Assembly: GCA_030019075.1 (NCBI GenBank)
Contig: JASEHD010000006.1
Location: 1 to 50,519, forward strand
DNA length: 50,519 bases
Direction of reading: 5' to 3'
Source: Bacteroidota bacterium
GTDB taxonomy: Bacteria; Bacteroidota; Ignavibacteria; UBA10030; SZUA-254
In this document: one piece after another, positions 1-50,519 of the stretch
Numbering within the stretch: the stretch's first letter is position 1
Layout: every line of letters begins with the position of its first letter
Position numbers and translations under genes: made by a program
The notes under the pieces: generated by a model
What the model was told of the DNA's origin: nothing
The model's database searches: none
Seen by the model: only the letters and a program-made list of their open reading frames with translations

Positions 1-321
1 GTGATGGATAATCTGGCAACACACAAAGCAGCAGCATTATATGAAATGTATCAGCCCGAGGAAGCCAAACGAATATGGGATAGATTTGAATTTATCTATA
101 CACCCAAACATGGAAGTTGGTTAAACATGGCTGAGATTGAACTCAATGTGTTAATGGGACAATGCTTAAATCGAAAAATTAGCACCATAGAAATGATGAA
201 AGAAGAAGTCAACGCTTGGCAAACAAACAGAAATAATAAAAACGCTGTTATCAACTGGCAGTTTACAAATCAACAAGCCAGAATTAAACTTCATAAATTA
301 TATCCGACAATTATTGATTGA
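1..321 (+). mobile_element. IS630-family (DDE) transposase, C-terminal part; truncated by window edge
   Basis: Protein has 'DNLATHK', 'FIYTPKHGSWLNMAEIELNVL' and a C-terminal tail typical of the IS630 DDE domain. Runs off the left edge. Confidence 0.88.
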
Positions 322-333
322 CTTGACACTAGT

Positions 334-1113
334 ATGAAAAAGAAAGTAAAACCAAAACTTGCTGTATGGAAATTTTCGTCATGCGATGGATGCCAATTAA
401 GTATTCTTGATTGCGAGGATGAATTATTCACAATTGCAAGCGTCATCGACATAGCAAATTTTCCTGAGGCATCGCGAGCGGTTAAAAAAGGTCCTTATGA
501 TATATCGTTAGTCGAAGGTTCGATAACCACACCGCATGATGCCGAACGCATCCACAGCATACGTCGACAATCGAAATTGCTCATTACTATTGGTGCATGT
601 GCTACATCGGGTGGTATACAAGCTTTGAGGAATTTTAAGGATGTAAAAGAATTTACTTCTATTGTTTATGCCTCGCCTCAATATATATCAACTTTAAATA
701 AATCGACACCGATATCCGATCATATTAAAGTCGATTTTCAGCTCAGAGGATGTCCGGTTGATAAATATCAGCTCATCGAAGTTATGAACGCATTCTTAAA
801 CTGCCGCAAACCCAACACACCGACGTACAGTGTGTGTATAGAATGTAAAATGCGCGCCATTGTTTGCAGGATGGTTGCCCATGAACAAGTTTGTCTCGGT
901 CCTGTAACCCAAGCCGGTTGCAACGCATTGTGTCCCTCGTATAATCGTGGATGTTTTGGGTGTTTTGGCCCGAAGGAAACATCTAACACATCCTCATTAT
1001 CTGATTTTTTAAGTAAGAAGGGAATGAGTAAACAGGACCTCTTGAGAATTTATCGTGGTATCAATGCATACTCAAAGGAATTCCGATTAGAAAGTGAACG
1101 GCATGAAACTTAA
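334..1113 (+). CDS. [NiFe]-hydrogenase small (delta) subunit, group 3-like
   Basis: '[11 protein letters not shown]', '[14 protein letters not shown]', '[14 protein letters not shown]', 'GCPVDKYQL' and Cys-rich '[27 protein letters not shown]' (NADH-Q oxidoreductase 20 kDa-like hydrogenase delta subunit). Confidence 0.9.
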
Positions 1114-2401
1114 AACGGGCAGCAGCAAGATTTTAAAAGTCGATTACCTCGCTCGTGTTGAAGGTGAAGGGGGATTATTGGTAAAAATTAAAGACGATAA
1201 AGTAACGGAGGTAAAGTTTAGGATTTTTGAGCCGCCAAGGTTCTTCGAGGCATTCCTACGGGGGCGTAAATTTATGGAAGCGCCCGATATCACCGCACGC
1301 ATTTGTGGTATTTGTCCTGTTGCATACCAAATGAGTTCATCGCAAGCGATGGAAAATGTTTTGGGTGTCAAGGTAGATGGGCAATTACGAAATCTGCGAC
1401 GATTACTTTACTGCGGCGAGTGGATTGAAAGCCATGCGCTCCACGTTTATATGCTTCATGCACCGGATTTTTTAGGGTTTGAAGATGCTCTCCAAATTGC
1501 ACAAAAGCATCCTGATATAGTCAAGCGTGGATTAGAGATAAAAAAAATCGGAAACATGCTTATGACAATCGTTGGTGGTCGTGAAATTCATCCCATCAAC
1601 CCGCGGGTTGGTGGATTCCATCGTGTTTCGTATGAATCTGAATTGAAATCAATTCTTCAGAAACTAAAGTGGGCTCTCGAAGCATCAATCGAAACAGTAA
1701 AATGGACATCGACATTCAACTTCCCGGATTTTGAGCAAGATTACGAGTTCGTTTCTCTCCGTCATCCAGACGAATATCCGATCACCGATGGGAGACTTGT
1801 CTCGAATAAAGGATTGGATATTTCAATTCAAGAATTTGAGAAACATTTCATCGAAGAACATGTCGAGCATTCAAATGCGCTCCACTCCATTCAGGTAGGC
1901 GGTTACCCTTACCATGTTGGTCCACTCGCTCGCTACAACTTAAACTTCGATCGGCTTCCACTGAAAGCCCAAAAAGCAGCAAAAGCAGCGGGACTTGAGC
2001 GCACTTGCAATAATCCCTTCAAGAGTATCATCGTTCGAAGTGTTGAGTTGGTTTTTGCATGTGAGGAAGCGATCAGGTTAATTCAAGAATACCAGAGACC
2101 AGAGAAACCTTTTATTGAAATCCATCCAAAAGCCGGCACGGGACACGGTTGTACTGAAGCGCCGCGCGGAATTCTCTATCACCGCTACTGGCTTGACTAT
2201 GAGGGGACGATTCTTGATGCAAAGATAGTGCCGCCCACATCTCAGAACCAAAAGATGATTGAGCGAGATATATTCCACTATGTCCAGAAAAATCTTAAGT
2301 TACCTGAGGAAAAACTCGCATGGCAGTGCGAACAGACCATCCGTAATTATGATCCGTGTATCTCGTGTGCAACCCATTTTTTAAAACTGAAAATTGAATA
2401 G
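1094..2401 (+). CDS. [NiFe]-hydrogenase large (alpha) subunit, group 3-like
   Basis: N-terminal '[14 protein letters not shown]' (L1 motif) and C-terminal '[10 protein letters not shown]' (L2 motif). Overlaps the small subunit gene. ATG start possible at 1103. Confidence 0.93.
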
Positions 2402-2501
2402 GATCATATCTCAACTTGATTTTCATTTAAAAGTTTCGTTATTTACTAATGTCAATAATTAAATAACAACTGTTTCGTAAAACAAACATTGGAGGTCAAT
2501 T

Positions 2502-2993
2502 ATGGCAACATCAAAGCTTGTTCAATACCTTGATTCAACGGGAGTTTCATATCTATTTCTCAGTCATGTTCCAGCGTTTTCTGCTCACGAGGTAGCGGCT
2601 GTAACGCATGTGCCGGATAAAGATCTGGCTAAAACACTCGTCGTAAAAGCTGACAGTAATCATTGGCTTGCAGTATTGCGTGCAGATCACCGTCTAAATG
2701 ATCGTTCGCTAAAAAAAGCTCTCGGTGTAAAACATGTACAACTTCTATCTGAAGAAGAGCTTTCATCGCTGTTCCCAGATTGTGAAGTTGGAGCTATGCC
2801 GCCGTTTGGGAATCTTTATTCAATTCCTGTTGTCGTGGATAAATTTCTTACCAACGATGATGAGATTGTGTTTAATGCGTGTACGCACACGGAATCAATC
2901 AAGATGAAATACAAAGATTTCGAGAATTTGGTAAAGCCGCAGATTGCAGAATTTGCTGAACCACCACACTCAACTGAGGATCGTGAATGGTAA
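2502..2993 (+). CDS. YbaK/EbsC-type aminoacyl-tRNA deacylase
   Basis: 'HVPAFSAHEVAAVTHVPDKDLAKTLVVKAD...LAVLRADHRL' and 'CEVGAMPPFGNLY' are YbaK/ProX deacylase-like. RBS-like 'ggagg' upstream. Confidence 0.85.
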   Translation: MATSKLVQYLDSTGVSYLFLSHVPAFSAHEVAAVTHVPDKDLAKTLVVKADSNHWLAVLRADHRLNDRSLKKALGVKHVQLLSEEELSSLFPDCEVGAMPPFGNLYSIPVVVDKFLTNDDEIVFNACTHTESIKMKYKDFENLVKPQIAEFAEPPHSTEDREW

Positions 2994-3005
2994 GGAGAAA
3001 ATCTT

Positions 3006-3173
3006 ATGCCCACTTATGAATATCATTGTTTAAATTGCGATAAGATTTTTACGCTGCAGCTTTCATTCGAAGAGTACGAAAAAAAGAAAACACCCGATTG
3101 TATTTATTGCCAGAGTAAGAATGTCAAGCAAATACTGTCGGGTGTTTCTGTCGTTACTTCGAAGAAAAGTTAA
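3006..3173 (+). CDS. FmdB-family small zinc-ribbon protein (55 aa)
   Basis: My translation: MPTYEYHCLNCDKIFTLQLSFEEYEKKKTPDCIYCQSKNVKQILSGVSVVTSKKS; 'MPTYEYxCxxC...CxxC' is the FmdB pattern. Absent from the supplied ORF track (below its apparent length cutoff). Confidence 0.88.
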   Translation: MPTYEYHCLNCDKIFTLQLSFEEYEKKKTPDCIYCQSKNVKQILSGVSVVTSKKS

Positions 3174-3199
3174 ATCGCACACAAATAAATTTTGAACTT

Positions 3200-3931
3200 C
3201 TACAATATTACTTTAGTCGTAAGTGCAAAACCAAAGTCGCGCGAGTTTGCAAGCCCCTTAGCGATTTCATTCTGTAAATAAATACTGCTGCCGAGATGTG
3301 CGCCGAGGAAAATACTCACCGCAAACTCGCTTTGCGTTATCCGTTGTCCTGCAGAACTGCTGCTTTGCACGCTGGCATACTCTCCTCCGATTCCAATTAT
3401 GCCGCTCTCGTTGAAATTATAAAATAATCCCGTGTGTCCGCCGATTGCGATATCTTTTTCTTCAAATACGAAACTTGCAGTGGGATGAAGAACGTAAGTA
3501 ATCTCGGTGTTTTGGAAAATGTTCGGCAATGAGATTGTTAACTCATTTTCAGTGCCGTTGAAAAGTCCGCGATGCTCAGCTATTACATCCAGTGTATAAT
3601 CCTGCACATTTGACGAGTACAGATTGTATACGCCGCGTAGACTGTATGAATCGAGCTTGAAATCGTTGCGTGGTTTTTCACCCGAGCCGAGACTGATTTG
3701 AAGTGATAAATTCTGTGCAGCGCCGTAATATAAATTTCCATTGGAGAAAAACATATCATTCTGTGGATTGCTCATGCTGTTGAATGAATATTCGGCATTC
3801 AAGTCAAGAACGAGAGATTTATAAGGATAAACCATTGACCCCTTCCTCAAAAAGAGATAGGTATCGAAGCAGGGATAAGCATTAGTCGGAAGCAGCGAGA
3901 GAAGTACAACGATGAAAATAATTTTTTTCAT
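3200..3931 (-). CDS. Predicted outer-membrane beta-barrel protein, uncharacterised
   Basis: Signal peptide 'MKKIIFIVVLLSLLPTNAYPC', alternating amphipathic strands, terminal 'FGFALTTKVIL'. Starts 13 bp after the nikR stop, same strand. Confidence 0.6.
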   Translation of the reverse strand: MKKIIFIVVLLSLLPTNAYPCFDTYLFLRKGSMVYPYKSLVLDLNAEYSFNSMSNPQNDMFFSNGNLYYGAAQNLSLQISLGSGEKPRNDFKLDSYSLRGVYNLYSSNVQDYTLDVIAEHRGLFNGTENELTISLPNIFQNTEITYVLHPTASFVFEEKDIAIGGHTGLFYNFNESGIIGIGGEYASVQSSSSAGQRITQSEFAVSIFLGAHLGSSIYLQNEIAKGLANSRDFGFALTTKVIL

Positions 3932-3943
3932 GAAAAGTTCCTT

Positions 3944-4387
3944 TCAATTATGGTGATGATTTATTGTTTGTGGATTTTTCGTTAGCGATGTTGTCAGCGT
4001 CAGTTTGCCGTGCTTTACACCTTTAAAACTTAAAAGTTTTTCGGAAATCTTTTTCAAAGTTCCGGCTTCACCGCGAAGAAGAATCACCTCGAAGCAATGG
4101 TCGTGGTCAAGATGAACGTGACTTGTCGAGATAATATTCCGATAGTAATCGTGTTGGAGGTTGGCAAGACTTTTTTCCAGCTCCCGTTTGTGATGATCAT
4201 AAATGTAGACAAGCGCGCCGAAGACTTCTCCGGTAGATTCCTGTATGTTTTCTTCTACCAGTTTGTCTCGTACTATATCGCGGATCGCCTCTGAGCGGTT
4301 AGTGTACCCTTTTTTGCCAATAAGCTTATCGAATTTTGCAAGGAGTGATTTCTCCATCGAAACACCGAAACGAATGAGTTTTTGCAT
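3944..4387 (-). CDS. nikR: NikR-type nickel-responsive ribbon-helix-helix regulator
   Basis: 'LIRFGVSMEKSLLAKFDKLIGKKGYTNRSEAIRDIVRDKLVE' (RHH) plus 'VYIYDHHKRELEKSLANLQHDYYRNIISTSHVHLDHDHCFEVILLRG' (NikR ACT/Ni-binding His/Cys). Start taken at MQKL, codon 18 of the listed ORF. Confidence 0.93.
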   Translation of the reverse strand: MQKLIRFGVSMEKSLLAKFDKLIGKKGYTNRSEAIRDIVRDKLVEENIQESTGEVFGALVYIYDHHKRELEKSLANLQHDYYRNIISTSHVHLDHDHCFEVILLRGEAGTLKKISEKLLSFKGVKHGKLTLTTSLTKNPQTINHHHN

Positions 4388-4394
4388 AATGTGT

Positions 4395-4421
4395 GCTACT
4401 TTTTTAAAAAATATAGCACGA
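4395..4421. promoter_or_regulatory. Putative NikR operator
   Basis: GTGCTA-N15-TAGCAC, 27-bp dyad just upstream of nikR; resembles the 7-N13/14-7 GTGTTAC...GTAACAC class of NikR sites. Confidence 0.55.
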
Positions 4422-4524
4422 TAAAATGACAAAAGCAAATCACTACTGCATTTAAATACCTTCTGCTTGGGAACGTTCTTGCAATGTAGTTCGCAAAGCG
4501 GACTTTGGGAACAAGAGCCAAAAT

Positions 4525-4566
4525 AAAAAACCCGGCAGGTTCAACCACGAACCTATCGGGCTTTTT
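4525..4566 (-). terminator. Intrinsic terminator, possibly bidirectional
   Basis: aaaaaacccggcaggttc-aaccac-gaacctatcgggcttttt hairpin flanked by A/T tracts; lies after the stop of the minus-strand gene ending at 4653. Confidence 0.75.
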
Positions 4567-4652
4567 GCTTTGTGTATCGTATTAGTCTTATTTCCGTCTA
4601 AGGCGGACCATAAAACATTGTTGAACTTTCCCGAGTATTAGGACATTTATCC

Positions 4653-7019
4653 TTATCGCACTAAGATCATTTTCTTCACATCTGTAAATGATGAACCTGT
4701 CGAAGCACCGGCGGTTAGTTTGTAAAAATAAACACTGCTCGAAACTTGGCTACCGAAGTTATCGCTGCCGTCCCATAATACTTCGTAATAGCCGGCTTCT
4801 TGTAATTCATCTACAAGCTTTTTTACTTCCTGCCCGAAAATATTGTAAATCTTTATCTCGACCCTGTTGGATTGTGGAAGCTGGTATTTTATTAGCGTGC
4901 TTGGATTAAATGGATTTGGGTAATTTTGATTTAATGAAAAATGTAATTCATTCGTGCTAATATTTTTGATATCTACTGGATCAACAGTTTTAGCAAGTTC
5001 AGCCACCGAAGCAAGCATAAGTTGTGCACCTTTTTGAATTAAACTTGGATAAAGTTTATCGTAAGTATCGTTTACTGTATGGTAATACGGGTCGGCGCCG
5101 CCCCAGATTTCTTCCGGAGTTCCTTCGGCAATATCGAGTGCATCATAACCGGCTAATGCAAATGGACCGTAATCGCTTGCACCGGTATTATCAATTATGG
5201 CGTCTAAATTTAGTCCGATGTTATATCTTTGATTATACACTATTGCAGAATCGACTAAACGGTTTAGCGTCTGATAACTGCCAACTATCAATCGAGAAGT
5301 ATCAGAAGTTGTTGGATAACCAATCATATCGCCATTGACTACAACAATGATATTTCTCCCCTCATCACGAGCTTTAAATGCATAGTAGTCGCTGCCAAAC
5401 ATTCCCAACTCTTCCCCTGAGACTGCTAAAAATTTAATTGTATTTTCGAATTGATAATTTTTACACAACCGTGCGGCTTCCATAACGGCAGCAGTTCCAG
5501 TTCCGTTATCATTTGCACCGGGCGCAGCTACATAAGGTTGGTTGCTATACGAATCGTAGTGTGCTACAATTATACATTCTTTTTCTGGCGACACTGTTCC
5601 GGGTATAGCGGCAACGATGTTGCTCGAAGTATGAATATACAGCGGTGGAAGTGAAGCTGTCCGACGCAGCCAGTTTAATCCTCCGTTAGTAGATTTATAA
5701 AGATTAGCCGAAACTCCACAAACTGAAATAAGATTATTTGATAAAGCTTTTATGTTAGTTAGTTTTGCCCTCCAACCCTGATGATTATACTGGATAAACC
5801 AATTATCTCCACCATTAGTGGTTTTGAAAATAATTCCTGCATAATCTACAAACCATCCAGTCAATGAATCTATAAATGATACACCTCTAAGAATAGAGTC
5901 AGCCAAGGTTGGTGGATTTATCTTAATCCAATTTGTACCACCATTAGTTGTTTTAAGTATAGATTTACCATCGCCGACTATCCAGCCTTTTTGATTATCA
6001 ATAAAATTAACTGCTCGCAAGTATCGTATAAGTCCCAAGGGTTCACTTTGTACATCCCAATTTAACCCGCCGTCTATTGTATGTAATATAGTTGAATTTG
6101 TACCGACCGTCCATGCATTTAAGTTATCTACAAATTGTAATTCACGTAATATTTGTGTCGTTCCTGAAGAAATGCTCGACCAATTTGTGCCGCCGTTCGT
6201 TGTTCTTAAGATTATTCCACTTGCACCAGCGATTAACCCGAGTTGATCGTTTACAAAGTTGATATCATATAATGCTGCGTTTACATTGCTTGCCTGTGCA
6301 TTCCATGTTGTACCGCCGTCAGTAGTTTCCCGGATTATACCATTATTACCAACCGCCCAACCAGTTAAATTATTTACAAAATCAACCCCGAATAAATGCT
6401 CCGAGGTACCACTTGTTTGTGTAATCCACGATTCGCCGCCATCCGTAGTTTTTACGATCATCCCGTTGTTGCCAACTAACCAGCCCGTATTTTCATTTAC
6501 GAAATCAATGTCGTAGATAGTAGCAGTGTGTATTCCAAAAGTGTAAGTATCATATTCAACTTGTAAGCCCCAGCGTGCAAGCTGATTGTAGATATAAACT
6601 CCAGCCGAATCCTGTTGCGGCGTGTATTCGTAACGAGTTCCAAAATTTTGAAGGTCTAATATAATTTTTCTCAATGTGTCAGTTGATACATTGTTTACCA
6701 AAGATTGGATAATAGGGTTTGCCGTTCCTGCTTGTTTGCTAACTTGAGGTGTATGAAAGATAGTCTTGGGAACACTTAATACTTTCAATTGATAATCATT
6801 GAAACGGAGGAAGTAAAAATCGCGCGCCGAAATATCTGCCACTACTTTACCATCGGTTTGAGAAATAATACGAAGAGGGGAAATAAACTCTTGCAGTGCT
6901 TCAATACTTTGTTCGGCATTGAGAGTCATTTCTACATTAAAGAAATTTTTATCCTGACTAAAAATTGTAGATGCGATTAGACTAATTATGAAAATTATAG
7001 AGAAAAACCGTACAAACAT
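4653..7019 (-). CDS. Secreted M28-family peptidase with YCF48-like beta-propeller insert and T9SS-type C-terminal domain
   Basis: Repeats of '...GWxVGxxGxIxxTTxGGxxW...'; M28 motifs 'CIIVAHYDS', 'APGANDNGTGTAAVMEAAR', 'FLAVSGEELGMFGSDYYA'; C-terminal 'NYPNPFNPSTLIKYQLP...'. Confidence 0.88.
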   Translation of the reverse strand: MFVRFFSIIFIISLIASTIFSQDKNFFNVEMTLNAEQSIEALQEFISPLRIISQTDGKVVADISARDFYFLRFNDYQLKVLSVPKTIFHTPQVSKQAGTANPIIQSLVNNVSTDTLRKIILDLQNFGTRYEYTPQQDSAGVYIYNQLARWGLQVEYDTYTFGIHTATIYDIDFVNENTGWLVGNNGMIVKTTDGGESWITQTSGTSEHLFGVDFVNNLTGWAVGNNGIIRETTDGGTTWNAQASNVNAALYDINFVNDQLGLIAGASGIILRTTNGGTNWSSISSGTTQILRELQFVDNLNAWTVGTNSTILHTIDGGLNWDVQSEPLGLIRYLRAVNFIDNQKGWIVGDGKSILKTTNGGTNWIKINPPTLADSILRGVSFIDSLTGWFVDYAGIIFKTTNGGDNWFIQYNHQGWRAKLTNIKALSNNLISVCGVSANLYKSTNGGLNWLRRTASLPPLYIHTSSNIVAAIPGTVSPEKECIIVAHYDSYSNQPYVAAPGANDNGTGTAAVMEAARLCKNYQFENTIKFLAVSGEELGMFGSDYYAFKARDEGRNIIVVVNGDMIGYPTTSDTSRLIVGSYQTLNRLVDSAIVYNQRYNIGLNLDAIIDNTGASDYGPFALAGYDALDIAEGTPEEIWGGADPYYHTVNDTYDKLYPSLIQKGAQLMLASVAELAKTVDPVDIKNISTNELHFSLNQNYPNPFNPSTLIKYQLPQSNRVEIKIYNIFGQEVKKLVDELQEAGYYEVLWDGSDNFGSQVSSSVYFYKLTAGASTGSSFTDVKKMILVR

Positions 7020-7130
7020 AAGCGATCCATTTAGATTGTTTCGTGTTAACTTATTGAAAGTTACTACTTCAATAACTGAAACGCAAACTCATTAATTAAT
7101 GTTTGTTAGTTTTTTTCTTATATTCGGATA

Positions 7131-10100
7131 ATGATGGCTCAAACATCATACGACCCAAAAACGAATTTAGGTTTCCCCGATCTAAACTCGAAAATGAGAA
7201 TAATTATTCACCATAAAAGGAGAAAACCCTTGAGATCGATATTTTTTGTTATCCTAATGATTTTGGCTGCAAAATTTTTAACTTACAGCCAGACAAATGT
7301 CGATAAGCTTGTCAGCACACTCGACTCGCTTGGAACAGTTTCGTTCAACAACTGGAAAGTAAGTCCCGATTTGAAACAGGCAATCACAGGTGATCCGACA
7401 AAACCGGGGTATGACGATTCAAAATGGGGGAACATAAAACTTAATCAACTTATTTATCCTGATTCATGCTGGATAAGAAAAGAGATTATATTGCCAGATC
7501 AAATTCTCGGACAGCCAGTGGGCGGTGTAGTAAAGTTCCTTGTATCGGTGGACGATTATGGATTTCTATGGATAAACGGCGAGAGTAAAGGACATTTCCC
7601 TTGGGACGGTGCGTTTGAATTGACAAATGATGCAAAACCGGGACAGAAATTTCTTCTTGCTATCAAAGCAATTAACACTGGTGGTCCCTTACGACTACTG
7701 CGCGCAGAATTTGAGATGGAAGCCACAAAACCATTCAGCCGGATGATCGGTGATTTTGCAATAAGCTTAAGAGTTGGACAAAAGTTACTGAGCTTTGATA
7801 CATACCAGACAAATGCACGCAGGAAACAAGACCCTGGCATTGATAATTCTAAAATGGATAGGGAGGAAAAAATACGCTTAAATAACCTGTTACAAAATTC
7901 AGTAACTGAAGTTGATGTATCGGCTTTGAAATCAGGTTCGCTGGATAAATTTTCGACTTCGATAGATAAGGTTCGCACACAGTTAAAACCAGTCAGTGAA
8001 TTTGCTAAAAGGTATACACTTTTTTTCGATGCCAATGCTCACATAGATGCGGCATGGCTCTGGCGGGAACGGGAAACAATCGAAGTTTGTAAAAATACTT
8101 TTACATCGGTTCTTAACATGATGGACTCGCGACCCGATTTTACATACACGCAAAGCTCGGCTGCTTATTATGATTGGATGGAAAAACTTTATCCCGGCGT
8201 GTTCAAACGAATTGTTCCTCGAGTCAAAGATGGTCGCTGGGAATTAATAGGCGGTATGTGGATTGAGCCCGATTGTAATTTACCGAGCGGTGAGTCATGG
8301 ATGAGGCAGCTGCTTTACGCAAAACGGTACTTCAAAGAAAAATTCGGTGTCGATGTGAAAATTGGATGGAATCCTGATTCGTTCGGTTATAACTGGAACA
8401 TGCCGCAGTTTTATGTAAATGCCGGCATTGATGCCTTCGTTACGCAGAAGATCGGATGGAATGAAACGAACGTATTCCCTCATCGTGCATTTTGGTGGGA
8501 AAGCCCTGACGGCTCACGAATACTTAGTTATTTCCCGTTCGATTATGTAAATACCGTTGATGACCCTTACAGGTTGGTGGATTGGGCTCGGCAGTTTGAT
8601 GCTAATACCGGTTTTACCAAAATGATGATCCTCTTTGGCGTCGGTGACCATGGTGGTGGACCATCCGATGACATGATTGATCGAATTGAACATCTAAAAA
8701 CCCTCGACATCTATCCTACTATAGAATACGGAACCACTGCACAATACCTTGATTGGCTGAAGAGACAAGATTTATCATCGCTTCCGGTCTGGAAAGATGA
8801 ACTATATCTTGAATATCATCAAGGAACATTCACTACGCAGGCAAAAACAAAGGAATGGAATCGGAAAAGTGAAGTGCTTCTGACAAATGTAGAAAAATTT
8901 TCCTCTCTCTCATCGATGTTTGGAGGAAATTACAATTCAAATAACATCGAAGAGGCATGGAAGAATGTGCTCTTCAATCAATTTCACGATATTCTCCCTG
9001 GCTCCAGTATACACGAAGTATATGTAGACGCACCCGAGCGGTACGAACAAGCAGGGGCAATTGGTTTGTACGAGCTGAAGAAAGCATTGATATATCTATC
9101 AAATCAAATCAACACGGCAATCATTAAGAAAGGTGAGCCAATTATTGTATTCAATCCGTTGCCATGGGAACGGACCAACATTGCAACACTTCAACTTCCT
9201 GAAGCAGATTATAACGATTACAGTATCTTCGATGTAAGTGGAAAAGAAATCCCATCTCAAATCATACAAAAAGATAGGTATCATCGAGACATAATATTCA
9301 CAGCCGAAAATATTCCTTCGCTTGGATATAAACTTTTTGAATTAAGAAAACAAAAATCAGCGGCAGTTTCAAAGAATTTTTCCGCTGCCCAAGCTTTGTT
9401 AGAAAATGAATTCTTCACTGTCATTTTAGACCCGGCAACCGGCTGGGTAACAAGCATCGTGGATAAACGAAACGGAAGAGAAATACTTTCCGGCTTAGGC
9501 AATGAACTACAAATGTTGGAAGACAAGCCCTCTGCCTGGGATGCATGGAACATTGGACTGACGGGCAAGCAATTTCCTACATCGCTGCGAAAAATTGAAG
9601 TTATTGAAAACGGTCCAGTCCGTGCAACACTACGCATTACGAGAGATTATTTAAAACCCGGCGTTAAAAAAGAAGCACCCACGCAAGATTACCCAAGCAC
9701 CTTCTTCACTCAGGAGATATCCTTGTATGATGGAATTGATTACATAGATTTCAAAACAGATGTCGATTGGTGGGAAGAAAAAACAATGCTTAAGGTTGCA
9801 TTCCCGATATCTGTAAAAAACACTTTTGCCACATACGAGATTCCATACGGTACAATTCAACGCTCTACACAATGGCGCGATAGCTGGGATAGCGCTAAAG
9901 TTGAAGTGCCGGCACTTCGCTGGGCGGATCTTTCACAACATGATTATGGTGTTAGCTTGTTAAACAATTCTAAATACGGTTACGACATCAAAGATAATAT
10001 TATAAGACTTTCATTGCTGCGTTCACCAAAATGGCCCGACCCAATGGCAGACAGAGGAAAGCATTCTATCAGCTATGCACTTTTTCCACACGCTGATCAA

Positions 10101-10457
10101 TGGCATCAGGCAAAAACTGTATATCGTGGATATGAATATAATTATCCACTCTTGGCTTTCAGAAGCAACAAACACAAAGGCAAGCTTCCAGCAAAACATT
10201 CTTTTTCCCAGTTACAGCCATCCAATCTCATTCTAACAACAATTAAAAAAGCAGAAGACACGGATGCTTGGATTTTTCAATGGTATGATGCAAAGGGGGA
10301 AGAAACTGAAGCTATATTGACATTGCCAAAGAGTCCAAAGAAAGCTGCACTCTCCAACTTCATGGAAGAGGAAAAAGAGGTATTGCAAATAACGGGGAAT
10401 ATAATAAAAGCGCCGACGAAGAAACACGGTGTTGCAACGGTTAAAGTATGGTTTTAG
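7131..10457 (+). CDS. Secreted GH38 alpha-mannosidase-like glycoside hydrolase
   Basis: 'FFDANAHIDAAWLWRERETIEVC', 'FTYTQSSAAYYDWMEKLYP', 'GGMWIEPDCNLPSGESWMRQLLYAKRYFKEKFG', 'GWNPDSFGYNWNMPQF' are GH38 signatures. True start may be downstream. Confidence 0.9.
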   Translation: MMAQTSYDPKTNLGFPDLNSKMRIIIHHKRRKPLRSIFFVILMILAAKFLTYSQTNVDKLVSTLDSLGTVSFNNWKVSPDLKQAITGDPTKPGYDDSKWGNIKLNQLIYPDSCWIRKEIILPDQILGQPVGGVVKFLVSVDDYGFLWINGESKGHFPWDGAFELTNDAKPGQKFLLAIKAINTGGPLRLLRAEFEMEATKPFSRMIGDFAISLRVGQKLLSFDTYQTNARRKQDPGIDNSKMDREEKIRLNNLLQNSVTEVDVSALKSGSLDKFSTSIDKVRTQLKPVSEFAKRYTLFFDANAHIDAAWLWRERETIEVCKNTFTSVLNMMDSRPDFTYTQSSAAYYDWMEKLYPGVFKRIVPRVKDGRWELIGGMWIEPDCNLPSGESWMRQLLYAKRYFKEKFGVDVKIGWNPDSFGYNWNMPQFYVNAGIDAFVTQKIGWNETNVFPHRAFWWESPDGSRILSYFPFDYVNTVDDPYRLVDWARQFDANTGFTKMMILFGVGDHGGGPSDDMIDRIEHLKTLDIYPTIEYGTTAQYLDWLKRQDLSSLPVWKDELYLEYHQGTFTTQAKTKEWNRKSEVLLTNVEKFSSLSSMFGGNYNSNNIEEAWKNVLFNQFHDILPGSSIHEVYVDAPERYEQAGAIGLYELKKALIYLSNQINTAIIKKGEPIIVFNPLPWERTNIATLQLPEADYNDYSIFDVSGKEIPSQIIQKDRYHRDIIFTAENIPSLGYKLFELRKQKSAAVSKNFSAAQALLENEFFTVILDPATGWVTSIVDKRNGREILSGLGNELQMLEDKPSAWDAWNIGLTGKQFPTSLRKIEVIENGPVRATLRITRDYLKPGVKKEAPTQDYPSTFFTQEISLYDGIDYIDFKTDVDWWEEKTMLKVAFPISVKNTFATYEIPYGTIQRSTQWRDSWDSAKVEVPALRWADLSQHDYGVSLLNNSKYGYDIKDNIIRLSLLRSPKWPDPMADRGKHSISYALFPHADQWHQAKTVYRGYEYNYPLLAFRSNKHKGKLPAKHSFSQLQPSNLILTTIKKAEDTDAWIFQWYDAKGEETEAILTLPKSPKKAALSNFMEEEKEVLQITGNIIKAPTKKHGVATVKVWF

Positions 10458-10539
10458 GTTTATTTGACCTTTATGTTTCTATTTTCTAACTTATTGTATA
10501 ATTCGCTATTGTTTATGCACTAAAAATGTGAGGTGTGAT

Positions 10540-11772
10540 ATGAATAAAGTCCTTTTCGCGATTATCGCATTGATTGTTATATTTGTTTCCTGCTCGAAGG
10601 AAACAACGGCGCCAGTTCAACCTTCGCCGCCGCGTGCATTAACGCAGACCGAAATGAAACTCGTTGAAGCCGATAATTCTTTTGGTTTAAAACTCTTCCA
10701 CGAAATCAATAAAACCGAAGCCAATAAAAATCTTTTTATTTCACCACTTAGCGTTTCAATGGTGCTTGGTATGACACTCAACGGGGCAAGCGGAAGTACT
10801 TATGACTCGATGCAGCATACATTGGAATATGAAGGATTAACCGAACAGGAAATTAATGAGGGATATAAAAATCTTATTATCCTGCTGACATCTCTTGATC
10901 CTAAAGTTCAATTTCAAATTGCGAATTCAATCTGGCATCGACTTGAGTTGCAGGTAGAACAAGAATTTGTCTCAACAAACAAGAATTATTTCAATGCTGA
11001 TGTCACCGGCTTAGATTTTTCTTCTCCATCGGCTTCACCAACAATCAACAGTTGGATTGAACAGAAGACAAATGGTAAAATTAAAAGGATCGTGCCCGAC
11101 CAAATACCCTGGAGTACAGTGATGTATCTCATCAATGCGATTTACTTCAAGGGAACGTGGAAGTACGAGTTCAAAAAAGAGTTGACACAGGAAGCTCCAT
11201 TCTATTTGACCGACGGTTCTCAAAAGGCATGTGAGCTAATGAAAATTGACGGCGAGTTTTCTTATGTTGAAAATGAGCAATTCCTGGCAATCGATCTTCC
11301 ATACGGAAACGAGAAGTTCAGTATGACTGTCTTTCTACCGAAGCAAGGTGTCAACATAGATGCATTTGTTTTTAATTTCACTAAAGAAAATTGGGAGACA
11401 TGGATTAAAACATTTATGAAGCGGGAAGGCACATTGTTTCTTCCAAAGTTCAAGATTGAATATGAGAAATTGCTGAACGACATGCTCAAAGCGATGGGGA
11501 TGGAAATTGCATTTGATGAAAGTCGTGCAGATTTTACACGCATCAATAAAAATGGTGGATTATTTATTAGCAATGTGAAGCATAAAACATTCGTTGACGT
11601 GAACGAAGAAGGAACCGAGGCTGCTGCGGTAACTTCAGTGGAAATCGATATGGTAAGCTATCCACCCTCCAAGTTTAATATGCGTGTCGATAGGCCATTT
11701 GTATTCGTTTTACGAGAACACCATTCGCAGACAATCCTTTTTGTCGGCAAGATCGCTGAACTGACATTGTAG
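10540..11772 (+). CDS. Serpin-family protease inhibitor, predicted lipoprotein
   Basis: Lipobox-like 'IFVSCSKE'; serpin core 'NLFISPLSVSMVLGMTLNGASG', 'INSWIEQKTNGKI', 'DVNEEGTEAAAVTSVEI' hinge and 'RPFVFVLREHHSQTILFVGKI'. Confidence 0.93.
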   Translation: MNKVLFAIIALIVIFVSCSKETTAPVQPSPPRALTQTEMKLVEADNSFGLKLFHEINKTEANKNLFISPLSVSMVLGMTLNGASGSTYDSMQHTLEYEGLTEQEINEGYKNLIILLTSLDPKVQFQIANSIWHRLELQVEQEFVSTNKNYFNADVTGLDFSSPSASPTINSWIEQKTNGKIKRIVPDQIPWSTVMYLINAIYFKGTWKYEFKKELTQEAPFYLTDGSQKACELMKIDGEFSYVENEQFLAIDLPYGNEKFSMTVFLPKQGVNIDAFVFNFTKENWETWIKTFMKREGTLFLPKFKIEYEKLLNDMLKAMGMEIAFDESRADFTRINKNGGLFISNVKHKTFVDVNEEGTEAAAVTSVEIDMVSYPPSKFNMRVDRPFVFVLREHHSQTILFVGKIAELTL

Positions 11773-11854
11773 AGAAGCAACATCTCTGCGTTCACCACGC
11801 CCCTGCCTGCAGCAAGCATGGGGATTGCTGAATACAATATATATAATTTGAAAC

Positions 11855-12751
11855 TTGAAAAATATTAAATACATAACACTCAATTTTATAATTATGTCCC
11901 TCTTAACAACATTGGAGAACGCAATAGCCCAATCGCCAATGCATGAATTTTTACCAAAGAATATTCTTGGATGGAAAACATCGGAAGCGACGAAGCTTTA
12001 TTCCGACAAAGAAATTTATGATTACATGAACGGTGCTGGCGAGATATATCGTGCATACAATTTCAAAGACCTTCTCGTTCAGCGATACATAAATAAGCAG
12101 CAACAGGAAATTCTCGTGGAAATATTTGACATGCAATCTTCAGAAGATGCTTTCGGTGTTTTTACCCACACACACGGAAGAGGAAAAAAAGCTAATATTG
12201 GACAAGGGTCAGAATATCAACGGGGTTTGTTATGCTTTTGGAAAGAACGATATTTCATCTGTATTCGCGCCGAGAATGAAACACCTGATGCGAAAAAAAC
12301 TGTACTCGAGCTTGGCAAATATATTTCAAAAGCTATCAAAGTAAAAGGAAATAAACCCGCCTTACTGCAATTTTTATCTGAAAATGAATATGTAGATAGT
12401 AACCTTCGTTACTTTCATAAATACGAAATCCTTAACATTCACTTTTACATAGCCGACGAAAATATTCTTTACTTAGACGAGAACTCTAACGGTTTAATTG
12501 TTCCTCATAAGGAAGATAAAAGCCGTTTACTCTTACTGCAATACCCAAGTGAAGAAAAATCAACGATTGCTTACCAAAATTTCTTGAAACATTATATGCC
12601 AGATGCAACCACTGAAGGAATCATTCAAACTGAGAATAGAAAATATACAATTTCGGAAAAGGTGAAGAATTATATCTTCATTATTTTCGATGCAACTGAC
12701 CAAAAACATGGAATTGCTATAATAGAAAAAATTAAGAGGAGATTACCATGA
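11855..12751 (+). CDS. DUF6599-like secreted protein
   Basis: 'GWKTSEATKLYSDKEIYDYMNGAGEIYRAYNF...VEIFDMQSSEDAFGVFTH' resembles the DUF6599 pattern; stop overlaps the next start. Confidence 0.65.
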   Translation: MKNIKYITLNFIIMSLLTTLENAIAQSPMHEFLPKNILGWKTSEATKLYSDKEIYDYMNGAGEIYRAYNFKDLLVQRYINKQQQEILVEIFDMQSSEDAFGVFTHTHGRGKKANIGQGSEYQRGLLCFWKERYFICIRAENETPDAKKTVLELGKYISKAIKVKGNKPALLQFLSENEYVDSNLRYFHKYEILNIHFYIADENILYLDENSNGLIVPHKEDKSRLLLLQYPSEEKSTIAYQNFLKHYMPDATTEGIIQTENRKYTISEKVKNYIFIIFDATDQKHGIAIIEKIKRRLP

Positions 12752-13635
12752 GCGATACTATTATTACCCGACGAGAGTTCCTTCAAAAAACTACGGCTGC
12801 CGCATTAGCAGCCACTGTTACTTTACCGTTTGAAATGAAGAGCGAAAATCCAATTAAATCAAAAGTTTTACTTATCCGTCATCAAGATGTAATTGATAAA
12901 AGGGGGCAGATAAATGAAATTGTAATACGTCAAATGTTAGATGAATCTGTCACAAAATTGCTCGATGTGAAAAATCCAACCGAGGCATGGAAAATTTTAG
13001 TCAAACCCACAGATATTGTCGGAATTAAAAGTAATGTATGGCGGTACTTGCCAACACCCGAAGAGATTGAAATTAACATACGCCGACAAATTATCAACGC
13101 TAGTGTGAAAGAACAAAACATTGCTATAGATGACCGGGGAGTTTTGGATAATCCAATTTTCCAAAAAGCAACCGTGTTAATTAACATGCGACCCTTCCGC
13201 ACGCACAACTGGTCTGGTGTCGGTGGATGTATCAAAAACTACGTCATGTTTACACCTAAACCCTCCGATTATCACTCAGACTCTTGCGCTGATTTGGGGG
13301 CTTTATGGAACTTGCCGATTGTCAAAGGTAAGACCCGACTAAATATTCTCGTTATGCTCACACCCCAATTTCACTGCCTCGGTCCGCATCATTTCGATAA
13401 GGAGTACACTTGGGCATATAACGGACTTCTTGTAGGTCATGACCCTGTTGCATTAGATTCAGTAGGATTAAAAATTATTGAGATGAAACGTCGATTATAT
13501 TTCAAAGAAGATTTACCGCTAAGGCCATCTGCAAAGCATATTGTGGTTGCAGAAAAAAAACATAAAATCGGGATAAGCGATTTAAATAAAATTGAAATAA
13601 TTAAACTCGGCTGGATGAAAGATGCTTTAATATAA
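12748..13635 (+). CDS. DUF362 protein with Tat-like signal
   Basis: 'TRREFLQKTTAAALAATV' Tat-like N-terminus; 'GIKSNVW', 'NMRPFRTHNWSGVGGCIKNYVMFTP', 'LLVGHDPVALDSVGLKII' are DUF362-like. ATGA overlap with the preceding gene. Confidence 0.8.
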   Translation: MSDTIITRREFLQKTTAAALAATVTLPFEMKSENPIKSKVLLIRHQDVIDKRGQINEIVIRQMLDESVTKLLDVKNPTEAWKILVKPTDIVGIKSNVWRYLPTPEEIEINIRRQIINASVKEQNIAIDDRGVLDNPIFQKATVLINMRPFRTHNWSGVGGCIKNYVMFTPKPSDYHSDSCADLGALWNLPIVKGKTRLNILVMLTPQFHCLGPHHFDKEYTWAYNGLLVGHDPVALDSVGLKIIEMKRRLYFKEDLPLRPSAKHIVVAEKKHKIGISDLNKIEIIKLGWMKDALI

Positions 13636-13654
13636 TCTGAGGATAATCAACGCT

Positions 13655-16456
13655 ATGAAACTGCTTATCAATTTTTTCATCTGGGGACAATTATTTTTAC
13701 AATCATACATTCATTGCCAACCTTCAAAATCAATTGAGATGGATAACGGTCTTTTAAAAATCTCTTTCAATAAAATTACTAAGACCTGGAGCTTGTTCGA
13801 GCTTGAGTCGAATCTTTGGAAACCGGTTATTTTCAATGCAACAATGAGTCTCTCTTTTCAAAACGGAGACTCTCTCGTGCTGAGCGGTGAATCTGGTGAG
13901 ATAATCTCTAAAATTGAAAGTTATTCTGATGCTATTGGCAAAGGAAAAAAAATATTCATCACACTTAGTAATTCAAAAATGCAATTGAAATTAGACATAG
14001 TCTTATATAATCAGAAAAAAAATGTTACTATCAGTGCTTCGATAAAAAATCTAATGTCCGATGATTGGAAACCTAAAGCATTTCACCTTATCGATATCCA
14101 CGGAGGCGGATATCTGGCGTTTAAAACTAATAATATTCTCATGCAGATAAATGGTTATCAGTCGTGGAGTAATTGCGAAATAGCTCAGCTCGATTCTATA
14201 TCTAAACAAACAAGCTATTGGTCTACTATTTTTTATGAGACAGCGGCACATTCATCTATCCTTTTTGGCTTTCTTACAAACAATCAAGCGATAAACTCTA
14301 TCTCGACAGAACCACTCATAAAGGAAGCCGGACAAATACAGCTTTCTACTGTCTCAGATATCAAAACTTTGAAAATAATTTCAGGCACCATGTTACAAAC
14401 AGACCGACTGATGATTTCCTTGGACTCAGACCCGTTCAACAACCTTGAACGGTATAGTGAGTATCTTCAAATGTTTGCACCGTCTATAAATAAACCTTTT
14501 ACCCCCGCGGGAAAACCCATACTTCGGAGCAGAACTACTGAGACAGTCCCAACCGGTTGGTGCTCGTGGTATTATTATTATCAACATATCTCCGAAGATA
14601 GCATTCTTACAAATTTAAATTTTGCATCGAAACACTTGAAAGATGCTGGCTTACAATATATTCAGATTGATGACGGTTTTCAGATCTCGGCGGGAGACTG
14701 GGGAACAAATAAAAAATTTCCTCATGGTCATAAATGGCTCACAGATCAAATCCACAACAAGGGCTTTCTTGCTGGGCTTTGGGTTGCACCATTTGCTATC
14801 TCAGAAAACAGCTCAATATATAAAAAACACAGAGACTGGCTTCTCACCGGCGAGGGTGACTCACTAAAAGAATTTTTCACAAATGACTGGTGGGGTGGGC
14901 GTATTTTCAGTTTAGACCCAACCCATCCCGAAGTTCAAAAATGGCTGACTAATCTATTCAAGAAAATAGTAAACGAATGGGGATATGATTATGTGAAGAT
15001 TGATTTTCTTTATTTCGCATGTGAAGGAAAAACGTATTATCAACCGGCATCATCTGCACAAGCATATCAACTGGGATTACAGGCGATTCGCAGCGGTGTT
15101 GGTTCAGATAAATTTATTCTTGGATGTGGAGCGCCGATTGGAATATCAATCGGTTATGTCGATGGTATGCGCATCGGTCCCGATATATCTCCGACATGGG
15201 GAGGAATTACTCCGGGAGTTAACGCAGCAGCACAACGTTCTTTTTATCACAACAAACTCTGGTTCAATGATTCCGATTGTCTCGTAGTTCGCGAACCGCT
15301 TACACTTGGCCAAGCACGCGTATGGGCAGCAATTGTTGCCCTATCCGGACAGATGAACATCCTGAGCGATAAACTTTTTGATTTACCTGCTGAGCGCGTA
15401 GACCTGTTGAAAATGACTCTGCCAAGTTATTCTCAACCTGCAGTACCAATCGATTTATTTACTCAACCAAAGGAGATGGGGTTGACAATATATACCGACG
15501 ATAAAAAACAATCGTTCAAGCTGTCAGATAGATGGAAATTTGCAGTTGGTGATTCGATGGAGTGGAAAGAACCAAACTTCGATGATAATGATTGGAAAGA
15601 AATTGTTATTCCATCCCGCTGGGAAAATGTCGGATATCCTAATCTTGATGGATTTGCATGGTATCGAACAAAATTTACACTTCCGACCGATTGGACACTG
15701 CAATCGCTGAAACTTTATCTTGGAAAAATTGATGATTGTGATCAGACATATTTTAATGGCAATCTTATCGGAAAGACGGGTGATTTTCCACCTAATTACG
15801 TAACCGAGTGGACAAGCTTCCGCATTTACCAAATTCCAGAACAGGTTGTTAATTGGAAGGGTGATAATACAATTTCTATTCGAGTTTATGATGGTGGGGG
15901 CGCGGGCGGATTCTATAATGTTAAACAGTATAATTTGCCATCGATTTGGAATCTACCTGTTGAGAAGAATTTTGGAAAATGGAATGTAGTCGGATTATTC
16001 AACTGGACGAACGATGAAACTTCTATTGTGCTGAACGCAGCCGATCTTAAATTATCACCAAAGAAAACTTATTTAATATGTGAACGTTGGAGCGAACCAT
16101 ATATTGGCGAGATGAATAATGAGATAAAAATAAATTTATCACCTACGTCCTCTAAGATCCTTTCTATCCACGAGAAAAGGAATCAGCCAATTATAATCTC
16201 ATCATCTCGTCATATCGTTCAGGGTGGAGTCGACCTCGCGGATATTGAATGGGATTCAAAGAAAAATATTCTATCCGCTGAATCCGAAAATATTCTCGAT
16301 GGCTCCTATAGTGTTACAATTTACATCCCCGAAGGAATGCAGATTAAAAATGTTGCAACACCAGCAAGATATGAAATAAAAAAAGTTACTGACCGGATAT
16401 CAATAATTAAATTTGATAGAGCAAAAACCAAATTCCCCTGGAAAGTAGTGTTCTAA
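13655..16456 (+). CDS. GH36-like alpha-galactosidase (melibiase) with beta-sandwich insert
   Basis: 'PTGWCSWYYYYQHISEDSILTNL', 'YIQIDDGFQISAGDWGTNKKFPHG', 'GLWVAPFAI', 'DYVKIDFLYFACEG', plus jelly-roll-like 'WKFAVGDSMEWKEPNFDDNDWKEIVIPSRWE'. Confidence 0.87.
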   Translation: MKLLINFFIWGQLFLQSYIHCQPSKSIEMDNGLLKISFNKITKTWSLFELESNLWKPVIFNATMSLSFQNGDSLVLSGESGEIISKIESYSDAIGKGKKIFITLSNSKMQLKLDIVLYNQKKNVTISASIKNLMSDDWKPKAFHLIDIHGGGYLAFKTNNILMQINGYQSWSNCEIAQLDSISKQTSYWSTIFYETAAHSSILFGFLTNNQAINSISTEPLIKEAGQIQLSTVSDIKTLKIISGTMLQTDRLMISLDSDPFNNLERYSEYLQMFAPSINKPFTPAGKPILRSRTTETVPTGWCSWYYYYQHISEDSILTNLNFASKHLKDAGLQYIQIDDGFQISAGDWGTNKKFPHGHKWLTDQIHNKGFLAGLWVAPFAISENSSIYKKHRDWLLTGEGDSLKEFFTNDWWGGRIFSLDPTHPEVQKWLTNLFKKIVNEWGYDYVKIDFLYFACEGKTYYQPASSAQAYQLGLQAIRSGVGSDKFILGCGAPIGISIGYVDGMRIGPDISPTWGGITPGVNAAAQRSFYHNKLWFNDSDCLVVREPLTLGQARVWAAIVALSGQMNILSDKLFDLPAERVDLLKMTLPSYSQPAVPIDLFTQPKEMGLTIYTDDKKQSFKLSDRWKFAVGDSMEWKEPNFDDNDWKEIVIPSRWENVGYPNLDGFAWYRTKFTLPTDWTLQSLKLYLGKIDDCDQTYFNGNLIGKTGDFPPNYVTEWTSFRIYQIPEQVVNWKGDNTISIRVYDGGGAGGFYNVKQYNLPSIWNLPVEKNFGKWNVVGLFNWTNDETSIVLNAADLKLSPKKTYLICERWSEPYIGEMNNEIKINLSPTSSKILSIHEKRNQPIIISSSRHIVQGGVDLADIEWDSKKNILSAESENILDGSYSVTIYIPEGMQIKNVATPARYEIKKVTDRISIIKFDRAKTKFPWKVVF

Positions 16457-16482
16457 GAGACTTATTAAAAAATAAAATTAAA

Positions 16483-16550
16483 GTCATGGTGAGCTAGTCG
16501 AACCATGACATTTCATCGTAATACCGCACTTCGACAAGCTCAGTGTGACA
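16483..16550. repeat. Interspersed palindromic repeat, copy 1
   Basis: GTCATGGT-gagctagtcga-ACCATGAC followed by 'cacttcgacaagctcagtgtgacag'. GTCATGGT/ACCATGAC ends recur at 35704-35754. Confidence 0.6.
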
Positions 16551-16608
16551 GTTTTTAGGGGTATTACGAAATTTTTCAGAAGTCTCATTCTAATATTATA
16601 CAGTTTCT

Positions 16609-17637
16609 TTATTTGACAAACCGTAATTGCTTCAGTAGGTGATAAGTCGACACTATAACGAGTTCGACTAATTTTTCTGTTGCCTGATCTGGGTGGAGCT
16701 GAAGATTGTTCAGCGCACAAAGAGTTTGTAATGTTCGGAGATACCTTTTGATATCACGTTTATCTGCATTCGCAATCCAAACACTTAGCTCTTCTTCCAA
16801 ATATTTACTGTAGTGTTGAATGAACAGCTCGGCCCTCATTAACCGGGGAGAGCTTGGTTTTATCTCTGCAAATATTTGTTTGAGATCTTCAGTATATTCT
16901 TTGACACGCGGATCAACTTTGCGCTCGACTTCAAAATATTCGGCGACAGTGGAGATAATAGATTTGAAATTACAGGTTTCGGTAAAACGAACTCGCAATG
17001 GTCGTCTTGATGCGATTTGTAACCGTCCAAACAGCATTTCAACAAACCGTAGTTTTTCAAGAGCCATATTCCAGTTTCGGTAATTCCACTTCCACTTCGA
17101 TGCTGGATCGAGCCAAACCGCAAAGGTTTCTGCGAAATCCTCATCGGGATGTTTCTGGGCGTAATGTGGATGCCCAATGTAATGCAGGTAGCGTACAAAA
17201 TCTTTGCTTGCCGGAATATAGTTATAAAATTCAACGTACCGCTTCTTGAACTTCCCAAAAACATTTTTCCAATCATCCCGAATCCAAAGTTTGTAAGCGT
17301 AATTGATCGCATGTCCCGTTTCATGCCGTAAAATCATCATTATTTCTTCTTTTGTGTAGGAGATATAATATTTCTCGGCAAGCCGGCGTAGATTGCTATT
17401 GGCAATGTAAAATGGAATTTCAACTGAGCCGGTTCGATCAATGCATCCCCATGGTTCTTCACCAAAATAAAAATGAGGAAAGAATTCGACATGTTTTCGT
17501 TTCAATTCATGACGCAATTGTATCAGGCATTCCCGCAGAGTGCCCTCGGGACGCAGCTCAAGCTCGCATATTTTTGTGTTTAGTAATGCCTGGAACGATA
17601 ATTCTCGAACTGTTCGACTTTTTTTTAACAACACCAT
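16609..17637 (-). CDS. Putative zinc-binding metallopeptidase (HExxH)
   Basis: 'MMILRHETGHAINYAY' and downstream 'HPDEDFAETFAVWLDP' resemble Peptidase_Mx-type putative zinc peptidases. Confidence 0.75.
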   Translation of the reverse strand: MVLLKKSRTVRELSFQALLNTKICELELRPEGTLRECLIQLRHELKRKHVEFFPHFYFGEEPWGCIDRTGSVEIPFYIANSNLRRLAEKYYISYTKEEIMMILRHETGHAINYAYKLWIRDDWKNVFGKFKKRYVEFYNYIPASKDFVRYLHYIGHPHYAQKHPDEDFAETFAVWLDPASKWKWNYRNWNMALEKLRFVEMLFGRLQIASRRPLRVRFTETCNFKSIISTVAEYFEVERKVDPRVKEYTEDLKQIFAEIKPSSPRLMRAELFIQHYSKYLEEELSVWIANADKRDIKRYLRTLQTLCALNNLQLHPDQATEKLVELVIVSTYHLLKQLRFVK

Positions 17638-17654
17638 AATATTACTTTGGAAGT

Positions 17655-17694
17655 AAAAAACCCCTGTCGCATGGATGTAATGGACGGGGGTTTA
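17655..17694 (-). terminator. Intrinsic terminator after clpC
   Basis: aaaaaACCCCTGTC-...-GACGGGGGTtt hairpin with U-tract on the minus strand. Confidence 0.75.
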
Positions 17695-17712
17695 TAGTTC
17701 AAATAAAATGTA

Positions 17713-20214
17713 TCAGGAAACTTTAGCGCTGCTTTGTTCGGCTTCAGGTTCTTTTATTTTCTTCTTTGACCTGTTTGCCTCCATGAAACGCAATGATTCT
17801 GTCTTAGGGTTTAGTTTTACCCTTATAATACTATCCTGACCAAGCTTGCCGCGAAGAATTTCCTCAGCTATCGGGTCTTCTACATATTTTTGTAAGGCAC
17901 GTTTCAATGGCCGAGCGCCAAATGCAGGATCATATCCTTTATCAACAAGAAATTCTCTTGCTTGCTTCGTTAATAGAATCTTAATCTCCATCGATGCCAT
18001 TCTCTTTACTAACTCTCGCATCTGAATATCAATAATCTTGTCGATGTGTTCACGTCCTAAATTATGGAATACGATTGTATCGTCGATACGGTTAAGGAAT
18101 TCTGGATTAAAAACCCGTTTAACAGCGTCTTCAATCGTATTCTTCATTGTTTTATAATTATCCTTTGGTGTGTCAATACCAAAACCGAAGCCGCCTGTCG
18201 TTTTAATATCGCGAGCACCGATATTAGATGTCATAATAATAATTGAGTTTTTAAAATCAACACGTCGTCCAAGACTGTCGGTTAGTATTCCATCATCGAA
18301 AACCTGGAGTAGGATATTGAAAACATCCGGATGCGCTTTCTCAATTTCATCTAAAAGAACAACTGAATATGGTTTCCGACGAACTTTTTCAGTCAACTGC
18401 CCCCCTTCTTCATATCCGACATAACCCGGTGGTGCACCAATGAGGCGTGATACACTAAATTTCTCCATGTATTCGCTCATATCGATACGTATCAGTGCTT
18501 CTTCAGTATCGAATAAATAACGAGCAAGTGCTTTCGCCATCTCAGTTTTTCCAACACCTGTAGGACCTAAAAAGATAAAAGAACCAATCGGTCGTTTTGG
18601 ATCCTTCAGTCCTGCACGTGTTCGTCGAATCGCTTTACTCAGCTTTTGGATGGCTTCATCCTGCCCCACGATAACTTTTTTTAATGCTTCTTCCATCTTT
18701 AAGAGTCTCTCGGATTCAGATTGAGCGATCCTATTAACCGGTATTCCGGTCATCATGGAGACAACATCTGCGATGGTTTCTTCATTCACCTCATGAATAA
18801 CTAATTGTGTTTTTTGTTCCCAATCATGTTTTGCTGTTTCAAGATCGTGAAGTATCCTCTTTTCTAAATCCCGTAGCCGTGCTGCTTCCTCAAAATTTTG
18901 ACTCTTCACCACATGGTTCTTAGACTGACGAACCTTCTCAAGATCGGTCTCCAAATTTAGTACCTCTTGCGGCACTTTGATATTAGAAAGATGAACACGT
19001 GAGCCAGCTTCGTCCATAACATCAATTGCCTTATCAGGCAAATATCTATCGGTAATGTAACGATCACTCAACCTTACTGCAGATTCAAGGGCTTTCTCAG
19101 TATAATGAACTGTATGATGTTCTTCATACTTGTGTTTAATGTTGCTTAGTATCTGGATCGTTTCATCTACCGAAGTTGGGTCGACCATTATTTTCTGGAA
19201 GCGGCGATCAAGCGCACCATCTTTTTCAATGTATTGCCGATACTCATCTAAAGTTGTCGCACCAATACACTGTAAATCACCCCGCGATAGTGCAGGTTTA
19301 AACATGTTGGATGCATCCAGAGAACCCGACGCCCCACCAGCACCAACTATTGTATGAAGCTCATCAATAAATAGAATAACATCTTTTGCTTTTTCAAGCT
19401 CGTTCATTACAGCTTTCATTCGCTCTTCAAATTGACCTCGATATTTCGTTCCCGCAACAAGAGCGGCAAGATCGAGTGTTACTACTCGTTTTTCGTGAAG
19501 TACGCGAGAAACTTTCTTTTGGACGATACGAATGGCTAATCCCTCTGCGATGGCAGTCTTACCGACGCCAGGTTCCCCGATTAGTACTGGATTGTTTTTC
19601 TTTCTACGACTTAATACCTGAGCAACCCGTTCAATTTCCTTCTCACGTCCGATGATCGGATCGAGTTTATCTTCGAGTGCCAACTTTGTTAAATCTCTAC
19701 CAAAGTTGTCTAAAACCGGAGTTTTTGATTTCTCGGCTTTTCTCTCAACAGCAGGTATCGAGGACGGACTTGAAGGTTTTCCGCTGATTATGTTGTCTAA
19801 TTCATTTCGGACTGCATCATAATGAATATTGAACTGGTGTAAAATCTGAGCAGCAATATTGTCATCATCTCTAAGTAAAGATAATAATAAATGTTCTGTC
19901 CCGATGACATCCGATTTATACAACTTGGCTTCCAAATAGGTAATCTTCAGCACTTTTTCTGCTTGTTTAGTGAGAGGAATATTACCGATTGTTAATGTTC
20001 CACCGGAGGTCCGGACTGTGTCTTCGATTGCTTTCTTTAGCTTGTAAAGGTCGACACCAAGATTACGAAGTATCTTTACTGCTATTCCTTCCCCTTCACG
20101 GATTACCCCGAGCAGAAGATGTTCGGTGCCGATATAATCATGCCCGAGACGTAAAGCTTCTTCCCGACTAAGTCGAATTACATCCTGCACACGATTAGAA
20201 AAATTACCTTCCAT
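17713..20214 (-). CDS. clpC: ATP-dependent Clp protease ATP-binding subunit ClpC
   Basis: Two N-terminal Clp_N repeats, two AAA+ modules ('[15 protein letters not shown]', '[15 protein letters not shown]') and a UVR-like middle segment. Confidence 0.97.
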
Positions 20215-20415
20215 TGAGATTCCTTTGTTTGTTTATTAACGATTCTACCATATTAAACAATGATTTAGGAAATTATATTCCATTTAAAATCAATATAGTC
20301 AAATCGGTAAGATTAATCAAATATCGGAGGTTGACTTTTGGGCTGAATTTTCATATATTTTATCACACTTTTCGTTGAAAAGTCTCATTGTGCGTAATAA
20401 TTGAGGAGTTAATAT

Positions 20416-20508
20416 TCCGCAGTAGCTCACCCGCCAAAAAGATAGCGGATAAAATGTTGGAGCATCCGGCTGTTATTCCGTTCTGAAGGAACGGAATGCA
20501 AGTTCGAG
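20416..20508 (+). pseudogene. tRNA-Asn-like remnant interrupted by palindromic inserts
   Basis: tccgcagtagctc-[acccgcc...aatgt]-tggagcatccggctgtt-[attccgttctgaaggaacggaat]-gcaagttcgag matches the tRNA-Asn at 20550 apart from the bracketed inserts; acceptor 3' half absent. Confidence 0.75.
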
Positions 20509-20549
20509 AATGGTGTAGAAAATTGGATGGTACAAATATTAACTGTGAT

Positions 20550-20621
20550 TCCGCAGTAGCTCAATGGTGGAGCATCCGGCTGTTAACCGGAGGGTTACAA
20601 GTTCGAGTCTTGTCTGCGGAG
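20550..20621 (+). tRNA. tRNA-Asn (anticodon GTT)
   Basis: TCCGCAG...CTGCGGA acceptor stem, GCTC/GGAGC D arm, TCCGG-CTGTTAA-CCGGA anticodon arm, ACAAG-TTCGAGT-CTTGT T arm. Confidence 0.95.
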
Positions 20622-20675
20622 CGAGATATAAGAAATCCCGATCAATCGAGGGGGATTTTAAATTTATGGGATACT
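20605..20675 (+). repeat. 71-bp direct repeat, copy A
   Basis: gagtcttgtctgcggagcgagatataagaaatcccgatcaatcgagggggattttaaatttatgggatact, identical at 20943-21013. Confidence 0.95.
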
Positions 20676-20896
20676 GGGTTTACATATTGCAATCCATTTC
20701 ACACGACAGATATTATGTTGGACAATCTGAAAATCCTGAACGTCGATTAGAATTTCATAATTCAATAGAGAAAGGATTTACCTCAAGATATAGGCCGTGG
20801 AAGTAAATATACAAAAAAGAATACGAGACAAGAGAAGAAGCAATCCGATCTGAGAAATTAAGATTTGAGCTTCCGGCTGTTATTCCGTTCTGAAGG
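20666..20896 (+). pseudogene. GIY-YIG nuclease-like ORF, interrupted
   Basis: MGYWVYILQSISHDRYYVGQSENPERRLEFHNSIEKGFTSRYRPWK* then in-frame IYKKEYETREEAIRSEKLRFE after a TAA at 20804; the family-like sequence then runs into tRNA-derived and palindrome sequence. Confidence 0.8.
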
Positions 20897-21013
20897 AACG
20901 GAATACAAGTTCTCAGCCAAAAGCTGATGCGCCTTCAGCGCAGAGTCTTGTCTGCGGAGCGAGATATAAGAAATCCCGATCAATCGAGGGGGATTTTAAA
21001 TTTATGGGATACT
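20872..21013 (+). pseudogene. Second tRNA-Asn 3' part with palindromic inserts plus 71-bp repeat copy B
   Basis: tccggctgtt-[attccgttctgaaggaacggaat]-acaagttc-[tcagccaaaagctgatgcgccttcagcgca]-gagtcttgtctgcgga... matches tRNA-Asn 3' sequence when the inserts are removed. Confidence 0.75.
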
Positions 21014-21134
21014 CTCTAATTATTCAAACTGACGTTTAAGCAATCAAGGAAATTAACAGTTGAATGTCATCCTCTTTTTCCATACCTTCTAATAATACTT
21101 ATATTTCGACAAAATAATAGAACAGGGTACAGCA

Positions 21135-21485
21135 ATGCAAATCTATATTGGAAATTTACCGCTTGAATATACTGATGCAGAATTGAGATCAATGTTCGAA
21201 GCATTCGGCAGTGTAAAAGAAGCAACAATCGGACGTAACAAAAAAACAAATGCTTCGGAAGGATACGGCATCGTTGTTATGTCTGTAAAGTCCGAAGCTC
21301 GCGCGGCTGTCAAAGATTTGCGGGGAAAACAGATTCAGGGGAAACCCCTAAGAGTCACAATTCTAAAACCCGGGGATATATTTCATACACAGGAAGCCGG
21401 AAGATCGGGAAAGCGTATTACGAAAAACAGCGGAACATTTCGCGGAACATCCACAATCAGACGTGGTGGGCAACGCGGAAGCTGA
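21135..21485 (+). CDS. RRM-domain RNA-binding protein
   Basis: 'MQIYIGNLPLEYTDAELRSMFEAFGSV' (RNP2) and 'EGYGIVVM' (RNP1-like). Confidence 0.93.
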   Translation: MQIYIGNLPLEYTDAELRSMFEAFGSVKEATIGRNKKTNASEGYGIVVMSVKSEARAAVKDLRGKQIQGKPLRVTILKPGDIFHTQEAGRSGKRITKNSGTFRGTSTIRRGGQRGS

Positions 21486-21670
21486 TTAATCCCATTCCCC
21501 GACGGATGAACCGCATGGAATTATTACAATTATTATCAATTTAGTAGGTCAATTTGGGATTATGAATATCTAGCTGTTGGGGTTGTTCAATGAGTTTCTC
21601 GCAATACCCAATCAAAGGATGATGTGCCTTCGGCGCAGAATCTTGCCTGATGAGCGAAAAATTGGTGATC

Positions 21671-23545
21671 CTATTTCACCAGCAACAATTTTTTCACATC
21701 CCGATGCTTTTTTGTTGAAAGCTCGTACAGATATATTCCGCTAGAGAATCTACTCCCATCCCAACTGATATTATATTCTCCAGCAGGTTTAAACTCATTC
21801 ACAAGCGTTTGAACTTCCCTCCCTATCACATCGAATATTTTCAATGAAACAAAACCGGAATTCTTTATACTGAAAAAAAATGTCGTAACCGGATTAAAAG
21901 GATTTGGATAATTCTGGGAAAGATAAAATTCTTTAGGATTATTAGTGCGGTGGGTCAAACTATTGTCAACCGGTAATGAGAGTATCGGAAGTTCAATGTA
22001 ACTCGGATAAGATGCATTCATCGCGATTAAGGTCTGACTCCGCTCGAACACCGGAACAACAAATGGACGATTTCCCATCACTAAGCGATTGGTAATATCG
22101 AGATTGCTTATTTCAATACGGATTGAATTACCTGACTTGAATTGATGCGCATGTGCGTAACCTTCAACATCAATAGTATCCCAAATTCCCGGTTGATTAT
22201 TTCTGCCAGTGTAATTAATCCGATTCACAAAATATTTTTTATTTGATGGATCAATTTCATATACCTGCACATTTATCTGGAATTTACTTGTATCAGAGTC
22301 AACGTAAAGATTCATCCGCGGTACACCCACCCAATCAACATCATTCACAAGAGGTGATGTTTGAAAAATCAACGATTGCTGACGAAAAGAAGAATCGAAC
22401 CATTCCCCTTGGAAATCATCCCAGAACGCCCAATAGAATGTATAGGTTGGATCTCGGTAATCATTTAGGAGTATCATACTCTGATTTGAATCAGTAGGTG
22501 GTGAATTTGCCAAGTTACCGTCGGCACGTAAATAAAATTTTACCGGCACGGCATTCGGTGGGGTCCAAGAATCAATTGCTTGGTGTGTCCATGTAAAATA
22601 ACCATTTGTGTCCATAGGCAGACTGCTGTACGCATAAGTAATATTTGGCTCAAGCAGAATACCTGTCTGTTCTCCCTTTAAAAATTCACCGAACCAGCGA
22701 GTTAACCAATCAAATTGGAAGCTCCACTCGTCCGGTATTTCATCTGAAAAATGTCCGCCTGTTCCAAGATATAATTTCGCTGCAACACTCTGAGTTGGAT
22801 ACAGAAGATAATTATCCATAGTTGCGTTCGCACGGGAATAATGATCCTGCCATTTTCCAAAGAGCATCAATGGTATTATTACATTTTGTAAGTCGGTAAG
22901 TTCAATATCTCTCCCACCAACAAACATATTGTAAAAAGCACTGTAATCATCATTAAGTAAAAAATCAAAAAGAGTATCACGGACAGCATCGTACTGAACA
23001 GTGTTTGCAAAGAGTAGATACATCAAAGTTGAGCGATAACAACCGTTAACAAGTATATCGGAAGCCCAGCGTGCGCCAATTTCATCTGCAGTGATAGCCC
23101 GAATAGGAAGCTGGTCGGCTGCCGCCCACAATCCATGTAAACCTCCTTGTGAGCCACCGGTAATACCAACCAAGTTTGAATCTACCCCTGAAATACTCCG
23201 AACGTAATTAATAATCGTTTCTAAATCTTTTCGCTCAAGAGTCGACATGATTTTAGAAAGACCTTCACTATCCCCATGCCCACGAACAGAAAATGTAAAT
23301 GTTAAATACCCCATATTAGCATAGAGTTGAGCTGATGGCATGGTTTCATATTTATCCATACCAAATCCGTGGACAAATATTATCGCTGGAAATCCATCCT
23401 TTGGTTTAGGTGGTTTGGGTACATAGTACGTGGCATCAAGTTTTACAGAATCAAATGTTTGAACTGTAACATCATTTCTTGTCTGTCCGAATCCTATCCC
23501 TATTATGACAACAGAAACAAAAATAATTTTAGCAATTGTTTTCAT
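21671..23545 (-). CDS. Secreted alpha/beta-hydrolase (CocE/X-Pro dipeptidyl peptidase-like) with T9SS-type C-terminal domain
   Basis: 'AIIFVHGFGMDKYE', 'VGITGGSQGGLHGLWAAA', beta-sandwich domain, 'NYPNPFNPVTTFFFSI...' C-terminus. Confidence 0.85.
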   Translation of the reverse strand: MKTIAKIIFVSVVIIGIGFGQTRNDVTVQTFDSVKLDATYYVPKPPKPKDGFPAIIFVHGFGMDKYETMPSAQLYANMGYLTFTFSVRGHGDSEGLSKIMSTLERKDLETIINYVRSISGVDSNLVGITGGSQGGLHGLWAAADQLPIRAITADEIGARWASDILVNGCYRSTLMYLLFANTVQYDAVRDTLFDFLLNDDYSAFYNMFVGGRDIELTDLQNVIIPLMLFGKWQDHYSRANATMDNYLLYPTQSVAAKLYLGTGGHFSDEIPDEWSFQFDWLTRWFGEFLKGEQTGILLEPNITYAYSSLPMDTNGYFTWTHQAIDSWTPPNAVPVKFYLRADGNLANSPPTDSNQSMILLNDYRDPTYTFYWAFWDDFQGEWFDSSFRQQSLIFQTSPLVNDVDWVGVPRMNLYVDSDTSKFQINVQVYEIDPSNKKYFVNRINYTGRNNQPGIWDTIDVEGYAHAHQFKSGNSIRIEISNLDITNRLVMGNRPFVVPVFERSQTLIAMNASYPSYIELPILSLPVDNSLTHRTNNPKEFYLSQNYPNPFNPVTTFFFSIKNSGFVSLKIFDVIGREVQTLVNEFKPAGEYNISWDGSRFSSGIYLYELSTKKHRDVKKLLLVK

Positions 23546-23728
23546 AAAAATTTATTTTACACTTCTTCAAATCTAAGATTTCCTTACATAAAAGGCAACA
23601 TAATCGACAATAACAAAATACTATTTTATCATTTCCAACAAGTGATTAACAGCATGTTGAATCAAAATTATTGAATCATCTCAAATTTTCATACATTTAA
23701 GAGTAACAATCAATTGTGGACTAAAGCT

Positions 23729-24214
23729 ATGCCCGATGCACCAGTTACTGCTATTCAAGCTATTCAAGCAATACTCGCTCCAGCACTTGGAATCTCTGCG
23801 GTTGGATTATTATTGCTCACACTTAACAATCGCTACTCAACGATTATTAACCGTATTAGATTGTTGAATGAGGAGAAAAGAAAATTTTCACGTCGCCTTG
23901 GCGCGAAAGGTGATCTTGAGTATCCTGACAATGTACGTTTCATGAGTATCTCGAAACAGACGGAAGAATTGCTACATAGGAGCAAGTACGTTCGTAATGC
24001 AATCCTATCCATGCAAGCAGCCGTTGGGCTTTTTGTTCTCTCTTCCGTTATTATAGCTCTCAATCTCTTTATCTCCACTGAATTTATTCGCACACTTCCA
24101 TTGATAATATTCATTATCGGAATGATAAGCGTATTCGTGGGCATAGTATTTAACGCTATGGAGGTGCATCGATCTTTTAAGATTATTTTATTGGAAGTGA
24201 GGGGGGAAGAGTAA
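23729..24214 (+). CDS. DUF2721-like membrane protein
   Basis: 'LAPALGISAVGLLLLTLNNRYSTIINRIRLLNEE' and two further TM segments. Confidence 0.75.
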   Translation: MPDAPVTAIQAIQAILAPALGISAVGLLLLTLNNRYSTIINRIRLLNEEKRKFSRRLGAKGDLEYPDNVRFMSISKQTEELLHRSKYVRNAILSMQAAVGLFVLSSVIIALNLFISTEFIRTLPLIIFIIGMISVFVGIVFNAMEVHRSFKIILLEVRGEE

Positions 24215-24221
24215 TTGATTA

Positions 24222-25169
24222 TTAAAGAATTTGCTTTAGAACGTTAGCATCCACATTCCCACCACTGATTACAGCACAGCATTTTTTCCCGTTTAATCCT
24301 AAAACATTTTTCATAACTGCTGCCGGAGCAACAGCACCAGTCGGTTCAACAAGAATCTTCATTCTCTCGAGGAAGAATTTCATCATCGGATAAATATCTT
24401 CGTCTTTGATAGTGATTACATCATCAACATATTTCATGATGATTTCGAAGTTTAATGTTCCGACGGAAAGTGTTCTCATTCCATCCGCGATGGTATTAAC
24501 CAATGGAAGTTTAATAAGTTTTTTCTGCCGGAAGGACTGATAACAATCATTCGCCCCTTCGGTCTCAACACCAATGACTTTAGTTTTCGGCGAGAGATGC
24601 TTTGCTGCAATTGCACAACCGGAAATCAATCCTCCTCCTCCGATGGGAACAAACAGATAATCGAGTTCTGTTATCTCCTGAAAAATTTCACGCCCAACCG
24701 TTCCCTGTCCCGCAATAAGTTTCTCATCATTGTATGGATGAACAAGTGTGTAGCCGTGTTTATCAATAAGTCCTTGTGTCGTTTTCTCCCGATCATCGGT
24801 TGATAAGCCGCAAAAAATCACTTCCGCTCCATATCCTTTGGTTGCTTCAACTTTGCTTGCTGCGGAATTGTGCGGCATAACAATCACCGCTCTAATTCCA
24901 AAAAGTTTGCACGCAAGAGCAACACCTTGTCCGTGATTTCCCGATGAGTGGGCGATGACACCGCGTTTTCTTTCTTCATTCGCTAACGAGGCAATTTTGT
25001 TATACGCACCGCGAAATTTAAACGCACCGATGCGCTGAAAGTTTTCCGCTTTGAAGTACAAATCGTTGCCGTTCATCTCATTGAATATTCTGGAGGAAAG
25101 GAGCGGCGTTTTGTGGGCAACTAATTTTAAAGTATTATAAGCGGATTCAATATCAGAAAAATCTATCAT
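24222..25169 (-). CDS. Threonine/serine ammonia-lyase-like PLP enzyme
   Basis: 'FKAENFQRIGAFKFRGAYNKI', 'SSGNHGQGVALACKLFG', 'VPIGGGGLISGCAIAAK'. Confidence 0.92.
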   Translation of the reverse strand: MIDFSDIESAYNTLKLVAHKTPLLSSRIFNEMNGNDLYFKAENFQRIGAFKFRGAYNKIASLANEERKRGVIAHSSGNHGQGVALACKLFGIRAVIVMPHNSAASKVEATKGYGAEVIFCGLSTDDREKTTQGLIDKHGYTLVHPYNDEKLIAGQGTVGREIFQEITELDYLFVPIGGGGLISGCAIAAKHLSPKTKVIGVETEGANDCYQSFRQKKLIKLPLVNTIADGMRTLSVGTLNFEIIMKYVDDVITIKDEDIYPMMKFFLERMKILVEPTGAVAPAAVMKNVLGLNGKKCCAVISGGNVDANVLKQIL

Positions 25170-25197
25170 CAGTCATTTAAAAAATAAAACGCAGATA

Positions 25198-25263
25198 CGC
25201 CCGCCTGCTCGCCGACGTTCAAAGAACTTAGGCGAGCCTGCCATAGTGAAGCGGCGGGCAGGC
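25198..25263. repeat. Nested palindromic repeat
   Basis: GCCCGCC-tgCTCGCC-gacGTTCaaaGAACtta-GGCGAG-cctgccatagtgaagc-GGCGGGC. Confidence 0.6.
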
Positions 25264-25288
25264 AGAGAACGCAGAGTTCCAAAGAGAG

Positions 25289-25639
25289 TTACACCTTTAT
25301 TTGCCACAAACAGAGATGACAGCCATCAGGTGTGGTAAACATTGCAAACCAGCCCATCTTAGCAACGGGTGATTTTTTAACAATCACGGTACCACCCAAT
25401 TTTTGAATTTTCTTCAATGTTGTGTTTATATCTTTAACTTCGATATAGACATTTACCTGTCCAGTCTTTGGCATTTTCTTGACTTTGAAAAATCCGCCGT
25501 TCGGTTTCATTCCCGCACGAAAAAGAACATAGTCCATTTCCGGTATCTCCTGGAATTTCCAGTTAAACACACCGCCGAAGAATTTCTTCGCAATTTTAAA
25601 ATCTGTTGTTGGTATTTCGATATGACCAAAATGATTCAT
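25289..25639 (-). CDS. VOC-family (glyoxalase-like) protein
   Basis: 'FGHIEIPTTDFKIAKKFFGGVFNWKFQEIPEMDYVLF...YIEVKDINTTLKKIQKLGG...FAMFTTPDGCHLCLWQ'. Confidence 0.9.
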   Translation of the reverse strand: MNHFGHIEIPTTDFKIAKKFFGGVFNWKFQEIPEMDYVLFRAGMKPNGGFFKVKKMPKTGQVNVYIEVKDINTTLKKIQKLGGTVIVKKSPVAKMGWFAMFTTPDGCHLCLWQIKV

Positions 25640-25688
25640 AATTATCTCCTTAGTATATTTTATATTTAACAGTTGATTTGTTGTTAGT

Positions 25689-25896
25689 AACTGATGTTAC
25701 GCAGAACGATAAAATTCTTATCCGCATCACCGTAAACGGTGACGCTATGCCAATAAAAGTCGGATGAATCCGACTGTGTTCATCATTTGCAGATAAAATT
25801 CAGCATTCTTAAGAATGCTTTGTTTGCATGAGCATTGCCGTTTACGGCAATGTAGTAACAAAGCATGATTAAAATAACCTTTGCGTAACATCAGTT
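25689..25896. mobile_element. MITE-like element (non-autonomous, palindrome-rich)
   Basis: Terminal inverted repeats AACTGATGTTACGCA / TGCGTAACATCAGTT, possible 3-bp AGT duplication at the ends, internal palindromes CACCGTAAACGGTG, AGTCGGATGAATCCGACT, AGCATTCTTAAGAATGCT, CATTGCCGTTTACGGCAATG; no ORF. Confidence 0.65.
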
Positions 25897-25903
25897 AGTA
25901 ATT

Positions 25904-26944
25904 CTAAATACTCAGTACAATTTTACCGAAATTTTTTCTTTCTTCCATTCTTTTATGAGCTTCGGCTGCTCTTTCCAGTGGGAAGACAGAATCCATGACT
26001 GGTTGAAGCTGTCGACAGCCAATACCTTTTCGGAAGAATTTCAATACTTCAATCATCTCACGCTTAGTTCCCATGAAAGAACCAAAGATAGTTAAATGTT
26101 TTGCAAAAACATAACGAATATCGACTTTAGCTAGATAATTATCGGTTGAGCCGCAAGTTACAAGTCTTCCCCCTTTTGCAAGGGTTGGGATACTTTTCTC
26201 GAAAATTTCACCGCCCGTATGTTCAAATACAATATCAACACCGCGCTTACTTGTTATCTGCTTAACTTCTTCTACAAAATCTTTTTCTTTATAATTTATT
26301 CCCTCATCGGCTCCGAGTTCCTTTGCTTTGTTCAGTTTTTCATCTGAGCCAGCAGTAATAATAACATGCGCACCGAATAGTTTCGCAATCTGAATTCCGG
26401 CAGAGCCAACACCACTGCCTCCACCATGAACGAGAACTGTTTCACCCGGTTTAATTTTAACAACTCCAACAAGCATGTGCCACGCGGTTAAGAACACAAG
26501 CGGTATGGCTGCCGCTTGGTTAAAATCTAAACCTTCCGGAATCGGAAGAACATTATCGGCAGGGAGTTTTACAAACTCAGCGTATGTTCCATCCTCTTTC
26601 GTGCCGAGTACATGGTATGCACGACAAAGATTATCAGTCCCACCCAAACACATCTCGCAGTGACCACACGAAATTCCGGGCGAGATAAGAACTCTGTCGC
26701 CAACTTTTAGAAAATCAACAGCACTTCCAACTTCAGCGATGATACCCGCACCATCGGAGCCGGGAATGTGTGGAAGCGGAATATTGCGTTCACGAGAACC
26801 GCTTCGCACCCAGATGTCAAGATGGTTCAACGCCGCAGCTTTCAGCTGGACGAGAACTTCATTTGGTCCGAATGCTGGTTTTAGTACATCTTCAAATCTG
26901 AGAACTTCAACAGTTCCAAACTCATGAAATCTAATTGCTTTCAT
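25904..26944 (-). CDS. Zinc-binding alcohol dehydrogenase / quinone oxidoreductase family
   Basis: 'HIPGSDGAGIIAEVG', 'GISCGHCEMCLGGTDNLC', 'VLVHGGGSGVGSAGIQIAKLFG'. Confidence 0.93.
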   Translation of the reverse strand: MKAIRFHEFGTVEVLRFEDVLKPAFGPNEVLVQLKAAALNHLDIWVRSGSRERNIPLPHIPGSDGAGIIAEVGSAVDFLKVGDRVLISPGISCGHCEMCLGGTDNLCRAYHVLGTKEDGTYAEFVKLPADNVLPIPEGLDFNQAAAIPLVFLTAWHMLVGVVKIKPGETVLVHGGGSGVGSAGIQIAKLFGAHVIITAGSDEKLNKAKELGADEGINYKEKDFVEEVKQITSKRGVDIVFEHTGGEIFEKSIPTLAKGGRLVTCGSTDNYLAKVDIRYVFAKHLTIFGSFMGTKREMIEVLKFFRKGIGCRQLQPVMDSVFPLERAAEAHKRMEERKNFGKIVLSI

Positions 26945-27109
26945 AATTAATCATCTATCTTTGTTTATTGTTTTGAAAAGATACGTAAATTTAATCAAAG
27001 GAACAATCACGCTCTTTGCTCCTTACTCTATGCTCTCAGCTAATAGTTTGCATCTCACTTCACATTTCACTAATTTCACATATTCAAAACTATATCAACA
27101 GGAGTATTC

Positions 27110-28393
27110 ATGAAAATAAAAAAAGGTTTACAAAAGCTGCGGACGGATTTTCACCCGATGTTTTGGGTTGCAAATGGGATGGAGTTATTCGAGCGACTAG
27201 CTTATTACGGCCAGGCGGCTGTGTTAAGTATTTTCCTGCGGGATCATCTTCAATTCGATGAATTTCAGGCAGGCAAACTTTCATCTATTTTTGGCGGGCT
27301 AATTTATTTCCTTCCGATATTTGCCGGTGCGCTTGCAGATAAGTACGGTTTCCGTAAATCTTTTACATTCGCTTTCTTCATTCTTGCAATAGGTTATTTC
27401 CTGATTGGCGCTACCGGTATGCCGCCATTCTCTGATTTGATTGCAAAGGAACATTTATTCTGGACACTTGTTGCTATTTTAATATTTACAGCAATCGGCG
27501 GTTCGTTCATTAAACCGGCAGTTTTAGGAACGGTCTCAAAGACAACAACTCCCCAATCAAAGTCCTTAGGTTATGCTATATATTATATGCTTGTTAATAT
27601 CGGCGGTGCGATAGGACCTGCTATTGCATTTTTAGTTCGTGATAATATCGGGATTAGTTATGTATATCTTGTCTCTGCCTTTTCTTGTGCGTTGATGTTT
27701 TTCAGCACATTGATTTTCTATAAAGAACCGGGTGGCGCTGAAGATGCACCCGGTGGTTTGTTATCAGAAAAAATTTCAAATCTATTTTATGTTCTTACTA
27801 ACTTCCGCTTCATGATATTCCTACTTATTTTTTCTTTGTATTGGATAATGTTCTGGCAGATATTTATTATCATACCGTATTTTATTAGAGATTTCATATC
27901 TGCTGATGCACCATTTGAATTGGTCGAATCGACAGGCGCATGGAGTATCATCTTCCTTCAGGTTTTGGTTAACCGACTTACAGCTAAACTTTCTCCAATC
28001 ACAGCAATATCAATAGGATTTGCGCTTTCAGCTATAACCTGGTTAATTATTTTTACCAATCCAACTCTCTGGGTAATAGTGCCGGCACTCGTTATTTTTG
28101 CAATCGGTGAAATGACACAAGCGCCGCGATACTATGAATATATTGCCAATCTCGCGCCGAAAGGTCAGATTGGACTTTTCCAAGGATATGCCTTTTTACC
28201 AATAGCAATGGGCTGGGTTTTTGGTGGAACGTTTGGCGGATATATTTATAAAACATTTGCTAAAGAAGCCAATAATCCAGATGTTATCTGGCTTATACTT
28301 GCGGGGGTTGGAGCATTAGCTGCGGTGCTTATGTTGATGTACAATAAAATGGTCGCACATGAAAAAACTGCTTCGGCTACATCAAGAAAGTGA
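27110..28393 (+). CDS. MFS/POT-like transporter
   Basis: 'NGMELFERLAYYGQAAVLSIFL' and ~12 TM segments; 'GALADKYGFRKSF'. Confidence 0.85.
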   Translation: MKIKKGLQKLRTDFHPMFWVANGMELFERLAYYGQAAVLSIFLRDHLQFDEFQAGKLSSIFGGLIYFLPIFAGALADKYGFRKSFTFAFFILAIGYFLIGATGMPPFSDLIAKEHLFWTLVAILIFTAIGGSFIKPAVLGTVSKTTTPQSKSLGYAIYYMLVNIGGAIGPAIAFLVRDNIGISYVYLVSAFSCALMFFSTLIFYKEPGGAEDAPGGLLSEKISNLFYVLTNFRFMIFLLIFSLYWIMFWQIFIIIPYFIRDFISADAPFELVESTGAWSIIFLQVLVNRLTAKLSPITAISIGFALSAITWLIIFTNPTLWVIVPALVIFAIGEMTQAPRYYEYIANLAPKGQIGLFQGYAFLPIAMGWVFGGTFGGYIYKTFAKEANNPDVIWLILAGVGALAAVLMLMYNKMVAHEKTASATSRK

Positions 28394-28771
28394 ATAGAGT
28401 ATGTTTCCAGAATTTTACGTTGAGAAAGCCAACACAGTAAATACCTCACAAAGATGGTTTCAGTAAGAGCGTCATGAGCAATTTCTTGATGCTATGGTAT
28501 GTGATACAAATTATTCAATTTTGACTTTCGTTCTATCAAGCCGTATATTCTTGCTGTGTAATTTTTCGAGCTGATGACTTGGAGCGGTTGCGGTGAATAC
28601 GTTTATGGTCTGGTGCTTTTCTAGAATACATTGATACCTAAAAACGAAAAACGAATATAAAATACCAGATGAATCACAAAAATTGCTTAAATAAGCTAAA
28701 AATAAAAAAAATAACTACGCAATACTGCGTTATTACAAATGTTGCGATTTTGCCAATTAAGGAGAACCCAT

Positions 28772-29104
28772 ATGAGAAGAACGATCTTTTTCTGCTTCAT
28801 AGTAGCCGTGACAATCGCTTTCATCGGTTGTGCAACAACAAACCAGTTTATCAAACTTGAACTCGGTATGACCAAAAAGCAAGTATTGTATACAATCGGT
28901 GATCCCGACGTTGCTCGTGGTTCTGTTCGTAATAAATATGACCAACTGATTGAAGTCTGGGAGTATAACCGCTTGGTGAGCAATTGGTCTTGGGATAAGA
29001 AACGAATGTGGGTTTACTTTTGCGACGGTCATCTTGCTCAATGGGGTGAAGCGGGCGATTGGGCACGAGAGGCCGATCGAATCTATGAAATCAGGTACCG
29101 ATAA
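28772..29104 (+). CDS. Small SmpA/BamE-like lipoprotein
   Basis: Lipobox 'AFIGCATT' and 'LELGMTKKQVLYTIGDPDVARGS' (BamE-like fold motif). Confidence 0.65.
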   Translation: MRRTIFFCFIVAVTIAFIGCATTNQFIKLELGMTKKQVLYTIGDPDVARGSVRNKYDQLIEVWEYNRLVSNWSWDKKRMWVYFCDGHLAQWGEAGDWAREADRIYEIRYR

Positions 29105-29112
29105 TTTTGGGT

Positions 29113-29757
29113 ATGAGTCAAGCGTCAAAGATACCATCTTCTCTATGCTACTTTTGTGGTGCGCCTGCAACCACGAATGATCATCTGCCACCAGGCAACA
29201 CGTTTCCAGATCCAAAACCGATTAATCTCATAACTGTACCTAGTTGTGATATACACAATACAAAACAATCGAAAGATGATGAGTACTTCGGTATTATCAT
29301 AAAGACAGCAAGTGGAAAAAGCCCGATTGCTGAATCCATGATTAAGGACAAAGTTGTCCGCGGCTTTTTAAGGCGCCCAGCACTTCTACGCTCGCTGATG
29401 AAGAGGAGCAGGACTGTCGAGTTAACCACTCCATCGGGACTTGTTGTTGGAACTGCCCCTGCGTTCGAATATAAAAGAGAGCGTATCGCAACAGTCGTGA
29501 CTCGAATGACGAGAGGTTTCTATTTCAAATTCTGTGGACAGCGTCTTCCTAATGAATACGATGTAAAAGTTTTCCCGATCAATCCCACGTTGGATGAGGT
29601 TGCACATTATTTTCTGACGAGAGTACCTTTGATCGCCTTTGCTCCAGGGGTTTTCAGCTTCAAGTATCAACAGGATGGAAATGATCCTTTTTTCTCTGTC
29701 TGGTTTTTCATGTTTTATGAACAGACACTGCTCGTTTCTCTAACTATGAAAGAGTAA
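29113..29757 (+). CDS. HNH-like nuclease domain protein
   Basis: 'CYFCGAPATTNDHLPPGNTFPDPKPINLITVPSCDIHNTKQSKDDEYF' resembles the CxxC...DHxPP...C..HN HNH arrangement. Confidence 0.6.
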   Translation: MSQASKIPSSLCYFCGAPATTNDHLPPGNTFPDPKPINLITVPSCDIHNTKQSKDDEYFGIIIKTASGKSPIAESMIKDKVVRGFLRRPALLRSLMKRSRTVELTTPSGLVVGTAPAFEYKRERIATVVTRMTRGFYFKFCGQRLPNEYDVKVFPINPTLDEVAHYFLTRVPLIAFAPGVFSFKYQQDGNDPFFSVWFFMFYEQTLLVSLTMKE

Positions 29758-29822
29758 ATTGGCAACGGCATATAACAGCAGTAGCAACGCAACCGTAACA
29801 AAAATGATAACCGACAGTCCCA

Positions 29823-30641
29823 ATGTTTTCCATTAGAACTTCAAATTCTGATCCGATTCTCATTGACATGTGGATGAGTTCCCCAAGCGTCTACTTGGAC
29901 TATTCCGTCATTGTCACGCTGGCCAATGACACTGTTCGGGCCAACGCTTTTCGAGATGCCCTAGCCGAGAAAAATGGCACACTTGCAATCTCGAGCGCTC
30001 ACCTGATTGAGGCCTGCGGTCTAGGAATTGGTCCGACATTCGCTAGGATCAAGAGCTTTCTTGACTCGATCGGCAACAAATTTGCTATCATAAACTTCAA
30101 TCCAGCTGAAGTCATTGAAAAAGAAAAGAATCTCAAACCCAACGATCCCTGCCCGGTCTTCGATCTGGTTCTTGCTAAGCAGGTGATTCATCAATGGAAC
30201 GGGTTGTCGCCAATTACCGCAGGAGCGTTGTTGAATAACCTACAGAACAATCCAAGACTCAGTCAACAGTACAAGCAAATCCAAATCGCACAGAAATCAG
30301 ACATTAAGAACATTTTCGACCAAGGCCGTTATGAATATCGCAATAACCCTATTGCCCGCAAGAATATCGATATGAGTGATTGCATAGATCCAGGTCTAAC
30401 TCGTACCGAGAAGATCTACTACTTTTTGAGACGCGAGGCGATAAGAACTAACGATGACTTCGTTGAGACCGACTCGTTCGATTTTTGGCATAGTGTCGTC
30501 GCTGTATCGTATAATGACTATGTTGTCCATGACAAGAAATGGGCAAGAAGGCTTAAGGCAATCAATTTGCCCCCACGAACGGTAAAGGTGTTTGCGGGCA
30601 TCGAAATAGATAACTTCATTCTTGACTTGCAGTCTACCTGA
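29823..30641 (+). CDS. PIN-like domain protein (putative)
   Basis: Acidic motifs in order: 'VYLDYSVIVTLAND', 'LAISSAHLIEACGL', 'TDSFDFWHSVVAVSYNDYVVHDKKWARRL'. Start codon uncertain. Confidence 0.5.
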   Translation: MFSIRTSNSDPILIDMWMSSPSVYLDYSVIVTLANDTVRANAFRDALAEKNGTLAISSAHLIEACGLGIGPTFARIKSFLDSIGNKFAIINFNPAEVIEKEKNLKPNDPCPVFDLVLAKQVIHQWNGLSPITAGALLNNLQNNPRLSQQYKQIQIAQKSDIKNIFDQGRYEYRNNPIARKNIDMSDCIDPGLTRTEKIYYFLRREAIRTNDDFVETDSFDFWHSVVAVSYNDYVVHDKKWARRLKAINLPPRTVKVFAGIEIDNFILDLQST

Positions 30642-31019
30642 CGAATGACAGAAACCGAAACAACGGCTACGCTGCGCATAACACGGCAAAAAACGTCGCT
30701 GGAAGTGTCGATGTATCAAAATCCTCGCTCAATACTTTTGCTCTCTCGAATAGCAATTAGATGTTCGCAAAAGTATTGCGTTATTACAAATGTTGCTACG
30801 CCATTCGCGCAGCACTTCGTGCTGTGCTCATGAGCGACGTAGCAACGTTGCGCGGGCTTCGCCCTCGTTGTGCTTGTTCGCTGCGCGAACGGCGCACAAC
30901 ATCGGGAAGGACGGCAATTGTTTTGCTTTTTAACAAATCAGCAAAAGCCATATGACAATAAGCGGTATTTTGGCAACGTTTCCATTTTGAATAAGAGGAA
31001 TAATAATTATATACTGCAT

Positions 31020-31988
31020 ATGAATAAAAAGCCACTTCAGATTCTATCAACATATACGATGATTTTGTTACTTTTTCTGTCTTCAAACAACCTGTACGCT
31101 CAAGCTGATGAATTCAATGTTCTTGTTTTTCTCAAGAATGGCACTTCTGTATGCGGTAAGATACTTGAAAATAAAACAGAAAGGATTATCAAACTCCAAA
31201 CTAAGAGCGGAAGCGTTTTTGAAATCAAATATGATGAAGTTGAAAAAATCAAAAAGGGAGATTCAACTATATATCTCCATCAAAATGAAAAAGAGCAAAA
31301 ACCATTACAAAAGATTAATCCATCACCGTCTCTGAGCAAGGATACAACTAAATTTACAAAGAAACCCAAACCTCAAGTGATCAAATCAGTTCCGATTTCG
31401 TCAGAAGACGAAAACGTCAAGTCAAATGTATTGCTTGGCGCGAAGGTGGGTTTCTTTCATCTTATTATTACTGCTGGTGCAGAAGACCTCTACGGCCAAC
31501 CTGCAGGTGCCTTTTGGGGATTAGAATTAGAAATACCTCTTAAAGCAAATTTATCTATACTCGGCAGTTTTAATAATTTCCAATCCTCCACGGGCAAGGT
31601 TGTACAAAAAATAGATAGTAGAACATTTTCTGTTGAGCCCAAATACCATCAAAGTTGGTTTCTCTTTGGAATTAAAGTATTTCTTATTTCTGAAGGTGAT
31701 TTGCGACCCTACATTGGGGCAAAATTGGGAAATATTGATGCAAATATGGAAACAAGAGATTATGATAAAAATAATAAGTCTTCGATTGAAGGTGCTAGCT
31801 TTCGCAAGTCATCTTTTTGTTACTCCTTATATACGGGTTTCAGCATTCAAACCTCCAAAACTATTTTTGCATTTTTAGAACTTGAATTGATTGGAGCTCC
31901 ACTCAGAGAATTTAAAGAGATGGGATTGGTAAGTGGCGGATCCCTTGGTGGAGTTTGTGGAAGCGTCGGATTGCAACTCGGTATTTAG
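31020..31988 (+). CDS. Secreted protein with N-terminal Sm-like segment and C-terminal beta-barrel
   Basis: Signal peptide at M51 of the listed ORF; 'FNVLVFLKNGTSVCGKILENKTERIIKLQTKSGSVFEIKYDEVEKIKKGD', then outer-membrane-type strands. Confidence 0.6.
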   Translation: MNKKPLQILSTYTMILLLFLSSNNLYAQADEFNVLVFLKNGTSVCGKILENKTERIIKLQTKSGSVFEIKYDEVEKIKKGDSTIYLHQNEKEQKPLQKINPSPSLSKDTTKFTKKPKPQVIKSVPISSEDENVKSNVLLGAKVGFFHLIITAGAEDLYGQPAGAFWGLELEIPLKANLSILGSFNNFQSSTGKVVQKIDSRTFSVEPKYHQSWFLFGIKVFLISEGDLRPYIGAKLGNIDANMETRDYDKNNKSSIEGASFRKSSFCYSLYTGFSIQTSKTIFAFLELELIGAPLREFKEMGLVSGGSLGGVCGSVGLQLGI

Positions 31989-32020
31989 GTTTGGTTATAG
32001 AGAAATTAATAGAGCAAAAC

Positions 32021-32194
32021 AACTGCAGTTAACAATTGTAAAAATGTTTGTAATAATTGTTTCATATAATCCTCAAGTTTTATTGTTAAGAATGTTCATC
32101 TTTAATTTTCATTTTTAGTCAGTGCCATCACTCACGATAAATGACTTTATTTTAAGTTCGTTCCGGCACTGCATTTTTACAAGGCACGTTGGGT
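32021..32194 (+). other. Candidate attC-like site upstream of the R-M cassette
   Basis: AAC-aa-TTGTAAAAATG ... CAGTGCC...GGCACTG-CATTTTTACAA-ggcac-GTTGGGT; ends in a consensus GTTRRRY box at 32188-32194. Confidence 0.4.
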
Positions 32195-32267
32195 TCAAGT
32201 GTAGAAAGACAAGGACACAGATAATCAGAAAATGACAATTAGAAACTTTAAAACGAGATAAAAAGAT

Positions 32268-33383
32268 ATGGCAAACAAAAATCTTAAAAACGCAAGACGG
32301 GCAAAGAACGATGAATTTTATACTCTATATAGCGATATTCAAAAAGAAGTTTCAGCGTATTTAGAATACAATACTAATGTATTCAAGGGTAAGGTTATAT
32401 ATTGCAACTGTGATGACCCATTTGAAAGCAACTTCTTTCGTTATTTCGTACTTAATTTTAATCGCTTTGGTTTAAAACAGCTAATCACAACCAGCTATAA
32501 ACCTTCACCTATTGCCAATACACAATTAGCTTTATTTGGAGACGACAAAACCATACCAAAATCAAAAGGGCGACCAAAGATAACAGCTAATAAATTTATC
32601 ATTAATGAAGTTGGCGATATAGATAGTGATGGTGAATTTAATTTAAAAGATGTTTCCCTACAATTAAAAGAAAATAAAAACAATGAATGGACACCTTTAA
32701 ATAGTACTGGAGATTTCCGAAGCGACGAGTGTATAAATCTTTTGGAGCAATCCGATATTGTTGTGACCAATCCTCCTTTTAGTCTCTTTCTGGAATATCT
32801 TAATCAACTTTTTGATTATAAAAAACAATTTTTAATTATTGGTAATATCAATTGTCTAACTTATAAAGAAGTATTCAAAGCAATTAAAAGAAATGAGATT
32901 TGGCTTGGAAACGGAATGGGAAGATGGATTTCAGGTTTCATAGTCCCTAAGTCCTATGAATTGTATGGTTCAGAAGCTCGTATAGACGAAAACGGAGATA
33001 GAATTGTTTCCACTAATAATTGTTTGTGGCTTACAAATCTTGACCATGGTCGTCGTCATCAACCATTAGACCTTATGACAATGGCTGATAATAAGAGATA
33101 TAATAAAAAATTATTAAAAAAAGAGAATAGTTATAAAAAATATGATAACTATGATGCAATTGAAGTGCCTTACACTGAGGCTATTCCGAGTGATTATGAT
33201 GGTGAGATGGGTGTACCAATAACATTTCTTGATAAATATAATCCTGAACAGTTTGAAATTATTGATATAAATCCACATTTTTTTTCAATAGTAGAACAAG
33301 GTCTTCCTAAACCTTCTCAATTAAAAATTGCTGGTCATAAAGACCCGTATGCTCGTATTTTGATAAAACATAAAAAGAAATAA
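32268..33383 (+). CDS. EcoRI-family adenine-specific DNA methyltransferase
   Basis: '[20 protein letters not shown]', '[18 protein letters not shown]', catalytic '[16 protein letters not shown]', '[12 protein letters not shown]'. Confidence 0.88.
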
Positions 33384-33384
33384 T

Positions 33385-34554
33385 ATGAAAACGACTTTGA
33401 AAACAAATATTACTGTAAAAGAAATCTGCGAAGGATTCGTCTATAATGAGCTTGAAGGAAAGGGTTTATTTGGTTTATCTGGAAAACTAACTATCCAACC
33501 AGAGTATCAACGCAACTATATTTATGCATCCGACGGCGGTAAGAGAGAAATGGCAGTCATTGCATCTATCCTTAAAGGGTATCCAATAGGATTGATTTAT
33601 TTTAACAAAGTAAGTTATGGCAAGCTTGAAGTTTTAGATGGGCAACAGCGTATTACCAGTATTGGTAGATTTGTTACGGACAAATTTATCATTAAAGATG
33701 AAAATGGAACGGAACAATACTTTGGCAGTATGGCAAAAGACAAGAAAGATAAGATTTGGGAAACAAAATTGCTAATTTATGAATGCGAAGGTACAGAAAG
33801 TGAGATTAAAGAATGGTTTAAAACAATCAATATCGCAGGCGTTCCGCTAAACAATCAGGAATTACTAAATGCTGTTTATTCTGGTCCATTTGTAACACTG
33901 GCGAAAGAAGAATTTAGTAATAGCCGAAACACGAATATTCAAAAATGGGGTGCTTACATCTCTGGTAGTATAAATAGACAAGAGTTTTTAGAATGTGCGC
34001 TTGATTGGGTTAGTAAAGGAAACATAGGCGACTATATGAGCCGTCATAGGTTTGATACAAACATAAAGGAATTGAAGACTTATTTTACAAGTGTAATAGA
34101 CTGGGTTTCGACAGTCTTCACAGATGTTGAAAGTGAAATGCGTGGACTTGAATGGGGACGACTGTATGAAACATATCATAAAAAAGCATTTGACCCTAAA
34201 AAAGTATCAGCAGAAGTCCAAAAACTTTATGGAGACCCTTATATTAAAAATCGTAAAGGAGTATTCGAGTATAATCTTGGCGGTTCAAAAGATACGAAAT
34301 TATTAGAAGTTCGTGTTTTTGACGAAGCAACAAAGAAAACTGTTTACATGAAACAAACAACGGAAGCAGAAAAAAAGAGCATTTCTAATTGTCCTTTATG
34401 TGCAATCGGACACGATTCTAACAAGACAAAAATTTGGAAACTTTCAGAGATGGATGCAGACCACGTGACAGCATGGAGTAAAAGCGGTGCAACTGATATA
34501 AAGAATTGCCAAATGTTATGCAAGACACACAATAGAGCAAAAGGGAATAAGTAA
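33385..34554 (+). CDS. DUF262 (GmrS-like) plus C-terminal HNH nuclease protein
   Basis: '[13 protein letters not shown]', '[19 protein letters not shown]', C-terminal '[12 protein letters not shown]...[37 protein letters not shown]'. Starts 2 bp after the methylase stop. Confidence 0.9.
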
Positions 34555-34583
34555 AAAAATGACAGGAAAAACAGAACACCAGC

Positions 34584-34713
34584 ACCCAACAAAGTGTATA
34601 TGCCATAAGGGTTTCAGTGGGTATTCAAGCATTACCGCCCGCTCAAACTTTCGTTTCGGTGGACAGGAAAGTACTCCGCAATCCCTTACGGCACATACAC
34701 TCAAACGTTATGT
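34584..34713 (+). other. attC-like recombination site
   Basis: ACCCAAC (R''-like) - aaa - GTGTATATGCCATAAGGG ... CCCTTACGGCACATACAC - tcaaac - GTTATGT (R'-like). The inner arms are complementary at 16 of 18 positions. Confidence 0.6.
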
Positions 34714-35253
34714 CCTCCACTTAATCGTACATCCAATCGAGAAAGTTTCCGGCATTTTCACCTCTTTACCAGTTAGCAGGGCGTCCAGTGCATTGCGGAG
34801 ATAACTTTCTTTTACTGCTTTTGGATTTTCCCAGTTGTCGTCCATCTTCCCGCTGTAGGATAGCTTTCTTTCCCGGTTGAACACAAAAAACTGAGGCGTA
34901 TGTGTTGCACCAAATGCTTCTGCAACTCGCTGGTCTCCATCCCGCAAGTATTTAAAGTTAAATCCTTTTTGCCTTGCACGTTTTACCATCTCGTCTAAAT
35001 TATCTTCGGGATAGTTTTTCTCGTCGTTCGAGTTTATTGCAACAAGCTGAACTCCTTTACCGGCGTAATCTTTTTGCAATTCAATGATCCTGTCTTCGTA
35101 CGCTATAACGTACGGACAGTGGTTGCACGAGAATACGATTACCAAAATACTTACATCCTTGAAATCGGATGAAGAATAATTTTTTCCACCCACACTGGGA
35201 AGGTTTTTAAATTCCGGCATCGGGTCGTTTATGTAAAGTTTGTTTCCTTTCAT
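34708..35253 (-). CDS. Thioredoxin-like / redoxin family protein
   Basis: 'VSILVIVFSCNHCPYVIAYEDRIIELQKDYAGKGVQLVAINSND' and 'THTPQFFVFN'. Confidence 0.88.
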   Translation of the reverse strand: MKGNKLYINDPMPEFKNLPSVGGKNYSSSDFKDVSILVIVFSCNHCPYVIAYEDRIIELQKDYAGKGVQLVAINSNDEKNYPEDNLDEMVKRARQKGFNFKYLRDGDQRVAEAFGATHTPQFFVFNRERKLSYSGKMDDNWENPKAVKESYLRNALDALLTGKEVKMPETFSIGCTIKWRT

Positions 35254-35336
35254 TTTATCACCTGAATTTTTTGGAGAATGAGTTCAATGTAATATGTTAC
35301 CTTAAGTTGACTGCATGTTTAATCGTTCTGAATGAA

Positions 35337-35428
35337 AACCGTTAAAACGGTTAAAGCATGAATCTTGTCCCATCAACACCTCGATTAATCGAGGTGTTAC
35401 TTAAGTGGAAGTTATGATCATCAACTGT
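35337..35428. repeat. Cluster of three short perfect palindromes
   Basis: AACCGTTAAAACGGTT (35337-35352), AACACCTCGATTAATCGAGGTGTT (35375-35398), AACTGTTTTAACAGTT (35413-35428). Confidence 0.75.
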
Positions 35429-35467
35429 TTTAACAGTTTAATAAACAGGACACTCAAATAGAGTTCC

Positions 35468-35695
35468 TTATTTGATCATTCCAATATACATACCGCCCAA
35501 ATAAGGAACTAACCAAATCAGCCAAACAATAATACTATATCTGTGAAATCCTGTTCGTGCTGCTTCACTGCCTCTTCGTACCACAATCATTGCCCAAGTG
35601 CCTGCAATATCAAAAGTGAAACCTGTCCAGAAAGCAATAACGTGCCATCTTTTAAGGTGGCGAGCAATCCGTTCCGACCAAACACCGAGCGAATA
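35468..35695 (-). pseudogene. HsmA/TIGR03987-like membrane protein remnant
   Basis: My minus-strand translation: YSLGVWSERIARHLKRWHVIAFWTGFTFDIAGTWAMIVVRRGSEAARTGFHRYSIIVWLIWLVPYLGGMYIGMIK*; no start codon, abuts the palindromic repeat, and appears internally deleted. Confidence 0.65.
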
Positions 35696-35703
35696 AAAAA
35701 AGA

Positions 35704-35754
35704 GTCATGGTGAGTAAGTTTATCCTGAGTGAAAACGAAGGATCGAACCATGAC
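35704..35754. repeat. Interspersed palindromic repeat, copy 2
   Basis: GTCATGGTgagtaagtttatcctgagtgaaaacgaaggatcgaACCATGAC shares ends with the repeat at 16483. Confidence 0.6.
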
Positions 35755-35871
35755 ATTCCAACTCAATCTCGCGCTAAAGTCTCCTAATGACAAGTCTCAA
35801 GAATTGTCATTTTCAATTGAGAAATGGGCAACGCCCATTTAGGTGGACTCAGCGTGACAGATTTTCATTAT

Positions 35872-36444
35872 CTATTTCTTCAGCCATTCGTTGAACAACT
35901 TTTTTATATTTTCTTCGCTAAGACGCATCGGGTTACCAGCCAACTGCCGTTGGCGAAGGGCTTCATATAATGAAACAGCGCAAGCGACAGAAACATTCAA
36001 GCTTTCTATCATTCCGAGCATCGGTATCTGGAAATTTTCGTCTGCGAGTTTTGCAGCTTCAGCAGACACACCACGATGTTCATTACCAAACACTAAAGCA
36101 ATTTTTTTTGTTAAATCAAGCTCGTAAAGCGATTTTGATCTTTTTCCAAGATGTGTTGCATAAATTGTGAAACCATCGCGATGTAGATGATCGTAACATT
36201 CTGTAATGGATTTAAAGTTACGCCGCTTCACCCACTTCAGAGCGCTGGCAGAGCTTTTCTTGCCGAGCTTCGGAAACTCTTCATTAACGTAAAGCAGTTG
36301 AACCTCAAGTATTCCAACAGCATCGGCGGTACGCAGCACTGCACTTACATTATGAGGATCGAATATGTCTTCCATTACAACTGTCAGATCGGGTTGACGG
36401 TGATGCAGAACTTTTAAAAATTTTTCTTTTCGGCGTTCGGTCAT
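35872..36444 (-). CDS. TrmH/SpoU-family RNA 2'-O-methyltransferase
   Basis: 'VVMEDIFDPHNVSAVLRTADAVGI', 'KIALVFGNEHRGVS', 'IPMLGMIESLNVSVACAVSLYEALRQR'. Confidence 0.94.
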   Translation of the reverse strand: MTERRKEKFLKVLHHRQPDLTVVMEDIFDPHNVSAVLRTADAVGILEVQLLYVNEEFPKLGKKSSASALKWVKRRNFKSITECYDHLHRDGFTIYATHLGKRSKSLYELDLTKKIALVFGNEHRGVSAEAAKLADENFQIPMLGMIESLNVSVACAVSLYEALRQRQLAGNPMRLSEENIKKLFNEWLKK

Positions 36445-37325
36445 TACTGTTCCTCTTGTTTGATCTGAAGAATTGCAATTGCTGTGATTACGAAAACGGC
36501 GCCAACGATTTGTATCGGAGTCAAAACCTCATTAACAATAAAGTATGCCGATACGATTGCAACAATCGGTTCGAAGGTTGCAGTTATTATTCCCCGTGAA
36601 GCCGTCAAGTACTTCATACCGGAAAAGTACAGCGAGTGCGGAATAAGAATCGAGATCAGCGCAAATCCAAAAAACATTTCCCACGTTTCAACTGAATAAT
36701 GTGCATCAATAATTTTTGACGGAGGATTGATGATTATCCAGAACAGCACGCCGGCTATAAATGCATAAACAAGGCAAGTCCAAACATTATATTTCTTTAG
36801 TAAATATTTCAGCCATACGTTTGTGAAACCCCAGCAAAACGCAGAAGCCAAACCGGTTAAAAGTCCGAGATGGCTGATTGTAATGATTGAAAAATCTTTT
36901 CCTGCAACTGCAAGATAACAGCCAGCCAGCGATACTGTTCCGGCGATTACTTTAGAGGAAGTTACTTTTTCTTCGCGTGAGCCAACGGCATACAACAGCA
37001 CCAACAGCGGAGCTAAGTATTGAAGTAGAATTGCGGTTGCAACGTTTGTTGTTGCGATCGAAAAGTAGTATGTAAAATTAGAACCGGCGATGCCGAGAAT
37101 TCCTAAAAGAGCAAACTTGTACAGGTCTTTTAGCTTAACAACAAGAAGGTGGCGTTTAAACAGAAGAAAAAATATCAACAGCAATAGGCAAGAGATCGTT
37201 ATCCGCATTTGTACAAGGATAAGCGTTTCTACGTTTTGAATAAAGAGAAACTTTGCAATCGTTGCTGAAATTCCCCAGAAGGTTGTTGCACCTAAAATGA
37301 ATAAATACCCTTTAAAAGATTTCAT
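36444..37325 (-). CDS. EamA/DMT-family transporter
   Basis: ~10 TM segments; 'GATTFWGISATIAKFLF', 'LAPLLVLLYAVGSREE', 'TATFEPIVAIVSAYFIVNEVLTPIQIVGAVFVI'. Confidence 0.92.
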   Translation of the reverse strand: MKSFKGYLFILGATTFWGISATIAKFLFIQNVETLILVQMRITISCLLLLIFFLLFKRHLLVVKLKDLYKFALLGILGIAGSNFTYYFSIATTNVATAILLQYLAPLLVLLYAVGSREEKVTSSKVIAGTVSLAGCYLAVAGKDFSIITISHLGLLTGLASAFCWGFTNVWLKYLLKKYNVWTCLVYAFIAGVLFWIIINPPSKIIDAHYSVETWEMFFGFALISILIPHSLYFSGMKYLTASRGIITATFEPIVAIVSAYFIVNEVLTPIQIVGAVFVITAIAILQIKQEEQ

Positions 37326-37879
37326 TCCTCTGGCGGCTGATCTGCGGCGGGTGTTGCTCCCTCTTCTGATTTACGTTTGTAATACTTACTCATCTCGTCG
37401 TTGCCGGCAATTTCATATAAGTGGGCAAGCTTCTGATGAAGAGGTTTCGATTCCGGAATTGCATTCGTACCTTGCTTTAGAAAATCGATGAGTGAGTTCA
37501 ACGATGGAATATTCAAATCAGGTTCGTAGCAATTTGCAACGTTCAAGTACGGAGTTGGCTCATCAGGTTTTGCATCGGCGGCTTTCTTATAATATCGCAG
37601 GGCGAGATCATAATTATCATATATCGAGTGCGTTGCTTCAAAAACGCTTGCAAGCCACATGTAAACATCATAACTAAGATGAGAAAATTCCTTAACAAGC
37701 TTTTCGCCAAACAAACACAACTCTTCCGGTGTCAGTGCATGATTCCAGAAAAGCTGACGATACAGCTCGATGTCATCGAGATGCTGTTCGATCGCTTGCT
37801 CGAACGCATCGAAGATTTCGTTGAACTCTTTCGACGATTCGAACCGATTCCGTATTTCATCAATTGATAGTTTGGGCAT
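37322..37879 (-). CDS. TPR-like protein
   Basis: 'YDLALRYYKKAADAKPDEPTPYLNVANCYE', 'PESKPLHQKLAHLYEIAGNDEMSKYY'. Start taken at MPKLS. Confidence 0.7.
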   Translation of the reverse strand: MPKLSIDEIRNRFESSKEFNEIFDAFEQAIEQHLDDIELYRQLFWNHALTPEELCLFGEKLVKEFSHLSYDVYMWLASVFEATHSIYDNYDLALRYYKKAADAKPDEPTPYLNVANCYEPDLNIPSLNSLIDFLKQGTNAIPESKPLHQKLAHLYEIAGNDEMSKYYKRKSEEGATPAADQPPEE

Positions 37880-38047
37880 CAAATATTTATATGCTGGACT
37901 GCAAAAAATTAATGTCGGATCGAAAAACAAGAAAAACCCGACTCTGCCAAAATAACAAAGCATTCAATGAAAATCAAGAGTTTGCAAAGAAAATTTGACA
38001 GTTCTGAAATAATTCCGTATTTTCATCAAAAATAAAGGAGATGTTTT

Positions 38048-38806
38048 ATGGAAAATCAGCAAATTAACCCAGTTGAAGCGCCGGAAGTTTCATCGTTTAC
38101 TGACCGGATGGTGGATATTTTTTCTGCCCCAGCGAAGCTATTTACTGAAGTTGCTTCTACATCAGTTCAGAATTTGTCCTGGGCTATACCTTATATTATA
38201 GCCATGTGCCTTGCACTCATTACAACGATTACGATCCTCTCTGATCAAACATTACGCTCGCAAGCATTAGAACCGCAGCGCGATGCTATGCAAGAGAGGG
38301 TTGATCGGGGCGAGATGAGGCAGGAACAAATGGATGCGGCAACAGAAATGATGGAATCAGGGTCAATGATTGTAATTACAGGATCTATTGCAGCTCTTGT
38401 TATGACAACTATAGCAATGTTCGGCGTACCGCTCATTTTCTGGATAACGGTGAAATTATTTTTTAAGTCGCAAGCAGGTTACAAAAAATTACTTGAAGTC
38501 TATGGGCTTTCTATGTTAATCGGTATTCTTGGAGCAATCGTTACAGTGTTAATGATTTTTCTTTTCAACTCGATACTTGCTTCACCCAGCGGCTCATTGT
38601 TGCTCGTTGACAGCTTCGACTATAAGAATATGTCGCATAAATTTCTTGCTTCCATAAACTTTTTCACAATTTGGCAAATGGCTGTTTTTGGAATCGGTGT
38701 AGCAAAGATTTCGAATAAATCAATTAATACTGGAATCGGAATTACAATCGGTTTATGGCTTGCATGGGTAATTATAACATTGCTGCTTGGATGGGGAATG
38801 AGGTGA
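38048..38806 (+). CDS. YIP1-family membrane protein
   Basis: 'RMVDIFSAPAKLFTEVA' plus ~5 TM segments, 'FGVPLIFWITVKLFFKSQAGYKKLLEVYG'. Confidence 0.75.
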   Translation: MENQQINPVEAPEVSSFTDRMVDIFSAPAKLFTEVASTSVQNLSWAIPYIIAMCLALITTITILSDQTLRSQALEPQRDAMQERVDRGEMRQEQMDAATEMMESGSMIVITGSIAALVMTTIAMFGVPLIFWITVKLFFKSQAGYKKLLEVYGLSMLIGILGAIVTVLMIFLFNSILASPSGSLLLVDSFDYKNMSHKFLASINFFTIWQMAVFGIGVAKISNKSINTGIGITIGLWLAWVIITLLLGWGMR

Positions 38807-38822
38807 AAAAAGAATTTTTTCC

Positions 38823-38851
38823 TTGACACAAACCAAAATATTTTGTATTTT
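38823..38851 (+). promoter_or_regulatory. Putative housekeeping promoter
   Basis: TTGACA-N17-TATTTT upstream of the ATG at 38903. Confidence 0.5.
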
Positions 38852-38902
38852 ATGAGCGGAGAAAAACATGAAACTGTTGGATAAAATATGGATAAGCCAA
38901 AA

Positions 38903-41900
38903 ATGAAAAATAAATTTTTACTCTCTCTCTCTCTCTCTTGCACTTAGCGTTTTTGTCTCAAGCTTAAACTCACCCATTTTTACCCAGATTATAATTAAGG
39001 ATACAATAATAGTTACACCAAAATTTGATTATTACACAAAACCAGAAGAAATAAAATATTCAAGTGAATTACAAGTAGCAGGTGGCTCGTTGTATTTGAG
39101 TTGTGGAGGACGTGTGACATTTCGCAGTATTTTCCCAAATTTATTTGGCTTTGGTTTTAGTAATGATGCAGATATTTGGTTAGTTCAGCCATACAGCAGA
39201 TTACTTTTTAGTGGAAGCTTAAGAGCAGCTACCTATGATGGAACCATTTTTAATATAGGATATTTTACGGGTGGACAATCACTTGTATTTGCTGTTGAAT
39301 ATAGATTGGTTGATGAAAATGGATACATTAGCACTCATGGACCATATTACCAAGAAGCACCTGAGCCGTCCATAATTGGTTGTCAGACGAATACATATAT
39401 CTTTTTTGATTACCATATCACTCCAGTGTTAGATACTGCAACGGTTTGGCAAACCATGGAGATATTTATTGATATGGATTCAAATTCTTGTGTCGACATG
39501 CGACCTTCAACCGGTCCTCCTCGCGAACCACAACCATTTATAGTTCCAAGCGATACTCAGCTTTTATACTACCCATGGTCGTTAAATTATCCTTATCATA
39601 ATGATAGTTTATGGTTTCATTCAAAAAATGATTCGTTATATTTTGATAAAGAGTTTTATGAATGGTATTATCCTCCTATTAACTTAGGAAAAGTCAAAGC
39701 TGGAGATACCATAATATTTTCATTGATATCGGTTGGTCCTGGAACTGAAGGAGAACGTATGTATCCCAGGGTTGAACCAGATCGTGAAGGATGGAATTTT
39801 TATTATGAAAGTTGGATTGATGATTGTGATGATTATGGTGGGTCATTGTGGTTTAGCAGGGACCGTTATCGTGTGTATGCTGCACCACAACGGGGAATGC
39901 CTGGTGATACTCTAAGATTATATGTTGAAGCGATAGGTGAGCCAGAAGACCCAAATGCAGAGGTTGATGTGAATATAATTGAAGGGCGGAATTATGCGAC
40001 ATTGATTGATACTTCTGGAACTGTTTACGGAAATGATATTTTCTACAGACCTTATTCAAGAATCACAAATGAGCTGCAGCTTGTTATTGGACAGAACCTG
40101 CCACCATCAGGTAGAATAATTGTACAGGTATTAAGTGAAGAAGATTGGTTTTCAAGTGGGAGGGTAGTTCTTGAAATCGGTTCGTGTCCAAATGTCTCGT
40201 TTTGTCCGCCAGCAATTGCCACAGGTGATACCTCTGATATCATCGTAAAAAAACAACGGTTCAACGGCGATATTGTGCCATACCCAGACGATCAAGAGTT
40301 TGATGTGCATTTTTTTAATATCGCAGATACCGTTTATGGCAAACTGCTCGATCCTTGCGATCAAACATTGAAAGATTCGCTCTTATGTACTTTAAAGGGA
40401 TTCAAATATGTCGCTTCGCTAGATACAGCTCCGCCGGAAAATTACCTGATAAAATTTTTAGTTGAACCCGTTGGAAGTTGGGACGTATGCGAGCCATGCC
40501 AGCCAGCAGGTTTGACGAAGAGTTCATTCTCTGAAGAATTATCTACTCCCATTGGTACAATGAGGTCGGGTTCAAAAAACATACAACTGGCATCAGCGTC
40601 TGTTTCTAAGCAGGGTAGCCATGCAAGGAGAACATCAGATTATCCCTCTTGTTCAAACAATGGCTTAACTATTCGAGAGTATGAAATTATACTTGGCGAA
40701 ACAAAGTATTTCAAAGTTACTAAATGTGAAGATACAAAATCACTTGTTATAGATACAACATCACATGGTGGTCGTACGAATGACCTTGAAGGGGGAGAGT
40801 CAGAAGCTGATTGGTCTGTGGAGAAAGCGGACGCACGCCCAAAGGATATAAGACCTGGCACAAGAATTGGTGCATATTGGGAAACAAAAAAAGTTGCACC
40901 TGATTTCAATGGAACACCAAAGCTTATGCCAGACGGCTTAATCAGAGTTATTGGCAGGTATTGGCACGCAGATTCTGTCTATAGAGTTAAGCTCACTTCA
41001 AAACTTAGTGGGTACAAAGATGCTCATGCTATTATTGAGGTGAAGAAACCGAGAAAACTTGGATCAGCTTTAGACCCAACAGTTGAAGACGTTTTTGGTA
41101 ATCAAATCATGATAAATGATACAATTATAAAATATGCCGGCATCTATGGTATCCCACCTCAGATAATTAAAGGACAGATAGCTAAAGAAACACATTTTGA
41201 GCCTGTTTATCGCTATGAATTTAATGAAGATATTAAATACCGAAATATGACTGAGCCTGATGAAAATGGTGGACCATCGATGAATGAAAAATATTTTGGT
41301 TCTGAAAACAACTTTGTTGTCAATTCTCCTCCACCAATGGGTAATGGTCCAGCAATTCCATCCAAAGATGTACATAAATATGTCAAACCTATTGGAGATT
41401 ATCCACGTAATCAGATTACTATTAGAAATTATTTAATTGCAAACAGATACCAATATATCAAAAGAGATAAATTAAGATTTATGAACGATGATGAAATCAC
41501 TAATCAATGGAATTATTATTATGACTCACTTTATAAGAAAGGTGTATGGTCTGATGATATAGCACTTCAAAATGAAGCTTTATCTAAAGCTGTGCAATTA
41601 TTAAGCGATGGAATAATTGGGAAAAAAGAATATGACTGGTATGCACAGACGAGAATAATTGCTTCATACGGATTCCTACAACTTACTCATTATAATGCTA
41701 CAGACTTAAATCTAAATGGATTCACAAAAACATCATCCACACAACCACCCGAGTATTTGAACGAAGTCTCGTACGGATTCCCGGCTTATGGAGAACGGAT
41801 GTATAAACACAATCAGATTAAGCAAATTGTTTGGAATGGATTACAAGTCAATAATTGGCCCCTTGGTTATGAAAAAACCTGGGAATCTGCATTGAATTGG

Positions 41901-41978
41901 TATAACCATGGTGAACCAAATTATGAGGTCGATGTAATGAACAATGCCAAAAATTATTTGCCAGTAAAAGGAGAATAA
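38903..41978 (+). CDS. Large secreted protein with C-terminal lytic-transglycosylase-like domain; start separated from body by an out-of-frame (CT)9 tract
   Basis: ATG 38903 reads MKNKFLLSLSLSCT* in the given frame. The long frame (listed from 39090) extends upstream without stops to the CT tract and would give MKNKFLLSLSLSLALSVFVSSLNS... with (CT)10. C-terminal 'YGIPPQIIKGQIAKETHFEP' and 'TRIIASYGFLQLTHYNA' are SLT-like. Confidence 0.7.
38921..38938. repeat. (CT)9 simple sequence repeat
   Basis: ctctctctctctctctct read directly. Confidence 0.98.
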
Positions 41979-41984
41979 AATTAT

Positions 41985-44843
41985 ATGAGAAAGGTTATTT
42001 GTCTATTTCTGTTTCTTGTTTCTACTATCGGATTGTGTTTTACACAAGACACAAGCAAGTATGACCCGAATGGGACAGTTCGAAATCAAATGTCAAGCAT
42101 ACTCGTTTCAAATTTTGGGAATAAATACTTCTTAAAAGGATATGAGATTTTGGATTCTGCATTAGTTACGGATTCGACAAAAGAATTTTACTATAATTCA
42201 TTTGTTGACCATTATGGTACACTTCAGAATTGTATTATATTTTGGGCACTACAAAGGAGATCATCTCTCGAGAGATATGAAAACGATGATTATGTAGACA
42301 CATCAATCGTTGGTTTTGTAAAAGATGGAAATTTATTATGGCATTCGGGATATCAGATAAAAGGAGATGTTGAAGAATTTTATTTTAGTTATGACATCAA
42401 TAACGATAGAAAAGTCGAGCTTGGATTCTGGGACGAAGAGTTTACTAAAACAGGTTTAGCAAGATTATATATTATTCGATGGGATGGATCGAGTGGCGAA
42501 ATAATTAATGATGTTGATAGTCTCGGACGGTCTGTGATACTTGGTAATACTGGTCGAAGTTTTGATATTATTGATACTGAGGGGAATGGTGTTTATAATA
42601 TTCGTGGTGAGTGGCTGGCTGACGATGAATATGGTAGAGGTTGGTATCCTGATGCAAATCCAAGCTCGACAGCACCATATGTTACTTACGGTTGGAATGG
42701 ACAAAAGTATGGCTATTGGGAAAATATCAGACAGGTGCCAAGTTATGAATTCTTGCCAAACAATAGAATAAAGTTATTAGTAAGAGCCTCCGTAACAAAA
42801 GAAAATAATAGATATACATATACTTATGATTTTAAAAGTGATTCTACAAGTAGGCAACTCATAGATGAAATATTTATTGCTAATATAGACACAGTGGGGA
42901 CAATTATTTCCGGAGTTTGGAACGGAAGTTATACCTGGGTAGTTAATGGCTATTATTGGAGATCGTTAATTTCAGATGATAATACGATGTTACATGCAAA
43001 TCAATTGATAACAGGCTCTGGTATTCAATCGGTTGATTTGCCGGGGATAAAAACCATTTATGCAAAGGGGAGTAACGCTCTTGGAAATGTTTCAAGCCCT
43101 CAAAGAACACGAGAAAGTGTTATTAATGATGTTTTGATAAACTCATATCACACACAAACAGTTGGTCCAACATCTACGCCATCTCCATTCGATAGTTTGA
43201 ACTTCCTCGACACACTCACTTCCTACACCACCCAATCCCGCACGCTCGGCTGGATAACAGAGCAGTCAACGGCAGGTAAGTACACCACGTTTTTTGATAG
43301 CGCAAAGGTGCAGCTCCAACGCAATGCAATCAGAGCTACGCGAGCAACGTTAGATACAGTACTGGCAAATGCAAACCAGGATAGCAGCCACGCACTCACA
43401 AGCGAGGCGTATGCGCTTATTTATTTTAACACTGAGTATTTATTAAACCAATTGCCAACTCCTCCGCCCCAATACAACCTCAACATAAACACAATAGGCA
43501 ACGGCACGGTAACAAAATCACCGGAGCTTGCACTATACGATAGCTCCACAACAGTAACACTAACCGCAAACCCATCAACCGGTTACCGTTTTAGCAGTTG
43601 GAGCGGGGATGTTTTGGGGACAGTAAATCCAATCTCTGTAGTGATGAACAGTGAGAAAAATATTACAGCAACGTTTTTACAAAACACATTTATAATAACA
43701 GCAACTGCCGGAGCAAACGGCACAATCGCTCCATCGGGAGATGTGTCGGTTGTATACGGAGCAAATCAATTGTTTGCAATTACACCCAATACCGGCTATC
43801 ATATTGCAGATGTAATAGTAGATCAATCATCAGTTGGAGCGGTTGCATCTTATACATTTACAAGCGTAACTGCGCCGCATGCAATTTCTTCAACATTTGC
43901 CGTCAACACCTATACTCTAACAGTCAATGCAAACAACGGCACGGTAACTAAGAATCCTAATCAACCTACATACAATCATGGTACATCGGTACAATTAACG
44001 GCAACACCTGCGACTGGCTATTCTTTTGTGAATTGGAGTGGTGATCTTACGGGATCAGCAAATCCTGCAAACATCACAATGAACGCGAATAAAACAATCA
44101 CTACAAACTTTGCGATTAATACATATACACTGACAATCAATGCGACAAACGGCACGGTAACTAATAATCCAAATCAACCGACATACAATCACGGTACAAG
44201 TGTGCAGTTAACGGCAACACCTGCGACAGGTTATTCGTTTGTGAATTGGAGTGGTGATCTCACAGGATCAACAAATCCGGTGAACATAACGATGAACTCG
44301 AACAAAACTGTTACTGCCAACTTCACACCCAACCCACCAACAATAACAAGCTTCACACCTACAAGTGGTCCGGTTGGAACAAGTGTTACTATCACAGGTA
44401 CAAACTTCATCGGGATAACAGCGGTAAAGTTCAATGGTGTAACAGCAAGCTACACTGTGAATTCACCAACACAGATCACGGCAACCGTGCCAACAGGAGC
44501 CACAACGGGAACGATCAGCGTAATAAATGCATCAGGGACAGGAACAAGTGCAACAAACTTCACAATAACCTACACACTCACAATACTAATAAGCGGAGAA
44601 GGCATCGTTTTGAAATCACCCGATCAAACAAGTTATACACACGGTACAAGCGTAAGACTTACAGCGAAAGGAACGGTCGGTGGCGCCCTATCGCAGAAAG
44701 AAAAAATCGTACCGCTGATGCCCGAACCAACTTCTTGGCGATTTGATCATTGGGAGATCGACCTGACTGGAACACAGAACCCGAAGACAATCATTATGAA
44801 TAGGGATAAAACCGTTAGGGCGGTGTTTGTACCGGTTTATTAA
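41985..44843 (+). CDS. Large secreted protein with InlB-type B-repeats and an IPT/TIG-like domain
   Basis: Repeats of 'NTYTLTVNANNGTVTKNPNQPTYNHGTSVQLTATPATGYSFVNWSGDLTGSANPANITMNANKTITTNF'; 'PTITSFTPTSGPVGTSVTITGTNF'. Confidence 0.88.
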   Translation: MRKVICLFLFLVSTIGLCFTQDTSKYDPNGTVRNQMSSILVSNFGNKYFLKGYEILDSALVTDSTKEFYYNSFVDHYGTLQNCIIFWALQRRSSLERYENDDYVDTSIVGFVKDGNLLWHSGYQIKGDVEEFYFSYDINNDRKVELGFWDEEFTKTGLARLYIIRWDGSSGEIINDVDSLGRSVILGNTGRSFDIIDTEGNGVYNIRGEWLADDEYGRGWYPDANPSSTAPYVTYGWNGQKYGYWENIRQVPSYEFLPNNRIKLLVRASVTKENNRYTYTYDFKSDSTSRQLIDEIFIANIDTVGTIISGVWNGSYTWVVNGYYWRSLISDDNTMLHANQLITGSGIQSVDLPGIKTIYAKGSNALGNVSSPQRTRESVINDVLINSYHTQTVGPTSTPSPFDSLNFLDTLTSYTTQSRTLGWITEQSTAGKYTTFFDSAKVQLQRNAIRATRATLDTVLANANQDSSHALTSEAYALIYFNTEYLLNQLPTPPPQYNLNINTIGNGTVTKSPELALYDSSTTVTLTANPSTGYRFSSWSGDVLGTVNPISVVMNSEKNITATFLQNTFIITATAGANGTIAPSGDVSVVYGANQLFAITPNTGYHIADVIVDQSSVGAVASYTFTSVTAPHAISSTFAVNTYTLTVNANNGTVTKNPNQPTYNHGTSVQLTATPATGYSFVNWSGDLTGSANPANITMNANKTITTNFAINTYTLTINATNGTVTNNPNQPTYNHGTSVQLTATPATGYSFVNWSGDLTGSTNPVNITMNSNKTVTANFTPNPPTITSFTPTSGPVGTSVTITGTNFIGITAVKFNGVTASYTVNSPTQITATVPTGATTGTISVINASGTGTSATNFTITYTLTILISGEGIVLKSPDQTSYTHGTSVRLTAKGTVGGALSQKEKIVPLMPEPTSWRFDHWEIDLTGTQNPKTIIMNRDKTVRAVFVPVY
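43905..44330 (+). repeat. Two near-identical 213-bp in-frame tandem units
   Basis: Units starting at 43905 and 44118, 71 aa each, within the B-repeat protein. Confidence 0.85.
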
Positions 44844-44922
44844 CGGGATATGAGATGTGAGATGTGAGATTTGAGATTTGAGCAGCGATTGCAATAATAT
44901 TAATATAAAGGAGAATAAGAGA

Positions 44923-45876
44923 ATGAAGACGATTATAAAGATTGGAAAGATTGGAATTATTGGTATAATATTTTGTTTTCTTGCTTATGGACAGGAAATG
45001 AAGAAATCTGATCAGATTCAAATGAAAAGTGCATCTCCCCAACCAAACAAGAAAATACAGATGACTGAGCTTATGGAAAAGATGCGCACCTCACAAGGTA
45101 AAGGTGAGCGGCGAATGATCATACAGCAAATGAGAAAATTAAGAAAACAATCGAAACAAGAAAATTTGGATTGCATCAATCCTGAAACTAAGAACGATGT
45201 ACAGCTAACACGAAGCGATACACTTTATCCGGGAAAACAACTCGTAAGTCATCCATTGTCTCAACCAGTTGAGGTAAGTCAATTATACAGTATTCCATTT
45301 GCATCAAAGGGAAATAGCATAGAGCTTACCGTTGCTAACGGGTCAAATAAAGAAATAACAAATGTACGAGTTGAGGCGGCAAATCTCCCGCAGTGGATAA
45401 ACGTTACACCAAGTGAACAAGTTGTTGCATCTCTGAACGCGGGTGAAGAAACACAGGCTCAGTTTACATTCTCCGTAGATAAATCGGCACCAATAAACAA
45501 AGAGCAAATTTTACCGTTTATAATCATAACGGCCACTGGTGAGAAATGGACGAAGCAGATTCGGATTTCTATTGCTCCACCTGAAAAGTTCGAGTTATAT
45601 CAGAATTACCCGAATCCTTTTAATCCATCAACGGTTATAGGTTATCAATTACCTGTTGTTAGTTTGGTAAAATTGAAGGTTTTTGATGTACTGGGCGGGG
45701 AAATTACGATCCTTGTGGATGAGTCCGCCTCAGACGAAAAAAAAGCAGGATACCATGAAACTGTATTTAATGCCGATGATCTTTCAAGCGGGGTTTACTA
45801 TGTGCGTTTGTTAATCTCAGATCAATCGGGCAAGCAAGTATATCAGTCAACGAAGAAATTATTGTTGACAAAATAG
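44923..45876 (+). CDS. Secreted protein with T9SS-type C-terminal sorting domain
   Basis: Signal peptide 'MKTIIKIGKIGIIGIIFCFLAYGQ'; 'YQNYPNPFNPSTVIGYQLP...YYVRLLISDQSGKQVYQSTKKLLLTK'. Confidence 0.85.
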   Translation: MKTIIKIGKIGIIGIIFCFLAYGQEMKKSDQIQMKSASPQPNKKIQMTELMEKMRTSQGKGERRMIIQQMRKLRKQSKQENLDCINPETKNDVQLTRSDTLYPGKQLVSHPLSQPVEVSQLYSIPFASKGNSIELTVANGSNKEITNVRVEAANLPQWINVTPSEQVVASLNAGEETQAQFTFSVDKSAPINKEQILPFIIITATGEKWTKQIRISIAPPEKFELYQNYPNPFNPSTVIGYQLPVVSLVKLKVFDVLGGEITILVDESASDEKKAGYHETVFNADDLSSGVYYVRLLISDQSGKQVYQSTKKLLLTK

Positions 45877-45909
45877 TTGTGCGGGAATAGGTGGAAACCT
45901 TAGTTCATT

Positions 45910-47061
45910 TTAAAAGTATTTTTCCCATTCGAAAGCTTCATTAAGTTTCAGGACACTTTGCGGAATGACTTTTCCCATACCCTCGATTTCTCTAACACCT
46001 ACGAATGTATGTAAATCTCCAACATCAACTAACTTTGGCGGTAATTCTGAGTGAGTATCAACTTGGTACGAGATGCCGAGATCGGCTTTTATTTTTTTCC
46101 CATTCTCATTCACAATGAGAATATTCCGGACGATCACATCGTATGCACGCTTTCCATTAAAAGGCAAATTTTCATATGCAGCAATATCGAACTCTTTATT
46201 ATCACCTGCCGCAATAGCATAGAGTGACGAGAGAATTCCAACAAAGTTTAGCTTGCGAATAAAATTTTTATCGGGATCATTGAAAACATGCCCCGCCTCA
46301 ACAAGCAATGTGCTCGTTCCCCATCGCTGCATGTTGTCTCCAAATGCTCTTGGTTCAAAGGCGTCATCGTATTTCGTAATCTTTCCCGGGATAAATTGAT
46401 CCATTACGCTGGCAAACACAGCAGCTAATTGTTTCGTATGCAACAGAATATTGTTTTCCGTCTTCCGGTAATCGAGAGACGGGGCAAGAAGACCAATTGC
46501 AGCAATTTCCTTAGTAGTGCCAACCGTGCTTAATTCTTGATCGTGTAAGTTAAATCCAAAGCTTGGCTTAAATTCCTGCTGTAGCTTTTTGAGAATTTTT
46601 GCTTCAGGCGTTTCTAATGCTAACGCATCTCTATTCATGTCAATACCATGTACGGTACGCCTCTGGAATCTTATCGCTCCATCGGGGTTTAGCATTGGAA
46701 GGAAAAGCAGTTTAACGGACGAAAGGATTGAGTGAGTTATTTTTTCATCTTTAGTTGTGATTAAGTAGTTAAGAATATCGTAGATTGCCATCGTCCCGGT
46801 TGATTCATCACCGTGCATCTGCGACCAGAGTAGAACGTTCGTTTTTCCATTTCCGGTTTCAACAAGTCGGAGCGGACGCCCCTCCAACGAGAAACCCACA
46901 TTGAGTACTCTAAACCTTCCGTCAGAATTCTCTACTAATCTGTCTAAAACGGAATATAGTGTCTCGGGTGGAAACGATCTTTTCTGAAAATCATTTACCG
47001 AGGCAGCTTCGTAATTATGAAAGAGATTTCCTGCAAATTGAATAATTTCTTCACTTAACAT
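45910..47061 (-). CDS. M14-family zinc carboxypeptidase
   Basis: 'VLLWSQMHGDESTGTMAIYDIL' (HxxE), 'MLNPDGAIRFQRRTVHGIDMNRDA', 'FGFNLHDQ'. Confidence 0.9.
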   Translation of the reverse strand: MLSEEIIQFAGNLFHNYEAASVNDFQKRSFPPETLYSVLDRLVENSDGRFRVLNVGFSLEGRPLRLVETGNGKTNVLLWSQMHGDESTGTMAIYDILNYLITTKDEKITHSILSSVKLLFLPMLNPDGAIRFQRRTVHGIDMNRDALALETPEAKILKKLQQEFKPSFGFNLHDQELSTVGTTKEIAAIGLLAPSLDYRKTENNILLHTKQLAAVFASVMDQFIPGKITKYDDAFEPRAFGDNMQRWGTSTLLVEAGHVFNDPDKNFIRKLNFVGILSSLYAIAAGDNKEFDIAAYENLPFNGKRAYDVIVRNILIVNENGKKIKADLGISYQVDTHSELPPKLVDVGDLHTFVGVREIEGMGKVIPQSVLKLNEAFEWEKYF

Positions 47062-47173
47062 GTGATAATATAACAAAATTATGATTTGTACCAATAAAAC
47101 ATTCTTCGTATATTTTTCATTATAAATTTGTTATTAATTATGCCCGCTTGGGCTTTTTTTATCTGGGTGAAAC

Positions 47174-49573
47174 ATGGAAAATGCTAATTTCAAGATTAAC
47201 GATCTTCAACCCCCTGTAAATGAAACCATCCCAACCGTACTACCCGTACTGGCACTGAGGGATGTAGTCGTTTATCCATATATGATCTATCCCGTACTTC
47301 TCGGACGGGACACATCACTTCGCGCAGCAACACACGCCATCGAGCGGGATAAGTTTATCTTTCTCTCAGCCCAAAAAAATCCCGCCATCGAAGAACCAGC
47401 AGCAGACGACATTTACCGGCATGGAACAATCGCGAGGATAATCCAGATTATGAAACTCCCCAACGGTTTGATGAAGATAATCGTCGAAGGTATGGTCCAA
47501 GCGACTATTACATCTTTTACACGATATGAACCGTTCCTTGAAGCCGCCGTTCAAATAAATGATGCCCGCTGGGAAGCTTCACCAGAAATCGAAGCACTTA
47601 TTCGTCAGACATCGCTGTTGTTCACCGAGTATATCGATCTTAACCGCCACATCCCTCAGGATACTCTCACAACTTTTGAAACGTTGACCGATCCTCAGCG
47701 AAAGTTATTTTACATCGCATCAAATATTACACAAACCGTTGAGACAAAACATAAAATTCTACAATATATAACACTCAAAGAACAATACTTCGAACTTGCA
47801 CGAATTCTTTCCTCGGAGGTGGACATACTTCGGATAGAGCGAGACCTTGATTCAAAACTTCATGAAAGTATCCAGAAGTCACAGAAAAAATTCCTCCTTC
47901 AGGAACAAGTGCGTATACTACAAGATGAGCTTGGTTCTGAGGAAGTACTCTCGCCTGAACTCATCAAACTCAAAGAACAGATTGAACAAGCAAGGATGCC
48001 AAAGGATATTTTAGAAAAAGCAATTGAAGAATTCAATAAGCTGAAGAAAACTCCTTCCCTATCCCCAGAATTTGGTGTGAGCCGGAACTATTTAGATTGG
48101 CTGATTAGCGTTCCATGGCAGAAGCGAACCAAAGATAACTTAGATATAAAACATGTTCAGGAAATTTTAGATGAAGATCATTTTGGATTAGAGAAACCAA
48201 AAGAGCGCATCCTCGAACATATCGCTGTTTTGAATTTAGTCAAGGAAATGAAGGGTCAGATTCTTTGTTTTGTTGGACCACCCGGAGTTGGGAAGACTTC
48301 TCTTGGAAAATCAATTGCACGCGCGCTGGGAAGAAAGTTCGTCCGCATCTCACTCGGTGGTGTGCGTGATGAGGCAGAAATACGCGGTCATCGGCGAACA
48401 TACATCGGCTCTATGCCCGGAAAAATTATTCAATCAATGAAACGTGCCGGTGTGATCAATCCGCTCATTCTTATGGATGAAGTTGATAAAATGAGTATGG
48501 ATTTCCGCGGCGATCCTTCCTCGGCACTGCTTGAAGTCCTTGATCCAGAGCAGAATATCTCGTTCAGCGATCATTATCTCGATGTTGATTACGATCTGTC
48601 TCATGTTATGTTCATTACTACTGCGAATGTCCGTTACAACATCCCTCTTCCGCTGCAGGATAGAATGGAAATAATTGAGCTTCCGGGTTATTTAGAATAC
48701 GATAAACGTGAGATCGCAAACCGCCATATTATCCCAAAGCAGCTCAAGGAGCACGGACTGAATACAAAAGAAGTAAAGTTTGCCGATGCAGCAATAATCA
48801 AAATCATCCAGCAGTATACAAGAGAAGCTGGTGTTAGAAATCTTGAGCGGGAGATTGCCTCAGTGTGTCGAAAGGTTGCAAAAGATATCGTGCTGAACAA
48901 ACAAAAGGATGGGAAAAGCCGTAAGACTATCGCTATAATTGTGGATGAAGAAAAAACAGAAAAATACTTAGGTGTACCTAAGTACAGAAAAAAATTGACA
49001 AATGGCGCCAGACGGATCGGTTCTGTGATTGGCTTAGCTTGGACGAGTGTTGGCGGTGATATTCTCAACGTTGATGTAACAATCATGGACGGATCGGAAA
49101 AACTCACGCTTACCGGTCAACTTGGAGAAGTTATGAAAGAGTCGGCACAAGCTGCGCTTAGCTACATTCGTTCGAATGCTAAAACACTTCACGTCCCAGC
49201 CAATTTTTACCGAAAGAAAGAAATTCACATTCACCTCCCCGAAGGCGCGATACCAAAAGATGGTCCATCTGCTGGACTTACGATGGCAATGGCAATTATT
49301 TCAGTCGCATCTCAAAAGCCCGCACGAAACGATGTCGCAATGACAGGTGAAATAACACTGCGGGGAAACGTCATAGCTATCGGTGGATTGAACGAAAAAC
49401 TACTCGCCGCACAGCGAAGCGGTATAAAAACAGTTATAATCCCGAAAGAAAATGAAAAAGATCTCGTTGAAATATCTGATAAGGTAAAGGAAGGATTAAA
49501 AATTGTCCCCGTTGAAACAATCGCAGATGCAATGACGTGGGTATTCGAGAAAAAATTTCATAAAGGGAGTTGA
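47174..49573 (+). CDS. lon: ATP-dependent protease Lon
   Basis: N-terminal LON domain, '[52 protein letters not shown]', '[17 protein letters not shown]' catalytic Ser. Confidence 0.98.
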
Positions 49574-49603
49574 ATCTCTCGCAAGATTGGATTATATTAA
49601 TTC

Positions 49604-50519
49604 ATGACATATCTTGTTACAGCTCGGAAATGGAGACCGATGGTGTTCGAAGACATCATTGGCCAATCGCACATTACTATAACTCTCAGGAATGCTATCG
49701 CAACAAACAGATTATCACATGCTTACATTTTCAGTGGACCACGCGGCGTTGGAAAAACAACTACTGCACGGATTCTTGCAAAAGCAATCAATTGTGTGAA
49801 TCCTAATAACCTCAATCCCGACAACGAATGTGACCTTTGCAAAGAAATAACAGAAGGCCGGAGTGTAAACGTCTTTGAAATCGATGGTGCATCTAATCGC
49901 GGTGTTGACGAAATACGAAACCTACGGGAAGCAGTAAGATATGGACCTGCGAAGGGGAAGTACAAAGTTTATATCATTGATGAAGTGCACATGCTGACTA
50001 AGGAAGCATTCAATGCTTTGCTCAAGACACTTGAAGAACCGCCTGCTTATGTTATGTTCATTTTCGCAACAACCGAGATTCACAAGGTTCCACTGACAAT
50101 TCTTTCGCGGTGTCAGCGATTCGATTTCCGGCGAATTTCAATTAACGAGATAACCTCGCGCCTACGTTTTATTGCAAAAGAAGATCATGTAACAATTGAT
50201 GATGAAGCTCTTTTCATCATCGCCAAACGAGCCGACGGTTCTATGCGGGATGCTCAAAGTATTTTTGATCAAGTTATATCATTCTGCGGAGAAGATATCA
50301 AATCGCAGCAGATTCTTTCCATGCTCAATATTGTTGATCAGGATATTTACTTCCGTGTAACAGAAATAATCAAATCAAAAGACGTTCAAGCGGGACTTCT
50401 GATTGTAGATGAAATCATTAATCGTGGATTCGATCTAAGAGAGTTCCTTGGTGGTTTAATGGAACACTTACGAAACATGCTCATCGCTTGTACGACTAAA
50501 GCAACAACACTAATTGAAT
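49604..50519 (+). CDS. dnaX: DNA polymerase III subunit gamma/tau, 5' part (runs off window)
   Basis: My translation from ATG 49604: MTYLVTARKWRPMVFEDIIGQSHITITLRNAIATNRLSHAYIFSGPRGVGKTTTARILAKAINC...CDLCKEI...VYIIDEVHMLTKEAFNALLKTLEEPP. Not in the supplied ORF track, presumably because it is open at the edge. Confidence 0.96.
   Translation, partial: MTYLVTARKWRPMVFEDIIGQSHITITLRNAIATNRLSHAYIFSGPRGVGKTTTARILAKAINCVNPNNLNPDNECDLCKEITEGRSVNVFEIDGASNRGVDEIRNLREAVRYGPAKGKYKVYIIDEVHMLTKEAFNALLKTLEEPPAYVMFIFATTEIHKVPLTILSRCQRFDFRRISINEITSRLRFIAKEDHVTIDDEALFIIAKRADGSMRDAQSIFDQVISFCGEDIKSQQILSMLNIVDQDIYFRVTEIIKSKDVQAGLLIVDEIINRGFDLREFLGGLMEHLRNMLIACTTKATTLIE

Follow-up and report, generated by a model that had tools for sequence, protein, structure and literature searches.

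In tRNA-integrated prophages, ICEs and genomic islands, the element's own copy of the tRNA end restores the tRNA, and the displaced end comes to lie at the far boundary. Double-hairpin elements and Rickettsia palindromic elements are short palindromic inserts, some of which are found in coding sequence. REPs are short palindromic inserts as well (PMC3733652), and group I introns with homing endonucleases in tRNA genes associate a nuclease gene with an interrupted tRNA gene (PMC3984707). SegB of phages T4 and T6 is a free-standing GIY-YIG homing endonuclease located in phage tRNA clusters (PMC13096335; PMC2988022). SegB of T-even phages is reported to be enriched beside phage tRNA genes and to promote segmental (tandem) amplification (PMC13096335) and to drive preferential inheritance of the tRNA region (PMC2988022), with no preferred tRNA isotype overall (PMC13096335; PMC2988022). 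In a survey of the GIY-YIG superfamily (PMC1564403), the three uses of "tRNA" are unrelated to gene neighbourhoods. Our search, which covered the open-licence literature, did not turn up a description of GIY-YIG genes linked to tRNAs and tRNA fragments in bacteria.

Here we describe a tRNA-Asn locus in a window of 50,519 nucleotides (positions 1 to 50,519 of contig JASEHD010000006.1, assembly GCA_030019075.1) from a Bacteroidota bacterium. We consider it probable that the repeat found there is a decayed copy of a family of homing-like tRNA-gene mini-elements of about 0.3–0.4 kb. The repeat search of the window returned a perfect direct repeat of 71 identical bp (20605–20675 and 20943–21013, both on the plus strand, spacing 338), and sequence comparison showed that it cannot be extended on either side. 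Each copy consists of the 18-nt 3′ end of tRNA-Asn(gtt), a linker of 43 nt that contains a terminator-like hairpin, and ATGGGATACT.

According to the ORF list, the locus is bounded on the left by a clpC-type ClpA/B ATPase gene (17713–20214, minus strand), which has orthologues in 20 of the 20 relatives and serves as the synteny anchor, and on the right by an RNA-binding (RRM) protein gene (21135–21485, plus strand). All features described between them are on the plus strand. The intact tRNA-Asn with anticodon GTT (20550–20622; ARAGORN, Rfam 69.4 bits) is followed by the linker with the terminator-like hairpin of the tRNA (20623–20665, from sequence and fold) and by a GIY-YIG ORF, which reads from ATG to an in-frame TAA at 20804–20806 (20666–20806; PF01541, E 1.8e-13 and 2.7e-14) and has intact homologues in the related genome G004 (PF01541, 8.8e-17). 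The GIY-YIG homology runs to about 20872 and is then truncated at the 3′ side, so the window copy is a pseudogene. Past ...SEKLRFE it passes into the 3′ part of a pseudo-tRNA-Asn (20867–20960; blastn of the intact tRNA and folds), composed of nt 21–36, a perfect hairpin (20883–20903) standing in place of the 3′ side of the anticodon arm, nt 47–55, a double hairpin (20913–20942) in the T loop, and nt 56–73. This fragment stops at the tRNA 3′ end. It is followed by the second linker/terminator copy (20961–21003, defined by the 71-bp repeat) and by a ATGGGATACT stub (21004–21013), which the repeat and the comparison with G004 identify as the opening 10 nt of a second GIY-YIG copy that has been lost. 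An Rfam search at E up to 1 over 20000–22000 gave tRNA only, and a group I intron was ruled out.

The first-pass annotation had described the repeat as the tRNA-Asn 3′ end, a linker and the start of a GIY-YIG ORF, had placed a stop codon at 20804, and had noted that tRNA sequence and a hairpin replace the ORF past SEKLRFE. All of this agrees exactly with the anatomy given above. In addition to that description, the repeat contains a terminator, the same anatomy occurs at many other tRNA genes of the genome, and another hairpin-bearing tRNA-Asn fragment lies on the 5′ side (20416–20508, plus strand; blastn of the intact tRNA and folds). This upstream pseudo-tRNA-Asn includes tRNA nt 1–14, a D-loop insert (20430–20452), nt 14–36, an anticodon-loop hairpin (20476–20496) and a T-arm piece, CAAGTTCGAG. 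The upstream and downstream pseudo-tRNAs share one anticodon-site hairpin.

The orthologous locus in two relatives shows an empty and a filled state. In G007 the order is clpC, tRNA-Asn, terminator and RRM gene (83% identical to that of the window), without a nuclease. In G004 the same clpC locus contains tRNA-Asn, terminator, nuclease, pseudo-tRNA, terminator, nuclease, pseudo-tRNA, terminator and a ATGGGATACTGG stub, with both nuclease copies intact in two tandem units; the terminators 3′ of tRNA-Asn in both genomes are similar in kind to that of the window. Because the G004 array ends, after its second unit, in the equivalent ATGGGATACTGG stub, the window repeat with its ATGGGATACT stub is best read as the worn remainder of a tandem array. 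Intact tandem units in G004 and an empty orthologous locus in G007 thus support the earlier suggestion of a unit that arrived at the tRNA by insertion or duplication and decayed afterwards. A gene beside its putative target, with some alleles empty (G007) and others filled (G004 and the window genome, G000), is the arrangement of a free-standing homing endonuclease, and the tRNA would be that target; the empty and filled sites compared belong to different genera, with no recent transfer caught among them.

The intact tRNA-Asn of the window is identical to that of the empty site in G007 (73/73 nt), which leaves no room for a protective base change. Therefore, immunity to self-cleavage would not lie in the tRNA sequence, which weighs against a homing-like reading, and the question arises of how an 85-residue nuclease could act at one tRNA isotype while the adjoining intact tRNA is spared. 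A separate observation comes from locus L098 (G020:C2), where three tandem hairpin-bearing pseudo-tRNA-Asn copies in ~120-bp units lie upstream of clpC, 5′ of an intact tRNA-Asn and without a GIY-YIG gene.

The association with tRNA genes extends over the whole genome. PF01541 matches were found at 16 places in G000 (a draft assembly of 226 contigs), and 13 standalone GIY-YIG places remained after subtracting UvrC and two ORFs of other kinds. Nine of the 13 adjoin a tRNA or tRNA fragments (binomial about 4e-16), the linked genes being Val(gac), Cys, Ser(cga) twice, Ser(tga), Asn, a Ser 3′-end pair and Leu(caa). This proportion and the agreement of many genomes rule out chance or artefact. Six tRNA genes of G000 that have no nuclease (Leu cag, Val tac, Val cac, Arg tct, Lys ttt and Ser gct) also adjoin hairpin-marked fragments of themselves, which look like scars.

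We pooled this genome with 20 relatives, a sample of the phylum and 80 loci of named genomes, which gave 258 distinct nuclease places. An intact tRNA was present within 300 nt in 152 of them, at a median distance of 38 nt, and was on the same strand as the nuclease in 152 of 152 cases (opposite strand, 0); since the sequences are related by kinship and are not independent events, the figure of 2^-152 shows only the absence of exceptions. The adjoining tRNAs represent 34 anticodons and 16 isotypes. The flank beyond the ORF contained a fragment of the same tRNA, defined as at least 18 nt of exact matches, in 106 of 148 cases vs 3 of 1480 for controls with tRNAs of other isotypes. With a family-profile score of at least 70 bits, 201 places were retained, of which 137 had an intact tRNA and 29 more had tRNA fragments (166/201); several of the other 35 are inner copies of tandem arrays. 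Thus, the expectation that relatives would carry GIY-YIG homologues beside tRNA genes held in the relatives, in the phylum and in the named genomes.

The hosts belong to Bacteroidota, Ignavibacteriota, Fidelibacterota, Cloacimonadota and many candidate phyla radiation lineages, as well as to Verrucomicrobiota, Kiritimatiellota, Planctomycetota, Melainabacteria and one Woesearchaeota (archaeal) bin. The fragment signature was present in 82 of 110 cases in Bacteroidota/Ignavibacteriota, 16 of 22 in the candidate phyla radiation and 8 of 16 in other phyla. Nearly identical tRNA-Asn-type nucleases were detected in L199 (the Woesearchaeota bin) and in L202 and L223 (Cloacimonadota bins), which indicates either recent transfer or mis-binning. 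Within the order, UPF0213-like and other GIY-YIG clades of the same genomes are not beside tRNAs. Another GIY-YIG clade, comprising L005 and L011 (G000:C173 and C168) and, in relatives, L053 and L061, is likewise not tRNA-linked, and several of its members end in YLTG. The L005 and L011 ORFs are flanked by short inverted copies of CCCCGTGAGATA and perhaps represent a second kind of GIY-YIG mini-element.

The units occur in two mirror forms. In form U, an intact tRNA is followed by a terminator (in some cases), the nuclease ORF and a 3′ fragment of the same tRNA; in form D, a 5′ fragment of the tRNA precedes the nuclease ORF and the intact tRNA. Among 103 loci with a chained fragment, 69 had 3′-end fragments and 34 had 5′-end fragments. 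For form U fragments, the distance to the tRNA 3′ end was 0 at all listed percentiles through the 75th and rose to 1 at the 90th. Form D fragments began at nt 1 through the 90th percentile, and in both forms the missing end was the one nearest the nuclease ORF. The far boundary therefore coincides with a duplicated tRNA end, as the first-pass annotation had proposed to check, namely the 3′ end if the nuclease is downstream and the 5′ end if it is upstream. Duplication of a complete tRNA followed by random decay fits this poorly, as the fragments almost always retain the outer end and lose the ORF-side end. We read the pattern of fragments as the likely trace of insertion into a tRNA gene with the missing half restored. 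At orthologous tRNAs of different genera, recognised by flanking proteins, the nuclease can be on opposite sides, as in Leu(caa) (L013/L027), Arg(tcg) (L021/L084) and Ser(cga) (L003/L046), and in the last pair the two nucleases belong to different clades.

A duplicated tRNA 3′ end is also the classic att signature, and the window derives from a draft assembly, so that a remnant of a conventional tRNA-integrated element (a prophage or ICE att site) or an assembly artefact has to be weighed. However, the GIY-YIG ORF is the sole gene of each unit of about 0.3–0.4 kb, the mirror form duplicates the 5′ end, and intact units occur in many genomes, including the single-contig genomes G148 and CP058703 (L208), with many loci in agreement. 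An att remnant was rejected because the units have no integrase gene, and we regard this explanation as a whole as hardly credible.

Tandem arrays include three units in G148 and in G094, and eight in G071. The eight units of G071 (L136, G071:C34:5500-11500) have a period of about 364 bp, hairpins and tRNA 3′ ends resembling tRNA-Met, and there is no intact tRNA within 5500–11500. In L003 (G000:C172), the nuclease ORF stops inside the next tRNA-Ser copy, and its last residues, RRGV, and the stop codon are encoded by the tRNA 5′ end.

The nuclease ORFs encode about 80–95 aa and contain the GIY-YIG domain only; neither the domain search nor the structural model revealed a separate DNA-binding domain. 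Residues Y6, Y17, G19, R27, H31 and E63 are invariant in 62 sequences, and the catalytic residues of the GIY-YIG superfamily are thus conserved. The AlphaFold2 model has a pLDDT of 94, and the nearest solved folds are UPF0213 (PDB 1zg2; profile 4.6e-17) and SLX1 (PDB 6seh; profile 1.4e-10), with a TM-score of 0.68 to Slx1. In seven pairs close enough to measure, dN/dS was 0.09–0.19. This purifying selection implies that the gene is kept for its protein, whether by the host or by its own spread. PADLOC gave marginal partial matches to PDC-S14 only (E 0.002–0.01), and an anti-phage defence gene was ruled out. The nuclease tree follows the tRNA isotype, with 45 changes vs a shuffled mean of 109.5 (0 of 200 shuffles as low); the clustering can in part be inheritance at a locus, and it may partly come from DNA homology, since the carried tRNA half restores the matching tRNA only.

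These properties would also suit a host function, in which a tRNA-linked housekeeping or regulatory enzyme cuts tRNA, its precursors or cruciforms of tRNA genes, or helps to preserve tRNA gene copies, while the fragments arise as a side effect of local duplication. Purifying selection, the same-strand geometry expected of co-transcription, isotype-specific nuclease clades and a structure-specific fold are all consistent with it. However, the nuclease is patchily distributed even between close relatives, with G001, G005 and G012 containing no GIY-YIG ORFs other than UvrC-sized ones, and different nuclease clades are found at the same tRNA. Frequent decay to pseudogenes and solo fragments, together with tandem arrays, has the look of a mobile parasite rather than of a needed enzyme. 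On this evidence we consider a host function unlikely.

Hairpins are a recurrent feature of the tRNA fragments. We found 86 inserts, defined as at least 8 extra nt inside a tRNA fragment, and 72 of them were in loops (T loop 35, anticodon loop 20, D loop 17; elsewhere 14), the commonest T-loop site being 18 nt from the tRNA 3′ end. At z below -2, 66 of the 86 fold. The anticodon-site hairpin of tRNA-Met and tRNA-Asn units is in the same place in several lineages and has compensatory changes. In a small hand-gathered set, 98% of cells were paired and 5 changed on both sides (0 of 500 shuffles as high), a covariation for which there can be another cause, as template switching can also maintain perfect palindromes.

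The loop positions and folding of these inserts would suit the view that the hairpins are the true mobile entity, that is, REP/MITE-like or double-hairpin elements inserting at the tips of tRNA loops and mobilised by the GIY-YIG protein as RAYT mobilises REPs, with the split tRNAs as collateral. The double-hairpin pattern, found at 10 places in the genome vs 0 for a control pattern, with two of the places within protein-coding sequence, points the same way, as do Leu(cag) and Val(cac), where hairpin-like arms within another tRNA enclose an intact one. Eight of the ten places are at tRNA or tRNA-fragment loci. Against this, the window anticodon hairpin has only two copies in the genome, both at the locus, even when 3 mismatches are allowed, and it is therefore not a dispersed REP; hairpins at one place covary between genomes, unlike copies of one dispersed repeat, and fragments with few or no hairpins exist. 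Mobile hairpins as the primary element thus seem to us quite improbable. The hairpins may break up the sequence shared by the two tRNA copies into short tracts (longest exact match, median 22 nt, at most 35 nt in 90% of cases) and thereby guard the element from deletion; alternatively, they may be traces left by the nuclease acting at stem-loops, or independent palindromic mobile elements. Regarding the two places in coding sequence, L257 (G000:C66:29623-29653) and L258 (G000:C88:35103-35133) have the double-hairpin motif inside the apparent coding sequence of proteins with a secretion-type C-terminal sorting domain, apparently in frame, and recall Rickettsia palindromic elements.

The nested tRNAs deserve a closer description. 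In L261 (G000:C186:5500-6300), an intact tRNA-Leu(cag) is nested in a split, hairpin-bearing tRNA-Leu(cag), the outer pieces of which match the type proper to the family (G004, G007, G010). The inner tRNA is foreign-looking, its best identity to any relative being 86%, in another family. In L264 (G000:C155:8500-9000), an intact tRNA-Val(cac) is nested in a split hairpin-bearing copy of the type present in G004, G007 and G009, from which it differs in two compensated acceptor-stem pairs. Both loci are now without a nuclease, and their link to the GIY-YIG element is our inference. In L262 (G000:C11:8500-9400), positions 470–560 hold a full-length pseudo-tRNA-Val(tac) in which a long hairpin replaces the anticodon arm alone; it adjoins an intact tRNA-Val of another acceptor type, and the nuclease is now absent.

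Based on these comparisons, we suggest that the element would consist of one gene for a single-domain SLX1/UPF0213-like GIY-YIG nuclease and half of a tRNA gene. It would sit inside a tRNA gene, so that one resident half comes to lie beyond the nuclease gene, and an intact tRNA would be restored by the half that the element carries or that was duplicated along with it. The element would be mobile through homing: the nuclease would break the tRNA gene, probably at a stem-loop, and the break would be repaired by copying from the element-carrying chromosome, the tRNA sequence providing the homology. Tandem arrays could arise through repeated breaks together with unequal recombination, and hairpin-marked tRNA fragments would remain once the nuclease has decayed. 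The nuclease gene is most likely read from the tRNA promoter, since gene and tRNA always run in the same direction. Several observations count against this homing-like model: a search for a phage or plasmid vehicle gave only distant matches below 50% identity, the nuclease has no separate DNA-binding domain, the empty and filled sites compared come from different genera, and the isotype clustering can in part be inheritance at a locus. More tentatively, and with some doubt, the family may be a new class of parasite that captures essential tRNA genes: the nuclease and hairpins would disable the resident tRNA, and the element would provide the one functional copy, at times of foreign origin, and could therefore not be lost by the host. 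The nested tRNA-Leu(cag) and tRNA-Val(cac) of this genome would be examples.

The family is apparently a very widespread and undescribed genetic parasite. If so, many small genes annotated only as "GIY-YIG nuclease family protein" in Bacteroidota, the candidate phyla radiation and other phyla would share one explanation, as minimal selfish elements that reside at tRNA genes and have neither integrase nor intron. With one domain of about 80–90 aa, they would be among the smallest autonomous homing-type elements. Many tRNA pseudogenes would be accounted for, and the replacement and transfer of tRNA genes may have been driven by such elements.

In comparison with known systems, the mini-element resembles tRNA-integrated prophages and ICEs in that the tRNA is restored and the displaced end lies at the far boundary, but it has no integrase, is far smaller (0.3–0.4 kb) and is also common in a 5′-end version. 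It differs from a group I intron in having no intron and an intact, uninterrupted tRNA next to it. Unlike REPs and Rickettsia palindromes, its hairpins are concentrated at loop positions of tRNA fragments beside GIY-YIG genes; REP/RAYT elements or MITEs would have many genomic copies, whereas the window anticodon hairpin is locus-specific and the double hairpin is only partly dispersed (10 places). Classical homing endonucleases have a separate DNA-binding domain, which the mini-element nuclease lacks. In fold and size it is like the single-domain GIY-YIG nucleases of the UPF0213/SLX1 type (PF01541; PDB 1zg2, 6seh; PMC1564403), but the UPF0213-like paralogues in the same genomes form other clades away from tRNAs, and SLX1 works with SLX4 on branched DNA, unlike the role proposed here. 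The nearest fold is thus UPF0213/SLX1, and the nearest described system is phage SegB, likewise a GIY-YIG nuclease adjoining tRNA genes. SegB is reported as a phage gene between intact tRNAs and is not known to be accompanied by duplicated halves of the same tRNA or hairpin-replaced arms. Since the nuclease of about 85 aa has no extra DNA-binding module, we do not assign it to the SegB family; compared with SegB, the bacterial family is chromosomal, consists of the GIY-YIG domain only, has clades that track the tRNA isotype, and splits the tRNA itself, with hairpins in the pieces.
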